Source: an uncultured Erythrobacter sp.
Lineage (GTDB): Bacteria > Pseudomonadota > Alphaproteobacteria > Sphingomonadales > Sphingomonadaceae
Assembly: GCF_947497915.1 (NCBI RefSeq)
Contig: NZ_CANMIJ010000001.1
Location: 1,919,611-1,983,610, forward strand
Length of the DNA: 64,000 nucleotides
Direction: 5' to 3'
This document shows positions 1-64,000 of the stretch, piece after piece. Every line of letters begins with the position of its first letter. The first letter of the stretch is position 1. The position numbers and the translations under genes are program-made. The notes beneath the pieces are model-generated. The model ran no database searches and had not been told where the DNA came from. It saw nothing but the letters and a program-made list of their open reading frames with translations.

Positions 1-2
1 GC

Positions 3-614
3 GGCGGACGCGGCATCATCCACGGCTTTGAATTGCTTGAAAAACTCGGTTTCCACGAATGGGGCTTTGATTACGTCCTGCTCGACTTCCTCGGCGATGT
101 GGTGTGCGGCGGGTTCGGCCTGCCGATTGCCCGCGACATGTGCCAGAAAGTAATCGTTGTCGGATCGAACGACATGCAATCTCTTTATGTTGCCAACAAT
201 GTTTGCCACGCGGTCGAATATTTCCGCAAAATGGGCGGTAACGTCGGCGTGGCCGGCATGATCGTGAACAAGGATGACGGCACCGGCGAAGCGCATGCTT
301 TCGCAGACGAAGTCGGCATTCCAGTGCTCACGGCTATCCCTGCGGACGAAGACATTCGTCGCAAGTCAGCCAATTATCAGATCATCGGCAAACCAGGCGG
401 CGAATGGGCCAGCCTGTTTGAAACGCTGGCAGTGAACGTCGCCGATGCGCCGCCATTGCAGCCTTCTCCGTTGGATCAGGACGGCTTGCTCGGCCTGTTC
501 AGCCCGGATGAGACCGGCGGCAATTACGAACTCGTCCCTGCAACACAAGCGGACATGCGCGGCGGCGTCTTTGAAGAAAAGCCAAGCCTCGAAGTGGTTT
601 ACGACGAAATCTAA
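3..614 (+). CDS. bchX: Chlorophyllide a reductase iron protein BchX (3' part)
   Basis: The gene is cut by the window start; the frame is open from base 3 and ends in TAA at 612-614. BchX is the NifH-like, ATP-driven iron protein of chlorophyllide a reductase, which reduces ring B on the way to bacteriochlorophyll a. The visible part carries the DVVCGGF segment that holds one of the two [4Fe-4S] cysteines, then the NifH-type core and the longer acidic tail that sets BchX apart from BchL. The P-loop and the first cluster cysteine lie upstream of the window. The stop overlaps the bchY start by one base (TAATG), so the two genes are translationally coupled. Confidence 0.96.
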   Translation, partial: GGRGIIHGFELLEKLGFHEWGFDYVLLDFLGDVVCGGFGLPIARDMCQKVIVVGSNDMQSLYVANNVCHAVEYFRKMGGNVGVAGMIVNKDDGTGEAHAFADEVGIPVLTAIPADEDIRRKSANYQIIGKPGGEWASLFETLAVNVADAPPLQPSPLDQDGLLGLFSPDETGGNYELVPATQADMRGGVFEEKPSLEVVYDEI

Positions 615-2146
615 TGTCTGATTTTAACGCCTTTGACGCGAAACGCACTCCTGACACGCTCAATCTGAGCGCTCCAAAGGTTGAAGGCGGCTGTTCCAGC
701 ACTGACACCATGAAGGAGGCTGCGCGCAAAGCAGGCAAAAGCGATATTCTAGATCAATACGAGGCTGACTATCCCGTTGGCCCGCATGATCAGCCGCAAA
801 GCATGTGCCCTGCCTTCGGGTCGCTCCGGGTGGGTCTTCGTATGAAGCGTACCGCAACAGTGCTGTCCGGATCGGCGTGCTGCGTTTACGGCCTTACTTT
901 CACATCGCATTTCTACGGCGCACGCCGCACGGTTGGCTATGTGCCGTTTTCTTCGGAAACGCTCGTCACCGGCAAGCTGTTCGAAGATATCAAGGAAGCG
1001 GTGGAAGGTCTCGCTGATCCTAAAAATTACGACACGATCATCGTTACCAATCTGTGCGTACCAACAGCCAGCGGCGTGCCGCTGCGCCTGTTGCCAGACC
1101 AGATCAACGGTGTTCGCATTGTGGGTATCGATGTGCCTGGCTTTGGCATCCCGACCCATGCAGAGGCGAAAGACGTCCTCGCAGGCGCTATGCTGAAATA
1201 TGCCCGCGAAGAAGTCGCCGCTGGCCCTGTTGCTGCTCCGAAAGAGCGCAGCGACAAGCCGACCGTCGCTTTGCTCGGCGAGATGTTCCCAGCTGATCCG
1301 GTTGTGATCGGTCAGATGCTTGAGCCGCTGGGCCTTGCAGCAGGGCCGGTTGTTCCGACCCGCGAATGGCGTGAGCTGTATTCCGCGCTTGATTGCTCGG
1401 TCGCAGCGGCAATCCACCCGTTCTACACCGCCAGCGTCCGCGAATTTCAGACAGCAGGCCGTCCGGTGATCGGATCGGCTCCAGTTGGCGCAGACGGCAC
1501 GGCGGCTTGGCTGCAAAGCCTCGGCGACACGCTCGGCCTGCCGCAGACACAAGTCGACGGTGTGAAGAACACCATGATCGGCGCGATCAAAGGCGCGCTT
1601 TCCGCGATGCCGATCAACGGCCGCATCACCGTTTCGGGCTATGAAGGATCCGAATTGCTGGTTGCCCGTCTGTTAATCGAAAGCGGCGCGGATGTTCCCT
1701 ATGTCGGCAGCGCTTGCCCGCGAACCCCGTGGTCTGATGCAGACCGCGAATGGCTTGAGGCCAAGGGTGTCCGCGTCAATTTCCGTGCGAGCCTCGAAGA
1801 GGACATTGCAGCGGTTGAAGAATTCCGCCCTGACCTCGCGGTTGGCACCACTCCGGTGGTCCAACATGCCAAGGCGAAGGCGATCCCCGCATTGTATTTC
1901 ACAAACCTTATCTCTGCGCGTCCGCTGATGGGACCTGCTGGTGCAGGCAGCCTCGCGCAGGTCGTGAATGCAGCGATGTCGAACAAGGATCGGTTCGACA
2001 AAATGCGGGACTTTTTCGAAGGAGTCGGGACCGAGCACGCTGCAGGTGTGTGGGAAGAAACCCCGGTCGACCGTCCGAAATTCCGCAAGAAGTATGCGGC
2101 ATTGAACGAAGCGGCGCGCAAAGCGGCAGAGGCGGTGGGTACATGA
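614..2146 (+). CDS. bchY: Chlorophyllide a reductase subunit BchY
   Basis: This 510-residue NifD-like subunit forms, with BchZ, the catalytic component of chlorophyllide a reductase. Cysteines expected to bind the [4Fe-4S] cluster lie in the N-terminal part, in [18 protein letters not shown] and SACCVYG (about residues 26-90). The length matches the family. The start ATG overlaps the bchX stop by one base and the stop overlaps the bchZ start (ATGA), giving a bchXYZ coupled unit. Identification rests on the sequence and on the order bchX-bchY-bchZ-puf, which is universal in proteobacterial photosynthesis clusters. Confidence 0.97.
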
Positions 2147-3612
2147 CCCTAGTCCTCGATCACGATCGCGCAGGCGGATATTGGGGTGCGACCTACGTCT
2201 TCACCGCTGTCAAAGGCTTGCAGGTTATCATTGACGGTCCTGTTGGTTGCGAAAACCTGCCGGTGACATCGGTGCTGCATTATACGGATGCCCTGCCCCC
2301 GCATGAGCTGCCGATTGTGGTGACAGGTCTTGGCGAAGAAGAGCTGGGCAAAACGGGCACCGAAGCCGCGATGAAGCGCGCATGGAAAACGCTGGATCCA
2401 GAACTGCCTGCTGTGGTTGTCACAGGCTCGATCTCTGAAATGATCGGTGGCGGCGTCACGCCTGAAGGTACAAACATCAAACGGTTCCTGCCGCGCACCA
2501 TCGATGAAGATCAATGGGAAAGCGCCGACCGCGCTTTGACGTGGCTTTGGACGGAGTTTGGCCCGAAAAAAGCGCCGAAACTCAAAGATCGCAAGGAAGG
2601 CGAAAAGCCTAAGGTCAACATTATCGGCCCAAGCTACGGCATGTTCAACATGCCGTCGGACCTCGCCGAAATTCGCCGCTTGGTCGAAGGCATTGGCGCT
2701 GAAGTTGGCGTTGTCTTCCCGCTTGGCTGTCACCTCGCAGACATTCGCCAGCTCGGCATGGCAGACGCCAATGTCTGCATGTACCGCGAATTTGGCCGCA
2801 ACCTGTGTGAGACGTTGGAACGCCCGTATTTTCAGGCGCCCGTCGGCCTCAGCTCGACCACCAAATTCCTGCGCGCGATTGGCGAAGAACTGGGTCTGGA
2901 CCCTGAACCGTTTATTGAGCGCGAGAAGCACACCACGATCAAGCCATTGTGGGATCTGTGGCGCTCGGTCACACAAGATTTCTTCGGCACGGCCAGTTTC
3001 GGCATCGTCGCCAATGACACGTATGCGCGCGGCATTACGCATTTCCTTGAAGAGGATATGGGTCTGCCTTGCGCTATGAGCGTTTCGCGCTGTGCCGGCG
3101 TCAAACCCAAGAACGAAGACGTTCGCGCCGCGATCCACGCGAACCCGCCTTTGGTGATGTTCGGCAGCTATAATGAGCGGATGTATCTGGCCGAGGCGCC
3201 CAGCGGATTTGGCCCGACCAGCACTTTCATTCCGGCAAGTTTTCCTGGCGCAGCCATCCGCCGCCATACGGGCACGCCATTCATGGGATATTCCGGCGCG
3301 ACTTACATCGTGCAGGAAGTCTGCAATGCGCTGTTTGATTCGCTGTTTCACATCTTGCCACTTGGCACTGATATGGACAAAGCTGAGCCAACGCCGGCGC
3401 GCTCCGAAACCGAAGTATCGTGGGACGATGCAGCCAAGACCAAGCTTGATAAGCTGGTCGAGGCGCAGCCCGTTCTTATCCGCATTTCTGCTGCGAAGCG
3501 TATGCGTGACGCTGCAGAGCACACCGCGCGGACACGCGGCCAAGACACAGTCACATCGGACTGTCTCGACGAACATTTTTCTGGGGCACAGCTCGAAGGA
3601 GAGACCGCATGA
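2143..3612 (+). CDS. bchZ: Chlorophyllide a reductase subunit BchZ
   Basis: This NifK-like partner of BchY has 489 residues and starts at the ATG that overlaps the bchY stop as ATGA. An in-frame extension back to 2050 exists but lies inside bchY and does not match the family N-terminus, which begins directly with the [15 protein letters not shown] stretch. The segment GPVGCENLP near residue 35 holds a cluster cysteine. The C-terminal part (about 420-489) is the BchB/BchZ-type tail. Just downstream is the puf operon; in related bacteria puf transcripts can start inside or upstream of bchZ. Confidence 0.97.
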
Positions 3613-3758
3613 CTTTGCGTAACCTCGCCATCGCTGCGCCCGGCATCCAGATTGCCCTGAAAACGGGCACACCAAATCCACGTGGGGGATCACGCGGGGA
3701 TGCCGACGGAGGCTTCGGCCTTCACTCCAACCAACTGATACGGAGACATTTATTATGA
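3609..3758 (+). CDS. Possible 49-codon ORF bridging bchZ and pufB
   Basis: An ATG overlaps the bchZ stop as ATGA and the frame ends in a TGA that overlaps the pufB start, again as ATGA. The predicted peptide starts [20 protein letters not shown], then is rich in Gly, Asp and Arg, with no clear membrane helix. The position is that of pufQ in Rhodobacter, but PufQ is about 74 residues with a membrane segment and I see no likeness. The same DNA also forms a UUCG hairpin before pufB, so it may be a leader rather than a gene. The double overlap is the only support for translation. Confidence 0.35.
3708..3723 (+). other. UUCG-loop hairpin in the pufB leader
   Basis: GGAGGC and GCCTTC pair around a TTCG loop (six pairs, one G-T). 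It ends about 31 bases before the pufB ATG. Stable UUCG hairpins at the 5' side of pufBA are in line with the known control of puf mRNA decay. No U-tract follows, so it is not a terminator. Confidence 0.5.
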
Positions 3759-3907
3759 ATGATCCTGAACGAATTGGAACTCATCTGACGCCTGAAGAGG
3801 CGAAAGAGATCCACAAAGCGTTTATGGGCACTTTCGCCCTTTACGTGGGTATCGCCGTTGTGGCGCATGCGCTTGTCTGGATGGACAAGCCTTGGTTCCC
3901 AATCTGA
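3755..3907 (+). CDS. pufB: Light-harvesting 1 beta polypeptide
   Basis: A 50-residue LH1 beta chain. It has a polar N-terminal segment with the TPEEAKEIHKAF motif, one membrane helix (about residues 21-43) and the sequence VVAHALVWMDKPWFP, whose His binds bacteriochlorophyll a and whose Trp-rich C-end is typical of LH1 beta. GGAG lies about nine bases upstream of the ATG. It is the first gene of pufBALM and pairs with PufA to form the ring around the reaction centre. Confidence 0.96.
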   Translation: MNDPERIGTHLTPEEAKEIHKAFMGTFALYVGIAVVAHALVWMDKPWFPI

Positions 3908-3996
3908 TCCACACAGTATGATCTGGCCTAAGCCTGCGGCTCAATCCGTTGGCATTGGCCAAACCTTACTACTGAAAATCTAAAAGGAATTTCATC

Positions 3997-4191
3997 ATGT
4001 GGAGTATTTGGCTTCATTTTGACGTCCGCCGCGTTCTCGTGGCTTTGCACGTCGGCCTGGCTGTTCTGGCCTTCTCGATTCACTTCATCCTGCTCAGCAC
4101 GGATCGCTACAACTGGCTCGATAACTCGACCACTGGCAATCCTACTGCAACGGCTGTTGTTGAATCGTCGGAAGCTCCGGCAGCAACATAA
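3997..4191 (+). CDS. pufA: Light-harvesting 1 alpha polypeptide
   Basis: A 64-residue LH1 alpha chain. The N-terminus [20 protein letters not shown] is followed by a single membrane helix. The bacteriochlorophyll-binding His sits in [16 protein letters not shown] flexible Ala/Thr/Val tail of about 20 residues follows. AAGGA is placed about nine bases before the ATG. The 89-base gap after pufB contains a small TTGGC-ATTG-GCCAA hairpin at 3949-3962. Strong hairpins follow the gene. Confidence 0.96.
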
Positions 4192-4207
4192 CGGCAGTAA
4201 AGATGCG

Positions 4208-4277
4208 AGGGGGCAGGTTCGCCTGCCTGCCTCCTACTTCTTTCCGGTAACAGTTTAACACCCGCCCGATAGGCGGG
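4208..4277 (+). other. pufA-pufL intercistronic hairpins
   Basis: Two stems lie between pufA and pufL. The first pairs GGCAGG (4212-4217) with CCTGCC (4222-4227) around TTCG and can slide, because the 3' arm repeats CTGC. The second pairs CCCGCC (4261-4266) with GGCGGG (4272-4277) around CGATA and ends one base before the AAGGA ribosome site of pufL. In Rhodobacter such hairpins block 3' decay and raise pufBA mRNA over pufLM, giving excess LH1 over reaction centres. The same role is inferred here. The second stem may also affect access to the pufL start. Confidence 0.75.
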
Positions 4278-4289
4278 AAGGATGGACCT

Positions 4290-5114
4290 ATGGCGCTCCT
4301 TAGTTTCGAGCGGAAATACCGCGTGCGCGGTGGAACATTGATCGGCGGCGACCTATTCGATTTTTGGGTTGGCCCGTTTTATGTCGGATTCTTTGGGGTC
4401 ACTGCGGCGATCAGCGCGCTCTTGGGCACAATGCTGATCTTTGCTGCGGCCATTGAAGGGCCGACCTTGAACCCGTGGCTGATCGACATTCAACCACCAT
4501 CACTTGAAAATGGTCTTGCACTCGCTCCCCTTTCCGAAGGTGGGTACTGGCAAGTCATCACAGCCTGTGCGCTTGTCGCGTTCGGCTCATGGGTACTTCG
4601 GCAAGCGGAAATTTCCCGCAAGCTGGGCATGAGCTATCACATTCCCATTGCTTTCAGCTTTGCAGTGTTTGCGTATTTCACGCTCGTCGTGATCCGCCCT
4701 GTATGGATGGGCGCATGGCATCACGGCTTCCCGTATGGCATCTGGTCGCACCTCGATTGGGTGTCGAACACAGGCTATATGTACGCCAACTTCCATTATA
4801 ACCCGGTGCATATGCTCGCGATTACGTTCTTCTTTACGAACTGTCTCGCGCTTGCCTTGCACGGCGGTCTGGTTCTTTCGGCGGTTAACCCCACCAAGGG
4901 CACAGACGTGAAAACGCCGGAATATGAAGACACCTATTTCCGTGACTTCATCGGATATTCGGTCGGCACGCTCGGCATTCACCGCGTAGGTTTGTTCCTC
5001 GCGCTGAACGCAGCGTTCTGGAGCGCCATCTGCATCGTGATTTCAGGAACCCTTTATGTCGGCAGCTGGCCGGAATTTTGGGACTTCTGGAAGAAAATCC
5101 CGATCTGGTCCTGA
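4290..5114 (+). CDS. pufL: Photosynthetic reaction centre L subunit
   Basis: This 274-residue membrane subunit of the type II reaction centre has five transmembrane helices. The N-terminus [21 protein letters not shown] is diagnostic. Histidines for the special pair, accessory bacteriochlorophyll and non-haem iron are in [19 protein letters not shown] and [14 protein letters not shown] sits directly after the second intercistronic hairpin. An out-of-frame ATG at 4282 is ignored. pufM follows after 14 bases. Confidence 0.97.
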
Positions 5115-5128
5115 GGAGAAGCTGAATT

Positions 5129-6052
5129 ATGGCTACCTATCAAAACATCTTCACACAGGTCCAGTTGAAGGCCGCGCCCGAAATGGGTGTGCCTCTCGGC
5201 GACGGCAGCGAAGAACGCATCAACGCAACCGGCTACAGCTATTGGATGGGCAAATTCGGACAAGCACAGCTTGGTCCGCTCTATCTCGGTAAACTTGGCC
5301 TGATTTCGCTCGCCTTCGGCGGCGCGGCATTCCTGATTATCGGCCTGAATTTCTGGGCCGAGGCAGGATGGAGCCCGCAGACATTCATGCGTGAGCTTTT
5401 CTGGCTGTCACTTGACCCTCCGGGTCCAGAATACGGCTTCAGCCCGTTCGTCCCGCTTCAGGAAGGCGGCTGGTTTATCCTGACCGGTGCATTCCTCAGT
5501 ATCGCGGTTATGAGCTGGTGGGCGCGCACATACATGCGGGCCAAAGCTCTGGGCATGGGAATGCATATCCCGTGGGCCTTTGCGAGCGCCATCTGGTTGT
5601 TCCTGGTGCTGGGCTTCATCCGTCCAATGCTTCTGGGCAGCTGGGCAGAAGCGGTTCCTTACGGTGTGTTCTCGCACCTTGATTGGACCAACAACTTCTC
5701 GCTGATCCACGGCAACCTGTTCTACAATCCGTTCCACGCCCTTTCGATCGTGTTCCTGTATGGCTCTGCTGTATTGTTCGCGATGCACGGCGCGACCATC
5801 CTTGCGCTGGGCCGGTATGGCGGTGAGCGCGAGATTGAGCAGATCACAGACCGCGGTACCGCATCTGAGCGCGGTGCACTGTTCTGGCGCTGGACCATGG
5901 GATTTAACGCCACAATGGAATCGATCCACCGCTGGGCTTGGTGGTTTGCAGTGCTGACGACCTTCACAGGCGGCATCGGCATCCTGCTTACCGGTACAGT
6001 CGTAGACAACTGGTATGTCTGGGCGCAGGAGCATTATTACGCTCCGAAATAA
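5129..6052 (+). CDS. pufM: Photosynthetic reaction centre M subunit
   Basis: This 307-residue M subunit is homologous to PufL, with five helices. It begins [20 protein letters not shown]. The pigment and iron ligands lie in [22 protein letters not shown] and [18 protein letters not shown]-like ribosome site precedes the ATG. No pufC (tetrahaem cytochrome) follows: a strong terminator comes 64 bases later and the next gene is on the other strand. Electrons must therefore come from a soluble or lipid-anchored donor. Confidence 0.97.
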
Positions 6053-6115
6053 TGCGCCCGAGAGGGGTAGAGGCCCGCCAGCCAATGGCGCCCTACCCCG
6101 TCGGCATAATGAAAG

Positions 6116-6149
6116 GCCCGGCCCCGCAAATGCGGCGCCGGGCTTTTTC
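6116..6149 (+). terminator. Rho-independent terminator of the puf operon
   Basis: GCCCGGC (6116-6122) pairs with GCCGGGC (6137-6143), and an inner CCGCA/TGCGG stem extends it. TTTTTCTTTT follows. This is a textbook terminator 64 bases after the pufM stop. Confidence 0.93.
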
Positions 6150-6226
6150 TTTTGGTGCTGTGGTGGCTGTTAAACTGGGGTTGCCGAGCCAGCACTGTTC
6201 AGTCAGTGCTGTCTATCTAATGCAAT

Positions 6227-6481
6227 CTAGTCGAGGCGGCTCATCCGGCCTTTTAGATCATACAGATGCAGCGGCAGCGACAACGCGAGCGGCATCGCCA
6301 CAAAATACCACGGCGCCCCGACAAGAGCTGCACGCAATCCCAACACGATCAGCGCAGCGGGACCAAGGAAGCCTGCGACAGCGCTCCAGCGCCAGCCGCG
6401 CGTCTTCAGCCAAACGGCTTCGCAAGCAAGCACAGCAAGTATGAGATCAGCGGCATGGCCGGATTGGAAGAACCAGCTCAC
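6227..6481 (-). CDS. Small membrane protein downstream of tspO
   Basis: An 84-residue protein of unknown function. It starts at a GTG 12 bases after the tspO stop, without an obvious ribosome site, so translation may depend on coupling. It has two to three hydrophobic stretches (about residues 8-24, 33-52, 58-74) and a basic C-terminus. It is the last gene of the bchG-orf428-bchP-tspO run, which hints at a membrane or pigment-linked role. I do not recognise a named family. Confidence 0.65.
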   Translation of the reverse strand: MSWFFQSGHAADLILAVLACEAVWLKTRGWRWSAVAGFLGPAALIVLGLRAALVGAPWYFVAMPLALSLPLHLYDLKGRMSRLD

Positions 6482-6493
6482 AACGCAGCTATA

Positions 6494-6976
6494 TCAGCCG
6501 AACGGACCATTGAGATCGATCACCGCCCAATTCAACGCGCCTGCGATCGTCACCCATATCAAATATGGCACAAGCAACGCGCCCGCGAGGCGCGAGAAAC
6601 GGCCGCAAAAGATGATAAGCACAAGGATAGAGACCCACAGAAAGCCAAGCTCGATCATCGCCCAGTCGGGACGCTGCATCCGGAAGAACAGCAAGCTCCA
6701 CGTGATGTTGAGAAAGCCGTTCAGCGCGAACAGACTGATCACCCATTGTGCGCTCGCACTGGTGGGCGCCGCCCGCCATGCCGTAATGCCGGAAACCCAG
6801 ATCAGCGCATAGATTATCGTCCAGACAATCGGGAACGCTACATCAGGCGGATTCCAGTCCGGCTTTTGCAACGCCTGATACCAAGGGCCAAGATCGGTAA
6901 TCGTCGCGCCAAGGGCGGCGACAACCAAGGCCGCAATGGTCGCGACGGTGATCGGAATGATTAGTGTGGCTCTCAT
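6494..6976 (-). CDS. tspO: TspO/MBR family protein
   Basis: This 160-residue protein has five transmembrane helices and the Trp-rich pattern of TspO (tryptophan-rich sensory protein, bacterial homologue of the mitochondrial benzodiazepine receptor). Visible marks are the WYQALQKPDWNPP stretch near residue 32, the VWTIIYALIWVSG helix, and the NITWSLLFF and VWVSI-like segments. TspO binds porphyrins and in Rhodobacter dampens expression of photosynthesis genes in oxygen. It starts 10 bases after the bchP stop, within the bchG operon, which supports a link with tetrapyrrole metabolism. Confidence 0.93.
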   Translation of the reverse strand: MRATLIIPITVATIAALVVAALGATITDLGPWYQALQKPDWNPPDVAFPIVWTIIYALIWVSGITAWRAAPTSASAQWVISLFALNGFLNITWSLLFFRMQRPDWAMIELGFLWVSILVLIIFCGRFSRLAGALLVPYLIWVTIAGALNWAVIDLNGPFG

Positions 6977-6986
6977 ACAGAGCAGC

Positions 6987-8186
6987 CTAACGCGTTGCGG
7001 CCCGCATTCCCAATAGGTGCGCGCAATCTTTCAAGAAGATTTTGACATGCGCCATCGGCTTTTTGCGCACCAGCTTCTTGTTCATATAGGCCTGCCAGGT
7101 CAGCTGCTGCACGTCTTTGTCATCGCACATCGTCACAAACCGCTCGCGCCGCTTGTCGCTAGAATACCAGAAATACTGCATCATCCCGAGGATCCAGAAC
7201 ACACGGCCGTGTTCTTTCATAAAAGCTCGGCGGGCGCTTTTCAGAGCCTTAGCTTCACCCGTTTTCAGGAATGCGCTTGCCGCATCGGCGACAAAGCGTC
7301 CACCGATCATGGCGTAATAGATCCCCTCACCCGAGGCAGGGGCGACGATGCCGGCTGCATCCCCTGCGACGATTACGTCCTTTCCGTTGTCCCACTTCTT
7401 AAGCGGTTTGAGCGGAATAGGCGCACCTTCGCGCCGGACGGTTTCGCAGCGATTTAGGTCAAGGTCACCGCGCATTTGCGCAACTGCACCGCGCAAGGAG
7501 AACCCTTTGTTCGCGCTGCCCACACCGATGCTCGCCGTGTCGCCATGCGGGAAAACCCAGGCGTAGAAATCGGGCGAAAGCTTGCCCTGATAAAACACAT
7601 CGCAGCGATCCGGATCGAAGGCCTGCGTGTCGTCATTGTCAGGCGACTTTATGATCTCGTGATAGGCGAAGACGCAGGGCACTCGCTCGGCACCGGGCAG
7701 GCATTGTTTCGCAACGGATGAGCGGGCGCCATCTGCGCCAATGATGCAGCGCGCGCGCACTTTCTCAATCTCGCCGCCACGTTTACGCCGGAATGTTACC
7801 AAAGGATGCGGATTGTCGTCGCGTTCGACTTTTTCAAACACAGCTTCCAGCCGTTCTGCGCCAGACATGCGAGCGCGTTCGCGCACCCACTCGTCAAATT
7901 CATCGCGGTTGACCATGCCGACATAGCCGATCTCGCCCACTGGCATATCGACGGCACGGCCTGATGGGGCAATCATCCGGGCACAGCGGGACTTTGCAAC
8001 CAGCAAACTGTGCGGAATATCGAAATCTTCGAGCATTCGCGGAGGAACAGCACCGCCGCACGGCTTGATCCGCCCGCCGCGCTCCATCAGCAGAACCGAG
8101 TGACCAGCCAAAGCCAAATCATTGGCCGTGGTCGCGCCGCAAGGCCCACCGCCAACGACAACTGCGTCATAAATCGTCTCGGTCAT
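6987..8186 (-). CDS. bchP: Geranylgeranyl diphosphate/bacteriochlorophyll reductase BchP
   Basis: This 399-residue flavoprotein reduces the geranylgeranyl tail of bacteriochlorophyll a to phytyl. It has an N-terminal dinucleotide-binding motif VVGGGPCGATTA, the family sequence GGRIKPCGGAVPPRML near residues 37-52, and the second FAD motif GDAAGIVAPASGEGI around residue 270. Length is normal. Its ATG overlaps the stop of the upstream transporter gene (ATGA), so the two are coupled. Confidence 0.97.
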   Translation of the reverse strand: MTETIYDAVVVGGGPCGATTANDLALAGHSVLLMERGGRIKPCGGAVPPRMLEDFDIPHSLLVAKSRCARMIAPSGRAVDMPVGEIGYVGMVNRDEFDEWVRERARMSGAERLEAVFEKVERDDNPHPLVTFRRKRGGEIEKVRARCIIGADGARSSVAKQCLPGAERVPCVFAYHEIIKSPDNDDTQAFDPDRCDVFYQGKLSPDFYAWVFPHGDTASIGVGSANKGFSLRGAVAQMRGDLDLNRCETVRREGAPIPLKPLKKWDNGKDVIVAGDAAGIVAPASGEGIYYAMIGGRFVADAASAFLKTGEAKALKSARRAFMKEHGRVFWILGMMQYFWYSSDKRRERFVTMCDDKDVQQLTWQAYMNKKLVRKKPMAHVKIFLKDCAHLLGMRAATR

Positions 8187-9541
8187 GCGAACACCTCTGT
8201 TTCCCTAACTTGAAGCTCTTCTTCAATTCTCGGTGCAGCGCTGGTCGCGCGCACTGCCAACACCGCGGCGAGGACGAATAGCGATGCCTCGATTGCAAAT
8301 ATCATTTGAAACGCCTCGCCATCGCTGGCCATAACGCGGCGAGCAGCATCCACTCCGAGCGCGCCGATCAATCCGCCTAGGCCAAAGGCAATGGCCTGCG
8401 CCGCGCCCCAGACGCCCATGCGCACACCTTCGCGCGTTTTTGCGCCAGCGCCGGCCAATCCCATCATCGCGCCGATAGCCGCGACTGCGAACAATCCGTT
8501 GCAAAAGCCCAGCGCGAAGACATTCACCACAATCGGCCAGCCGGGGCCAACCACTGCCGCCATCGCGAGGAATGCGAGGGCCACAGCCGAACCGCAGCAG
8601 CCAAAGACAATCCAATGGCGCAGCTCAACCGGCATCCGGCCTGCAAATGCGCTGCCACCGATGCCAGCAACGATCATACCCGCGAGCACACCGCTTGATT
8701 GCATACCGCCCAACTGGGTCGACTCCCCCGGTGTCATGCCAAATATGAGGCCTGCAAACGGCTCAAGGATCAAATCCTGCATGTTGAAGGCCATCATCGA
8801 GACGAAGATAAAGAGCGTGAAACGGCGCGCCGCTTTCTCAGCGAGAATTTCCCGCAAAGCCTCGCGAAAATTAGGTGCTGGCTCTGTTTTCGCGGTCTCG
8901 GCAAAAGCGCCGGACGGAATTCCTCCGCGCGGTTCGATCCGGAACACCGCAAGCGATGTCACCGCGATGCAAACACACAATAGACCAGTTGCCACAGACA
9001 AAAGCCGCTCGGGCGAAAACGGCTGGAGCAATGACCCGACTGTGATCGCCGATACGACAATTCCGGCAACCATCATGATCCATGTCATTGCCGCCGCTGC
9101 GGCGCGGCGATCCGGCGCGACGCCCGATGCAAGCAGAGCCAGAGCAGATGTACCGCTCGCGCCAACACCGATGCCGATCAGGGTGTAGGCGAGCACGCCC
9201 AAAGCCATGGCCATGCCGAAACTGCCGCTCATCATAACGGTTGTCTGAACCGCGAGAATTGAGCCTAAACCTAGAATGACGATACCGCCGATGATCCAAA
9301 GCGCCCGGCTGCGCCCTTTGTCCGAACCGTGGCCCCATAACGGGCGACATAGCTGAACCGCGTAGTGCCAGCCGACTAGACCGGCAGGCACTGCGGCGGC
9401 CAAGGCATATTCAACAACCATCAAACGGTTCAGCACCGTCGTGGTTAGCATTACCATCGCGCCAATCGATGCCTGGACAAGGCCAATGCGGATAATCGCC
9501 AGCCAGCCCAGTCCCGTGAATGTCGATCCCTGATGCGCCAC
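8183..9541 (-). CDS. PucC/ORF428-family MFS transporter (bchG-bchP linked)
   Basis: A 452-residue protein with about 12 hydrophobic segments, belonging to the PucC/LhaA/ORF428 branch of the major facilitator family. Placement between bchG and bchP matches orf428 of Rhodobacter, thought to take part in bacteriochlorophyll delivery or light-harvesting assembly. The family pattern VLNRLMVVEYALAA and the GHGSDKGRSRALWI loop are visible. It starts with GTG overlapping the bchG stop (TAGTG). Expected in the cytoplasmic membrane; its exact substrate is not known. Confidence 0.92.
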   Translation of the reverse strand: MAHQGSTFTGLGWLAIIRIGLVQASIGAMVMLTTTVLNRLMVVEYALAAAVPAGLVGWHYAVQLCRPLWGHGSDKGRSRALWIIGGIVILGLGSILAVQTTVMMSGSFGMAMALGVLAYTLIGIGVGASGTSALALLASGVAPDRRAAAAAMTWIMMVAGIVVSAITVGSLLQPFSPERLLSVATGLLCVCIAVTSLAVFRIEPRGGIPSGAFAETAKTEPAPNFREALREILAEKAARRFTLFIFVSMMAFNMQDLILEPFAGLIFGMTPGESTQLGGMQSSGVLAGMIVAGIGGSAFAGRMPVELRHWIVFGCCGSAVALAFLAMAAVVGPGWPIVVNVFALGFCNGLFAVAAIGAMMGLAGAGAKTREGVRMGVWGAAQAIAFGLGGLIGALGVDAARRVMASDGEAFQMIFAIEASLFVLAAVLAVRATSAAPRIEEELQVRETEVFA

Positions 9542-10443
9542 TAGATATACTCGCCAAGGCCAAGCGAGGTCGCCAGCATTCCTAGCACGTAGAGCGTTAC
9601 GCCAACGCCGTTATACCACGGCGCGTATTCTTTCGGATCGCGCAACAGCTTTGGCATCGCGGCAAGTTGAAGACACAACACACCGGAAACGAGCAAAGCC
9701 GAAGCGGTATACCCCCACACAGCCAGCAACACGATCACCGCGACTTGCGCGGCGGCCATGATGGCGCAGGCATATCGCGCCGCGCCGCTAACGCCCATGG
9801 TGACAGGCAGCGATTTGAGGCCGGTCTCACGATCACCTTCGACCGCTTTGAAATCGTTCAAGGTCATGATGCCGTGTGCGCCGATGCTGTAGAGCGCGAG
9901 CACGATCAGAATTTCGGTAGATGGCAGCGTGCCCAGCATGACAGCGGCGCCGGTGAACCAACTTAGCCCTTCATAGGTGAAACCAACGACAGCGGGCCCG
10001 GTCCAGCCACTTGTCTTAAAGCGGAACGGCGGCGCGCTGTATCCCCATGCGAGAGCAAGGCCGATAAGCCCTGCGACGAACACCCAAATGCCCAGTGCAA
10101 ATGCGACGGCGGCTGATAAGACGGTGCCGATCAAAGCAATGTAGAGACCCCAGCGGCCCGCTATGCGGCCTGATGGAATTGGCCGGTCTGGCTCGTTTAT
10201 CGCGTCTACGTGCCGGTCATACCAGTCATTGACGGCTTGGCTGGTCCCGCAAACAAGGGGGCCCGCGAGCAGAGTTCCGCCCAAAACAAACAGCCAACGG
10301 CCATCCATTCCGACACCGGAAGAAACCGCGCCGCACATGAAAGCCCACATCGGAGGGAACCAGGTGATTGGCCGGATAAGCTGGACAACGTCCCGCAGAG
10401 CCGGAATCGGCACAGATTTGTTCGAGAGCGCGAAGCGTTCCAT
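9541..10443 (-). CDS. bchG: Bacteriochlorophyll synthase BchG
   Basis: This membrane prenyltransferase of the UbiA type attaches geranylgeranyl (or phytyl) diphosphate to bacteriochlorophyllide a. The Asp-rich motif NDWYDRHVDAINEPDRPIPSG lies near residue 75, and the second Asp motif (NDFKAVEGD) near residue 198. About nine transmembrane helices follow. I chose the ATG at 10443, giving 300 residues. A TTG at 10479 would add 12 residues but falls inside the PpsR-like operator. No strong ribosome site is visible for either. First gene of a five-gene operon. Confidence 0.95.
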   Translation of the reverse strand: MERFALSNKSVPIPALRDVVQLIRPITWFPPMWAFMCGAVSSGVGMDGRWLFVLGGTLLAGPLVCGTSQAVNDWYDRHVDAINEPDRPIPSGRIAGRWGLYIALIGTVLSAAVAFALGIWVFVAGLIGLALAWGYSAPPFRFKTSGWTGPAVVGFTYEGLSWFTGAAVMLGTLPSTEILIVLALYSIGAHGIMTLNDFKAVEGDRETGLKSLPVTMGVSGAARYACAIMAAAQVAVIVLLAVWGYTASALLVSGVLCLQLAAMPKLLRDPKEYAPWYNGVGVTLYVLGMLATSLGLGEYI

Positions 10444-10473
10444 GAAGGAGAGGCTATGCCTGACACAGCGTAG

Positions 10474-10491
10474 CGTCAAATAAATTTGACA
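10474..10491. promoter_or_regulatory. PpsR/CrtJ-like operator upstream of bchG
   Basis: CGTCAAATAAATTTGACA fits the TGT-N12-ACA PpsR/CrtJ pattern with one change (C for the first T). It contains a near-perfect inverted repeat, GTCAAAT-AA-ATTTGAC (10475-10490). It lies about 30 bases before the bchG ATG, a place where a bound repressor would block transcription or its start. The ppsR gene is adjacent. Binding is inferred, not shown. Confidence 0.7.
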
Positions 10492-10562
10492 CTTATTATC
10501 CTCACCTGTCCAAAATAGGCTCAGTTTTACGCAATCGCGGCGATATTATTGACAATTTTGCA

Positions 10563-10578
10563 TGACACTCGAGTGTCA
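10563..10578. promoter_or_regulatory. Perfect 16-bp palindrome in the ppsR-bchG gap
   Basis: TGACACTCGAGTGTCA is an exact palindrome. Its half-site TGACA/TGTCA is the same as the PpsR half-site but faces the other way, so it is not a TGT-N12-ACA site. Further TGACA/TGTCA copies are nearby (10461, 10550, 10648). It may bind PpsR in another mode or a different regulator, and sits in the likely promoter region of the bchG operon. Confidence 0.5.
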
Positions 10579-10603
10579 AACCGGCTGGAATCGCACCAAA
10601 CAC

Positions 10604-10631
10604 AGTGACCCGACTCGGAGTCGCTTTCACT
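10604..10631 (-). other. Hairpin downstream of ppsR
   Basis: CGACTC and GAGTCG pair around one G, and AGTGA/TCACT extend the stem after small internal mismatches. It lies about 80 bases past the ppsR stop on the minus strand. The following sequence is only weakly T-rich, so it is a poor terminator and may be a decay barrier for ppsR mRNA. Confidence 0.4.
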
Positions 10632-10713
10632 GCTTTAGGCTGACTACAGTGTCATAGAGTGCATTTCGGAAGGACACGGCCGCGCCTTAGAATTCACGCA
10701 AACCGCCGACTGC

Positions 10714-12135
10714 TTACTCGCCGTCGCCTTGCAAATTGCCGAGGCCGTAACGGTGCAGTTTGGAATAGAGGCTCTGGCGTGAAAGCCCGAGTATCTCCGC
10801 CGCAGATGCACGGTTGTCCGACGTGTAGGAAAGCGCCGCTTCGATACACAGCCGCTCGATCAGATCGGTGGACTCGCGGACGATATCCTTAAGAGACATA
10901 CGACCGACCAGATCGGTGAGCTGCTCGACCGAGCGCGGCAGGTCTTGCGAACCTGGTGGCAGGTCGCGCAGACGGCGGCCAATAGGGCGAATTACAAACG
11001 CATAAAGCGGATCATCGCCGCTGCTGCGAACTGCCGATAGCTCTACCGGTTCGCCTTCCATCTCATGCCCTGCGCGCAGAACCGTGCTGACATTGCGGGC
11101 CGCGCCGTGCTGGTCAATTTGCCCCTCAATCAAGTCGAGATCGATGCCGGGACGGCCAAGCGTTTCTGACAGATGCCGACCGCGCAGTTGATCAAGGCTT
11201 GCCGCCTGAACCAGCTCCACAAAGGATTGATTTGCGCTGACAATTTCAAGGTTCGCATCAGCCATGACGAACGCGTCTGGCATTTGATCAACCAGATCGA
11301 ACAAAGGCGCAGCCACGTCTTCGCCAGATGCATCGACCGAAGTCATGCGCATCAGCAAGAAATGCCCGCGATCCTGCATAAAACCATTGATCGCGACGGA
11401 AACCTGACGCCCACCTTTGGCCAGGGTGATCTCGCCCGGCGTGACTGCATCGGAAGCCATCGCCGAACCGGCCAACGCCTGAAGCGCCTCTCGCGATCCT
11501 TTGTCGATCAGGCTTGTAACTTTCTTACCCGACAGAGTGCCAGCGCGTGATCCCGTCATGGAATGCGCGGCGGGGTTAGCTTCACGGATTTTGAGCGTTT
11601 GCGCCTCGACCACGATGACCGCCTCTGATGAGCGATCGAACAGCATCCGGTATCGCGCCTCCAATTGGCGCATCTGGAGGTAATCGCGTTCCAGTGATTG
11701 CTGCACTTGAAGCAGGCGCTGCTGGAGCTTGCCCGCTTCGCGCAGGTCACGTCCAAAAGCGATCCGGTGCTCGCCGCCATTTACGCTCAACACGGCATAA
11801 CGGATCGGGATATCACCGCCTCGTGACGGGTGATTTACCTGACGCCAATGCTGGACTTCACCGCGGCGTGCGGCGGCCAGCATCTCCATGATTTTAGGGC
11901 GACTTTCGTCCGTAACTGTCTCAATCCAATTGGTACCGGTCCAATTTTCAAAGTCAGGGAATTCGTCAGGGTCGAACGCGGCGTCCAAAATGGTGCCTGT
12001 ATCGTCGAGAACCAGCGTCACATCGCCCGCGACCATGGCGAATTTCATCGCCGCGTCTGCGTCCAAAGAGTCGAATAGTTCGGCGGCTTTCCCGAATGGG
12101 TGCTTGCCTTCGATACTATGCTTTCGAGTGAGCAT
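10714..12135 (-). CDS. ppsR: Photosynthesis repressor PpsR/CrtJ
   Basis: A 473-residue transcription repressor with an N-terminal domain, a Q-linker helix (about 130-160), two PAS domains (about 165-270 and 285-380) and a C-terminal Fis-type helix-turn-helix (ASAAEILGLSRQSLYSKLHR, about 440-459). PpsR represses bch, crt and puc genes in oxygen by binding TGT-N12-ACA. The protein has only one cysteine, in RLCIEAAL just before the helix-turn-helix, matching the conserved C-terminal Cys (C420/C424 of Rhodobacter). The PAS-domain Cys that forms the intramolecular disulfide in Rhodobacter is missing. aerR lies 24 bases upstream in the same direction. Confidence 0.96.
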   Translation of the reverse strand: MLTRKHSIEGKHPFGKAAELFDSLDADAAMKFAMVAGDVTLVLDDTGTILDAAFDPDEFPDFENWTGTNWIETVTDESRPKIMEMLAAARRGEVQHWRQVNHPSRGGDIPIRYAVLSVNGGEHRIAFGRDLREAGKLQQRLLQVQQSLERDYLQMRQLEARYRMLFDRSSEAVIVVEAQTLKIREANPAAHSMTGSRAGTLSGKKVTSLIDKGSREALQALAGSAMASDAVTPGEITLAKGGRQVSVAINGFMQDRGHFLLMRMTSVDASGEDVAAPLFDLVDQMPDAFVMADANLEIVSANQSFVELVQAASLDQLRGRHLSETLGRPGIDLDLIEGQIDQHGAARNVSTVLRAGHEMEGEPVELSAVRSSGDDPLYAFVIRPIGRRLRDLPPGSQDLPRSVEQLTDLVGRMSLKDIVRESTDLIERLCIEAALSYTSDNRASAAEILGLSRQSLYSKLHRYGLGNLQGDGE

Positions 12136-12159
12136 TTGGGGGTCCCGGTTTTAACTCAT

Positions 12160-13062
12160 TTAACGCGCCCGCACCAATTCAGAAGCGACCAATTTATCGG
12201 CCTCCTCCAATGCAGTACGTGCGTCGGCGCCGGTCCCATCGGCTCCTACTTTAGAGACGATCGAAGGGTCATCATTGACCACCCGTCCGCCTACGAAAAC
12301 TGTGATATTCGGATTTGCAGAAACGCTTCTCATCGCGACGATCAAGTTCGTGACCGAGGCGCTAGGGCAATCGCGAGAGAGGGTCAATCCTACCAAATCG
12401 TAGGATTTCCGACCCAAACGATCGAGTAAATCGCGGCGTTCTGGTTTGGCCAAAGCTTCGCTATCCCAGCCCGCGCGGCTGAACACTTCATCGATCATCA
12501 GGGCACCAAAATTATGCTGATCACCCGGCATTGGTGTAAAAATTGCAACACGCTGTTTTCCATGATCATTTGTAGGCCGCGGCGGGGCACGCATTCCTAC
12601 TTCGCGCATCACCTCCTGAAGCCGCCAAAGACCCATGGTGACATCAACGAAATCGCATTCGTCGCGCTCCCACATTTCACCCAAGGTTCGGGCAGCAGGG
12701 GCGAGCAAATCAACCAGAATGGCATCAACACTGACGCCAGCTGCCAGGAAGTTATCCACTTCCTCCATCAGATTCGCCGCTTCCAATTCCATCGGAAGTT
12801 CGGCGAATTTCTGGGCGTCGCTCGGATTGATCTCCGATGCCTTAGCGGGCGCCAGACGCGTCTTTTCGATGGAATGCGCCATAAGCAGGCGCGGAATAAT
12901 TTCGCCTTCGATCACAGCGTTGATTGAGTCATCAGCCAGCGGCCCTTTGACCACGGAGCTTTCATCACTGTTGGTTACACGGCGGCCAAGCGGGTTCGAA
13001 AACATCTTGCGCCATGCTGCAGACTTGGCGCCATTTGCACCTTTCACTTGCGTGCCTGCCAT
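12160..13062 (-). CDS. aerR: B12-binding antirepressor AerR/PpaA
   Basis: This 300-residue cobalamin-binding regulator works with PpsR. It has a helical region with the EMWERDECDFVDVTMGLWRLQ stretch around residues 128-148 (MerR/methionine-synthase type cap), then a Rossmann B12 domain with the DxHxxG-type motif PGDQHNFGA (about 179-187) whose His would bind cobalt. In Rhodobacter, AerR with light-modified B12 changes CrtJ binding. A strong GGAGG sits five bases before the ATG. It is the promoter-proximal gene of aerR-ppsR, divergent from bchF. Confidence 0.94.
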   Translation of the reverse strand: MAGTQVKGANGAKSAAWRKMFSNPLGRRVTNSDESSVVKGPLADDSINAVIEGEIIPRLLMAHSIEKTRLAPAKASEINPSDAQKFAELPMELEAANLMEEVDNFLAAGVSVDAILVDLLAPAARTLGEMWERDECDFVDVTMGLWRLQEVMREVGMRAPPRPTNDHGKQRVAIFTPMPGDQHNFGALMIDEVFSRAGWDSEALAKPERRDLLDRLGRKSYDLVGLTLSRDCPSASVTNLIVAMRSVSANPNITVFVGGRVVNDDPSIVSKVGADGTGADARTALEEADKLVASELVRAR

Positions 13063-13217
13063 CTGATCCTCCCAGTACCCCGGTCCAGAATGCCGGGTCG
13101 GCGCGGATCGCGTCGCTGCTGACGTGACTGGAATATGCCCAGCCCTCCCTCGTCAACGACTCAGTCCTACGCCTTTTCCTTCCATTGAGCAAACACGCTT
13201 GTCTTGATTGAATTAAT

Positions 13218-13251
13218 TGTCAAGTTGATGGAACGTCCAGTTTAATTGACA
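13218..13251. promoter_or_regulatory. Tandem PpsR-like sites in the aerR-bchF gap
   Basis: Two sites abut. TGT-N12-ACG at 13218-13235 has one mismatch in the second half. CGT-N12-ACA at 13234-13251 ends in TTGACA and again has C for the first T, as in the bchG site. PpsR binds pairs of sites cooperatively. The pair lies 53-86 bases before the bchF ATG and about 160 bases from aerR, so it could control the long bch-puh operon and the repressor pair together. Confidence 0.7.
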
Positions 13252-13303
13252 CCTCTCTTTCCAAGGCGTAGCGATGTTCTGGAGGAAGGGGATCTTTCAC
13301 GAG

Positions 13304-15114
<1,811 letters not shown>

Positions 15115-15119
15115 GCGAG

Positions 15120-16688
15120 GTGCAGCTATCCGTCTGGACATATGAAGGCCCGCCCCATGTTGGCGCGATGCGTGTCGCAACCGCGATGGAGAAGCTGCAC
15201 TATGTGCTGCATGCCCCGCAAGGCGACACCTATGCGGACTTGCTGTTCACGATGATCGAGCGGCGCGGAAAGCGTCCGCCCGTCACCTACACCACATTTG
15301 AAGCCCGCGATCTGGGCAAAGACACAGCCCAGCTGTTCCAAGACGCCGCGACGCAAGCCGTCGAACGCTTCAAGCCGCAGGCAATCATTGTGGGCGCATC
15401 TTGCACCGCTGAGCTTATTCAAGACGACCCCACGGGTCTATCCGAAGCGATGGACCTGCCCTGCCCCGCGATCCCGTTGGAGCTGCCAAGCTATCAGCGT
15501 AAGGAAAACTGGGGCGCAGCCGAGACATTTTATCAGATCGTGCGCAACCTTGCGGACAAGACGGTCACACGCGAGCCACGCGAAGGCAGAAAGGCGCGCG
15601 CCAACATCCTCGGCCCGACTGCTCTTGGTTTCCGCCACCGTGATGATTTAGTCGAAATTCGCAAAATTCTGGATGCCCTAGGCGTTGAGGTAAACCTCGT
15701 CGCTCCGTTGGGCGCCACCCCCGCTGACATCACCCGCATCGGCGAGGCTGATTTCAACATTTCCATGTACCCCGAGATTGCTGACGAAGCGGCTCGCTGG
15801 CTTGAACGCACGTTCAAGCAGCCCACCGTTCGCAGCGTTCCTATCGGTGTGAGGGCCACACGTGCTTTCATTACCGACGTCGCCGAGTTGGCAAGTGCAG
15901 ATCCCACGCTTGCCCTCGGCGACAACTCCTCAAGAATGCCCTGGTGGAGCCGTTCGGTCGATTCGACCTATCTGACCGGCAAACGGGTGTTCATTTTCGG
16001 CGACGCGACCCACGCTGTCGCCGCTGCGCGCATCGCCAAGCACGAGCTTGGCTTCGAGGTATGCGGTCTGGGTTGTTACAACCGCGAGTTTGCCCGCGAA
16101 ATCCGCGCAGAGGCGAAAGAACACGGTGTCGAGCCGCTGATCACAGACGACCATATGGAAGTCGAAGACGCCATCGCCGCAGCCGCGCCAGAGCTGGTCC
16201 TAGGCACGCAGATGGAACGGCACATTGCCAAACGTTTGGGCATGCCCTGCGCGGTGATTTCCTCGCCCGTCCACGTGCAGGATTTCCCCGCGCGTCACAG
16301 CCCGCAAATGGGTTTCGAAGGTGCAAACGTGATCTTCGACACGTGGGTTCACCCATTGGTCATGGGCCTTGAAGAACATCTTCTCACCATGTTCCGCGAG
16401 GACTTTGAGTTTTCCGACGAGAATGGCCCATCGCACCATGCGGCCCACGCGCCCAAGACGACATTGGCCAATGCGCCAACAATTGACGCTGAAGTTCCCG
16501 AAGAGCCTGTCATTCCGATCAATGACGGATCGATCTGGACCGCCGAGGCAGAGCGTGAATTGAAGAAAATTCCGTTCTTTGTTCGGGGCAAAGCGCGCCG
16601 CAACACAGAGGCCTTCGCCGTGGATCAAGGTCTGAACGAAATCGGCCTAGAGACGCTGTATGATGCGAAGGCGCACTATGCCAAGTAA
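15120..16688 (+). CDS. bchB: Dark protochlorophyllide reductase subunit BchB
   Basis: The NifK-like DPOR subunit, 522 residues from a GTG five bases after bchN. The N-terminus [20 protein letters not shown] is diagnostic. A cysteine in [13 protein letters not shown] (about 95) gives one ligand of the BchNB cluster. The C-terminal 50 residues ([14 protein letters not shown]) form the protochlorophyllide-binding tail that distinguishes BchB. The 3' end overlaps the bchH start. Confidence 0.97.
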
Positions 16689-19600
16689 GGCGCCCACCTC
16701 GATCCTTGCCCACCGGTCCACTCCGGTGCGGGTCGTGATTGTCACTCTCGACAATCACCTTAAGGGCGCGGTTGAACGGGCTGCGAAAGCGCTCGGCAAA
16801 GAGAATATCGAACTTTCCCTGCACGCAGCAGCCGATTGGGATCGTAACGAAAGCGCGTTGGACGAAACCAAAGCGGCTATCGAAAAGGCCGACATTGTCA
16901 TCGCGACGATGCTGTTCCTTGACGATCACTGCCGCGCGATCCTGCCCACCCTCGAAGCGCGCCGCGATGATTGCGACGCGATGGTTTGCCTGATGTCGGC
17001 AGGCGAAGTCGTCAAACTCACCCGCATGGGGGCGTATCAGATGGACGCGCCTGCCAAGGGCCCGCTGGCGCTGTTGAAAAAGCTGCGCGGATCGAAGAAG
17101 CAAGGCGCAAGCTCAGGCGCGGGGCAGATGAAAATGCTGCGCCGCCTGCCGAAAATTCTGAAGTTCATTCCGGGCACTGCGCAGGACGTCCGCGCTTACT
17201 TCCTGACCATGCAATATTGGCTGTCGGGTTCGGACGAGAACGTGGTCGCAATGGTGCGCTCGCTGATCGACCGTTACGCTGCTGGTGAACGTGCTGGCCG
17301 CCGCGGCGTGACCAAAGCGGATGCGCCGCAGGAATATCCAGAAACCGGCGTCTACCACCCACGCACAAAACAGCGCATTTCTGAAAGCCTGCGCCTCTTG
17401 CCGCGCGGCAAGGCAGAGAATGGCACAGTCGGCCTGATCCTGCTGCGTTCCTATCTGCTCGGCCACGATAGCGGCCATTATGACGGCGCAATCGCAGCGT
17501 TTGAGGCGGCAGGAATGAAGGTTGTGCCGGTCTTCGCAAGCGGCCTTGATGCGCGTCCGGCTATTGAGAAATTCTTCGTCGATGAACATGGCAACCGCAC
17601 CGTCGATGCCATTGTAAACCTCACCGGCTTCTCACTGGTTGGCGGCCCAGCTTACAACGATTCCAAAGCAGCCAGCGAAGTTTTGGGCGATATGGATGTC
17701 CCATACCTCGCCGCGCACGCTATTGAATTTCAGACGATCGAAGAATGGCGCGGACGCGATCAAGGGTTGCTCCCATTAGAAGCCACCATGATGGTCGCGC
17801 TGCCTGAGCTGGACGGCTCAATCGCACCGAGCGTTTTTGGCGGACGCGCGGGCGAAGGCGCCGTTTGCGAAGGGTGCGAGCGCCGCTGCGAGAAACCCGC
17901 ATCCGATCATCTGCGCCCGATGCAAAGCTGCCCGGAACGCGCAGAGGCTTTGGCCGCACGCACTGCCAAGCTGATCGCGCTTCGCCGCAGCGAACGGGCA
18001 CAGCGTAAACTCGCCGTGGTGCTGTTCAACTTCCCGCCCAATGCGGGCGCAACGGGCACAGCCGCATTCCTAGCGGTTTACGAATCCCTCCATGCCACGC
18101 TGACCCGACTCGCAGGCGAAGGCTACAGCGTTGAAGTGCCCGAAAGCGTCGATGCGCTTCGCACCGCTCTACTCGAAGGCAATGCCGAACGTTACGGCGC
18201 GGATGCAAACGTCGCCGCGCGAATCCCTGCGGATGAGCATGTCCGCCGTGAGCCTCACCTTGCCGAAATCGAAGCACAGTGGGGCCCTGCTCCCGGCAAA
18301 GCGCAAGCCGATGGCGGCCATATTCAGGTGCTCGGCGCGCAGTTCGGCAACGTCTTTGTCGGTGTGCAACCTGCATTCGGATATGAAGGCGATCCGATGC
18401 GCCTGCTGTTCGAAGGCAATTTCGCTCCGACCCACGCATTCAGCGCGTTTTACCGCTGGATCCGCGAAGACTTCGGCGCGCATTCGCTGCTGCATTTCGG
18501 CACGCACGGTGCACTCGAGTTTATGCCCGGTAAACAGGTCGGTATGACGGGCGATTGCTGGTCAGAACGTCTGATCGGCGATCTGCCCAACTACTACCTC
18601 TATGCCGCCAACAACCCGTCAGAGGGTATGCTGGCAAAACGCCGCTCCGGCGCAACTCTAGTCAGCTACATGACACCGCCGCTCGCTCAAGCTGGTCTCT
18701 ACAAAGGTCTTTCTGAGCTTAAGGCGAGCGTTGAGCGCTGGCGCCTCACCGAGGATGCGAATGCAGATGAGCGCGCTGATCTGGCCGAATTGATCGGCGA
18801 TCAAGCGGACGCGTTAGACATCGAATACGGCGACATTGGCGAACTTTCGGGCAAGCTTTACGAGCTGGAAGAAGCGCTTATACCGCATGGCCTCCACGTC
18901 CTCGGTCTCAACCCGACCGGCGAGCAACGCAGCGACATGCTGAACGCCATGGCAGAGGCCGCTGGCGATGATGCAGACCGCGAAATGCTGGGTGCGAAAC
19001 TGGACGAGAGCGACGAGCTCGCCTCGCTTATCCATGCTTTGGATGGCGGATATGTTCAGCCCGCCCCCGGCGGCGACATTGTAGCCAATCCCGAGGTGCT
19101 GCCAACAGGACGTAACATCCACGGGTTTGATCCATTCCTGCTGCCTTCGCAGTTCGCCTGCAACCAAGGTCGCGATCAGGCCGAACGACTGCTCGCGCGC
19201 CACGTCGACAGCGGCGAGCCCTTCCCAGAAAGCATCGCCATGGTGCTGTGGGGCACGGACAATATGAAGTCCGAAGGCGTGCAGATTGCTCAAGCACTAA
19301 CCCTGATGGGCGCGCGCCCGCGCCGGGACAGCTATGGCCGCCTTTGCGGTGCAGAATTGATCCCTCTGGAAGAATTGGGCCGCCCGCGCATCGATGTGGT
19401 GATGACGCTTTCAGGCATTTTCCGCGACCTCCTGCCGCTGCAAACCCGCATGCTGGCCGAAGCCGCATTGCTCGCCAGTAAAGCGGACGAACCGCTGGAA
19501 GCCAACTTCGTACGTAAGCACAGCCTCGCCCATGCTGAGACGCATCAGTGCGAATTTGAAACCGCCGCCCTGCGCGTCTTCTCCAACCAGGAAGGCGCAT

Positions 19601-20295
19601 ATGGCGCGAATGTGAACCAAATGATCGACGGCGGCGTTTGGGCCGATCCCGATGAGCTGGCAAACTCGTTCGAGATCAACAAAGGCTTTGCCTACGGCGT
19701 CAGCGGCACTCCAGTGCAGCAACGCGAATTGTTGACCAGCGCGCTCAAAGAAGTCGAGTTCACCTATCAAAACCTCGAAAGCGTCGAAGTCGGCATCACC
19801 GATCTTGATCAATATGTCGATGGTCTGGGCGGTGTCAGCCGCTCCATCGCCCGCGCAAAAGGCGAAGAGGCGCCGGTTTACATCCTAGATGCGACCCGCG
19901 GGAGCACGAAAGTGCGCACGCTGGCCGAGCAGATCGACCTCGAAACGCGCAGCCGCACGCTCAACCCGAAATGGTTTGAGGGGATGCTCGATCACGGTTT
20001 CGAAGGCGTTCGCAACATCGAACAGCATGTGACGAACACTCTCGGCTGGTCCGCAACCACCGGACAGGTTCAACCTTGGGTCTATCAGAAAATTTCCGAA
20101 ACCTTCGTCCTCGACGAAGACATGCGCCGCCGCCTTGCAGAGCTCAATCCGAAAAGCTCCGCGCGCGTCGCAAACCGCCTGCTCGAAGCATGCGACCGCC
20201 AGTTGTGGGAGCCGGATGAGGAAACCCTCGCCGCCCTGCGTGAAGCCAACGACGAACTCGAAGACCGCCTCGAAGGCGTCTTCGCTGCCGAATGA
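16678..20295 (+). CDS. bchH: Magnesium chelatase subunit BchH
   Basis: The large porphyrin-binding subunit of Mg-chelatase (1205 residues from the ATG at 16678), which inserts Mg2+ into protoporphyrin IX with BchI and BchD; these are not in the window. The CobN/Mg-chelatase fold runs along the whole length, with landmarks [17 protein letters not shown] near the start, [14 protein letters not shown] around residue 260, [17 protein letters not shown] around 610 and a conserved C-terminal third. An ATG six codons upstream is also possible. The start overlaps the bchB end by 11 bases. Confidence 0.97.
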
Positions 20296-20298
20296 TGA

Positions 20299-21907
<1,609 letters not shown>

Positions 21908-21911
<4 letters not shown>

Positions 21912-23356
21912 GCACTTCGCCGCGCCCTTCCTCGGATAAGCCGACCTCGTTCACCGAGCTCGCAATGGCAATGCTGCCATTTGCGGACGCGGCGAGCGTG
22001 GATCTGCCGCTTCCGAGGTTGCTGAGGCTGGCCCTTTTCCAGTTCAGCGTGGGTATGGCGATGGTGCTGCTCAACGGTACGCTCAACCGGGTGATGATCG
22101 TTGAGCTGGGCGCGCCTGCATGGATTGTTGCATTGTTGATCGCGGTGCCCCTTCTGGTTGCGCCGTTCCGCGCGCTAATCGGACACAAATCGGACACGCA
22201 CCGCTCCTTCCTCGGCTGGAAGCGGGTGCCGTATATCTGGTTTGGCTCGATCCTGCAGTTTGGCGGGCTGGCGATTATGCCGTTTGCGCTCCTGCTGTTC
22301 GACAATCCGGATAAGTTTAACATAGCGGTACTGGCGGCGGCTGCCTCGTTCCTGCTGACTGGCGCTGGTTTCCACATCACTCAGACAGCGGGCCTTGCGC
22401 TTGCGACCGATCTTGCCCCCGAAGACAAGCGTCCGCGCGCCGTTGCGCTGCTTTACGTCATGCTGCTTGTCGGCATGATGTTCTCCGCCTTTGTCATTGG
22501 CGGGTTTTTGATCGAATTCAGCCCGACCCGCCTTGTGCAGGTTATTCAGGGTGCAGCCGTGCTCACCATGGTGCTCAACATTACCGCGCTTTGGAAACAA
22601 GAGGCCCGCAATGTTGAGGCAACCGCGCATCACCGCGAAACGCCTGACTTCCGCAAGCTCTGGGGCGCCTTTGTGAAAGATGGCCGCAATGCGCGCCTTC
22701 TCACCGCAATCGGTATCGGCGCGGCAGGTTTTGCCATGCAGGATGCTTTGCTGGAGCCTTATGGCGGCGAAGTGCTGGGCCTGTCGGTCGGCGCTACCAC
22801 TGGCCTTACCGGCGCTTGGGCATTTGGCGCTCTGTTGGGCTTTGTCTGGTCGGGCCGTATGCTGGCACGCGGCGGCGATCCGCTGCGTATTGCGGGCCTC
22901 GGCCTGGTGGCCGGTATTGCTGCATTCCTTATCATCCTGTTCGCTCCGGCCTTTGCATCGCCCGTGATGCTGTTCATCGGCGCGGGCGCGATCGGCCTTG
23001 GCCTTGGCCTTTTCTCGGTCGGCACACTGATCGAAGCCATGAACCTCGCAAAAAGCGCGACCGCCGGTCTTGCCCTAGGCGCATGGGGCGCTGTTCAAGC
23101 GACCTGCGCTGGCGCGGGCATCGCCTTGGGCGGCGCGCTGCGTGACGGTGTCGCGGCGATTGCCATGAGCGGTGATCAGACCTCAGCAATCGCCACCCGC
23201 GCGACCGGTTATACCACCGTTTATATTCTCGAAATCCTGCTGCTTCTTGCAGGCCTCGCCGCGATTGGACCGCTTGTCGGCCGGAATCGCACATCTTCCA
23301 CGAATTTGCGGGATGCCGCAGGCCAGCCGTTCGGTCTGCGCGAATTCCCGACATGA
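21908..23356 (+). CDS. lhaA: LH1 assembly factor LhaA (PucC family)
   Basis: A 482-residue PucC-family major facilitator protein with about 12 transmembrane segments, needed for LH1 assembly and bacteriochlorophyll delivery in Rhodobacter. The start is the ATG overlapping the bchM stop (ATGA); a longer in-frame opening back to 21833 lies wholly in bchM. Family features: LNGTLNRVMIVELGAPAW, HKSDTHRSFLGWKRVPYIW and TDLAPEDKRPRAVALLY. It precedes puhA by 45 bases, as in other proteobacteria. Confidence 0.96.
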
Positions 23357-23401
23357 ATGCGGCTGCCGTTCGGCCGCAAATTGCACTGAGAGGAACGTGA
23401 A

Positions 23402-24235
23402 ATGAATAACACGTATATTGTCGGCACGTTCGATGTTGCCGAACTCGCCTTCCTTAGTTTCTTTGTCTTTTTCATCGGTCTGGTGATTTACCTGAACCGT
23501 GAAAGCCGCCGCGAAGGCTATCCGTTAGAGGATGAGTTTACCGGCCGCGTCCAACCCGGCAGCCCGCTGTCCGATGGCGGGAAGAAAGAATTCCAACTGC
23601 CTGATGGCCGCGGCACCTATGTGCCAGAAGATGTTGCGCGCGACCCTGTTGATGTGCCTGCAACACGCACATTCCACGCTGGCGGCGCGCCGTATCACCC
23701 AACAGGCGACGCGATGAAAGACGGAATGGGCCCTGCGGCCTATGCGAACCGTCAGGATTACGCCGACCTTACATTTGATGGCCGCCTGCGGATCGTTCCG
23801 CTTGCCGACAGCTACGAAATTGAGGTTGCACCCAATGATGTCAACATCATGGGCTGGCCTGTCATCGGCGCTGAAAAGCAGCCGGTTGGCACAGTGACCG
23901 ACATCTGGGTCGACCAGTCGGAACACATCATCCGCTATCTGGAAGTCACCACCAATAAGGGGACCAAAGTGCTTGCCCCGATGGCGGTGAGTGTCGTCCA
24001 GAAAAAGGGCCCGCTTCAAGGCATGTTTGGAAACAACGAGTCCCTGACAACCGGTATCCTACCGGACAGTGCAGAGCTTGTTGAGATCGACGCGATCACA
24101 GCGGAACAGTTTGAAAGCGTACCGCAGGTTGCCACCGCCGGTCAGGTCACTCGTCTCGAAGAAGACAAGATCCAGGCCTATTTCGGCGGCGGTTATCTCT
24201 ATGCGACTGCTGAGCGGGGCGAACCGTGGCTGTAA
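23402..24235 (+). CDS. puhA: Photosynthetic reaction centre H subunit
   Basis: A 277-residue subunit with one N-terminal membrane helix (about residues 12-31) and a large cytoplasmic PRC-barrel domain. It caps the LM core and shapes the quinone-proton path. Landmarks: FFIGLVIYLNRESRREGYPL, VPLADSYEIEVAPNDVNIMGWPV and VTDIWVDQSEHIIRYLEV. GAGAGGAA lies shortly before the ATG. The 3' end overlaps puhB by 10 bases. Confidence 0.97.
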   Translation: MNNTYIVGTFDVAELAFLSFFVFFIGLVIYLNRESRREGYPLEDEFTGRVQPGSPLSDGGKKEFQLPDGRGTYVPEDVARDPVDVPATRTFHAGGAPYHPTGDAMKDGMGPAAYANRQDYADLTFDGRLRIVPLADSYEIEVAPNDVNIMGWPVIGAEKQPVGTVTDIWVDQSEHIIRYLEVTTNKGTKVLAPMAVSVVQKKGPLQGMFGNNESLTTGILPDSAELVEIDAITAEQFESVPQVATAGQVTRLEEDKIQAYFGGGYLYATAERGEPWL

Positions 24236-24963
24236 ACACCGCGCCCGCCTCTGCCGCTCCGCAGCCTTTCGATGAAAGCACCATCGACGGGCCAAGCGGG
24301 GACGGTGACCCAATGGGCACGCCTGCGCCTGATGAGAGAGTGCTGTGGAAGGGGAAGCCTGATCTGGCCGTTCTCGCCCGCAGTGCCTTTCACATCCGCA
24401 AGGTTGCACTGTATTTTGCGGCCCTAATCGGCATCTCGCTGGCCTTCGGCAACACGAATGCGGCGATTGTCTGTGCGGTGCTCGGCGTGGCAGCTATTGT
24501 CGTGTTGCAGGGCCTTGCATGGCAATCGCGCCGGACGACGGTGTACATTCTTACGAATGATCGCCTGATCATTCGCAAGGGTATGGCAATCGAGACGCGG
24601 ATCAATCTGCCGCTAAAACAGATCGGATCGGCTAACCTCAAAATGCGCACAAAATCGCATGGCGATATCGCGATGACGCTCAATGGGGAGCGTTTACTGG
24701 GATATCTGCTGCTGTGGCCGCATGTGCGCCCGTTCAAGTTCGCTTATCCAGAGCCGGCGCTTCGCGCTATTCCGGATGCCGAGAACGTGGCTCAAGTGCT
24801 GGCCGAGGCATGCGCAAAACATGTCGCGATTGATCGCAGCGTTGACGCGAAAACGGATGCAGGCGCGCAGCAGGTGAACGGCCTTGCTGCCCCGCGTCAG
24901 CGCGCACCGCGCCCGCAGGCTGAACCGATCGCGGATCGCGGTCTTGAGGGAGCTCCCGCATGA
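24226..24963 (+). CDS. puhB: Photosynthetic complex assembly protein PuhB
   Basis: A 245-residue protein with two to three hydrophobic helices (about 55-95) followed by a PH-like domain (TTVYILTNDRLIIRKG onward). PuhB helps assemble the reaction centre in Rhodobacter. The GTG at 24226 overlaps the puhA end. An ATG 29 codons later, before the conserved PDERVLWKGKPD stretch, is also possible. The last 40 residues are Ala/Pro-rich. The stop overlaps the puhC start. Confidence 0.93.
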   Translation: MAVNTAPASAAPQPFDESTIDGPSGDGDPMGTPAPDERVLWKGKPDLAVLARSAFHIRKVALYFAALIGISLAFGNTNAAIVCAVLGVAAIVVLQGLAWQSRRTTVYILTNDRLIIRKGMAIETRINLPLKQIGSANLKMRTKSHGDIAMTLNGERLLGYLLLWPHVRPFKFAYPEPALRAIPDAENVAQVLAEACAKHVAIDRSVDAKTDAGAQQVNGLAAPRQRAPRPQAEPIADRGLEGAPA

Positions 24964-25430
24964 TCGTGCGCGAATACGAAGAAGACGAAGTCACCGTCCA
25001 CAAAGTACCGCTAATGCTAGCGGGCGGCGTGGCGGCGATTTCGCTGGCGCTGACGGCGTCGGTCACGCTTGGCTATGCCGATCCGGCATCCGTGCCAAGC
25101 GAGGTCCGCGCCGCCGAAGGCACCACGTCTGTCTCCACCCGCAGCATCCAGTTTTACGATGAAGCGGATGGCACCGTCCGGGTCGAAGACGCGCTTTCAG
25201 GCGATGTCATTGACCGTTTTCCCCCTGCGACCGGCGGCTTTGTCCGCTCCAGCGTGCGCAGCCTGGTCCACGAACGGCGGATCAGAGGGATTGGCGCAGC
25301 CACCCCGTTCGAGTTGATCGAATGGAGCGATGGCGCGCTGTCTTTGCAGGACACAACGACGGGCGAAGCAATCGAACTGGCTTCTTTTGGAAGCGATAAC
25401 CGCGCGGTGTTTGCCGCTATGTTGAAATAG
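24960..25430 (+). CDS. puhC: Photosynthetic complex assembly protein PuhC
   Basis: A 156-residue protein with one N-terminal membrane helix (about residues 16-38) and a periplasmic domain, the layout of PuhC, which affects LH1 and reaction-centre organisation. The motif GFVRSSVRSLVHERRIRGI and the following FELIEWSDGALSLQD are typical. ATGA overlap with puhB. Confidence 0.93.
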   Translation: MIVREYEEDEVTVHKVPLMLAGGVAAISLALTASVTLGYADPASVPSEVRAAEGTTSVSTRSIQFYDEADGTVRVEDALSGDVIDRFPPATGGFVRSSVRSLVHERRIRGIGAATPFELIEWSDGALSLQDTTTGEAIELASFGSDNRAVFAAMLK

Positions 25431-25441
25431 GAGAAGCGTCG

Positions 25442-25759
25442 ATGGGATCCGATGCCAATACCCCAAACCACAGCGGAGCAAGGCAGTTTGATACACCTTG
25501 CACAATATCCGTGGAGCAAAGCTCCGAACATTTTCATGCACATGTCGATTTGGAGGGCGATGTCGAATTGCGCCCCGGCGACAAAGTGCGCGTGCACGGC
25601 GATCCGATTTCGATCCCGTTTGGCCACAGCGCGACATTTGAACGCGCCGCAACGGTCACACGAGCAGGGCCAATTGCCCGCGCTTTGACCCGTATTGCCG
25701 CCTATTTCGAATTCGCAGAACTCTACGAAGTCAGCTTCAACCCCGGGAGGATCAAATGA
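25442..25759 (+). CDS. Small conserved PGC protein between puhC and acsF
   Basis: A 105-residue soluble protein without a membrane segment or known domain. AGGAGAAG lies upstream of its ATG, and its stop overlaps the acsF start as ATGA, so it is surely translated in this operon. The middle part ([25 protein letters not shown]) looks like beta-strands of a small barrel, and the C-terminus (about 75-95) is helical. Proteins in this place recur in Sphingomonadales clusters as hypothetical proteins. A role with the cyclase or with assembly is a guess from position. Confidence 0.85.
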
Positions 25760-26817
25760 ACGCTCACGCACCTATTAGCAGCGAAGACGCAATGGCGATC
25801 GCCACTCAGGACACGATGCTGACCCCGCGGTTCTACACCACCGATTTCGATGCGCTTGACGCGATTGATGTATCGCTGGTCCGTAAGGAATGGGACCAGC
25901 TTATCTCCGACATGGTCGGCGATCCGAACAAGAAACACTTCAAACACAATGACAGTTTCGCTGGCATTATCGAAAACCTCGAACCGGAACTGCGCGCCGA
26001 GTTTACCGACTTCCTAGTCAGCTCGATGACCTCCGAGTTTTCGGGCTGCATTCTGTATGCAGAAATCGCGAAGCGGACGAAGAACCCCGATGTGAAGCAG
26101 CTGTTCAAATTGCTTGCACGCGATGAAAGCCGCCATGCCGGTTTCATCAATGAATGCCTCAAGGATGCAGGCATCGGTGTCGATCTGAGCTTCCTAACGA
26201 AGACCAAGAAATACACCTACTTCAAACCGAAGTTCATTTGGTACGCGGTCTATCTGTCTGAGAAGATCGGTTACGCACGCTACATCGCGATTTACCGTCA
26301 CCTTGCGGCCAATCCTCAGCACAAATTCCACCCGATCTTCGATTGGTTCGAGGAATGGTGCAACGACGAATTCCGCCATGGTGAAGCCTTTGCAATGCTG
26401 ATGCGCGCAGACCCGGATTTGCTGAAAGGCTATAACAAGCTGTGGATCAGGTTCTTCCTGCTTTCGGTTTACGCCACGATGTATGTTCGCGACCATGCGC
26501 GGCCTGTGTTCCACAAGGCGCTGGGCGTTGATCCGACCGAGTACGATTACAAAGTCTTCGAAATCTGCAACCAGATCAGCCGTCAGGTTTTCCCGGTTGA
26601 ACTCGACATCGATAGCCCTGCCTTCCGCAAGAATATGGAGGCTTTGCGTCAAGCAGCCCTGCGAATCGAAGCGGGTAAAGAACAGGGCGGCATCGGCGGC
26701 ATGGCCAAACGTATCACCGGTATGGCCGGTGCAGGCTGGAATTTCGCCAAGATGTACGTCCAGCGCACCAAATCGAATGAACTTCCGCAGTCTATCCGGC
26801 TTCAACCTGCGTGGTAA
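25756..26817 (+). CDS. acsF: Aerobic Mg-protoporphyrin IX monomethyl ester cyclase AcsF
   Basis: A 353-residue diiron oxidase that forms ring E of bacteriochlorophyll using O2. Carboxylate/His iron ligands are visible as the two ExxH pairs DESRHAGF (about residue 123) and [10 protein letters not shown] (about 207), plus [12 protein letters not shown] (about 95). This is the oxygen-dependent cyclase; the anaerobic BchE is not in the window. That fits an aerobic phototroph. The 3' end overlaps puhE. Confidence 0.97.
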
Positions 26818-27614
26818 GCTGGAGTGGCCATATTGTACCGTTCATCGTGACGGTCGCGATCTGGTTTATCGCAACCGGGCTAATCGCCTGGGCAGATAAC
26901 CGTGAGCGCGCGACATTCTCTCGCAGCCTTATAATCGGCGGTGCGTGCGGAATTGCGGGTTTGATCACGATCCTCATCGCTTCGCAAACTGCGGCGCTTT
27001 GGGCGGTCTATCTGTCCTTTATCGGCGCGCTGATGGTGTGGGGCTGGCATGAGATCGGTTTCCTGACAGGAGCCGCCGCTGGCCCGCGCCGCGTTCCTGC
27101 CGATGAGGGCCTAAGCGGCGCGCGCCGCTTTGCCCAAGCCAGCGCGACTGTGATCCATCACGAGATCGCTCTTGCGCTCACCGCGCTGCTGCTGATCTCA
27201 CTCGCTTGGAACGCGCCTAATCAGATCGGTGCGACGGTGTTTGTCCTGCTGTTCGGCCTGCGTCTGACAGCAAAGATCAACATGTATGTCGGCGTGCCCA
27301 ATTCGACAGCTGAAATGCTGCCCGCGCATCTCGCATATCTGAAGACCTATTTCGGCGAGAACCGGATGACGGCACTGCTCGCGCTTTCCATCTTTGGCAT
27401 CACGGCCGCGGCCCTGTGGTTCGGATCGCTGGCGCTCGCTGCACCGGTCGGCAGCGCTGAAATGGTCGGCGCAAGTTTGTTGACGACTTTGTGCCTTCTG
27501 GGCGCGCTGGAACACGTATTTTTGGCATTGCCGTTTCGTGACGGAATGCTGTGGGGCTGGGCTCTCCCAACTAGAGCGCCTGCCAAGAACACCAATTCGA
27601 ATTACGAGGGATAA
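26811..27614 (+). CDS. puhE: PuhE (DUF3623) membrane protein
   Basis: A 267-residue protein with about seven transmembrane segments. PuhE loss in Rhodobacter changes bacteriochlorophyll synthesis. Family marks: [32 protein letters not shown], and the [20 protein letters not shown] segment with [10 protein letters not shown]. It starts at a GTG inside the acsF end (seven-base overlap). hemA starts a few bases after its stop. Confidence 0.93.
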
Positions 27615-27637
27615 TCATGGGAACAGAGGGAAAAACC

Positions 27638-28858
27638 ATGGACTTTGATACCTTTTTCGCAAGCGAGCTGGACAGCGTTCGCGAAGATGGCCGGTACCGT
27701 GTTTTCACCGATATCAAGCGGCATCGGGGCAAGTTTCCCCATGCGACCCGCTTTGTCGGTGAGGAAACGCAGGCCGTCACTGTGTGGTGCTCAAACGACT
27801 ATCTCGGCATGGGGCAGCACCCCAAAGTGCTCGAAGCGATGCATTCTACCCTTGATGAATGCGGCGCTGGTGCAGGCGGCACCCGCAATATTTCAGGAAC
27901 AAATCACTATCACGTCGAATTGGAGGCAGAGCTCGCCGACTTGCATGGCAAGGAAAGCGCGCTGCTCTTTACCTCTGGATATGTTTCGAATTGGGCGGGT
28001 TTGGGAACGCTAGCGGCTAAGATCCCAGGCTGCGTAGTCTTCTCAGATTCGCTCAACCATGCTTCCATGATCGAAGGTATCCGGCACAGCCGCGCGCCGT
28101 ACAAAGTCTGGAAGCACAACGATGTTGAGCATCTCGACCGGATGCTGTCCGAATTCGGACCGGAGGTGCCCAAGCTGGTCGCCTTTGAAAGCGTCTATTC
28201 GATGGACGGTGATATTGCCCCCATCGCCGAGATCCTCGATGTTTGTGAGAAGCACGGCGCGATGAGCTACATCGATGAAGTCCACGCCGTTGGCCTGTAT
28301 GGCCCGCGCGGCGGCGGTATCGCCGAACGCGAAGGCTTGATGGATCGGATCACCGTAATCGAAGGCACTCTTGGCAAGGCATTTGGCGTCATGGGCGGAT
28401 ACATCGCTGCCAGCCGCAACCTTGTCGATTTTGTGCGCAGTTTTGCCAGCGGCTTTATCTTTTCAACCGCCCTTCCCCCTGCTGTTGCAGCGGGCGCCGC
28501 GGCCAGCATTCGCCACCTCAAATCGAGCGACGAAGAGCGCGAGATGCAGCAAGACCGGGTCAAACAGGTACGGCGCAAGCTCGATCTGCTCGGCATTCCG
28601 CATCTCGACAATCCGAGCCACATCATCCCGGTGATGGTCGGGGACGCGAAGAAGTGCAAAATGATTAGCGATTGGTTGATGGACAATCACGGCATCTATG
28701 TTCAGCCAATCAACTATCCGACGGTACCTGTGGGCACAGAGCGTCTGCGCCTTACCCCGTCACCCGTGCATGATGACGGCGATATTGATCGCCTCGTCAA
28801 TGCACTCAGCGAAATTTGGTCGCAATGTGAACTTGCGCGGATGTCAGCAGCGGCTTGA
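27638..28858 (+). CDS. hemA: 5-Aminolevulinate synthase HemA
   Basis: This PLP enzyme joins glycine and succinyl-CoA to ALA, the first step of the C4 tetrapyrrole route. The 406-residue protein from the ATG at 27638 begins [12 protein letters not shown], the usual ALAS N-terminus, with GAGGG six bases ahead. An ATG at 27617 with its own GAGGG would add seven residues. The PLP lysine is in [26 protein letters not shown] and the glycine-rich [12 protein letters not shown] lie upstream. Its place at the end of the bch-puh operon ties precursor supply to pigment synthesis. Confidence 0.96.
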
Positions 28859-28904
28859 TCCCATCCGCCAGCGCGGCAATCGCGCAGAATTACACCGGCC
28901 AAAG

Positions 28905-28939
28905 AAAAGGGCGACGTGGTAACCCACGCCGCCCTTTTT
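28905..28939. terminator. Terminator after hemA, likely bidirectional
   Basis: GGGCG-A-CGTGG pairs with CCACG-C-CGCCC across a TAAC loop (28909-28934), followed by TTTTT. On the other strand a T-rich CTTTTC run follows, so it can also end the cupredoxin transcript coming from the right. Confidence 0.92.
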
Positions 28940-28960
28940 GATTTCAAACGTCCGCTTGGT

Positions 28961-29539
28961 TTAGAGGCCAGCTTCGGTGAAGATTTCTTCGAATTCGCGG
29001 CCAGCGAGGCCCGGGTGCGTAACAGCTTTGGCTGCTTCGACGTTGGCTTCCATGCCGTCACCTTCAACGATGATCAGGCCAATCATGCCAGCTGCGTAGT
29101 GCGGAACGCACTGATAGCCGTACACGCCTGCTGTTGGCAGAACGTAGGAAACTTCCTTGTTGATCTCGCCTTCCCAGCCAGCAGCGCCTTCAGGCAGCAT
29201 CGACGGGATCGATGACGACTGGTGAGTCGGATCGGTTGGGATGAAACGCACGGTGTCGCCGACTTTGGCACGGATAAGGCGCGGCTTGAAAACCTGCATG
29301 CCCGACGCTTCGTCTGGATCGCGAGTGTACATGTTGATGTCGATTACTGTGCCGTTGGCTTCGACTTCAGGAGCAACCGGTGCTGCTGCTTCGGCTGGTG
29401 CTGCTTCTTCAGCAGGCGCCGCTTCGGTTGCCGCTTCTGCAGGTGCTTCATCGGTGCCGTCGGTACGTCCGCCGCCGCACGCTGCGAGTGCAAGAAGGCC
29501 GGCTACTGCGACCGAACCTTTAAGAATGTTGCGCTTCAT
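28961..29539 (-). CDS. Pseudoazurin-like copper lipoprotein
   Basis: A 192-residue cupredoxin. The N-terminus MKRNILKGSVAVAGLLALAAC is a lipoprotein signal with the lipobox LAAC, followed by an Ala/Glu-rich linker (about 25-58). The copper site matches pseudoazurin: His in DPTHQSSS, then Cys, His and Met in GVYGYQCVPHYAAGM. AGGA lies before the ATG; the longer opening back to 29665 lacks sense. It stands where cycA is found in Rhodobacter. With no pufC present, it is a reasonable electron donor to the reaction centre, but this is inferred from position only. Confidence 0.88.
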   Translation of the reverse strand: MKRNILKGSVAVAGLLALAACGGGRTDGTDEAPAEAATEAAPAEEAAPAEAAAPVAPEVEANGTVIDINMYTRDPDEASGMQVFKPRLIRAKVGDTVRFIPTDPTHQSSSIPSMLPEGAAGWEGEINKEVSYVLPTAGVYGYQCVPHYAAGMIGLIIVEGDGMEANVEAAKAVTHPGLAGREFEEIFTEAGL

Positions 29540-29782
29540 AATCGTAATCCTCTGTATTACTCGAATATCCCACGAATGGGACAATAGAACAGTTTTCCAA
29601 GCGTTGAAAGCAGTCGTTCCGCGCGGCTGTATTCCGCGTTGATAATGCTCTTCGCAACCCAACAACGCACAAGCGGCAAAGGGTTTCCCGACATTTCCAT
29701 TGCAATCACACGGGCAGAGGGATTGGAGCGCGCATGCATCCCGACATTGCCAATCAGAACGGGGACGCTTAACGCTTACCCC
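29540..29782. promoter_or_regulatory. Divergent cupredoxin/DUF1499 promoter region
   Basis: A 243-base gap between divergent genes. In the leader of the cupredoxin mRNA, TCCCA-CGAA-TGGGA (29568-29581; UUCG loop on the minus strand) forms a small hairpin. I see no clear PpsR site and no further gene. Confidence 0.4.
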
Positions 29783-30589
29783 ATGAAAAACATCTCATGG
29801 AAATCCAAACTCGCCTTTGCCCTGATCGTGTTCCTGCCGCTCTATTTCGCGGTGTCCGCGCTAGGCACGAAATTCGGTATTTGGAGCTGGCAAACAGGGC
29901 TCGGCACGTTGATCGGCGGTTTCGGGCTTTGGGTCATCGGAATTGTCGGTGTTGTGTGCCTTGTGCTGCTCATCATGGCGCTGATCAAGAAACCTCGTAA
30001 GGGCTGGATGTTGCCAGCACTTGGCGTTGCGATGCCAGTCGGTGCGTTGGTGATGTTGGGATCTGCGCAAACCACAGCAGGCGAAAACCCGATCCATGAT
30101 GTTGCGACCGACACCGCAAACCCGCCCACATTCTCTTCAGAAACTCTGGCAGCGCGCGAAGAGTTCGGTGCCAATGCGCTGAACGGTTATCAGACGCCGT
30201 TAGGTGATCTGGAGCAGTACGCATCTACAAAGGAAGACGACCCTGAGCTCGCTATTAAATCGCATGCTCAGATCATCAATGACACTTATCCGACGCTGCG
30301 CCCACTGCCACTTGGCGGCGCGAGCAAGACGGATGCGGTTGCCGCTGTTGCCGCGGCCATGGACAAACTTGGCCTCACCGAAATTCGCTCTGACGCGGAA
30401 ACTGGTGTTGTCGAAGGCGTGGCAGAGACCTTCTGGTTCGGCTTCAAAGACGATGTCGTTGCCCGCATTGGCGAGAACGAGATTGATTTCCGTTCTACGA
30501 GCCGTGTAGGCCGCAGCGATCTGGGCGCGAACGCGGCGCGCATTGCTGAACTGCGCGAACTGGTCGCCGGGCAAATCGGCCAACGGTAA
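29783..30589 (+). CDS. DUF1499 membrane protein
   Basis: A 268-residue protein. It has three hydrophobic helices at the N-terminus (about 10-30, 38-68, 76-92) and a C-terminal DUF1499 domain (about 150-260) with the pattern YPTLRPLPL and ETFWFGFKDDVVARI. The function is unknown; members are common in Proteobacteria. I chose the ATG at 29783 because the 48 codons before it overlap the divergent promoter region and are not hydrophobic. The next gene converges one base away. Confidence 0.85.
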   Translation: MKNISWKSKLAFALIVFLPLYFAVSALGTKFGIWSWQTGLGTLIGGFGLWVIGIVGVVCLVLLIMALIKKPRKGWMLPALGVAMPVGALVMLGSAQTTAGENPIHDVATDTANPPTFSSETLAAREEFGANALNGYQTPLGDLEQYASTKEDDPELAIKSHAQIINDTYPTLRPLPLGGASKTDAVAAVAAAMDKLGLTEIRSDAETGVVEGVAETFWFGFKDDVVARIGENEIDFRSTSRVGRSDLGANAARIAELRELVAGQIGQR

Positions 30590-30590
30590 T

Positions 30591-31196
30591 TCAGTCTTTA
30601 AACTGAGCCATCGCAAGGGCGCTGCGCTGGAACACGGTTATCACGCATAGAGCGGCATAAACGTAGGCGAGCACCGCGAACCATGCGGGAAACACGCACA
30701 TTGCGATGAACACCGCGATGGTCTCGGCGCCCTCTGCCAAACCAGTGGAATAAAAGAAGCTCTTCTTGCCATGCGCATCGCTCGCATCGCCGCGTTCGGC
30801 CGCGATCACGGCGAAGGCTAAAAAGCTCACGCCCGTCAGCACAAAGCTAGCGACCAGCACCAAAGCGGGTAGCGTATTCTCCGGCGTCATAACGCCAAAG
30901 CCCAGCGGCACCGAAACATAGAACGCAAAGTCGGCGACAATGTCGAAATACCCGCCAAGCGTTGTCGGGCCGTTCGCGCGCGCAATCGCTCCGTCCAGAC
31001 CATCCGCCAGCCTGTTTGCTACAATCAGAGCGAGCCCGAGCCACACATGGCCCAGCGCAATGGCCGCCGCCCCGCCCAGACCAATCGCCAGACCGCCAAA
31101 GGTCAGCATATTCGCGCTGATCCCGGCCCGTGCCATCGCCTTACCCAGCCAGTTAAGCGAGGGATCAATCAGCGGGCGGATCTTTGCGTCAAACAC
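30591..31196 (-). CDS. CDP-alcohol phosphatidyltransferase family protein
   Basis: A 201-residue membrane enzyme with five to six helices. It carries the CDP-OH-P motif DGLDGAIARANGPTTLGGYFD followed by IVAD (DG-x2-AR-x8-G-x3-D-x3-D), so it should transfer a phospho-alcohol from a CDP-activated lipid. The substrate is not clear. The start is a GTG overlapping the stop of the upstream nucleoside transporter gene (TAGTG), which means coupled translation. Confidence 0.9.
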   Translation of the reverse strand: MFDAKIRPLIDPSLNWLGKAMARAGISANMLTFGGLAIGLGGAAAIALGHVWLGLALIVANRLADGLDGAIARANGPTTLGGYFDIVADFAFYVSVPLGFGVMTPENTLPALVLVASFVLTGVSFLAFAVIAAERGDASDAHGKKSFFYSTGLAEGAETIAVFIAMCVFPAWFAVLAYVYAALCVITVFQRSALAMAQFKD

Positions 31197-32488
31197 TAGG
31201 CCGCACCAATGGTGACGAGGCCAATCCAAGCACCTGTCATCGCAGTGGCGATATTACCCGCAATCCAGCTCTTAATGCCCAGCCCTGCCGCTTCTGCACG
31301 GCGCTCTGGACACAGCGTGCCAATGGTTGAGACAAGCAGACCCACACTGGCGAGGTTCGCCACTCCGCACAGCGCATAGGTCACGATCAGCAGGCTACGC
31401 GGGCTGAATGTACCATCGGGCATAGCCGCCAGTTCGAGGTAGGCGACATATTCGTTGAGGATCGCCTTGGTTCCCATCACACCGCCGGCCGCCTGAGCCT
31501 CGGCCCAAGGCACTCCGATCAACCACATCAACGGCGCAAGCACCCAGCCGAATATGCGTTTCAATGACAACGGCTCATCACCGACCAGCGGGAACAGCGC
31601 CAGCACTTGATCGGCGAGCGATACAAACGCGAACACCACAATGATCACTGCAATCACGGCGAGGAACAGCTGCATCCCGTCCATTGTACCCTTAACGATG
31701 GCATCAATGCTGGAATCGTATTTGAGCGCCTCTTCTTCGTTGTCTTCAGGGGCCCCGGCCTCTGTCGCTTCATCATCGGGTTTCCCCGGTACCATCAGCT
31801 TGGCAATTAACAGAGCGGCGGGAAGAGAGACCAGCGACGCGGAAATCATATGCCCCACCGCATCGTCCACGGTATCACGCAATGTCGTCGCGTATAGGAT
31901 CAGGATCGCGCCGCTGATGGTGGACATGGCGAGCACCATCACCTGGAACAGCTCGGCACGGCTCATCCGGGCAAAATACGCCCGCACGACCAGCGGGCTT
32001 TCCACCACTCCAAGGAACATGTTTGCTCCGCCCGAAAGGCCGACGACCCCGCTCACGCCCAGCGATTTGCGCAGCAAGAAAGACAGCCCGTTCACAAGCC
32101 AGCGCAGCACGCCCCAATGCCACAGCAAAGCCGCGAGTGCGGAGAATACGATCACAAGCGGTAATATCTGGAATGCGATGATCAGCGGAGGCTGCACGCC
32201 GTCTTTCAGTTCGAACGGTAACGGCGCCCCGCCGAGATAGCCGAACATGTACGATGAGCCGTCTAACGTAGCGCGCTCGATCGCAGACACGGCGTCATTG
32301 GCATAGGCCATCAAGTCCCACACAAACGGAACCCGCACGATAATCAGCGCGAGAGCCGCCTGAAGCACGAGTGCGCCTGCGATCCAGCGCCATGCGGGCC
32401 TGCCTGAGCGATCTTCGCTGATGCCCCACGCAATGGATAGCAAGACGGCGATGCCGAGCACACCGCGCAGCTGGTCAAACAGTTCCAA
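31196..32488 (-). CDS. CNT-family nucleoside transporter
   Basis: A 430-residue concentrative nucleoside transporter (NupC type), driven by H+ or Na+. Hydrophobic helices fill the protein. The family signatures GLSGGANMFLGVVESPLVV and VMGTKAILNEYVAY are visible, as well as ALCGVANLASVGLLVS. An unusual acidic loop (about residues 235-262, rich in Asp and Glu) splits the two halves. It is the upstream partner of the phosphatidyltransferase gene. Confidence 0.93.
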   Translation of the reverse strand: MELFDQLRGVLGIAVLLSIAWGISEDRSGRPAWRWIAGALVLQAALALIIVRVPFVWDLMAYANDAVSAIERATLDGSSYMFGYLGGAPLPFELKDGVQPPLIIAFQILPLVIVFSALAALLWHWGVLRWLVNGLSFLLRKSLGVSGVVGLSGGANMFLGVVESPLVVRAYFARMSRAELFQVMVLAMSTISGAILILYATTLRDTVDDAVGHMISASLVSLPAALLIAKLMVPGKPDDEATEAGAPEDNEEEALKYDSSIDAIVKGTMDGMQLFLAVIAVIIVVFAFVSLADQVLALFPLVGDEPLSLKRIFGWVLAPLMWLIGVPWAEAQAAGGVMGTKAILNEYVAYLELAAMPDGTFSPRSLLIVTYALCGVANLASVGLLVSTIGTLCPERRAEAAGLGIKSWIAGNIATAMTGAWIGLVTIGAA

Positions 32489-32556
32489 TTGGTATCCCCG
32501 CCATGCGCCCGAGCGGGCGCTTCGTCAGGCTCTTATGCGGAAAAAACGGCAAAGCG

Positions 32557-34695
32557 CTAGCCACGCCGCCATGAATGGTATTTCTCGACCCATCTGAGCA
32601 ACCCGTCCGGCTTGTTCGCGCGTTTCCAATTGCCTGCGGCAAACTTGTTCGCTTCGGCCATGGTCGGATAGGAATGGATCGTGCCGAGGATCTTGTTGAG
32701 GCCGAGCTTGTGCTTCATCGCGAGCACATATTCGGCCAGCAATTCGCCAGCGTGGCTGCCGACAATCGTCGCGCCAAGGATTGTATCTTTGCCCGGCGGG
32801 GTCAGCACTTTGACAAAGCCCTTCGTCTCGCTTTCGGTGATTGCACGGTCGAGATCGTCGAGCTCATAGGTCGTAACCTCGTATTCCACGCCCTGCTCCT
32901 TCGCCTCGGTCTCATTCAAGCCGACCCGCGCAAATTCGGGATCAAGGAAGGTGACAGCAGGGATCACGCGGTAATCGGCTTTGAACCGTTTAAACGTGCC
33001 AAACAGCGCATTGACGCTGGCAAACCACGCCTGATGGCTGGCGGTATGGGTGAACTGATACGGCCCGGCGACATCGCCCGCCGCGTAGATGTTCGGGAAC
33101 TTGGTCGTGAGAAACTCGTCTGTGTTGACCGTCTTCGCCGTGTCCACTCCGATATCTTCAAGTCCAAACCCGGTCAGGCGCGCTTGACGACCCACCGCCA
33201 CGATCAGCGCATCGAACGGCACCTCGACTGTGTTGCCTGCATGTTTGGCGATCAACTTGCTATCCGCGACCTTCACAGCTTTGTGACCCGTCAAAACAGT
33301 GACCCCGGATTCTTCGAGCACGCTTTGCGCAAGCGCGGAAACCTCTTCATCCTCGCGGCCCAGCACACGGTCAGCCATCTCCACTTGTGTCACATTAGAA
33401 CCAAGCCGCGCGAGCGCTTGCGATATTTCGCTGCCAATCGGGCCGCCGCCTAAGATAGCAACGCGCTTTGGCGCTTCGTCCATTTGGCCGAATGCTTCCC
33501 ACATTGTGTCGCTTGTCAGATATCCGCTGCCCTCCAGCCCTTCGATCGGCGGCACAAACGGGCGCGCGCCGCTGGCGATGATAATGCTGCGAGTGATGAG
33601 GCGCTGCGTTTCACCGTCATTGCGCGCGATCTCGACAGTCCACGGATCGATAATTGTGGCATAACCCTTCACCACGTCCACACCGAGATCAGTGTATCGC
33701 TCCACGCTGTCATGCGGCTCAATCGCTTTGATCACCTCCATGACACGGGCGATGGTCTGTTTGAACGGAACGACGGGTTCGGCAGCCTTCAAACCATAGC
33801 GATCTGCGTTGCGCATATTCGATGCGACCTTGGCGCTTTTGATCAAAGCTTTGCTCGGAACGCAGCCGGTGTTGAGGCAATCCCCGCCCATATCCTTGGC
33901 TTCGACCAATGTGACCTTCGCCTTCACCGTCGCAGCGATATAGGCGGAGACAAGCCCAGCCGAGCCAGCACCGATGACGACAAGGTTGCGGTCATAACTT
34001 TTCGGTCGGGTGAAACCTGCATAGACCTTGCGGCGCTTGATCAATCCGATGATGGCTTTGGCAATCCACGGTGCAATGCCGAGGAGCACGAACGAACCAA
34101 TGACAGCAGGTGAAGCGATGCCCGACAGGCTATCGATCTGCGCCAGCTGAGTGCCGGCATTCACATAGACAATCGTGCCGAGCAGCATCCCGATCTGGCT
34201 AACCCATGCGAACGTCCACGTTTTGATCCGTGTAAGGCCCATAACGAGGTTGATGACGAAGAACGGGATCGCGGGGATCATGCGCACCGTGAAAAGGTAG
34301 AAGGCACCGTCCCGCTCCAGCCCATCATTGATGGCTTTCAACCGCTCGCCAAACTTGCTTTCGATGGAATCGCGCAAGACGTACCGGGAAGAGAGGAATG
34401 CCAGCGTCGCGCCGAGCGTCGATGCGAAAGACACAAGGACCGTGCCCGTGACGAGGCCAAACAGAGCGCCAGCCGCCAAGGTAAGGATTGCAGCACCGGG
34501 CAGTGAGGCGGCCGTTACGGCGACATAGATGAGGAAGAAGACCGCGAGCACGAGGATCGGGTTCTCGGCATAAAATTCGCCAGCGCGTTCAACCTCGTCC
34601 TTAATGCCTTCGATGGTGAAGACATCTCCGAGATCGAAGATGAAATAGGCTGCGATAAGCGCGGCGAGCGCTGCGATGATGAGAATTTTTTTCAT
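32557..34695 (-). CDS. TVP38/TMEM64 - pyridine nucleotide-disulfide oxidoreductase fusion
   Basis: A 712-residue two-part protein. Residues 1-230 form a TVP38/TMEM64 (SNARE-associated, DedA-like) membrane domain with about six helices. Residues 240-712 are a complete mercuric-reductase/lipoamide-dehydrogenase-like flavoprotein with FAD motif VVIGAGSAGLVSA, redox-active disulfide GGDCLNTGCVPSK, NAD(P)H motif ILGGGPIGSE, second FAD motif NIYAAGDVAG and the C-terminal dimer motif HSYPTMAE. The flavoprotein would be tethered to the inner membrane. There is no metal-binding N-terminal domain or mer neighbour, so mercury reduction is unlikely. The substrate is unknown. Confidence 0.92.
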   Translation of the reverse strand: MKKILIIAALAALIAAYFIFDLGDVFTIEGIKDEVERAGEFYAENPILVLAVFFLIYVAVTAASLPGAAILTLAAGALFGLVTGTVLVSFASTLGATLAFLSSRYVLRDSIESKFGERLKAINDGLERDGAFYLFTVRMIPAIPFFVINLVMGLTRIKTWTFAWVSQIGMLLGTIVYVNAGTQLAQIDSLSGIASPAVIGSFVLLGIAPWIAKAIIGLIKRRKVYAGFTRPKSYDRNLVVIGAGSAGLVSAYIAATVKAKVTLVEAKDMGGDCLNTGCVPSKALIKSAKVASNMRNADRYGLKAAEPVVPFKQTIARVMEVIKAIEPHDSVERYTDLGVDVVKGYATIIDPWTVEIARNDGETQRLITRSIIIASGARPFVPPIEGLEGSGYLTSDTMWEAFGQMDEAPKRVAILGGGPIGSEISQALARLGSNVTQVEMADRVLGREDEEVSALAQSVLEESGVTVLTGHKAVKVADSKLIAKHAGNTVEVPFDALIVAVGRQARLTGFGLEDIGVDTAKTVNTDEFLTTKFPNIYAAGDVAGPYQFTHTASHQAWFASVNALFGTFKRFKADYRVIPAVTFLDPEFARVGLNETEAKEQGVEYEVTTYELDDLDRAITESETKGFVKVLTPPGKDTILGATIVGSHAGELLAEYVLAMKHKLGLNKILGTIHSYPTMAEANKFAAGNWKRANKPDGLLRWVEKYHSWRRG

Positions 34696-34751
34696 AGTCT
34701 GCCTGATTAATCCTCTATTCGAAGCGTCAGCGCGGCTGGTTACACCGTGTC

Positions 34752-35852
34752 CTACTTTGCCCCGCTCAACCGCGCGTACTGTGTGAGCCAGCGTGTGTCG
34801 ATCCAGTGTTTAAGTTTCGCCGCCCATTGGCCTTGCGCAGAAAACGCGCCAAAGCTGGCAATCGCCTCTCCCCGCCCTGTAGAAATCAGATACAGATTGG
34901 CGATGCGCGGTACGTAACTTTTCGTGGGCGGCAGCCCCGCGGCGGCTGCGCGTAGATTGTCAGCTAGGATAGGCCCTGCGAACACCGCATGCACGCCGGA
35001 ATGCGGCACATGGCGATCCTGACGAGATGCAACATCGCCAACAGCAAAGACATACGGATGTGAGATTGATCGCTGATACTGGTCGACGGCGATGAAGCCG
35101 TTCGGGTCGCAGGCAAGGCCGCTTTCTTCGGGCCATTGCGGCGCGCCGCTACCCATGGCTGCAACGATCAGGTCAATATCCGGCAGTGCGGCGGCGCCTG
35201 CTGACAATACTTTACCGCGTATCTCTGCGTCTGCTTCCACCGCTGTGATCCCTTGACGCGAAAGTTCTGCTGAGACCCTGCGCCGGACAGAATTGCCAAA
35301 GCGCGGAAGGAGGCCCTCTTTGCCAGTTATCAGAGTGACCATTGTCAATGCACCATCGCCGCGATTGCGCAGTCCAAAGGCAAGCTCCACTCCGCCTGCA
35401 CCTCCTCCGACAACGGCGATATGCTTTGCTGCATCCATGCCCTCTATCTGATCGACAAAGCGATCTATGGGGCGAACGTCTATGATCCGCGGATCATCGC
35501 CCAAGATGTGCGACGCGCGGCCAACCCCGCCCGTATCTATCGAACAGATGTCGAATGTGATCTCTGCACCCGAAGCGGTGCGAACCGAGTGTTGGTCAAG
35601 ATCAAGTCCGTCACAGCGATCCAGAACCAGCTTCACCCCTGCGCGCTTCGCCAACGCAGCCAGATCGACCAATCCGTCATCACGCGAATACTGGCCGCTT
35701 ATCCAGCCGGGCACCATGCCCGAATATCGCAAAGTTGGATAAGGCGTGACCAGCGTCGCGGTCTCTGCCGGAATTCCGCCGCGTATCCAGTCTGCAAGCA
35801 CCGCCACATGGGCATGCCCGCCGCCTACGAGCAGAAGATTCTGGGATGAGAT
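34752..35852 (-). CDS. NDH-2/SelD-N-like FAD oxidoreductase with non-standard start
   Basis: A flavoprotein of about 366 residues, related to type II NADH dehydrogenases and the N-terminal flavodomain fused to some SelD proteins. The first dinucleotide motif LLLVGGGHAHVAVL is coded upstream of the first ATG/GTG/TTG (GTG at 35807), back to an in-frame stop at 35871-35873. So the start must be a rare codon; ATC at 35852 or ATT at 35855 would give the expected length. The second NAD(P)H motif is AVVGGGAGGVELAF, and the last FAD motif is VFAVGDVASR. The gene follows eda by 18-20 bases. Confidence 0.8.
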   Translation of the reverse strand: MSSQNLLLVGGGHAHVAVLADWIRGGIPAETATLVTPYPTLRYSGMVPGWISGQYSRDDGLVDLAALAKRAGVKLVLDRCDGLDLDQHSVRTASGAEITFDICSIDTGGVGRASHILGDDPRIIDVRPIDRFVDQIEGMDAAKHIAVVGGGAGGVELAFGLRNRGDGALTMVTLITGKEGLLPRFGNSVRRRVSAELSRQGITAVEADAEIRGKVLSAGAAALPDIDLIVAAMGSGAPQWPEESGLACDPNGFIAVDQYQRSISHPYVFAVGDVASRQDRHVPHSGVHAVFAGPILADNLRAAAAGLPPTKSYVPRIANLYLISTGRGEAIASFGAFSAQGQWAAKLKHWIDTRWLTQYARLSGAK

Positions 35853-35870
35853 AATCCGATTGCGAGCGGC

Positions 35871-36509
35871 CTAGCCGCGCACACCTTTTGCAATGTCGAC
35901 AGCTTCCGCCGCAAGCCGCGTGACTTCGGCGAAATTGCTTGTCTCAACCGCATCTTTCGGTGTGAGCCAGCTGCCCCCGCATGCCATCACATGCGGCAGC
36001 GCCAAAAAGTCCGGCAGATTCGCAGCTGAAACGCCGCCAGTTGGCATAAAGCGCATCTCGCGAAACACCGATCCAAGCGCTTTTAGCATCGGCACGCCGC
36101 CCGCAAGGCTCGCGGGGAAGAACTTCACATCGCGCAATCCCAAAGCGCAAGCGCGCTGCACTTCGCCAGCTGTCATGGTGCCGGGAAAGAACGGGATATT
36201 CTCAGCCAAGCAATATTCGGCGATTTCGTCCACCAGACCCGGTGAGACGATGAACTGCGCGCCTGCATCGCGGACCTGTTTCGCCTGATCGAGCGTGAGA
36301 ACGGTGCCTGCTCCGACGATCAAGTCTCCACCGCGTTCAATAATCGCGCTCATACCTTCGAGCGCGCCTTCGCTGCGCAGAACAACCTCAATCACGCTCA
36401 ATCCGCCTTGGCCCAGCGCTCTGGCTGTTGCGACTGCACGGTCAGCATCGCTGTCGCCGATCAAAGGCACCACAGGAGCCGCATTCAGCCGCTCATTCAA
36501 TCCGGTCAT
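35871..36509 (-). CDS. eda: KDPG/KHG aldolase
   Basis: This 212-residue class I aldolase of the Entner-Doudoroff route splits 2-keto-3-deoxy-6-phosphogluconate to pyruvate and glyceraldehyde 3-phosphate. The TIM-barrel motifs are VVPLI at the start, VIEVVLRSEGALE, VGAGTVL, IVSPG, the Schiff-base lysine in VKFFPA and MPTGGV. The ATG at 36509 matches the family start; the long opening upstream overlaps the divergent region. No edd or zwf is next to it. Confidence 0.95.
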   Translation of the reverse strand: MTGLNERLNAAPVVPLIGDSDADRAVATARALGQGGLSVIEVVLRSEGALEGMSAIIERGGDLIVGAGTVLTLDQAKQVRDAGAQFIVSPGLVDEIAEYCLAENIPFFPGTMTAGEVQRACALGLRDVKFFPASLAGGVPMLKALGSVFREMRFMPTGGVSAANLPDFLALPHVMACGGSWLTPKDAVETSNFAEVTRLAAEAVDIAKGVRG

Positions 36510-36676
36510 TCTCAATCCTTCAGTTCGGCAGGTTCCATCTAGGCTGGAACCGCCTTGGAAACGGTGCGTTTGATATGTGCTGCGGAGGGAAAACACCCTC
36601 TTTGCGTTCGGCAGGGATACCGACGTGTGCAGAAAGACGAAACGCTTTTTTCGACGATCATCACGGAACTGTTCCC

Positions 36677-38458
36677 ATGGCAACCGACAATGCGAGCTAC
36701 GGCACTCGATTATCGCTGGTAACGTTCTTTCGCCGCTTTTTTGAGATTTTGAAACCTGAGGCGAGTTTTTACTGGCTCACGCTGGTTTACGGCATCGGGA
36801 TCAGCCTTTTGTCGCTCGCCACACCGATTTCCGTTCAATTGCTGATCAACACGGTTGCAAACACCGCGCTTACTGCGCCGCTGGTGATGCTGTCGCTCAC
36901 TTTGTTCGGATTGCTGGCTTTGTTCGGGCTACTCAATGCCTTACGCATTCACTTGATGGAGTTGTTTTCGCGGCGCTTTTACGCGCGGATGGTAGCGGAA
37001 ATCTCGCTCATCTCCGTCTACGCGCAAGACCCGTTTTTCGGAGACCGCAAGAAAGGCGCACTATTCAACCGCTATTTTGACGTCATCAACGTGCAAATCG
37101 CCCTTCCCGTTCTGTTTATCGGCGGCTTTTCCGTCGTGCTTCAGGTCGCGGTCGGCTTTGTGCTTGTATCGCTCTACCACCCGCTTTTCCTCGTCTTCAC
37201 ATTGGTGATGAGCGCGCTGATCTGGGTGATTTGGCTGGCATGGGGCGGACGCGCGATCCGCACCGGGATCGATCTTTCGCATGCCAAGCACGCGACCGCC
37301 GACTGGTTGGAGACGATTGGGGGGTCCAATGGATTCTTCAAATCCCAACGCCGGATCGACTACGCGCTCGATAAGACCGACCAATTCACGCACGATTACA
37401 TCAATGAGCGAAAACGGCATTTCCGCCAGCATTTTTCGCAGACGCTCGCTTTCCTGCTCATGTATGCGGCGGCCAGCGCGGTTCTGCTCGGGCTTGGCGG
37501 CTGGCTTGTCATTCAAGGGCAATTGACCCTTGGACAACTGGTCGCAGCCGAGCTGGTTCTATCAGTTGCGTTTTTCGGCGTGGCGCAGCTCGGTACTTAT
37601 CTCACCTATTTTTACGACCTGTGCGCGGCGATTGAAGAGCTGACGCTGTTCTACGACGTCCAGCAGGAAAAAATCGCAGGCGACAACCCCGTCAACGGCT
37701 CAGACCATACATTGGTGTTCAATTCGGTGCGCGGATCGGCGCGGCATGAAAGCGCAGAGATCAACCTCGAAATTCCCAGCGGCTCTATCGTTATGGCCGG
37801 ATCCAGCCAGCACGGAATGCAGCGCCTGTTTACGAACCTGCTGAAGATGCACGAGCTGCCATCCAGCGGCTTTGCGACCATGGGCGGGATCGATTTGAAA
37901 GATATCGAGGCCTATAACCTTCGCAAAGATGTCCATGTCCTTGAACGGCCATCGTTCGTTGGCATGACGATCCGCGAATATCTCAGCCTCTCATGCCCGA
38001 ACACCGCCAAACAGCGGATGGCCGCCGCACTTGAAACCGCCGGCCTGACCGAAACCATCAGCACATTCGAGAAAGGTCTCGACACCCTGATTGCATCGAG
38101 CGGTTGGCCCTTATCCTCTGTTGAATTGCAGCAATTGAAACTGGCCAATGCCCTGCTCGAACAGCCGCGCGTCCTTGTGCTCAGCCAGCTGTTTGACCTT
38201 GTCGATGAGGACAACTTGGCCCGAGTCATCACCGAACTTCGCGAACAGGCATATTCCACGGTGATCTGCTTCTCAAATCGCAGGATTGATCTGGGATTTG
38301 ACCGGTTCCTTTATCTGGAGGCGAAGCAGCAACGGTATTTCGACAGTTTCGATGATTTCTGCTTTGCGGTGAACGAAAAACCGCCGCGCAAGCCATCGGG
38401 CCCGAGCCCGCTTTCAATGAATGCTGACAACACAACAGGCGAGGTGGCAAGAAAATGA
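36677..38458 (+). CDS. ABC exporter-like protein with degenerate ATPase domain
   Basis: A 593-residue protein with an N-terminal six-helix exporter domain (about 20-320) and a C-terminal ATPase-like domain (about 350-560). The fold order of an ABC ATPase can be followed, but each motif is lost. Walker A reads AGSSQHGMQRL (about 373) without GK(S/T). The signature reads LSSVELQQLKLANALL (about 479) instead of LSGGQ. Walker B reads VLVLSQLFDLVD (about 500) with DE changed to SQ, and the switch His is missing. No C39 peptidase domain is present. It overlaps the HlyD gene (ATGA). Confidence 0.88.
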   Translation: MATDNASYGTRLSLVTFFRRFFEILKPEASFYWLTLVYGIGISLLSLATPISVQLLINTVANTALTAPLVMLSLTLFGLLALFGLLNALRIHLMELFSRRFYARMVAEISLISVYAQDPFFGDRKKGALFNRYFDVINVQIALPVLFIGGFSVVLQVAVGFVLVSLYHPLFLVFTLVMSALIWVIWLAWGGRAIRTGIDLSHAKHATADWLETIGGSNGFFKSQRRIDYALDKTDQFTHDYINERKRHFRQHFSQTLAFLLMYAAASAVLLGLGGWLVIQGQLTLGQLVAAELVLSVAFFGVAQLGTYLTYFYDLCAAIEELTLFYDVQQEKIAGDNPVNGSDHTLVFNSVRGSARHESAEINLEIPSGSIVMAGSSQHGMQRLFTNLLKMHELPSSGFATMGGIDLKDIEAYNLRKDVHVLERPSFVGMTIREYLSLSCPNTAKQRMAAALETAGLTETISTFEKGLDTLIASSGWPLSSVELQQLKLANALLEQPRVLVLSQLFDLVDEDNLARVITELREQAYSTVICFSNRRIDLGFDRFLYLEAKQQRYFDSFDDFCFAVNEKPPRKPSGPSPLSMNADNTTGEVARK

Positions 38459-39501
38459 GCTCTATCGCCCGCAGTAAAGAAGACATGGCGCATTTCACCG
38501 CGCTTTCCAGCGTGAAGAAACCGCGCGTCATGCGTGCCGTCTATATCATGATCTTGCTTGGTATATTGGCAATGATTGCCTTCCTGACTTTCGTCCCGTG
38601 GGTGCAAACCACTGGTGGGCAAGGCAAGATCACAACACTCAATCCGAACGAGCGACAGCAGGAAATCAACGCAGCGGTTTCTGGCCGGATCGAAGAGTGG
38701 TTTGTGCGCGATGGAAGCGCTGTCCTGAAAGGCGATCCGATTGCACGTATTGCCGATATCGACCCGCAATTAATCCAGCGTCTCCAGGCAGAGCGGCAGC
38801 AAGTGCAGATCCAGCTCCAATCGGTCAAAAAAGCCCTGTCGACTGCTCAAATTGATGAACGCCGCATGGCGGAGCTGTTCGCTGCTGGGCTGGCCGCGCG
38901 GCGCGACTACGAACAGGCACAGATCCGCGTCGAGCAAATGCGCGGCAGCGTTGCTGAGGCGCAGGCAAACCTAACCCGCGCAGACACCGCCCTTTCGCGG
39001 CAGTCAGAACAATTGATCAGCGCCCCGCGCGATGGCTTCATTCAATCCGTAAATGCAGGCGATACTGCAACTCTCGTGTCAGCGGGCGATGTCCTTGCGA
39101 CATTCGTGCCGGAAACGTCTGAGCGCGTGATCGAAGTGTTTGTCGATGGCCGCGATGTCGGCTTGCTTCTCCAAGGGGAAAAGGCACGCATCCAATTCGA
39201 AGGTTGGCCAGCCGTGCAATTTAGCGGTTGGCCGTCCGTCGCCGTTGGCACATTTGGCGGCATCGTTACCACCGTTGACCAATCGGCGCAGGCCGATGGC
39301 CGTTTCCGCGTCTTGATCGCAGAAGATCCGGAGGCCGAAGTCCCATGGCCAGAGGAACGCTATGCCCGCTACGGCGCGGCAGTGCGCGCTTGGATTTTGC
39401 TCGAAACTGTCCCTGTCGGCTATGAAATCTGGCGCCAACTCAACAACTTCCCACCGGAACTTCCGCCCGCTGTTAACACGGCACAAGGCCAGGCAACCTG
39501 A
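38455..39501 (+). CDS. HlyD-family membrane fusion protein
   Basis: A 348-residue periplasmic adaptor. It has one N-terminal membrane helix (about 27-47), a biotinyl-lipoyl-like half (GRIEEWFVRDGSAVLKGDPI), a helical hairpin (about 100-185) and the second lipoyl half plus beta-barrel (LISAPRDGFIQSVNAGDT onward). Adaptors of this type join an inner membrane pump to a TolC channel. It is coupled to the ABC-like gene before it and to the TolC-like gene two bases after it. Confidence 0.92.
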   Translation: MSSIARSKEDMAHFTALSSVKKPRVMRAVYIMILLGILAMIAFLTFVPWVQTTGGQGKITTLNPNERQQEINAAVSGRIEEWFVRDGSAVLKGDPIARIADIDPQLIQRLQAERQQVQIQLQSVKKALSTAQIDERRMAELFAAGLAARRDYEQAQIRVEQMRGSVAEAQANLTRADTALSRQSEQLISAPRDGFIQSVNAGDTATLVSAGDVLATFVPETSERVIEVFVDGRDVGLLLQGEKARIQFEGWPAVQFSGWPSVAVGTFGGIVTTVDQSAQADGRFRVLIAEDPEAEVPWPEERYARYGAAVRAWILLETVPVGYEIWRQLNNFPPELPPAVNTAQGQAT

Positions 39502-39503
39502 TC

Positions 39504-40964
39504 ATGCGATTGCTGGCCGCTCTTTGTGTGGCGTTGGCGGCAACGATGGTGCCTGCCAGCGGGCAGAATATTGAACCGGTGGCAGAGCCGCTTGAACAGG
39601 CGATCTCGCAAGGGCCGCTGCTGCCCGAAGAAGTCCTCCGCAGTTCAGCGCTTACCTTTCCCAGCATCCTCGAGAGTTTTGAGCGCGAAGCTGCGGCGCG
39701 AAGCGATCAATTGTCCGCCGATGGCGCGTTTGATCTCATGCTGGAAGCCGAAGCCTATGACCGGGTAACCGGCACATTTTCGGGTGGCTATGCCGAAGTG
39801 AAAGCGTCCCAACCACTGCGCCCGCTATCCGGCGAAGTCTATGGCAGTTACCGCCTGTCCGACGGACGTTTCCCGATTTACGAAAACTTCTACAACACCA
39901 ATCAAGCCGGTGAATTCAAAGTCGGCGCGCTCTTTTCTCTGCTTCGGGATCGGCGGATCGACAAGCGCCGCTTCGCTATTGAGGACACCCGCATTGCCGC
40001 CAGTCAAGCGCGGCTCGATATCATGCTCGTAAAGCTGAATGTGCAGCACGAGGCGCTGAAAGCCTATTGGTACTGGGCTGCGGCAGGCAGCGAAATCCGC
40101 GTTTACGAAGAGCTGCTGGAGATCGCCCAAGCGCGCACGATCGGGCTCAGTCGTCAGGTCCGCGCAGGTGCGATACCTCGCATCGCGCTAACCGAAAACG
40201 AGCAAAACGTGCTTCGCCGCAAAACTCTGCTGGCCGAGGCGCAGCGCAATTTTGCCAATGCAGCCGACAGCCTGTCCTATTATCTGCGAGACAGTACCGG
40301 GCGTTTGATAACGCCCACACGCCAGCAATTGCCTGATACCGACATGCTGAGCGCGCTGCCCGATATGCAGCACTTGCTCTCACAGCAGGTCAGCGATGTT
40401 CTGGATCAGCGGCCCGAATTGCAAAACTTTCGCCTCGCAATGCAGCGCGCCTCCAACAAGATTGAGCTGCGCCGTAATGATCTGAAGCCGAACCTCGATT
40501 TCAATGTCGAGCTGTCACGCGATTTTGGTGCCGTGGGTGATGGCGGGTCTACATTCGATTCCACCGATACCGTTGTCGGCGTCAAGTTCACGGTTCCCTT
40601 GCAACGACGCGAAGCGCGCGGGCGATTGCAGCGTGCGGAGGCGGAACTGCGCGAAATGGAGCTGCGCGAGCGCCGGGTCAGCGACCGGATCGAGGTTGAA
40701 CTCGGCAATATTTTGACCAACCTCAACGCGTCACTCGAACTAGCAGAACTGGCCGATCAGGAAGTGGTTCAAGCCGGTGCAATGGTCGCCGCCGAACGAA
40801 AGCGCTTTGATCTGGGCGCAGGCGATTTCTTCCTGGTCAATGTCCGTGAGGAAAGCGCAGCGGATGCGCAAATCCGCGCGATCCGAGCTGATCTCAAAGG
40901 GAGGCTAGCAGCCGCCAGTTATTCCGCGGCGACGATGAACTTGTCAGAACTGGGCCTCGATTAG
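39504..40964 (+). CDS. TolC-family outer membrane channel protein
   Basis: A 486-residue outer membrane efflux protein. A signal peptide (MRLLAALCVALAATMVPASG) is followed by two long helical repeats typical of TolC. The region LNVQHEALKAYWYWAAAGSE and the matching EVELGNILTNLNASLELAEL-type helix mark the two repeats. It closes the three-gene export cassette. The neighbouring mocA gene converges after 13 bases; no clear terminator is seen. Confidence 0.9.
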   Translation: MRLLAALCVALAATMVPASGQNIEPVAEPLEQAISQGPLLPEEVLRSSALTFPSILESFEREAAARSDQLSADGAFDLMLEAEAYDRVTGTFSGGYAEVKASQPLRPLSGEVYGSYRLSDGRFPIYENFYNTNQAGEFKVGALFSLLRDRRIDKRRFAIEDTRIAASQARLDIMLVKLNVQHEALKAYWYWAAAGSEIRVYEELLEIAQARTIGLSRQVRAGAIPRIALTENEQNVLRRKTLLAEAQRNFANAADSLSYYLRDSTGRLITPTRQQLPDTDMLSALPDMQHLLSQQVSDVLDQRPELQNFRLAMQRASNKIELRRNDLKPNLDFNVELSRDFGAVGDGGSTFDSTDTVVGVKFTVPLQRREARGRLQRAEAELREMELRERRVSDRIEVELGNILTNLNASLELAELADQEVVQAGAMVAAERKRFDLGAGDFFLVNVREESAADAQIRAIRADLKGRLAAASYSAATMNLSELGLD

Positions 40965-40977
40965 AGCGCTGTCCTGC

Positions 40978-41565
40978 TTACTTCGCGAGTGCCGCAAGAG
41001 CGCCAGGAGTATCGACATCGCGCAGCCAATCAGCCGGGCAATCAATCACAGCGCCTTCGGACAAAATCTCACGTGCGCCGCCATTGCCTTTCAACATAGA
41101 CAAGTGGCCAAAATGATCGGAGCCGAAGATCGCAGGCGGCAATCGCGCTTCGTCATTTGTCGATGTCCCGATGAAATCAGGGCCGCCTGAAAGCGCTGCG
41201 CCGATCAATTTCTCAAAATGGCTTGTCGGCACAAGCGGCATGTCCGCCAGCGCAATCATCAGACCATCGGCCCGGGCGAATTTCGCAAGCGACGCGGCCA
41301 AGGCCACCGAGGACCCCATGCCTTCGCCTGCTTGCAAATTGGCGCGAATATCAAAGCCCATCGCGCGCCATTCAGAGGCGCAAGGATGCGATGTCTTTGC
41401 GCTAATCACCCACGCATTCTGAAACCGGTCACGCGGAATAGCTCTGACCGCGTGAAGCCCCAGTTTCTCGCCGCGAAAATCGGCGCCTAATTTGTCTGTC
41501 TCGCCAAATCTTTGTGACGCCCCAGCCGCAAGCACTGCGACTGCCAAACGCTTATTCTTAGACAC
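40978..41565 (-). CDS. MobA/MocA-like nucleotidyltransferase
   Basis: A 195-residue NTP-transferase of the molybdenum cofactor cytidylyltransferase type, which makes the CMP form of the cofactor used by xanthine dehydrogenase family enzymes. The N-terminal motif is VLAAGASQRFGETDKL, with ALADMPLVP and a CPADWLRDVDTP tail. The GTG start at 41565 overlaps the xdhC stop by eight bases; a TTG four codons further up is also possible. Its location in the molybdenum hydroxylase operon supports the role. Confidence 0.88.
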   Translation of the reverse strand: MSKNKRLAVAVLAAGASQRFGETDKLGADFRGEKLGLHAVRAIPRDRFQNAWVISAKTSHPCASEWRAMGFDIRANLQAGEGMGSSVALAASLAKFARADGLMIALADMPLVPTSHFEKLIGAALSGGPDFIGTSTNDEARLPPAIFGSDHFGHLSMLKGNGGAREILSEGAVIDCPADWLRDVDTPGALAALAK

Positions 41566-42502
41566 ACTCTGCCTCAAACTTCATCCCATGATACGCGCGA
41601 ATCACTTCGGCTAACGTCGAGAGCGCCAGCGTCTTTGGATCGCGCGATGAATGGAATACGCCAATTGGCGAGTGAATCGTCAAGAGTTGTTTTTCGGAAA
41701 TACCGTTCTTCGTAAGAGCTTCACTGCGCATGGCGTGCGCTTTGCGCCCTCCCATCGCCCCGATGTAGAAATGCGGCAGCTTAAGCGCGGCCGCAATCAA
41801 ATCGATTTCCCAGTCATGATCATGGAACAGGAATACAAAGGCGGTCCAAGGGTCGCTTTCAAGCAGTTCGGTCTGTGTCGTTCGCTCGATTAGATCCGCA
41901 CCCATCTGCTGTGATCGTAACGATGCGACGATGGTTTCATCCGGCGTCAAAACCGATGTCCAGCACCCCATGGTGCGTCCCATCACGCTGAGCGCCTCAA
42001 CGCCGGCACCGTGTCCCACAATTTGCAAACGCGGTGCGGGCCAATGGCCAAAGGTGCCTTCACCAGAGGCGGGATCGAACGCGGCATTCCGCCATTCGGG
42101 TATGTGCACCGCGCCGTCGGCCGTCAGCGCAATCGAGAACGGGGTTCGCCCGCGAATAGTACCCAGGCAGGCCGCAGCCAGATCGGACGATCCGAGCGGC
42201 TGAAAATGCAGATCAAGCCCGCCCCCGCAAGGCAGCTTGATATCGAGATAAGGCGATCCCGCACCAAACCGGACCATTCGCGATACGCCTGATTTCAGGG
42301 CATCCAGCGCCTCTGCCACGACTGCATTTTCGATACAGCCGCCGGACAGCGAACCAGCGAAGCTGCCATCCTCGGAAACACCCATAATGGTGCCGGGATT
42401 GCGCATGGATGACCCTTCAACCGCGCAGACAGTCACCAGCACGCTCGCTTTGCCAGCAAGGCGCGCTTCATTCAGGAACAGAAAGACGTCTTGGAAATGC
42501 AC
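41558..42502 (-). CDS. XdhC/CoxI-family molybdenum enzyme maturation protein
   Basis: A 314-residue XdhC-like protein. Such proteins bind the molybdenum cofactor, help sulfurate it and insert it in the large subunit. The N-terminal half has GSSMRNPGTIMGVSEDG and the conserved LSGGCIENAV. The C-terminal half is Rossmann-like with VGHGAGVEAL and the YIGAMGGRKAHAMR motif. It lies between the cytochrome c gene and mocA. Confidence 0.92.
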   Translation of the reverse strand: MHFQDVFLFLNEARLAGKASVLVTVCAVEGSSMRNPGTIMGVSEDGSFAGSLSGGCIENAVVAEALDALKSGVSRMVRFGAGSPYLDIKLPCGGGLDLHFQPLGSSDLAAACLGTIRGRTPFSIALTADGAVHIPEWRNAAFDPASGEGTFGHWPAPRLQIVGHGAGVEALSVMGRTMGCWTSVLTPDETIVASLRSQQMGADLIERTTQTELLESDPWTAFVFLFHDHDWEIDLIAAALKLPHFYIGAMGGRKAHAMRSEALTKNGISEKQLLTIHSPIGVFHSSRDPKTLALSTLAEVIRAYHGMKFEAECV

Positions 42503-42520
42503 TGAAGTGCCCCTGCGCGC

Positions 42521-42982
42521 TTACTCGCTCAGGCTCTCAAGGTAAGCGATGATTGCAGCGCGGCGTTCGTCATCCTGCACCGCGCCAACCGACATGATTG
42601 TGCCGGATACTGCAGCAGTCGGATCGGCGATATACCGATCAAGCTGAGCTGCATCCCAAGTGATACCGGAACCGGCCAAAGCCTCAGAATAGGCAAAGTC
42701 ATCCAGCGATCCCGCGGGCCGTCCAACAACACCGTAGAGGTTGGGGCCTGCCATTGATGCCTCACCGCTTTCCGCAACGTGGCATCCCGTGCACATTGCA
42801 AAGGCGGCTTCTCCCGCGGCGATCAAATCGGCAGGTGCATCACCGGCAGACGCGGCAACAGGAGTAGTCTCGCCCCGATCACGCACAACGATCTGCTCAA
42901 CCACAGTCTGCTCCGCCGACCCGCCACATGCGCCCAGCATGATTGTTAGCAATCCGGCTCCGAAAAACGCCTGTTTGCGCAT
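42521..42982 (-). CDS. Monohaem cytochrome c lipoprotein
   Basis: A 153-residue class I cytochrome c. The signal has the lipobox LGAC near residue 19. The haem site is CTGCH (about residue 64), and a Met in SGTIMSVG is the likely sixth ligand. It follows the molybdopterin subunit gene by 41 bases and is the probable electron acceptor of that enzyme. Confidence 0.92.
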   Translation of the reverse strand: MRKQAFFGAGLLTIMLGACGGSAEQTVVEQIVVRDRGETTPVAASAGDAPADLIAAGEAAFAMCTGCHVAESGEASMAGPNLYGVVGRPAGSLDDFAYSEALAGSGITWDAAQLDRYIADPTAAVSGTIMSVGAVQDDERRAAIIAYLESLSE

Positions 42983-43023
42983 GGCCTATCCCCTTATGTC
43001 CCGTTGTGTGTGTTCAGCTGCAA

Positions 43024-45264
43024 TCAGATGAAGCGCTTTGCAATCGGCAGTTCGCGCAGGCGCTCGCCCGTAGCGGCAAAGATTGCATTGGTCAGCGCCG
43101 GGGCCGCTGGCGGCAGTCCAGGCTCACCTGCACCGCCCACGGGCACGTCGCCCGAATTGATCAAGGCAACCTCGATATTGGGCACCTCATTCATGCGCAG
43201 CATTTTGTAATCGTGGAAATTGCTCTGCTTAACCGCGCCATCGACCAGCTCCAGCTCGCCATACATCGCTGCGGTCAGGCCAAAGACGATGCCGCCTTCG
43301 ATCTGGTTGCGGAAACCATCGGGGTTCATGACGTAACCTGCATCGCACACGGCCCAGCAATTGAGCATCTTCGGTTTGCCGCTCGACATGTCGACTTCGA
43401 TCACTTCGGCCACAATAGTTCCGAAGCTTTCGACAATCGCGACGCCTTTCGCGGTGCCTTCAGCGCGGGCCCCAGACCAATCGCTCATTTCAGCAATCTT
43501 ATTGAGCACGGCGGTGTGACGCGGCGCATTCTTCAGCATGCCGAGCCGATATTCGAGCGGATCAGCGCCCGCTTCGGATGCCGCCTCGTCAATGAAGCTC
43601 TCGATAAACCAGCCTTGCTGTGAGTGATCGACCGAACGCCACGCCTGAAATGGCAAATGCAGATCCGCCTCCGCAACATTCACGCTGGTGTTGGGGATGT
43701 CATACATCGCGGGGACACAGGCTTCCGCCGGATCATGCCGCTGCGTGAAAATGCTGTGATAAGATGACAGCTTGCCATCCGCGTCCAGACCCGCCTGAAA
43801 GCGGCACATGTCTGCGCAGCGGTACATCGCCTTTTGCGTGTCTTCCTCGCGGCTCCAGATGAGTTTCACCGGATAGCCTGTCGCTTTAGCCACGCGGGCA
43901 GCCATTGAGACATATTCGCTTTCCAAGCGCCGCCCGAATGCGCCGCCCAGATAGGGGTGGTGAATGATCACATCATCGGCAGACAGGCCGATCGCGTCCG
44001 CCACAGCGCTGCGCGCCATCAATGGCACCTGCGTGCTCGTCCAGATGTTGCATTTGCCGTCTGCAAAGCTCGCCGTGCAATTGAGCGGCTCCATCGGAGC
44101 ATGCGCAAGATAGGGCGCTCTATACTCAGCCTCAATTTTGGTTGGAGCGTTCTCGAACGCGGTGCCCGCATCGCCGCGCGCGGCGGCTTCTTCACCGCCT
44201 CCATCGATGGCCGCCTCAAAGGCTGCGAACTGATCGTCCATGGTCTTAATCGGGCTTTCCGATTGGCTCCACGTGATCTCGATCGTGCCCACCGCTTGCT
44301 GCGCCTGCCAATAGCTATCGGCGACAACAGCGACGAAATTGCCCATGTTGAGAATCTGCAGCACGCCGGACATTTCCTTGGAACGGGCCGCATCCATACT
44401 CTCTGCCACGGTACCAGGCACCGGAGGGCGGATCACCGCAGCATAGGACAGTTCCAAACCTTCAGGAGCCGCGTCGATGCCGAATTCAGCAGTACCGTTG
44501 ATTTTCTCAGGAATATCGGTGCGCAGCTTACTCTTGCCCATCAGGCGATATTCGGACGCCTTTTTGAGCGTTGGCGTCGCGTCCATCGGCTGCTCTGCAG
44601 CGGCGCTTGCGAACTCAGAATAAGGCGCGGAATTGCCTGTTCCGGCATGTGAAAGCATACTGTCGCGCGTCACGATCTCGCTCGCTGGGACGCCCCATGC
44701 ATCGGCTGCCGCACCGACCAACATCTTGCGCGCCGCAGCGCCTGCGATGCGCATTTGATGCTGTCCGGTTGATCGGATCGAAGACGAACCGCCCGTAATC
44801 AGCAAATCCATGCTCTTGCCAAGCTGGGTAAACAGTCCGTCCCATGTCGGCTCCAGCCAATCGGCGGCGTTCAACGTAAACGGCGCTGCGAACATCCGCG
44901 CTGTGTCGCTTACGATATAGCTGCCATCAGCTGGCGCCTGCATCACGCGAACATTGTCCCACGCTGCATCCAATTCATCTGCCAGCATCTGCGCCAGCAC
45001 CGAATGTGCTCCCTGCCCCATTTCGCAATGCGGCACGATGGCTGTGACGATGTTGTCCGTGTCGATTTTGACCCAGCTGTTGACCAGCTGCTCGCCTGCT
45101 CCGCCTGCAACTTTCGGTGCAAGCGAGCCAATCGGATTGCCCGGACGCACACCGACACCGATCAACAATCCGCCGCCTGCAAGCACGCCAGCGCCGATAA
45201 ATCCGCGGCGGCTCCATTTGGCCAATTTGCTGCGTTCTTTCTTTTCAGGGGTAAGATCGTTCAT
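43024..45264 (-). CDS. Molybdopterin-binding hydroxylase large subunit (IorB/aldehyde oxidase type)
   Basis: A 746-residue large subunit of the isoquinoline 1-oxidoreductase beta type. A twin-arginine signal (SRRGFIGAGVLAGGGLL, about residues 19-35) sends it to the periplasm. Cofactor segments include GGAFGRRLESEYV and the catalytic Glu in AGEPGLPPAAPALTNAI near residue 718. Members oxidise aldehydes or N-heterocycles; the substrate cannot be told here. There is no FAD subunit, so electrons go by the small subunit to a cytochrome c. Confidence 0.93.
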   Translation of the reverse strand: MNDLTPEKKERSKLAKWSRRGFIGAGVLAGGGLLIGVGVRPGNPIGSLAPKVAGGAGEQLVNSWVKIDTDNIVTAIVPHCEMGQGAHSVLAQMLADELDAAWDNVRVMQAPADGSYIVSDTARMFAAPFTLNAADWLEPTWDGLFTQLGKSMDLLITGGSSSIRSTGQHQMRIAGAAARKMLVGAAADAWGVPASEIVTRDSMLSHAGTGNSAPYSEFASAAAEQPMDATPTLKKASEYRLMGKSKLRTDIPEKINGTAEFGIDAAPEGLELSYAAVIRPPVPGTVAESMDAARSKEMSGVLQILNMGNFVAVVADSYWQAQQAVGTIEITWSQSESPIKTMDDQFAAFEAAIDGGGEEAAARGDAGTAFENAPTKIEAEYRAPYLAHAPMEPLNCTASFADGKCNIWTSTQVPLMARSAVADAIGLSADDVIIHHPYLGGAFGRRLESEYVSMAARVAKATGYPVKLIWSREEDTQKAMYRCADMCRFQAGLDADGKLSSYHSIFTQRHDPAEACVPAMYDIPNTSVNVAEADLHLPFQAWRSVDHSQQGWFIESFIDEAASEAGADPLEYRLGMLKNAPRHTAVLNKIAEMSDWSGARAEGTAKGVAIVESFGTIVAEVIEVDMSSGKPKMLNCWAVCDAGYVMNPDGFRNQIEGGIVFGLTAAMYGELELVDGAVKQSNFHDYKMLRMNEVPNIEVALINSGDVPVGGAGEPGLPPAAPALTNAIFAATGERLRELPIAKRFI

Positions 45265-45267
45265 GGC

Positions 45268-45759
45268 TTATGCCTCCCCCGATAGACGTTCAGAAAGCGG
45301 TTGCTCCTGACCTGCCGCGACTTTGATCGCGCGGCGGATGCGGGTGTAGGTGCCGCAGCGGCAGATATTGCCAGACATAGCCGCATCAATATCGTCATCG
45401 CTGGGGTTCGGATTGTCGCGCAGCAAAGCGGTAGCGGCCATGATCTGACCAGACTGGCAATATCCGCATTGCGGGACTTGCTCGCTAATCCATGCTTGCT
45501 GGATTTTCGTCAATTCGCCTTCGGGGCCAGCGATGCCTTCAATGGTCGTGACATCGCGACCTTCGGCGGCGGAAACGGGGGTCGAGCAGCTGCGCACAGG
45601 ATCACCGTCAAGATGAACGGTGCAAGCGCCGCATTGCGCGATGCCGCAGCCAAATTTGGTACCCGGCAGACCCAGCTTTTCGCGCACGACCCACAGGATC
45701 GGCATTGCCGGATCGGCATCTACCGTCACAGATTGACCGTTAAGAGTGAAACTCGCCAT
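45268..45759 (-). CDS. (2Fe-2S) small subunit (IorA type)
   Basis: A 163-residue protein with two [2Fe-2S] clusters. The plant-type site is [17 protein letters not shown] with a further Cys in PVRSC (about 38-59). The second site is QCGYCQSGQ plus NICRCGTY (about 99-135). It has no signal peptide and would be carried out by the large subunit's Tat signal. First gene of the operon; the large subunit starts three bases after its stop. Confidence 0.94.
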
Positions 45760-45877
45760 TTCGAAAATTCCCCGCGTGTGTTCTCGGTTGCGAAACGCAA
45801 TTTATCTTAAGCGTCATGCCTTGGGAAGGGCTACGCGAAAGGTTCTTTCCCGCTGCTCGCAATCGGCTTAGGCTCGC

Positions 45878-46219
45878 ATGATGGAACAAACGACATTCGA
45901 CACATTTATGGCGCTGGATATTCGGGCTGGGACGGTGGTGTCTGCCGAACCATTTCCCGAAGCGCGCAAGCCCGCAATTAAGCTGGTCGTGGATTTTGGC
46001 GGGACACTGGGCACACGGAAAAGCTCGGCCCAGATTACCGAGCATTACACGCCAGAAGAGCTAATCGGGCGCAAGGTTATGGCCGTCATCAACTTTCCGC
46101 CGCGCCAAATCGGGCCGTTTATGTCGGAAGTGCTGGTGCTGGGCTTTTCCGACAAAGACGGCGCGATTGTTCTGGCCAAGCCAGACGGTGAAGTGCCGGA
46201 TGGTGCCCGTCTTGCTTAG
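45878..46219 (+). CDS. CsaA-like tRNA-binding domain protein
   Basis: A 113-residue OB-fold protein of the CsaA/MetRS C-terminal type. The family sequence FMALDIRAGTVVSAEPFPEARKPA begins at residue 10, followed by KSSAQIT and GPFMSEVLVLG. CsaA was described as a secretion chaperone, but the fold binds tRNA. ATGATG start; the second ATG is equally likely. A single gene between divergent and convergent neighbours. Confidence 0.92.
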   Translation: MMEQTTFDTFMALDIRAGTVVSAEPFPEARKPAIKLVVDFGGTLGTRKSSAQITEHYTPEELIGRKVMAVINFPPRQIGPFMSEVLVLGFSDKDGAIVLAKPDGEVPDGARLA

Positions 46220-46232
46220 GCACCTCTCTGGC

Positions 46233-48194
46233 TTAGGCTAGATCGCCCAACGCACCCTTAAGCGGGCCCAGCCACGGCTCAAACGGCTGCCACGCGCCCT
46301 GCCCCTTGCGGTTGATCGGTTGGCGCACTTGCTCGCTTGAGGCCGTCCTCACAGCACGCTCTGTCTTGTGAAAGGCGAGGCATGCTTCTTCGAACGGGAC
46401 ATTGAGATAATCGAGCATCCGGCGCGTTTGCCCCTCGAGATCATCGAGCACATCCTCGTGTTCCACGCGCAGGACTTTGCCCGGCAGTACGTCATCCCAA
46501 TGATCCATCAGATCGACGTAATCGGCATAATAACGACCAACCTCGTGAAGACCGTATGTGAATTCCTGCCCCTCGGCGAAGAGCTGTTTGAAGCCTGAGA
46601 AGCAGCAATCCATCGGCGCGCGGCGCGCATCGATGATTTTGGCGTTTGGCAGGATCAAATGAATCAGACCGATATGCCGGAAATTGTTTGGCATCTTATC
46701 GATGAAATACGGCGCGCTCTGACGGTGAATGCGCGTGTTTTCGATGAATTCCTGTCCGAATTTTTCAAACTGTTCGCCGGTCAATTCATGCAGGATTTCA
46801 GGGTAGCGCGATTGCCCCGCCTTCCGCCCACGCAATCTGTGCGCCAGCGCGAGGATATTGGGCAGCTCCAGTGTGCCGTCGATCTGAGAATGGCTGGCTA
46901 GGATCTGCTCAAGCAAGGTCGATCCCGCCCGTGGCAGGCCGAGAATGAAGATCGGATCAGGCGCATCGTGACCTTGGCCTGCATGTTTCTTGAAAAACTC
47001 TGCCGTCGCAAACTCGCGCTGCTTGGCCAGCTCTTCTCCCATGCTTTCCGCGCTGTAGCGGGTCTGCGCCCGTTTCAGCGCGTTGCCTTCGTCATAGGAC
47101 GCAAAGCTCGCTTCGTAATCGCCGCGATCCTCATGCGCTTTGCCAAGGGCGAACGCGATGTGAACACGGTCCATAAAGGCAAGGTCGGATCGCGCAGCTT
47201 GCTGCTGCATCGCGGCAAGCTCGCTGTCTTCGAACTTGTACGTTTTAAGGTTCGCAAGCGCATACCACGCATCACCGTGATCGGGCTTCGATCCGATGGC
47301 CGCGCGGTAGCTGGCGATGGCTTCTGCCTGCGCACCAGTGGTTTTCAGCGCGTGACCTTTGCTGGTTAAGTTCGCAGGATCATCGGGAAGCTTAGCCAGA
47401 ACTGAATCGAAAAGCTCAAGCCCGCGATCATAGTCGCCCGTCTGCATGCTCTCGATCGCAAGACGTGATTGGAACAAAGGATTGTCAGGATCGCGGGCGT
47501 AGAGCGCCTCGGCTTCGCTGCGTGCTTTTTCAAAGTTCTGCCGGCGACGCAGCGCATCGACATAATCGAGCCGCAACTGGATATCATCGGGCGCAAAGGC
47601 GACAGCGCTTTCGAGGAGAAACTCCGCATCATCCAAGATGCCGAGTTCGATCCCGATCCGTGCGAGCAGGCGCATGCCTTCGACATCTTGGGGGTGTTGC
47701 CGCAGATAATGACGGCAGATTTCTTCGGCACGGATCACCCGCCCTTCGGCGAGGTGATTGGTGACCGCCACGAGTTCACGTGGCAGGCGCGAAAGGCGCT
47801 GTTCCTGCGCGGCGGCGGCCTGCGCCTCTGGAATGCGGCCTGCCTCGCCCATCAGGCGGGCTTGTTCGCGAAAGCTAGCCTCAAGCGACGGATTAAAACG
47901 CGTTGCCCGCGTAAATGCATCTAAAGCGGCGGCGTTATCCGCGCGAGCCAAGGCGAGGTGTCCCTCCTCCTGCCATGCACGGCCATATTCCGGCATCGCG
48001 GCATGAAGCCGCGTAAGATAGCCCTGCGCACCGCCGAAATCCTTCAAATACCGCGATGCGACCGCCGCCAAATAAAGCGCCTCTCCGTCACCTTCGGCTT
48101 CGGAGAGAATAGCGCGCGCCTCGGCAAGACCAGCTTCGAACTGGCCAGCCTGCATCGCTTGCTGAGCGGATTTTAGCTGTGCTTCGCGGGTCAT
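46233..48194 (-). CDS. TPR-sulfotransferase fusion protein
   Basis: A 653-residue protein. Residues 1 to about 400 hold ten or more tetratricopeptide-like repeats. Residues about 415-640 form a sulfotransferase domain with the PAPS 5'-phosphosulfate loop ILGLPRAGSTLLEQILASH and a 3'-phosphate segment with FIDKMPNNFRHIGLI. This architecture resembles TPR-linked sulfotransferases found in many alphaproteobacteria and, loosely, tyrosylprotein sulfotransferases. The acceptor is unknown. Confidence 0.92.
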   Translation of the reverse strand: MTREAQLKSAQQAMQAGQFEAGLAEARAILSEAEGDGEALYLAAVASRYLKDFGGAQGYLTRLHAAMPEYGRAWQEEGHLALARADNAAALDAFTRATRFNPSLEASFREQARLMGEAGRIPEAQAAAAQEQRLSRLPRELVAVTNHLAEGRVIRAEEICRHYLRQHPQDVEGMRLLARIGIELGILDDAEFLLESAVAFAPDDIQLRLDYVDALRRRQNFEKARSEAEALYARDPDNPLFQSRLAIESMQTGDYDRGLELFDSVLAKLPDDPANLTSKGHALKTTGAQAEAIASYRAAIGSKPDHGDAWYALANLKTYKFEDSELAAMQQQAARSDLAFMDRVHIAFALGKAHEDRGDYEASFASYDEGNALKRAQTRYSAESMGEELAKQREFATAEFFKKHAGQGHDAPDPIFILGLPRAGSTLLEQILASHSQIDGTLELPNILALAHRLRGRKAGQSRYPEILHELTGEQFEKFGQEFIENTRIHRQSAPYFIDKMPNNFRHIGLIHLILPNAKIIDARRAPMDCCFSGFKQLFAEGQEFTYGLHEVGRYYADYVDLMDHWDDVLPGKVLRVEHEDVLDDLEGQTRRMLDYLNVPFEEACLAFHKTERAVRTASSEQVRQPINRKGQGAWQPFEPWLGPLKGALGDLA

Positions 48195-48220
48195 AGCTCT
48201 CGACTACACAATTCAGTGGG

Positions 48221-48265
48221 ACAAAAGAAAGGCGGGAGTGAACGCTTTGCTCACCCCCGCCTTTC
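48221..48265 (-). terminator. Terminator of the TonB receptor gene
   Basis: GAAAGGCGGG (48227-48236) pairs with CCCGCCTTTC (48256-48265), and GTGA/TCAC lengthens the stem. On the minus strand the stem is followed by a T-rich stretch (CTTTTGT). It lies 22 bases after the receptor stop. Confidence 0.9.
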
Positions 48266-48287
48266 CAATGTCAGTTGATCGGTTCGA

Positions 48288-50957
48288 TTAGTATTTGAAA
48301 CCGACGCGCATGCCCGCCGTCAGAGGACGGTTGGTTACGATGCGGGAAACGTCGTTGCCGAAGTTGCCCGAAACTTGTGCGCGCTCATCAAACAGGTTCT
48401 CACCAAAGACTTCGAACGACCACTGGTCTTTCTTGATCCCGGCGCGAAGATCGACAATCGTATAGCTGTCGAGTTCGATGTTGTTGATTTGAATGATGTC
48501 GGTGAACTTCGATCCCGAATAGCTGACTTGCGGCTGGATATAGGCCTCAGTCGAGTTTGACAGATCCCATTCGTAACGCATCCGCAGGTTACCCTGGAAG
48601 CCCGGCGCAAAGGCCAGTTCCGAACCGGCGATTACGTCGGTTGTCGGGGTAAGTACGTCGGTGATCTCTGTATCGAGGATCGAGAACGCGCCTGCGACGG
48701 TAAGACCCGGCGTTGCATACGGAGCGATCGTGAAGTCGGCTTCGATGCCGTAGATCTCTGCGTTTGCAGCGTTATCCGAGAAGAACAGGTTCGTGATCGA
48801 TGGATCGAAGATCTGCGTTTGCAGGTTCGAAATGTCGACATAGAAAGCCGAACCGTTGAAACGGAACTGGCCGTCGACAAGGTCCATTTTCCAACCGAAT
48901 TCATAGTTCTTCACTTCGTCGGTATCGACCGCGAAAGGAACGATGAAGCCGTTAGGGCCAGCGGCGCCGCCTGGACGGTTAAGCAGACCCGGACGGAAAC
49001 CTTCCGAATAAGTTGCGTAAAACAGCAGGTCTTCGGTTGGAGTCAGTGTGACTGTACCCTTCACGATAACACCGTCAGTTGCGGCCACATCTGGCGCACG
49101 GACAGCGTTGAAGACTTGCTGAGCCTGCGTCGCAGAAAGACCAGCGGCCTGAATGTCAGCAAGACTGTCATTCAGGTCAAATGTCTGACGAAGCGTAGGA
49201 TCGCACGAACCGATGAAAGTGAACTGTCCGTCACCATCATACAGATCGTTGATGTTGGTGCCGAATGCGTTCTGATCGGTTCCGCCTGAGTTACAGAACG
49301 AACCGTTCGCGCTGCCTTCAAAGTCGACTTCGATGTCGTAATAACGCGCACCGAATGTGACAGTCAGCAGGTCTGGAACGACGTCAAAGCTGGCTTCGCC
49401 AAAGAAACCGAACTGCTTGTCTGTACGGCGAATGTCGTTGCGGAAGATCGTTTCAGCTGGAAACGGTCCGTCAAGCGAAGTGAAACCGGCCTGCGGGAAG
49501 TTTGGAGCAAACGCGCCAAATGGCTGAGCCGCTACGTTGCCCGGATAGGCAAAGTCGACGCGCTCTTCGAGGCTGAGGTCCGAATAGAAGCCGCCGCCTT
49601 GAAAACGAATGCGCCAGTCATCCGGAGTGCTGAAACGCAGTTCCTGCGTGAACACTTCGGTTTTGCTGAACGAGTTGATGTAGAGGTTCGGGGCCTGGCA
49701 AGTGCCCGCAGGACCGCCTGCTCCGGGATACGTTACTCCGCCATCACAGATGTAATACGGCAGATACTGACCGACGAAGAGATAGTCCGTGTAGTCTGCA
49801 CGCTGCGTGCTTTCACGGTCGGTGTAAGCGCCAGTGTAGACCACATCGAGCATCGCAAGGCGGCCTTCGACCGTCCAGCTGGTGTTCGAGAAGTTGTCTT
49901 CGAGACGGTCTTGCTCAAAACGCTCAATCTCGAGATCGTCGAGACCGTTCAGTTCAGGATCGGCGAAGAACACACCGTCTGATTCAAGACTCTGACGCTG
50001 GTGAGCGACAGTGACTGTCCAGTCAGGGGTAATTTCCCAAAGACCCGTCACGCGGAAACCAGCATATTGGGTGTCGTTGAAGTTGTCCTGAGCGATGCCG
50101 GAATTGTCGGCTTCGATGAAGTTGACGTTGGCATCGATCAGCGCAAGTTCCGCTGGTGTCGATTGGAAGCCGCCGCGGTTGGCGTTCACTGGAACACCGT
50201 TGGTACGGACGGTGCCCGCTGGACGGAAACGACCGCTATCGCGAAGCGAGCGTGTGCCAGCGACGTTATCAATGTAGCCGCCTTTGTCGTCGAGGTAGAC
50301 AACGCCGCGCAGCGCGATATTTTCGCTGACCGGCACGTTGACCATGGCCTCACCCTGATAGCTTGCTTCACCACCTTTGGTGAAGGAAACGCCAGCAGAG
50401 AATGCCGCGTCAAAACCGCTAAGGCTTGGCTTGTTTGTAATTAGACGCACAACGCCGGCTTGCGAGCTTGCGCCGAACAGCGTGCCCTGCGGACCGGAAA
50501 GAACTTCGATACGCTCAAGGTCGGCTGCGTACACATCGAGGTTCCGGCCTGGCTGCGCGAGTGGCTGATCATTGAGATACAGCGCCACGTTCGGAGCGAG
50601 ACCGGCAACACCGGCAACGGTGATGTTCGGAGTGGTCGATGCGAGACCGCGAATGTAAATCGTGCTTTGCCCTGGGCCGTTGCCGCCAGCAGTAACCGTT
50701 GGCAGCTGCTCGAGATAATCTTCGAACGTATCGATGTTCAGCTCTTCGAGCTGTTCGGAGCCGATCGCGGCAACCGAAACTGGAACGTCCTGAAGATCTT
50801 CACTGCGCTTTTGCGCGGTGACGACGATGGTTTTGACACCCCCGCGCTGCTCAGGTTGTTCAGCCTCTGGCTGAGCATTGGTATCCTGTGCGACTGCAGG
50901 TGATGCGATAGCAATTGCGAGCGCGCTTGCTGACGCGCCGCCAATAAACTTCGACAT
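48288..50957 (-). CDS. TonB-dependent outer membrane receptor
   Basis: An 889-residue receptor. The signal peptide SKFIGGASASALAIAIASPAVAQ is followed by a TonB box region (KTIVVTAQKRSEDLQDVPVS), a plug (about 45-165) with IYIRGLAS, and a 22-strand barrel that ends in a C-terminal aromatic residue (GMRVGFKY). The style matches the large sphingomonad TonB receptor family that imports complex organic molecules. The ligand is unknown; no linked degradation gene is next to it. AAGGGG precedes the ATG. Confidence 0.94.
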   Translation of the reverse strand: MSKFIGGASASALAIAIASPAVAQDTNAQPEAEQPEQRGGVKTIVVTAQKRSEDLQDVPVSVAAIGSEQLEELNIDTFEDYLEQLPTVTAGGNGPGQSTIYIRGLASTTPNITVAGVAGLAPNVALYLNDQPLAQPGRNLDVYAADLERIEVLSGPQGTLFGASSQAGVVRLITNKPSLSGFDAAFSAGVSFTKGGEASYQGEAMVNVPVSENIALRGVVYLDDKGGYIDNVAGTRSLRDSGRFRPAGTVRTNGVPVNANRGGFQSTPAELALIDANVNFIEADNSGIAQDNFNDTQYAGFRVTGLWEITPDWTVTVAHQRQSLESDGVFFADPELNGLDDLEIERFEQDRLEDNFSNTSWTVEGRLAMLDVVYTGAYTDRESTQRADYTDYLFVGQYLPYYICDGGVTYPGAGGPAGTCQAPNLYINSFSKTEVFTQELRFSTPDDWRIRFQGGGFYSDLSLEERVDFAYPGNVAAQPFGAFAPNFPQAGFTSLDGPFPAETIFRNDIRRTDKQFGFFGEASFDVVPDLLTVTFGARYYDIEVDFEGSANGSFCNSGGTDQNAFGTNINDLYDGDGQFTFIGSCDPTLRQTFDLNDSLADIQAAGLSATQAQQVFNAVRAPDVAATDGVIVKGTVTLTPTEDLLFYATYSEGFRPGLLNRPGGAAGPNGFIVPFAVDTDEVKNYEFGWKMDLVDGQFRFNGSAFYVDISNLQTQIFDPSITNLFFSDNAANAEIYGIEADFTIAPYATPGLTVAGAFSILDTEITDVLTPTTDVIAGSELAFAPGFQGNLRMRYEWDLSNSTEAYIQPQVSYSGSKFTDIIQINNIELDSYTIVDLRAGIKKDQWSFEVFGENLFDERAQVSGNFGNDVSRIVTNRPLTAGMRVGFKY

Positions 50958-51311
50958 GTAATAGGCCCCTTTTGAGCTTTCGTGTGGGTCGCGGGTGCAG
51001 AGTGCAACGGCGTTCCCCAAGAAACGAACGGTTACTAATAAGCATCACATTCGATTCAGTTCCCGATAACAACCCATTATGAGGGTGGCCACAGTGAGCC
51101 GGTAAGATTTGCAGAACTACGACAGGCTTGTTGCAGAATAACAACACTCAAAGTCAAGGTACGAATTTTCAAGTCCATTTGATGTATTTCTCATTGAGAG
51201 CAAATCCATCGATTTTTTTACTTAAAAAATGCCTCTATCAAGGTTTTGTGAATTCAAATAGTTGCAAGTATGCATCAATCTATATTTGAGAAAGCACGAA
51301 TGTCACAGCGC
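50958..51311. promoter_or_regulatory. AT-rich gap upstream of the TonB receptor
   Basis: A 354-base stretch with no gene. It is clearly richer in A+T than its surroundings, mainly between 51120 and 51300. It holds a weak ATTTTTT/AAAAAAT hairpin (51212-51230) and a TGTTG/CAACA inverted repeat near 51127-51147. It must contain the receptor promoter and possibly the end of the BCCT transcript. I cannot assign sites. Confidence 0.5.
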
Positions 51312-53027
51312 CTATTCGGCAAAGGTTACTTTGCCATCCCAGTTCTCACACGCCTCTGATGTCGTCGGGACGCCGTGCCGCTTACGGATCAGATCGTAAG
51401 CTACAGCTTTGCAGATCGAAACCGCCATGGCCAAAACGACGATTGAGAACGGTAAAGCGCCAATGATCATGGTAATCCGGATCGCATCGATACCGCCTAG
51501 GATCAGCATAGAGCCAACCACAAATGCCAGTGCAAAGCCCCAGAACACAATGTGATATCGGCGACTGCCTTCATCATCACCAGCGCCGTTGATCGTGTTG
51601 ACGATAAGGATCGCACTGTCTGCGGATGTGACCAGATATGTCATCAAAAGGATCACAACGAGACCGGAAACGATCAACGCGATCTCAGGACTGAGCATGA
51701 CAGCAAGCGTGGCAAACAGTTGATCCGACATATTCGCATCAACAATCGCACCTTGCGCGACCCCGCTCAATTCAAGCTCAATCGCGGTGCCTCCGACTAG
51801 GCCCATCCACAAAAAGCACATGATCGAAGGCACCAATGCCACGCCGAGCATATATTCGCGGATCGTGCGCCCGCGTGAGATACGCGCAATGAACATGCCG
51901 ACAAACGGCGCAAAGGCGATCCACCATGCCCAGTAAAAGACTGACCAGTCGAGCTGCCATTGGACCAAGGCATCGCCCATCTCGCTGCCCCCGCCAAACA
52001 AAGTGAGGGAATGCGCGGGCAAAGTGACGATGTAATCCCAAATTCCCACGCCGAGCAGTTGCAGCCCGTAAAGCCCCGATCCGGCGACGATGAAAAGCGC
52101 CAGCAGACCAAATGACAGGCCCATATTGATGTTGGACAGCCACTTAATCCCGCGGCCTACGCCGGACAGCGCGCTGACCGTGGATGCACCGACCAACACA
52201 ACCAGCGCGGTGATAATCGCAGCAGCACTGGCCGAACCATCGGCGGTGACAAGCCAGTCGCCAAAGCCGACACGGTGCAGGCCGAGAACGAATTGCTGAA
52301 CACCAAGCCCCATGGTCACCGCCACACCAAGGATCGTCGCAACCACCGCGACAACATCAACGACGTGGCCAAAAATGCCCGACATGCTTTTGCCGAACAG
52401 CGGCACGAGGCTGGAACGGATGGTGAGCGGCAATCCGCGGCGATGCGACACATATCCAATCGCAAGGCCAACCAGCGCGTATGTGCACCATGCACCAAAA
52501 CCCCAATGCAAAAACGTCCACATATAGGCCGAACGAACCGCCTCTGTTGAGCGCGATTCAATAGCGCCGCGAATGATATCCGGATTGTTCGTGAAATGCG
52601 CCAATGGCTCACCGGTTGAATAGGTCAGCATCCCGATACCAATGCCTGCACCAAACAACATCGAAACCCATGAGAAACGCGAAAATTCAGGCTTTTCGTC
52701 AGGTGCACCGATCCGCAACCGCCCGCTTTGCGGCAGCAGCGCGAGCCCAAGGCACACCACAATCAGAGCGGCGACCAGATAGACGTACCAGCCGCTAAAG
52801 CTGGAGATGATTGTGGAATTGGCGACTTTCAGCGTGTCCATCGCGTTCACCGGAAAGAAAATCGCCCACATAATAAGCAGTGAGACAATCACTTTGCCAG
52901 GAATAGAAACCTCGCGGCTAAATCCGTCGTAAAACCCGCTATCGTGGGTCGAGATATGCAGATCGACCATTGGCGGATCAATCGGCAGATCATCTGTCGA
53001 AGAGGAAGCAGCGGAATTGTCAGTCAT
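51312..53027 (-). CDS. BCCT-family (betaine/choline/carnitine) transporter
   Basis: A 571-residue transporter with 12 helices. The family Trp motif is visible in FLHWGFGAWCTYALVGLAIGY... and again in WSVFYWAWWIAFAPFVGMFI, and GIGIGMLTYSTGEPL matches the first conserved helix. It likely imports a compatible solute such as glycine betaine, driven by Na+ or H+. The ATG at 53027 was chosen; a longer opening begins at 53084. Confidence 0.93.
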   Translation of the reverse strand: MTDNSAASSSTDDLPIDPPMVDLHISTHDSGFYDGFSREVSIPGKVIVSLLIMWAIFFPVNAMDTLKVANSTIISSFSGWYVYLVAALIVVCLGLALLPQSGRLRIGAPDEKPEFSRFSWVSMLFGAGIGIGMLTYSTGEPLAHFTNNPDIIRGAIESRSTEAVRSAYMWTFLHWGFGAWCTYALVGLAIGYVSHRRGLPLTIRSSLVPLFGKSMSGIFGHVVDVVAVVATILGVAVTMGLGVQQFVLGLHRVGFGDWLVTADGSASAAAIITALVVLVGASTVSALSGVGRGIKWLSNINMGLSFGLLALFIVAGSGLYGLQLLGVGIWDYIVTLPAHSLTLFGGGSEMGDALVQWQLDWSVFYWAWWIAFAPFVGMFIARISRGRTIREYMLGVALVPSIMCFLWMGLVGGTAIELELSGVAQGAIVDANMSDQLFATLAVMLSPEIALIVSGLVVILLMTYLVTSADSAILIVNTINGAGDDEGSRRYHIVFWGFALAFVVGSMLILGGIDAIRITMIIGALPFSIVVLAMAVSICKAVAYDLIRKRHGVPTTSEACENWDGKVTFAE

Positions 53028-53270
53028 AAAAGACGCGTCTCTGATTGGCCTGCCACGGGGCAAAGCTGTGCGCATGCGGGCCAAGTCGAGGCCGGAAACA
53101 GCAGCGCATTGAAGGAAGAACGGTGGAGCCTAGACGGCTGGTCCTCTTTTGCAACCCTGTCCAGCATGCGCCCTTGACCCTTGCCAGTCCGCTATTTTCG
53201 TCTGATAGAGATGACCACAACACAAAGACAATTTGTGGGTCGCGCTGTTTTCAAGGGGGGATTTAGCACC

Positions 53271-54626
53271 ATGGCCGTATCCGATCACGTAGACTTGGCA
53301 ACATTCATGGAGGGCGTGAAAAAGCGCAATCCGGGCCAGACCGAATTCATTCAAGCTGTGCACGAAGTTGCGCAGGACATTTTTGAATTCATGTCCGACA
53401 AAGTCGAATATCACGAAGCGCAAATTCTGCGCCGCATTGCAGAACCAGACCGCGTCGTCTCGTTCCGCGTGTGCTGGGAAGATGACAATCATAACATCCG
53501 TGTTCAACGCGGTTGGCGGGTTCAAAACAACAACGCCATTGGCCCCTATAAAGGGGGCATCCGCTTCCACCCGAGCGTGACGGAAAGCGTCCTGAAATTC
53601 CTCGCATTTGAACAGACGTTCAAAAACTCGCTCACCGGCCTGCCTATGGGCGGCGGCAAAGGCGGCGCGAACTTCAACCCGCGTGGCAAAAGCGACGGTG
53701 AAGTGATGCGTTTCTGCCAAAGCTTTATGTCCGAACTTTATCGCCACATCGGCCCGAACACCGATGTTCCTGCCGGTGATATCGGCGTAGGCGGACGCGA
53801 GATTGGATACATGTTTGGCCAATACAAACGCCTGACCAATCGCTGGGAAGGCGTTCTTACCGGCAAAGGTCAGGAATATGGCGGATCGCAAATGCGGCCC
53901 GAGGCGACCGGATATGGCGCCGTCTATTTCCTTCAAAACATGCTCAAACATCAAGGCAATGATGTCGAAGGGCACAGCGCCGTAATCTCTGGATCAGGCA
54001 ATGTTGCGACCCATGCTGCGGAGAAAATCACCCAGCTTGGCGGGAAAGTGCTGACACTGTCGGATTCCGGCGGATTCATCCACGATCCTGACGGGATTGA
54101 TCAGGAAAAAATCGACTGGGTTAAACACCTCAAGACCGTAGAACGCGGCCGAATCAGCGAATATGTCGATGAGTTCAAAGGAGCGACTTATCACGAGGGC
54201 AAGCGCCCTTGGGATGTCGCCTGTGACCTTGCATTGCCTTGCGCCACACAGAACGAGTTGAACGAAGACGAAGCGAAATCGCTGGTCAGCAATGGCTGCA
54301 AAGGCGTTTCCGAAGGCGCGAATATGCCGACCACTCTGGAAGGCGTAAAAGTCTTCCACGATGCCAAAATCCTCTACGGCCCTGGCAAAGCGGCCAATGC
54401 TGGCGGCGTCGCAGTTTCAGGCCTCGAAATGAGCCAGAACTCGGAGCGTATCAGTTGGAATCAGGAACGCCTTGGCGACATGCTGACCGATCTGATGGAG
54501 GGCATCCATGAGAAGTGCACCGAATATGGCGAGCAAGATGGCGGCTATGTCGACTATGTGAAGGGTGCGAACATCGCAGGCTTCAAAAAAGTCGCTGACG
54601 CGATGCTGGCATTCGGCGTCGTCTAA
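53271..54626 (+). CDS. gdhA: NADP-type glutamate dehydrogenase
   Basis: A 451-residue hexameric-type glutamate dehydrogenase that forms glutamate from 2-oxoglutarate and ammonia. Catalytic and substrate motifs: GPYKGGIRFHPSV, GLPMGGGKGGANF with the active lysine, DVPAGDIGVG, and the Rossmann motif ISGSGNVATHA. A GGGGGG-rich ribosome site precedes the ATG. Divergent from the BCCT gene, with a 243-base gap; both relate to nitrogen or osmotic balance. Confidence 0.95.
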   Translation: MAVSDHVDLATFMEGVKKRNPGQTEFIQAVHEVAQDIFEFMSDKVEYHEAQILRRIAEPDRVVSFRVCWEDDNHNIRVQRGWRVQNNNAIGPYKGGIRFHPSVTESVLKFLAFEQTFKNSLTGLPMGGGKGGANFNPRGKSDGEVMRFCQSFMSELYRHIGPNTDVPAGDIGVGGREIGYMFGQYKRLTNRWEGVLTGKGQEYGGSQMRPEATGYGAVYFLQNMLKHQGNDVEGHSAVISGSGNVATHAAEKITQLGGKVLTLSDSGGFIHDPDGIDQEKIDWVKHLKTVERGRISEYVDEFKGATYHEGKRPWDVACDLALPCATQNELNEDEAKSLVSNGCKGVSEGANMPTTLEGVKVFHDAKILYGPGKAANAGGVAVSGLEMSQNSERISWNQERLGDMLTDLMEGIHEKCTEYGEQDGGYVDYVKGANIAGFKKVADAMLAFGVV

Positions 54627-54647
54627 GCACTAACATCAAGATCAAAT

Positions 54648-54683
54648 GGGGAGCGGTCCAGTTCGGATCGTTCCCCTTTTTTT
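54648..54683 (+). terminator. Terminator of gdhA
   Basis: GGGGAGCGGTCC pairs with GGATCGTTCCCC (two G-T pairs) around AGTTC, followed by seven T. It lies 21 bases after the stop. Confidence 0.94.
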
Positions 54684-54685
54684 GC

Positions 54686-55621
54686 CTATTGCACACCCAT
54701 CATCTGGGCCTGCCGTCGCAATTCGTCAGCCTGATCCGGATTGGCGGCAATCGCTGCGCCCAACGCGGCTTTGGCCTTCTCCGGCTCACCCAAAGTCATG
54801 CGGCTGCGCATCAGCATCACCCAGCCATCGGGGTTCTGCGGCTCAGTTTGAAGCCGCGCCTCTAGCTGCGCGACCATGCCCTCTGCCATGGTGCGCTGTT
54901 CGCTCGGCGGGATTGATCCGGCCGCAGCCAGCTCTGCCTCGCTCGGTCCGCGAACATTCCCAGTGGTTGGAGCATTCGCAACTGGCATCCGGCCATCGCC
55001 GACGGCGGCGAGGCGCTGTGTCACATCGATATCGTTGATCGCGCCGACCTGTTGGATGGTCTCGACAAGGTTCTGCTCCCACGGCGCACCGGGAGGCGTA
55101 TCGGAAAGCAGATCAAGCCACGCCGCAATCGCGCCCGCATGATCGCCATCGACATCTTTCTTCACCGCCATGAAATACCGCGCGCGCGGATCGCTATCAT
55201 CCAGCACAAGCGCCTTTTCGAACGCCTCCATTGCTGCTGCGGGCAGCGGATCGGCATCGGGGGCAGACGTGTCATTCGCCATCACCCGCGCTTCGCCCAG
55301 CGCAGACCATAGGATCGCAGCGCCCGCATCAATCTCAACAGCTTTCTCATAAGCTGCGGCGGCATCGGCAAATTCGCCCTGTTCGAAATAAGCGTAGGCA
55401 AGATCGCCCCACGCGCCCGCATCGTCGCCAGATGCTTCGGCCAGCTTTCGCAGCTCTTCGATTGTAGGCTCATCGTTCCCGGCAACTAGATCGGCTGTCT
55501 CGCCGCCGTCCGCATCCATCACATTATATGCAACCGACCCGGCAGCCAGCAGAGCCGCTGCACCAAGTAAAATCCAGCCAGCTTTCGAGCTGCCTTCAGT
55601 TTTGCTTTCAGCTTCGGTCAT
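54686..55621 (-). CDS. TPR protein, CcmI/CycH-like
   Basis: A protein of about 311 residues with one N-terminal membrane helix (about residues 14-32) and a periplasmic part made of tetratricopeptide repeats (WGDLAYAYFEQGEFADAAAAYEKA and later copies), ending in a conserved GWVMLMRSRMTLGEPEKA repeat. This is the layout of the TPR part of CcmI, which hands apocytochrome c to the haem ligase. The start is not sure: ATG at 55621 has GGAT seven bases ahead, ATG at 55639 has none. No other ccm gene is next to it, but it sits beside a multihaem cytochrome cluster. Confidence 0.8.
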   Translation of the reverse strand: MTEAESKTEGSSKAGWILLGAAALLAAGSVAYNVMDADGGETADLVAGNDEPTIEELRKLAEASGDDAGAWGDLAYAYFEQGEFADAAAAYEKAVEIDAGAAILWSALGEARVMANDTSAPDADPLPAAAMEAFEKALVLDDSDPRARYFMAVKKDVDGDHAGAIAAWLDLLSDTPPGAPWEQNLVETIQQVGAINDIDVTQRLAAVGDGRMPVANAPTTGNVRGPSEAELAAAGSIPPSEQRTMAEGMVAQLEARLQTEPQNPDGWVMLMRSRMTLGEPEKAKAALGAAIAANPDQADELRRQAQMMGVQ

Positions 55622-55747
55622 TTCGTTATCCGATCCCATGCGCTTTGCGCTAACATCGCGTGGAGAATTGGGCAATTCTCTCTAGTATCTTTGCGCCACT
55701 TCCTTATGGTGATCGAAGGTGTAAATCTATCCAAAGGGGGGGATAGA

Positions 55748-58192
55748 TTGTCGGACTTGTATAAAGTCGCCATTGTTGGCTCCGGTCCTGCCGGTTTGAG
55801 TGCAGCCGCGCACGCGGCGGCGCTCGGCATGAGCCATGTTCTGCTTGAGAAAACAGACCACCTCTCTGACACGATTTACAAATACCAGAAGGGCAAGCAC
55901 GTCATGGCGACGCCCTCCAATCTGGTGCTGCGCAGTGACTTTGATTTCGACGCGGGCAAACGCGAGACGATCCTTGGCACTTGGGATGAACAGGCCGCCG
56001 CGCAAAATGTGAACGTCATGATGAATGCAGAGGTTGCCAAAGTAGAAGGCGACAAAGGCGATTTCGCGATCACGTTGAAAAATGGCGAGACCGTTCGTGC
56101 GGAAACCATTGTTCTGTCCATCGGGACACAGGGCAACCCAAACATGCTGCGCTGCCCCGGTGCCGACGATCCGATGATCCAGTACCAGCTCGATGATCCC
56201 GGCGAATATTTCGACGAGCATATCACCGTCGTTGGATCTGGCGATGCGGGCATTGAGAATGCGCTTGGCCTCGCCGCTGATGATGCGCAGCGCAATGTTG
56301 TCACCATCCTAAATCGGCGTGATAGTTTCGCCCGCGCAAAGGCAGCCAATGTAACTCTGCTGGAAGAAGCAGAACAAGAAGGCCGGATCAGCGTGCGCCG
56401 CGAAACCAGCCCGGCCGAGGTGAAGAACGGCGAATTGGTGCTCGAAACACGCGACGGTCAGGAAACCATTCCGTGTAACCGGATCATCGCGCGCACCGGT
56501 TCCCAGCCCCCGCGCGGCTTTGTCGAGGCGATGGGCATCGAGTTCACTAGCGAAGAACGCAGCGCCTTTCCGAAACTGACGCCCGCTTTTGAAACGACCA
56601 AGCCCGGCATTCATGTGATCGGCGCGCTCGCTGGGTATCCGTTAATCAAGCACTGTATGAATCAGGGCTATGACGTGATTGAATTTCTCAATGGCAATGA
56701 GGAATTGAAGCCTGCAGACGAGCCAATTCTTGCCGAGAAGTTCGGCGTGCTGCCCGGCAATCACGATGTCGAATACTGGCTCGGCGTATTTGGCGGCAAT
56801 GTTTCCATCCTTGAAGAGCTTTCCACGCTGCAACTGCGCGAGTTGATGCTTGATAGCGCGGTCCATGCTTACGAGGCTGGCGATGTCATCTTCACCCGCA
56901 ACGCGCCGGGATCGTCGATGTTCGCGATTGCGGAGGGCTCTGTCGCGGTGGAGGTCAATCCCGATGATCCGTCCATAACCGTCCCGATTGAGCAAGGATC
57001 GATCTTTGGCGAGGTTGGCCTGATCTCTGGCCGCCGCCGTGGCGCAACCATCCGCGCGGCTGAACCCGTTGTCGCGATTGAGCTCTCACGTACCGCCGCG
57101 CTCAAATTGATTGCGACCTCGCCCGGTGCAGCGCGCGCCGTGAACCGCATTTCTGTAGAGCGGCAATTGCTGCAAATGTTCGGGTCTGGGCTGACTGAGG
57201 AAGACGTCGCGCCGCTGGTCGAAAGCAGCGAAGTGATGGATATCCGCGCAGGCCAAGTGATCATCGAAGAAGGCGCGGACGACAAAGACATTTTCATCAT
57301 CCGCCGCGGATCAATGATTGTCGAGAAAGCCATTGGCGGACGGCCTGTGTTCCTGTCTTACTTGCCCGCTGGCAGCTATGTCGGCGAAATGGCGGTGATC
57401 GACGGATCGGCACGCACTGCCACGGTGAAAGCTGCAATCAAATCTGAAGTTATTCGCCTTCCCGGCGAAGGCTTTATGGAATTGATGGAGCGCAACCCCC
57501 GCGTCCGCGAACAAGCCCTGTCCGACATGGCAAACCGCCGCGAGATCAACGCCTTTATCGAAAGCCGCAAAGACGATTTCGACGGCGCGGTCGATATGTA
57601 TTCCGAAACCGCATCTTTCCTTGTCGATCAAGGTTTGGGCGAGGCCACCGACGTGCTGCTGATCGATGAGAAGCTCTGCATTGGCTGTGACAATTGCGAA
57701 AGCGCCTGCGCCGATGCGCATGAAGGTCTCTCGCGGCTCGACCGGGAAGCAGGCAAGACCTACGCGCATCTGCACGTACCGACATCATGCCGTCACTGCG
57801 AACACCCGCATTGCATGGCCGATTGCCCGCCCAACGCGATCAAGCGCGGCCCGGACGGCGAAGTGTTCATCGACGAGACCTGCATCGGCTGCGGCAATTG
57901 CCAGCGCAACTGCCCTTACGGGGTGATCCGTATGGACCCGAAACCGCCGAAAAAACCATCGCTGTTCCAATGGCTGCTGTTTGGCAGCGGCCCCGGCCCG
58001 GGCGAGGCATCGGCCAAATGGCGCAAGACCAATGGCGATCCTGAACAGCCGAAACAGGCGATCAAATGCGATATGTGCGCGGGCATCAAGGGCGGCCCAG
58101 CCTGTGTGCGCGCCTGTCCAACTGGTGCCGCTATCCGCGTGTCACCCGACAAATTCCTGACCTTCACCAAGATCACCGAGGATGTTGAGTGA
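55748..58192 (+). CDS. Flavoprotein - dual cNMP-binding - 4x[4Fe-4S] fusion oxidoreductase
   Basis: An 814-residue cytoplasmic protein with four parts. (1) Residues 1-330: thioredoxin-reductase-like flavoprotein with VAIVGSGPAGLSAAA and the NAD(P)H motif VVGSGDAGIENA (about 160); no CxxC is present, as in YpdA-type enzymes. (2) cNMP domain at about 360-480 with FGEVGLISG...RGAT. (3) cNMP domain at about 490-610 with VGEMAVIDG...RTAT. (4) Residues 640-814: four [4Fe-4S] sites with the DmsB/NrfC-type spacing (CIGCDNCESAC, CRHCEHPHCMADC, CIGCGNCQRNC, CDMC-x8-CVRAC). The TTG at 55748 follows AAAGGGGGG; an ATG at 55706 lacks a ribosome site. No export signal. Confidence 0.9.
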   Translation: MSDLYKVAIVGSGPAGLSAAAHAAALGMSHVLLEKTDHLSDTIYKYQKGKHVMATPSNLVLRSDFDFDAGKRETILGTWDEQAAAQNVNVMMNAEVAKVEGDKGDFAITLKNGETVRAETIVLSIGTQGNPNMLRCPGADDPMIQYQLDDPGEYFDEHITVVGSGDAGIENALGLAADDAQRNVVTILNRRDSFARAKAANVTLLEEAEQEGRISVRRETSPAEVKNGELVLETRDGQETIPCNRIIARTGSQPPRGFVEAMGIEFTSEERSAFPKLTPAFETTKPGIHVIGALAGYPLIKHCMNQGYDVIEFLNGNEELKPADEPILAEKFGVLPGNHDVEYWLGVFGGNVSILEELSTLQLRELMLDSAVHAYEAGDVIFTRNAPGSSMFAIAEGSVAVEVNPDDPSITVPIEQGSIFGEVGLISGRRRGATIRAAEPVVAIELSRTAALKLIATSPGAARAVNRISVERQLLQMFGSGLTEEDVAPLVESSEVMDIRAGQVIIEEGADDKDIFIIRRGSMIVEKAIGGRPVFLSYLPAGSYVGEMAVIDGSARTATVKAAIKSEVIRLPGEGFMELMERNPRVREQALSDMANRREINAFIESRKDDFDGAVDMYSETASFLVDQGLGEATDVLLIDEKLCIGCDNCESACADAHEGLSRLDREAGKTYAHLHVPTSCRHCEHPHCMADCPPNAIKRGPDGEVFIDETCIGCGNCQRNCPYGVIRMDPKPPKKPSLFQWLLFGSGPGPGEASAKWRKTNGDPEQPKQAIKCDMCAGIKGGPACVRACPTGAAIRVSPDKFLTFTKITEDVE

Positions 58193-59055
58193 TGGCCAGC
58201 AAGCCGCAAAACAAATTTCAGCAGGACGAGAAGCGGCGCGATGCCGATCACGTCAGCTTCTTAAAGCACAAAAATTGGCGCTGGTTGAAAATCGCGTTGG
58301 TGCTCTGCATTGTGACGGGTGTCGGCTATGCTCTGATTGATCAGGAACCGCGACCTAATGGCGGCAGCTGGTACGGCTATACGCTGGGCACAATCGGCGT
58401 CGTTCTCATCATATGGCTATCGCTGCTGGGCGTGCGAAAGCGCAACATTTCTACCGGGCACTGGAGCCTGAAAGCATGGACGAGCGCGCATGTATGGCTT
58501 GGCCTATCGCTCATCGTGATTGGAACTCTGCACACGGGTTTTCAGATCGGATGGAACGTCCATACGCTCGCTTATGTTCTAATGCTGCTGGTGATCATCA
58601 CCGGCATTTACGGGGTTTGGGCGTACGCCACCCTGCCCGCAGAGCTTAGCTCAAACCGCAAAGAGTTGACGCGTGGAGAGATGATTGATGCGCTGACGGC
58701 TATTGATCGCCAGCTTGATAGCGCAGCCCAGCCGCTGGACCGGGCACAATCAGATCTGGTTATCGCCGCGCTCGATCAAGATGTATTTTACGGTGGGGCA
58801 TTTGGCCGCCTTACCGGCTCCTATCCTGGCTGCGCCACCGCCAAAGCACTCAAATCAATGCCTGCCGGAGGAGATGAAGCCGAAGAGCGTGTTGTTACAC
58901 TGCTTACCCGCCGATCCGAACAACTGGCCCAAATCCGCCGCCACCTGCGCATCCGTGCGCTGCTCGAAGTGTGGCTCTTCATCCATATTCCGGCGACCAT
59001 CGCATTGATCGCCGCACTGCTCGCGCATGTCGTGAGCGTGTTCTATTATTGGTGA
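58192..59055 (+). CDS. Membrane protein, probable diheme cytochrome b
   Basis: A 287-residue protein with five likely membrane helices. Two helices each hold a pair of histidines exactly 14 residues apart: H-VWLGLSLIVIGTL-H (about residue 103) and H-IPATIALIAALLA-H near the C-terminus. This H-x13-H spacing is the bis-histidine haem pattern of cytochrome bc1 b and NarI-like subunits, so two b haems across the membrane are likely. A charged helical loop (about 155-250) separates them. It starts at ATG within TGATG of the upstream FeS gene, so it is the natural membrane partner of that protein. I do not recognise a named family. Confidence 0.85.
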   Translation: MASKPQNKFQQDEKRRDADHVSFLKHKNWRWLKIALVLCIVTGVGYALIDQEPRPNGGSWYGYTLGTIGVVLIIWLSLLGVRKRNISTGHWSLKAWTSAHVWLGLSLIVIGTLHTGFQIGWNVHTLAYVLMLLVIITGIYGVWAYATLPAELSSNRKELTRGEMIDALTAIDRQLDSAAQPLDRAQSDLVIAALDQDVFYGGAFGRLTGSYPGCATAKALKSMPAGGDEAEERVVTLLTRRSEQLAQIRRHLRIRALLEVWLFIHIPATIALIAALLAHVVSVFYYW

Positions 59056-59065
59056 GGGTAAGAGC

Positions 59066-60823
59066 ATGGCGTTCCTGATCCGCACCGTAGATTTCACCGC
59101 CGCCGGGCGGGAGATTGTGCGCGATCGCACGCTTGACCAATCAGAGCTGACGATTGGCCGCGCGACCAGCAACGACATTCACCTGCCTGACCTCGCCGTT
59201 GAGCAGCACCACGTCCGCATTCACGAAGCGCCCGATGGCACTTTGATGATTGAAAGCGTCGGCGGGCTTGGTTTTGGTATTGATGGCAAGACCGAGAACA
59301 ACGCCGAAATCGCGCCTAATGCTGGCGGGGAATTGTCGCTCGGATCATCACGGCTAACGATTGCCCGCGATGAAACGACCAGCATTACGATCAAACAGGC
59401 CGAAACCAGCGACACCAAAGATGTGCTGCGCGGCTTTGCTTTGGCGAGCGCCCTGCCCAGCAAACGGATCATGTCATGGGCGTTTGCGGCAGTTATCCTG
59501 ATCGCGCTGCTTTCGATCCCAGTGTTCACGCACTTGACGCGAGACCCGATCGAGAATGACCCTGACAGCGATTTGCCCGGACAGGTTGTGTTCGACAGCA
59601 CTTGGAGTACTGGCGAGTTAAGCCTTGCCCACCACCAGCTCGAGGAAAATTGCGAGGCGTGCCACGTCACGCCGTTCGTGTCGGTTCAGGATGCGACGTG
59701 CCTTACCTGCCACGAGGAGCTGGGCGAACACGCGGAAACTCCTCGGCTCGCAAAGGGGATGCCCCCCTTCAGCAGCGGCGATGCGATCCAGTGGAAGATC
59801 GCCGAAAGCTTTGGCAAAGAAGGCCCGCTGGGCTGCGTAAACTGCCACACCGAACACGAAGGCCCCGTGAAGCAAGAACCGGCGAGCCAGCAATTCTGCT
59901 CTGATTGCCACAACGATCTCGATACGCGCCTGACCGATACGTCGCTAGGCAATGCGCATGATTTTGGCGAAAAGCATCCACAATTTCGCCCGACATTCTA
60001 CACCAAACTGGCCGCTGATGACCCAATGCGCGTGTCGCTGGATGATAATCCAGTTGAGTTGAGCGGACTGATTTTCCCGCACGACATCCATATGAGCGAG
60101 CAAGGCGGCGTCGCCCGCATGGCCGTGAGCATCGGCAAGTATGGCGCGGCGCTGGAATGCAGCGATTGCCATAACGAAACGGACGATGAGGTAGGCTTCC
60201 AGCCGGTTGAGATGGAGGCATCCTGCGAAAGCTGCCACAGCCTCGTGTCCGGCCGCTCTGGGTCTGGCTTCACCAGCTTGCGTCACGGCGATGTTGACGA
60301 TCTTCGCGAAGACTTGCGCAATGTTACCCGTGGTTCGCGTCCCGCAGCATCCAGCGGACGATCACGCCCAGGACAATTCGCGCAAGGCCGCCGCTATTAC
60401 TCCAATTTCGGACGCCCATTTGGCGCGTATCTCTCGATCAGCAACGCGCTCGGCCCCAATGGTGTGTGCGGTGAATGCCATTTGCCGACGACCACGAACG
60501 GCGTTGCCGACGTCATGCCCGTCAATCTGCCGGATCAGTTCCTAATGCATGGCTATTTCGATCACAAAGCGCATGAGGATGAGACCTGCGTAAGCTGCCA
60601 TAAAGCTGGTACTTCAAGCGAAGCCAGCGATCTGCTAATCCCAGATCTCGCCAGCTGCCGCGATTGTCATAAGGGCGAAGCGGCAGTCAAAACTGAAAAG
60701 ATCGTGCCATCGGGTTGCGCAATGTGCCACGCCTATCACACACCGGCCAAGCCATGGGCACCGGAGCCGGACGATGAATTGCCGGCCAATCTGGTCGCCA
60801 TACTCGAAGGGATAAAGCGCTGA
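59066..60823 (+). CDS. FHA domain - decahaem cytochrome c membrane protein
   Basis: A 585-residue protein. Residues 1-108 form an FHA domain (LTIGRATSNDIHLPDLAVEQ, then HHVRI), which binds phospho-threonine in the cytoplasm. A membrane helix lies at about 136-155. The rest is periplasmic and carries ten CxxCH haem motifs: CEACH, CLTCH, CVNCH, CSDCH, CSDCH, CESCH, CGECH, CVSCH, CRDCH, CAMCH. There is no cleaved signal; the internal helix would act as anchor with the N-terminus inside. Ten bases after the cytochrome b gene. Confidence 0.93.
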   Translation: MAFLIRTVDFTAAGREIVRDRTLDQSELTIGRATSNDIHLPDLAVEQHHVRIHEAPDGTLMIESVGGLGFGIDGKTENNAEIAPNAGGELSLGSSRLTIARDETTSITIKQAETSDTKDVLRGFALASALPSKRIMSWAFAAVILIALLSIPVFTHLTRDPIENDPDSDLPGQVVFDSTWSTGELSLAHHQLEENCEACHVTPFVSVQDATCLTCHEELGEHAETPRLAKGMPPFSSGDAIQWKIAESFGKEGPLGCVNCHTEHEGPVKQEPASQQFCSDCHNDLDTRLTDTSLGNAHDFGEKHPQFRPTFYTKLAADDPMRVSLDDNPVELSGLIFPHDIHMSEQGGVARMAVSIGKYGAALECSDCHNETDDEVGFQPVEMEASCESCHSLVSGRSGSGFTSLRHGDVDDLREDLRNVTRGSRPAASSGRSRPGQFAQGRRYYSNFGRPFGAYLSISNALGPNGVCGECHLPTTTNGVADVMPVNLPDQFLMHGYFDHKAHEDETCVSCHKAGTSSEASDLLIPDLASCRDCHKGEAAVKTEKIVPSGCAMCHAYHTPAKPWAPEPDDELPANLVAILEGIKR

Positions 60824-60825
60824 GG

Positions 60826-61695
60826 ATGGGAGACACCAAACCGGCGCTTTTGATTGCGCAGATTACCGATATTCATATCGGTTTCGATCCGAGCGCGGGC
60901 GAGGAAGAGTTTAACTATCGCCGCTTTCTGGATGTGCGTGATCATATCCTTGCCCAAGACGTGCTGCCTGACATTCTGATCCTGTCCGGCGATTTGGCCG
61001 ATGGCGGCGATCCGCAATGCTATGACCGGCTGCGCGTGGCCGTGAAAGACCTGCCCTTTCCCGTCTATCCGATGACGGGCAATCACGACACGCGTGAGGT
61101 ATTGGTCAACGCATTTCCGGGCTTTGAGGATGAAGACGGTTTCGTGCAATACGCCGTTGAGCTTGATGGCTTCAGAGTGCTGTGCATCGACTCTCTGGAT
61201 GAGGGGCGCCATGGCGGCGGCTTTTGCGAGAAACGTGCGGCTTGGGTCGCGCGCGAATTGGACGCGCATCCCGATACGCCGACGATGATTTTCCTCCACC
61301 ACCCGCCTGTTGTGGCGGGCATCGACTGGATGGACCCGAAGACGAGCGAGCCGTGGTACAAGCGTTTTCACGAAACAGTGGCGGGACGCAGCCAGATCGT
61401 AAGCATTGGTTGCGGGCATCTGCACCGCCCCGTGTTCTCAGCGGTCGCAAGCATACCGCTTAGCGTAACGCCTGCCGTTGCCCCTGCTGTTACGCTTGAC
61501 CTCAGGCCGGTTGATACCGAAATCGCCGACGAACGCGGCATTGTTGACGCAGAGCCGCCATTTTACAGTCTCCACCGCTGGCATGACGATACCCTCGTTA
61601 CGCATCTCCAGCCGGTTGGCGAATGGCAAACGCTCGCGCGCTATGGCGACAATCTGAAACCGATGATGCAAGGGCTGCTCGACGAGCGATCCTGA
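60826..61695 (+). CDS. CpdA-like metallophosphoesterase
   Basis: A 289-residue calcineurin-like phosphoesterase. Metal-binding motifs are in order: QITDIHIG, LSGDLAD, MTGNHDTRE, FLHHPP and CGHLHRP. This set and the length match CpdA (class III 3',5'-cAMP phosphodiesterase) and related enzymes. It starts two bases after the decahaem gene, in the same operon as a protein with two cyclic-nucleotide-binding domains, so cyclic nucleotide turnover is the likely role. No signal peptide. Confidence 0.9.
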   Translation: MGDTKPALLIAQITDIHIGFDPSAGEEEFNYRRFLDVRDHILAQDVLPDILILSGDLADGGDPQCYDRLRVAVKDLPFPVYPMTGNHDTREVLVNAFPGFEDEDGFVQYAVELDGFRVLCIDSLDEGRHGGGFCEKRAAWVARELDAHPDTPTMIFLHHPPVVAGIDWMDPKTSEPWYKRFHETVAGRSQIVSIGCGHLHRPVFSAVASIPLSVTPAVAPAVTLDLRPVDTEIADERGIVDAEPPFYSLHRWHDDTLVTHLQPVGEWQTLARYGDNLKPMMQGLLDERS

Positions 61696-61734
61696 TCAGG
61701 CAGCTTACTGCGTGTCCACCGACAGCCGTCTCAC

Positions 61735-64000
61735 CTACTCTCCGGTGAAATCGTGCTCACGGCGACGCGCATTTTTTCGCGCGTTTTGCGGTGCGCTATC
61801 GAGATTTGCCCCCATCCAAGCATTCATGTCGACATCATCGGAAACCTTCCATGGAATGCCCGAGCGGGTCATGAAAAGCTTCTCCATTTCAGGCCGCGTA
61901 AATGGCCGCGATCCGAGCCTGCCGAACACCGCCATCTGACCGCCGGTTTCATCCACGGCGCGGTCTCTGTCGATCCCTTTGGACAGCGAGATGGCCGGTG
62001 CAGATGTCTTCGCAAAGGCCACCAATTCAGGCACTGGTTTCGGACTGAAGCCATAGAAATTGCGTTGGCTGTCCGGGCTGGTCAGCTGAAGCACTTTCAT
62101 ACCGTTGCGACCATCGGCGACATAGGCAAACAGCGAAGCATTGGTTGAGGCAACAATCACGTCCTCGGCATCGTTCAGCGTGCCGCCCAGCGTGACTCTC
62201 TGCGAGATTACTGGTGCACGCGGGCGCGTTACGTCGATTATGACAAGGCCATCATTCTTAGCCGCGACATAGGCATATGTTCGGGCGACATAGATGCGGC
62301 GCGCATCGGCCAAAGCCACCGCACCTTCTGGCACTGATACCGGATTGCGCATGTCGGTGACATCGAACAGCTTCACGCCCTGTGCATCCGTTACCCAGAG
62401 ATAACGGAACTGGATCGTACTGGCTCGCGCATCCGATAGCTGGCGCACTGCCGCGACTTTGGGCGCGCTTGGATCAGCGAGATCGACCACGACAAGGCCG
62501 CGATCTGCTGTCACAAACGCGACTTCGCCAGCCAAATGGATATGCGATGCACCGTTCAAAAGACCGTCAGGGTTCCACGCGGTGCTACCATCGGCGAACA
62601 CTTTGCGATCCAGATTGTTGTTGCGAAATTCGCCATCGGCCAGCGTGTTGACGTTGACCAGAACCAGACCTTCGCTCGCATCGGTGATTACCGCGTAATT
62701 GTAGATCGGCAGGAATGCTTGCTCCTGATTGATTTCGCGCAGTTCTGCTGTGCTGCGGGTCGGCGCGATTGGCTGGTTCGTCGCCAGCGCCATGCAAGTC
62801 GCGTTGACTGTATCGACATGCGTATCATGGCCAAGCGGCGAGAACGGCGCTGTGATGATCCGCTCCGACACGCCTTTGTTCGCAATCGAGGCCACGTCAT
62901 ACGCACGGAAGCCGCCCTTGCCCTCCGCAACGAACATATATTCGCCGCGCAGTTGCAAGCAGCCGACACGGTCGCCCGTGCCCTCATGTGTATTGACGAA
63001 CTCCTCGAACGGTTTTGTTTCACCGCTCAACTCATCGTCAAACGCTTGCCCGCGCACCCAGTCTTTTAACTCGCGGCCGTTCTTGTCGACGTGGAGCCCC
63101 CAATAATCGGGATAGGCGTATTTGTGCAGATACGACCCGATAACGGCTTGTGGCTCTTCATATTCGGTAACACGAACGGCGGTGAAGCCGTCTTCTTGAC
63201 CGGTCCAGGCGTGCATCCCGACAAAGTTCACATAATTCGTGCCGAGCAGCAGCAGCTGCGACATAATGGCGTTGTTGTCCTCTTTTTCGGAGAGGTGGCA
63301 GTCCGAACAACCCTTTGTCTCCGTACCGCGCACGGTGTGCGGGAAATGCGGCGCGAAGGCTTGCGAGGAGAAGCCGATAGCACTGATCGGCGGCTGCTGC
63401 ACATAGATGCGTTCACGGTTGATATTGGTCGATGACAGAACCAGTGCCGAGGATGAACGCACCGGAGCGGTCTGGTTGCCTTTGGTCGTCTGGTGCTTGC
63501 CAAGCTGGAACATCTGATCGCGCGCAACCTGAGGGTTGTAGGTCGCAAAATTGCGGGTCTCGCCGCCTTCATAGCGGTGCGACTTGGTTTTCCAGTTCGC
63601 CTCAATCGGCAGGTGGCACCCGCCGCAACTGGTCGTCCATGATAGGTGACACGTGAAACACGCCATCTCCGGATCTTGGTGCGCGCGGTCGTCCTCTTCG
63701 ACGCCGGTGCCAAATTCAAATTTGCCTGTTTCCGCGCCATATTTGCTCATCAATTTGGCGCGCGCCGCTTTGCCATTGAAAGCGGGCGTTTCGGGATCAA
63801 CCGAGTCTTTGACGAGGCTGACTTCCCACTCAAGCTCTGGGTCCACAATCGAACGCTGCATCAGCTTGCGCGACCCATCGCCATTGTCGATCCATTCAAA
63901 CCGGCGCTTGCCATCCGGATTGCGCAGCAGCGCAAGGTCATGGCCCTTTGGCGGAGCAGCAGGGCCGCTGGTGCGCAGGGTTGGGTATGCGTCCGGGGTG
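61735..64000 (-). CDS. Multihaem LVIVD-repeat protein (5' end outside window)
   Basis: At least 755 residues; the frame stays open to the window edge, so an ATG at 63861 is not the true start. The first third has three CxxCH sites (CFTCH, CGGCH, CSDCH). The last half has LVIVD-type beta-propeller repeats (LVVVDLADPSAPKV, VKLFDVTDMRNPV, LVIIDVTRPRAPV). A secreted or outer-surface location is expected for such proteins, but the signal is not visible here. It converges on the phosphoesterase gene with 39 bases between, and is likely part of the same redox system. Confidence 0.88.
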   Translation of the reverse strand, partial: TPDAYPTLRTSGPAAPPKGHDLALLRNPDGKRRFEWIDNGDGSRKLMQRSIVDPELEWEVSLVKDSVDPETPAFNGKAARAKLMSKYGAETGKFEFGTGVEEDDRAHQDPEMACFTCHLSWTTSCGGCHLPIEANWKTKSHRYEGGETRNFATYNPQVARDQMFQLGKHQTTKGNQTAPVRSSSALVLSSTNINRERIYVQQPPISAIGFSSQAFAPHFPHTVRGTETKGCSDCHLSEKEDNNAIMSQLLLLGTNYVNFVGMHAWTGQEDGFTAVRVTEYEEPQAVIGSYLHKYAYPDYWGLHVDKNGRELKDWVRGQAFDDELSGETKPFEEFVNTHEGTGDRVGCLQLRGEYMFVAEGKGGFRAYDVASIANKGVSERIITAPFSPLGHDTHVDTVNATCMALATNQPIAPTRSTAELREINQEQAFLPIYNYAVITDASEGLVLVNVNTLADGEFRNNNLDRKVFADGSTAWNPDGLLNGASHIHLAGEVAFVTADRGLVVVDLADPSAPKVAAVRQLSDARASTIQFRYLWVTDAQGVKLFDVTDMRNPVSVPEGAVALADARRIYVARTYAYVAAKNDGLVIIDVTRPRAPVISQRVTLGGTLNDAEDVIVASTNASLFAYVADGRNGMKVLQLTSPDSQRNFYGFSPKPVPELVAFAKTSAPAISLSKGIDRDRAVDETGGQMAVFGRLGSRPFTRPEMEKLFMTRSGIPWKVSDDVDMNAWMGANLDSAPQNARKNARRREHDFTGE

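Follow-up and report, generated by a model that had tools for sequence, protein, structure and literature searches.

Positions 55748 to 64000 of the window (the whole stretch of 64,000 nucleotides that was analysed, bases 1919611-1983610 of contig C1 in a genome of 2.9 Mb) contain four genes in tandem on the plus strand, A to D, followed by the C-terminal part of a fifth gene, E, on the minus strand, and the gene set, which Erythrobacter-like bacteria share with many relatives, extends past the window edge. The features are as follows:

55748-58192, plus strand: gene A, 814 aa, cytoplasmic flavoprotein with two cNMP-binding domains and four [4Fe-4S] clusters (Pfam, NCBIfam)
55748..56680, plus strand: FAD and NAD(P)H-type two-dinucleotide-binding domain of A, YpdA/thioredoxin-reductase-like, approximately residues 1-311
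56867..57118, plus strand: cNMP-binding domain 1 of A, residues 374-457, phosphate cassette FGEVGLISGRRRGAT (PF00027)
57230..57500, plus strand: cNMP-binding domain 2 of A, approximately residues 495-584, phosphate cassette GEMAVIDGSARTAT (second PF00027 stretch)
57656..58162, plus strand: HycB/HydN-like 4x[4Fe-4S] domain of A, residues 637-805 (Pfam 4Fe-4S dicluster, PDB match)
58192-59055, plus strand: gene B, 287 aa, dihaem cytochrome b with about 5 TM helices (His pairs, hydropathy, AF2 helices)
59066-60823, plus strand: gene C, 585 aa, membrane-anchored decahaem cytochrome c with an N-terminal FHA-like domain (Pfam, CXXCH count)
59120..59368, plus strand: FHA/YscD-like cytoplasmic domain of C with a degenerate phosphothreonine pocket (PF16697, 1.2e-5; PF00498)
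60826-61695, plus strand: gene D, 289 aa, calcineurin-like phosphoesterase of the SpdA/CpdA group (PF00149, 8.3e-15, above cut-off)
61735..64000, minus strand: gene E, C-terminal 754 of 1378 aa, decahaem cytochrome c with an LVIVD beta-propeller (Pfam)
L002:7346-11482, minus strand: the whole gene E, 1378 aa, running past the window edge
beyond the window edge, minus strand: POR, 620 aa, predicted AlgE-like barrel
beyond the window edge, minus strand: GLC, 650 aa, two HbpS-like stretches (a haem-binding family)
beyond the window edge, minus strand: C554, 506 aa, PF13435, four CXXCH and one wider-spaced motif
upstream of C554 after a gap of ~780 bases, minus strand: a gene without a Pfam match at 0.01, which we take to be FecR-like
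upstream of C554, minus strand: CHASE2 class III cyclase, first gene of its minus-strand run, catalytic motifs present

A and B overlap by one base, and the gaps between B and C and between C and D are 10 and 2 bases, respectively; with such tiny spacings A-B-C-D looks like one operon. A starts at TTG, a start set by homologues and by the preceding Shine-Dalgarno-like AAGGGGG. E is the last gene of the minus-strand run C554-GLC-POR-E, convergent to A-B-C-D. The earlier note had read A to E as a logical chain of five neighbouring genes: the operon A-B-C-D stands, while E is part of a convergent unit reaching beyond the window, and the five genes are an incomplete set, with the barrel, the HbpS-like protein and the four-haem cytochrome lying beyond the edge. 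A public Sphingobium record gives the set generic names: cyclic nucleotide-binding domain-containing protein, hypothetical protein, cytochrome c3 family protein, metallophosphoesterase and multiheme c-type cytochrome.

We compared gene order at 26 class-sample loci (25 relatives and the window's own), chosen by C, and at 80 named loci, chosen by A as the best 80 of 523 confirmed relatives; in both sets the bait is present by construction. The named relatives of A (best 80 of 523) are Sphingomonadales wherever the title tells, on the genus placement that we assume, and those nearest to the window's A are Erythrobacter-like, the best identity among the matches listed being 90%. A, B and C are contiguous on one strand in 100 of these 106 loci (the class sample plus the best 80 of 523): the gene caller alone gives 22 of 26 class-sample and 76 of 80 named loci (best 80 of 523), and direct tblastn adds L050 and L100, where B is hidden by over-long frames. 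As for the non-contiguous cases, contig ends interrupt the genes at L088, L094 and L122, A comes after E within the same run at L052, and A is on another contig at L054 and L056, lying also just after E in the genome of the former (G178). The longer order A-B-C-GLC-POR-E, on one strand, is found in 13 of the 26 class-sample loci. This recurrence of the same genes in the same order in relatives makes the set more than chance. Residue counts given below were taken from every long-enough homologue picked from the 106 loci (including the best 80 of 523); alignments cover part of the loci (A1 and A2, 22 sequences each; A4 and A5, 26 each; A6, 25; A7, 16).

Distribution across genomes points the same way as gene order. 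In the class sample of 289 genomes (E-value limits of 1e-10 for C and 1e-60 for A and E), C is present in 26 genomes, A in the same 26, and E in 20, all within those 26 – one of the 20, in G007, being a contig-edge fragment. In the family sample of 149 genomes (C limit 1e-20), A is present in 52, C in the same 52 and E in 53; the sole genome with E but without A is 67% complete. While the Fisher values for co-occurrence of A, C and E in the family sample are extreme, the genomes are related and not independent, and the stronger argument for co-inheritance is that A and E co-occur despite non-linkage. The two lie at most 15 kb apart in 26 of the 52 family genomes, separated by 21 kb to 2.2 Mb of the same contig in 15 (ten of them by more than 390 kb), and on different contigs in 11, some of which are drafts where they may be near neighbours. 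Furthermore, 23 named loci (best 80 of 523) lack E in the fetched stretch; E was found elsewhere in the genome in nine of the nine checked, and the three of those nine that were read all hold it in a C554-GLC-POR-E run. Two modules travel together: an inner one, A-B-C(-D), and an outer one, C554-GLC-POR-E.

A and B can also be one polypeptide: they are fused (1123 and 1118 aa) in two genomes of one distant genus outside the class, probably by one event, and the B part of the 1123-aa fusion is 30% identical to the window's B (E 5e-46). Could five unrelated redox and signalling genes merely be adjacent here? E lies on the opposite strand, and D and the cyclase are lineage-restricted, as this would have it; the A-B-C order in 100 of 106 loci (including the best 80 of 523) and the near-identical distributions of A, C and E even where A and E are unlinked speak against it and leave it barely credible, and for A, B, C and E chance adjacency is ruled out by order and distribution. 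The co-occurrence search that the earlier note had proposed therefore finds A, B and C together, A and C in the same genomes and E nearly so, rather than homologues mostly apart; contiguity, common distribution and the fusion in a distant genus bear out its view of the set as a real functional unit.

The inner module occurs without E in six of the 26 class genomes. One of these (G025) is 86% complete, with a contig that breaks off within GLC. The remaining five have M5, a c554-like cytochrome with five haems, and its partner P535 is conserved in the three loci mapped. Of the 289 class genomes 23 have M5; A is absent from 17 of these, and one (G160) has both A and E. Among inner-module genomes M5 is present in 5 of 6 without E versus 1 of 20 with E. 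We rejected E and M5 as strict alternatives: with M5 also in 17 genomes without A, it is no dedicated partner, and its pairing with the inner module is optional. In the phylum sample (349 genomes) A is present in 10, four of them outside the class; E was detected in none of these four, in one of which the contig ends after GLC-POR.

A is the fusion of flavoprotein, two cNMP-binding domains and four [4Fe-4S] clusters that had been read from the letters. Its N-terminal domain is a pyridine-nucleotide/FAD oxidoreductase in Pfam (PF13738, 9.1e-33, residues 9-292), scores 125.4 bits against the NCBIfam model TIGR04018 (cut-off 339.9), and has 7a76 and 7a7b as PDB relatives; no CxxC redox pair was found in this YpdA/TrxR-like domain in the cysteine list of the homologues. 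The FAD and NAD(P) glycines are invariant or conserved in 102 of 103 homologues from the 106 loci (including the best 80 of 523), whereas R191, the second of two Arg positions in the NAD(P) loop, is conserved in only 27 of the 103 from the same loci, and so gives no ground for choosing between NADPH and NADH. PF00027 matches two stretches (3.9e-33, 113.7 bits against a cut-off of 27.5). Key pocket residues – G421, E422, R431 and T434 of domain 1 and G546, E547 and R556 of domain 2 – are present in 103 of 103 homologues (106 loci, including the best 80 of 523); of the other cassette positions several vary, mostly in domain 2. Judging by these residues, both are very probably real binding sites, in keeping with the two domains first claimed. 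In most sequences the cassette Arg is followed by Gly in domain 1 and by Thr or Ser in domain 2, a pattern that does not tell cAMP from cGMP as the ligand. In the PDB, the FeS region (residues 637-796) is matched best by 7z0s_B, formate hydrogenlyase subunit 2; the 16 cysteines of the region, in four sets, are invariant in all 103 homologues (106 loci, including the best 80 of 523). Upstream of A, best sites with at most two mismatches to an FNR box occur in 10 of 101 stretches (about 5 in mononucleotide shuffles) and to a CRP box in 14 of 101 (about 6); this roughly twofold excess is too weak to call control by either factor.

In B, the two H-x13-H pairs noticed at the outset, H100-x13-H114 and H265-x13-H279, lie in two TM helices by hydropathy and in the predicted model, and all 104 homologues (106 loci, including the best 80 of 523) have H100, H114, H124, H265, H279 and R84. 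From the helix positions we infer that H100 and H265 point toward one face and H114 and H279 toward the other, which would fit two stacked haems. No clear PDB structural match was found for the AF2 model of B (pLDDT 81.7). The window's B scores below the gathering values of two Pfam families: Ferric_reduct (15.5 bits versus 28), which matches 6 of 26 B members at E 0.1 (best 0.0023), and PF01292, b561/Ni-hydrogenase cytochrome b (18.6 versus 30.1), which matches 25 of 26 at E 0.1 (best 3e-7).

The spacing H-x13-H, repeated in two helices, is typical of the ferric-reductase/NOX superfamily. Together with the weak Ferric_reduct match and with many named hosts, among the matches listed, belonging to genera that we take to be aerobic, it allows for an enzyme that would hand electrons to O2 on the far side of the cytoplasmic membrane, making superoxide or peroxide for signalling or for iron or manganese chemistry. 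The decahaem protein C, E and the barrel would be superfluous for such an enzyme, and no oxygen-reaction site was identified in the set; we consider it very unlikely.

C has a single strong TM peak (135-153) and ten CXXCH motifs, which recur in 99 of 99 C homologues longer than 500 aa (106 loci, including the best 80 of 523), so the reading as a membrane-anchored decahaem cytochrome holds. Pfam finds cytochrome c3/c7 models and weak matches to FHA and to the YscD cytoplasmic domain; the FHA model PF00498 falls just short on the window's C (19.7 bits against a cut-off of 20.7) and matches 18 of 22 members at E 0.01. The canonical phosphothreonine pocket of FHA domains consists of Arg, Ser/Thr and Asn. 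Across the 106 loci (including the best 80 of 523), all 101 homologues of C keep Gly-Arg (R32), but 9 have Ser or Thr at the phosphothreonine-contacting position 46 and 3 have the complete pocket. Phospho-protein control through this domain, as first put forward, is therefore not supported, and going by these residues we would treat the FHA-like part as a docking domain.

The other regulatory part, D, had been called a CpdA-like phosphodiesterase. It does lie in the operon, and calcineurin-like metal motifs are present in 72 of 72 homologues (by loose patterns; loci including the best 80 of 523); against the NCBIfam equivalogs, however, it scores 128.8 bits for SpdA (cut-off 400) and 68.5 for CpdA (cut-off 225), below both. 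Moreover, D is found in 3 of 26 class-sample loci versus 70 of 80 named loci (best 80 of 523), which makes it a feature mainly of Sphingomonadales, the window's lineage, and not of the whole system.

E is, at its full length, the multihaem LVIVD protein that its C-terminal part in the window had suggested: 3 of its ten CXXCH motifs lie within the window, and ten are present in 70 of 71 homologues of at least 1150 aa (106 loci, including the best 80 of 523). The E profile search returned no credible PDB relative. The top NCBIfam score of E is for ExtM, a cytochrome of selenite/tellurite reduction (NF040943; 3.9e-15), yet this amounts to 55.2 bits versus a cut-off of 800, and the best stretch covers 51 residues only, around haem motifs. 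Between families, identity over the main segments is highest for E of the three proteins compared (E 60-67%, A 44-54%, C 29-35%), which suggests a specific reaction. POR, adjoining E in 18 of 18 class-sample and 51 of 57 named loci showing E (best 80 of 523), matches AlgE/OprD-type 18-strand transport barrels by predicted structure; its model has 18 strands of at least 3 residues (mean pLDDT 65.2) against the 26 of an MtrB-type barrel. An outer-membrane beta-barrel, as predicted, is thus encoded together with a multihaem protein. A small secreted-looking protein is encoded near GLC in 11 loci.

The outer module can be read in another way, namely as a terminal reductase of the periplasm, in which POR is a channel for substrate or product, and E with GLC is a substrate-specific multihaem reductase fed by A-B-C. 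The likeness of POR to transport barrels, including Alginate_exp matches in 3 of 25 members, would agree with this, as would the conservation of E, a trait to be expected of a substrate-specific enzyme no less than of a wire. The lipobox that 4 of 21 long GLC ORFs show at the N-terminus (those of the window's genome and of its sister genome among the four; many starts are over-extended) and the way in which a barrel and multihaem proteins suit a trans-outer-membrane complex both argue against it, neither decisively. We regard this alternative as doubtful, though as one to be taken seriously.

There is good support for reading the locus as part of a trans-envelope redox system of two modules. 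What was computed here – gene content and order, co-inheritance, the A-B fusion, conserved cofactor and ligand residues and a predicted barrel fold – is in our judgement best explained, with a slight balance of probability in favour, by electron transfer through an inner module A->B->C and an outer module C554-GLC-POR-E, with entry gated by cNMP. In this model A would pass electrons from NAD(P)H – the donor that the fold of A suggests – through FAD and four [4Fe-4S] clusters to B, and B would conduct them through the cytoplasmic membrane and pass them on to the decahaem, periplasmic part of C. C554, GLC, POR and E would make up the terminal oxidoreductase, on or within the outer membrane, where we place E tentatively; a hand-over from C to E is suggested by co-inheritance, and E would most likely reduce an extracellular or periplasmic substrate. 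Because the two CNB domains sit between the flavin and FeS domains of A, cyclic nucleotide bound there probably gates the entry of electrons, and the phosphoesterase usual in the Sphingomonadales operon may trim the signal. Overall, the system probably delivers electrons from inside the cell to an outer-membrane protein with many haems.

The outward direction is assumed by analogy: in flavoprotein-cytochrome b systems electrons usually flow from the flavoprotein to cytochrome b. Multihaem chains are reversible in principle, and some known b561/hydrogenase-cytochrome-b (PF01292) members, the family matched by 25 of 26 B members, exchange electrons with quinone. E could thus oxidise an external or periplasmic donor, with electrons running inward via C and B to A, which would pass them to NAD(P)+ or to the quinone pool. 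Uphill reduction of NAD(P)+ needs an input of energy, and no part seen here provides one, which makes inward flow improbable.

With outward flow, the system would act as a trans-envelope conduit for electrons that enter in a NOX/FdnHI-like way, and by the tests that could be applied it fits none of the named families taken whole. The FRD/NOX superfamily has cytosolic NAD(P)H-flavin input and two b haems on H-x13-H pairs in two TM helices, features that A-B would share; in contrast, the flavin part of A is YpdA/TrxR-like with two cNMP domains and four [4Fe-4S] rather than FNR-type, and the onward path here would lead to decahaem C and the outer module. In porin-cytochrome conduits (Mtr/Mto/Pio, Geobacter Omb-Oma-Omc and Ext) electrons enter through a quinol oxidase such as CymA or CbcL. 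The system would share with them an inner-membrane cytochrome entry, periplasmic and outer-membrane multihaem cytochromes and a beta-barrel, but the entry is a cytoplasmic flavoprotein/FeS subunit with cNMP domains, the barrel is AlgE-like with 18 predicted strands, and E has a propeller and an HbpS-like partner. CbcL-type proteins of Geobacter join a dihaem b to a multihaem c7-type domain, as B and C may do functionally, although here they are two polypeptides whose electrons would come from a cytosolic flavoprotein. Finally, in FdnH-FdnI and HycB a 4x[4Fe-4S] ferredoxin-like part docks on a dihaem b, and the FeS region of A best matches a subunit of this kind; here it is fused to flavin and cNMP domains, with no signal peptide seen in A, and no catalytic formate or hydrogen subunit is present at the locus.

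As judged by titles and the opening part of abstracts, our searches of the open-licence PMC literature gave no description of this gene set among the matches listed, in line with the novelty that the earlier note had supposed, and nothing on this system among the LVIVD-repeat papers. A keyword search of the main text of an outer-membrane cytochrome survey (PMC11475568) gave no mention of Sphingomon-, Erythrobacter or Alphaproteobacteria.

A bolder version of the preferred reading, which we hold only tentatively, is a cNMP-gated exporter of electrons, driven by NAD(P)H and independent of the quinone pool, that serves an outer-membrane decahaem-propeller reductase in mostly aerobic Alphaproteobacteria. 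A second-messenger switch within the entry enzyme A would open or close the multihaem path across the periplasm, and cells could thereby discharge or exploit reducing power of the cytosol at their surface as needed. If the preferred reading is right, it would add a widespread trans-envelope electron route for Sphingomonadales and other Alphaproteobacteria, along with a direct example of a second messenger acting on the enzyme itself to control electron flux. With the modules co-inherited even where unlinked, the order of the chain and the dependence of E on A are directly testable in cultured strains such as Sphingobium herbicidovorans MH.

The cyclase beside the outer module is a local feature and not a generally conserved neighbour. 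It occurs near the locus in 1 of 26 class-sample and 5 of 80 named loci (best 80 of 523), in the latter (best 80 of 523) upstream of a TPR gene or of A, and a longer cyclase-like ORF (112 bits) lies near one A copy of genome G289. With this scarcity, and with the gap of ~780 bases before C554 in the window's genome, we rejected a dedicated cyclase and phosphodiesterase circuit, although the cyclase may have a looser link to the system. In Sphingobium herbicidovorans MH both modules are carried on one plasmid.

The entry protein A, a cytoplasmic flavoprotein with two cNMP-binding domains and 4x[4Fe-4S], is flanked in the window by two genes, and further genes lie near the outer module, the minus-strand run C554-GLC-POR-E that ends in the LVIVD decahaem cytochrome E; some other loci carry an alternative module:

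Window 53181-55675: glutamate dehydrogenase gene and divergent TPR gene, flanking A
L002:18314-19900 and L057:1-639, outside the window, C554-GLC-POR-E strand, upstream of that run: CHASE2 class III nucleotidyl cyclase and FecR-like gene
L057:1214-12338 and 12354-14531, plus strand: large run of genes whose products, as judged from sequence, would be repeat-rich proteins of surface type, followed by one LysM/FecR-like protein and one CHASE2 histidine kinase
L043, L045 and L056: alternative module of M5, a five-haem c554-like cytochrome, and its partner P535

Among the 80 named loci (the best of 523 confirmed relatives of A), gene maps place the TPR gene in 64 and inspection by eye the glutamate dehydrogenase gene in 21, and on a Sphingopyxis indica plasmid both genes adjoin the outer module. 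The modules are also found on large plasmids (loci L168 and L169). A and E occur together on the same 12 Sphingobium plasmid records; one Sphingopyxis plasmid has E and, on that plasmid, no match to A.

The cyclase retains intact catalytic motifs, and the surface-protein, LysM/FecR-like and kinase run is divergent with respect to it. By gene maps, a cyclase relative lies near the locus in one of the 26 class-sample loci, which is the window's own, and in 5 of the best 80 of 523 named loci. Separately, one of the A copies of genome G289 has a cyclase-like ORF nearby.

M5 was found in 23 of the 289 class genomes, 17 of them lacking A; 15 of the 23 comprise the query and sequences that share 57-68% identity with it. 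P535 is conserved and has a barrel-like look.

Within 10 kb upstream of A, CcoG-like, copper P-type ATPase-like and HemN-like genes were identified by eye in 4, 5 and 6 of the best 80 of 523 loci, respectively; such cbb3-oxidase assembly-like genes hint at a low-oxygen context. Loci with these genes include L110, L111 and a few related ones.
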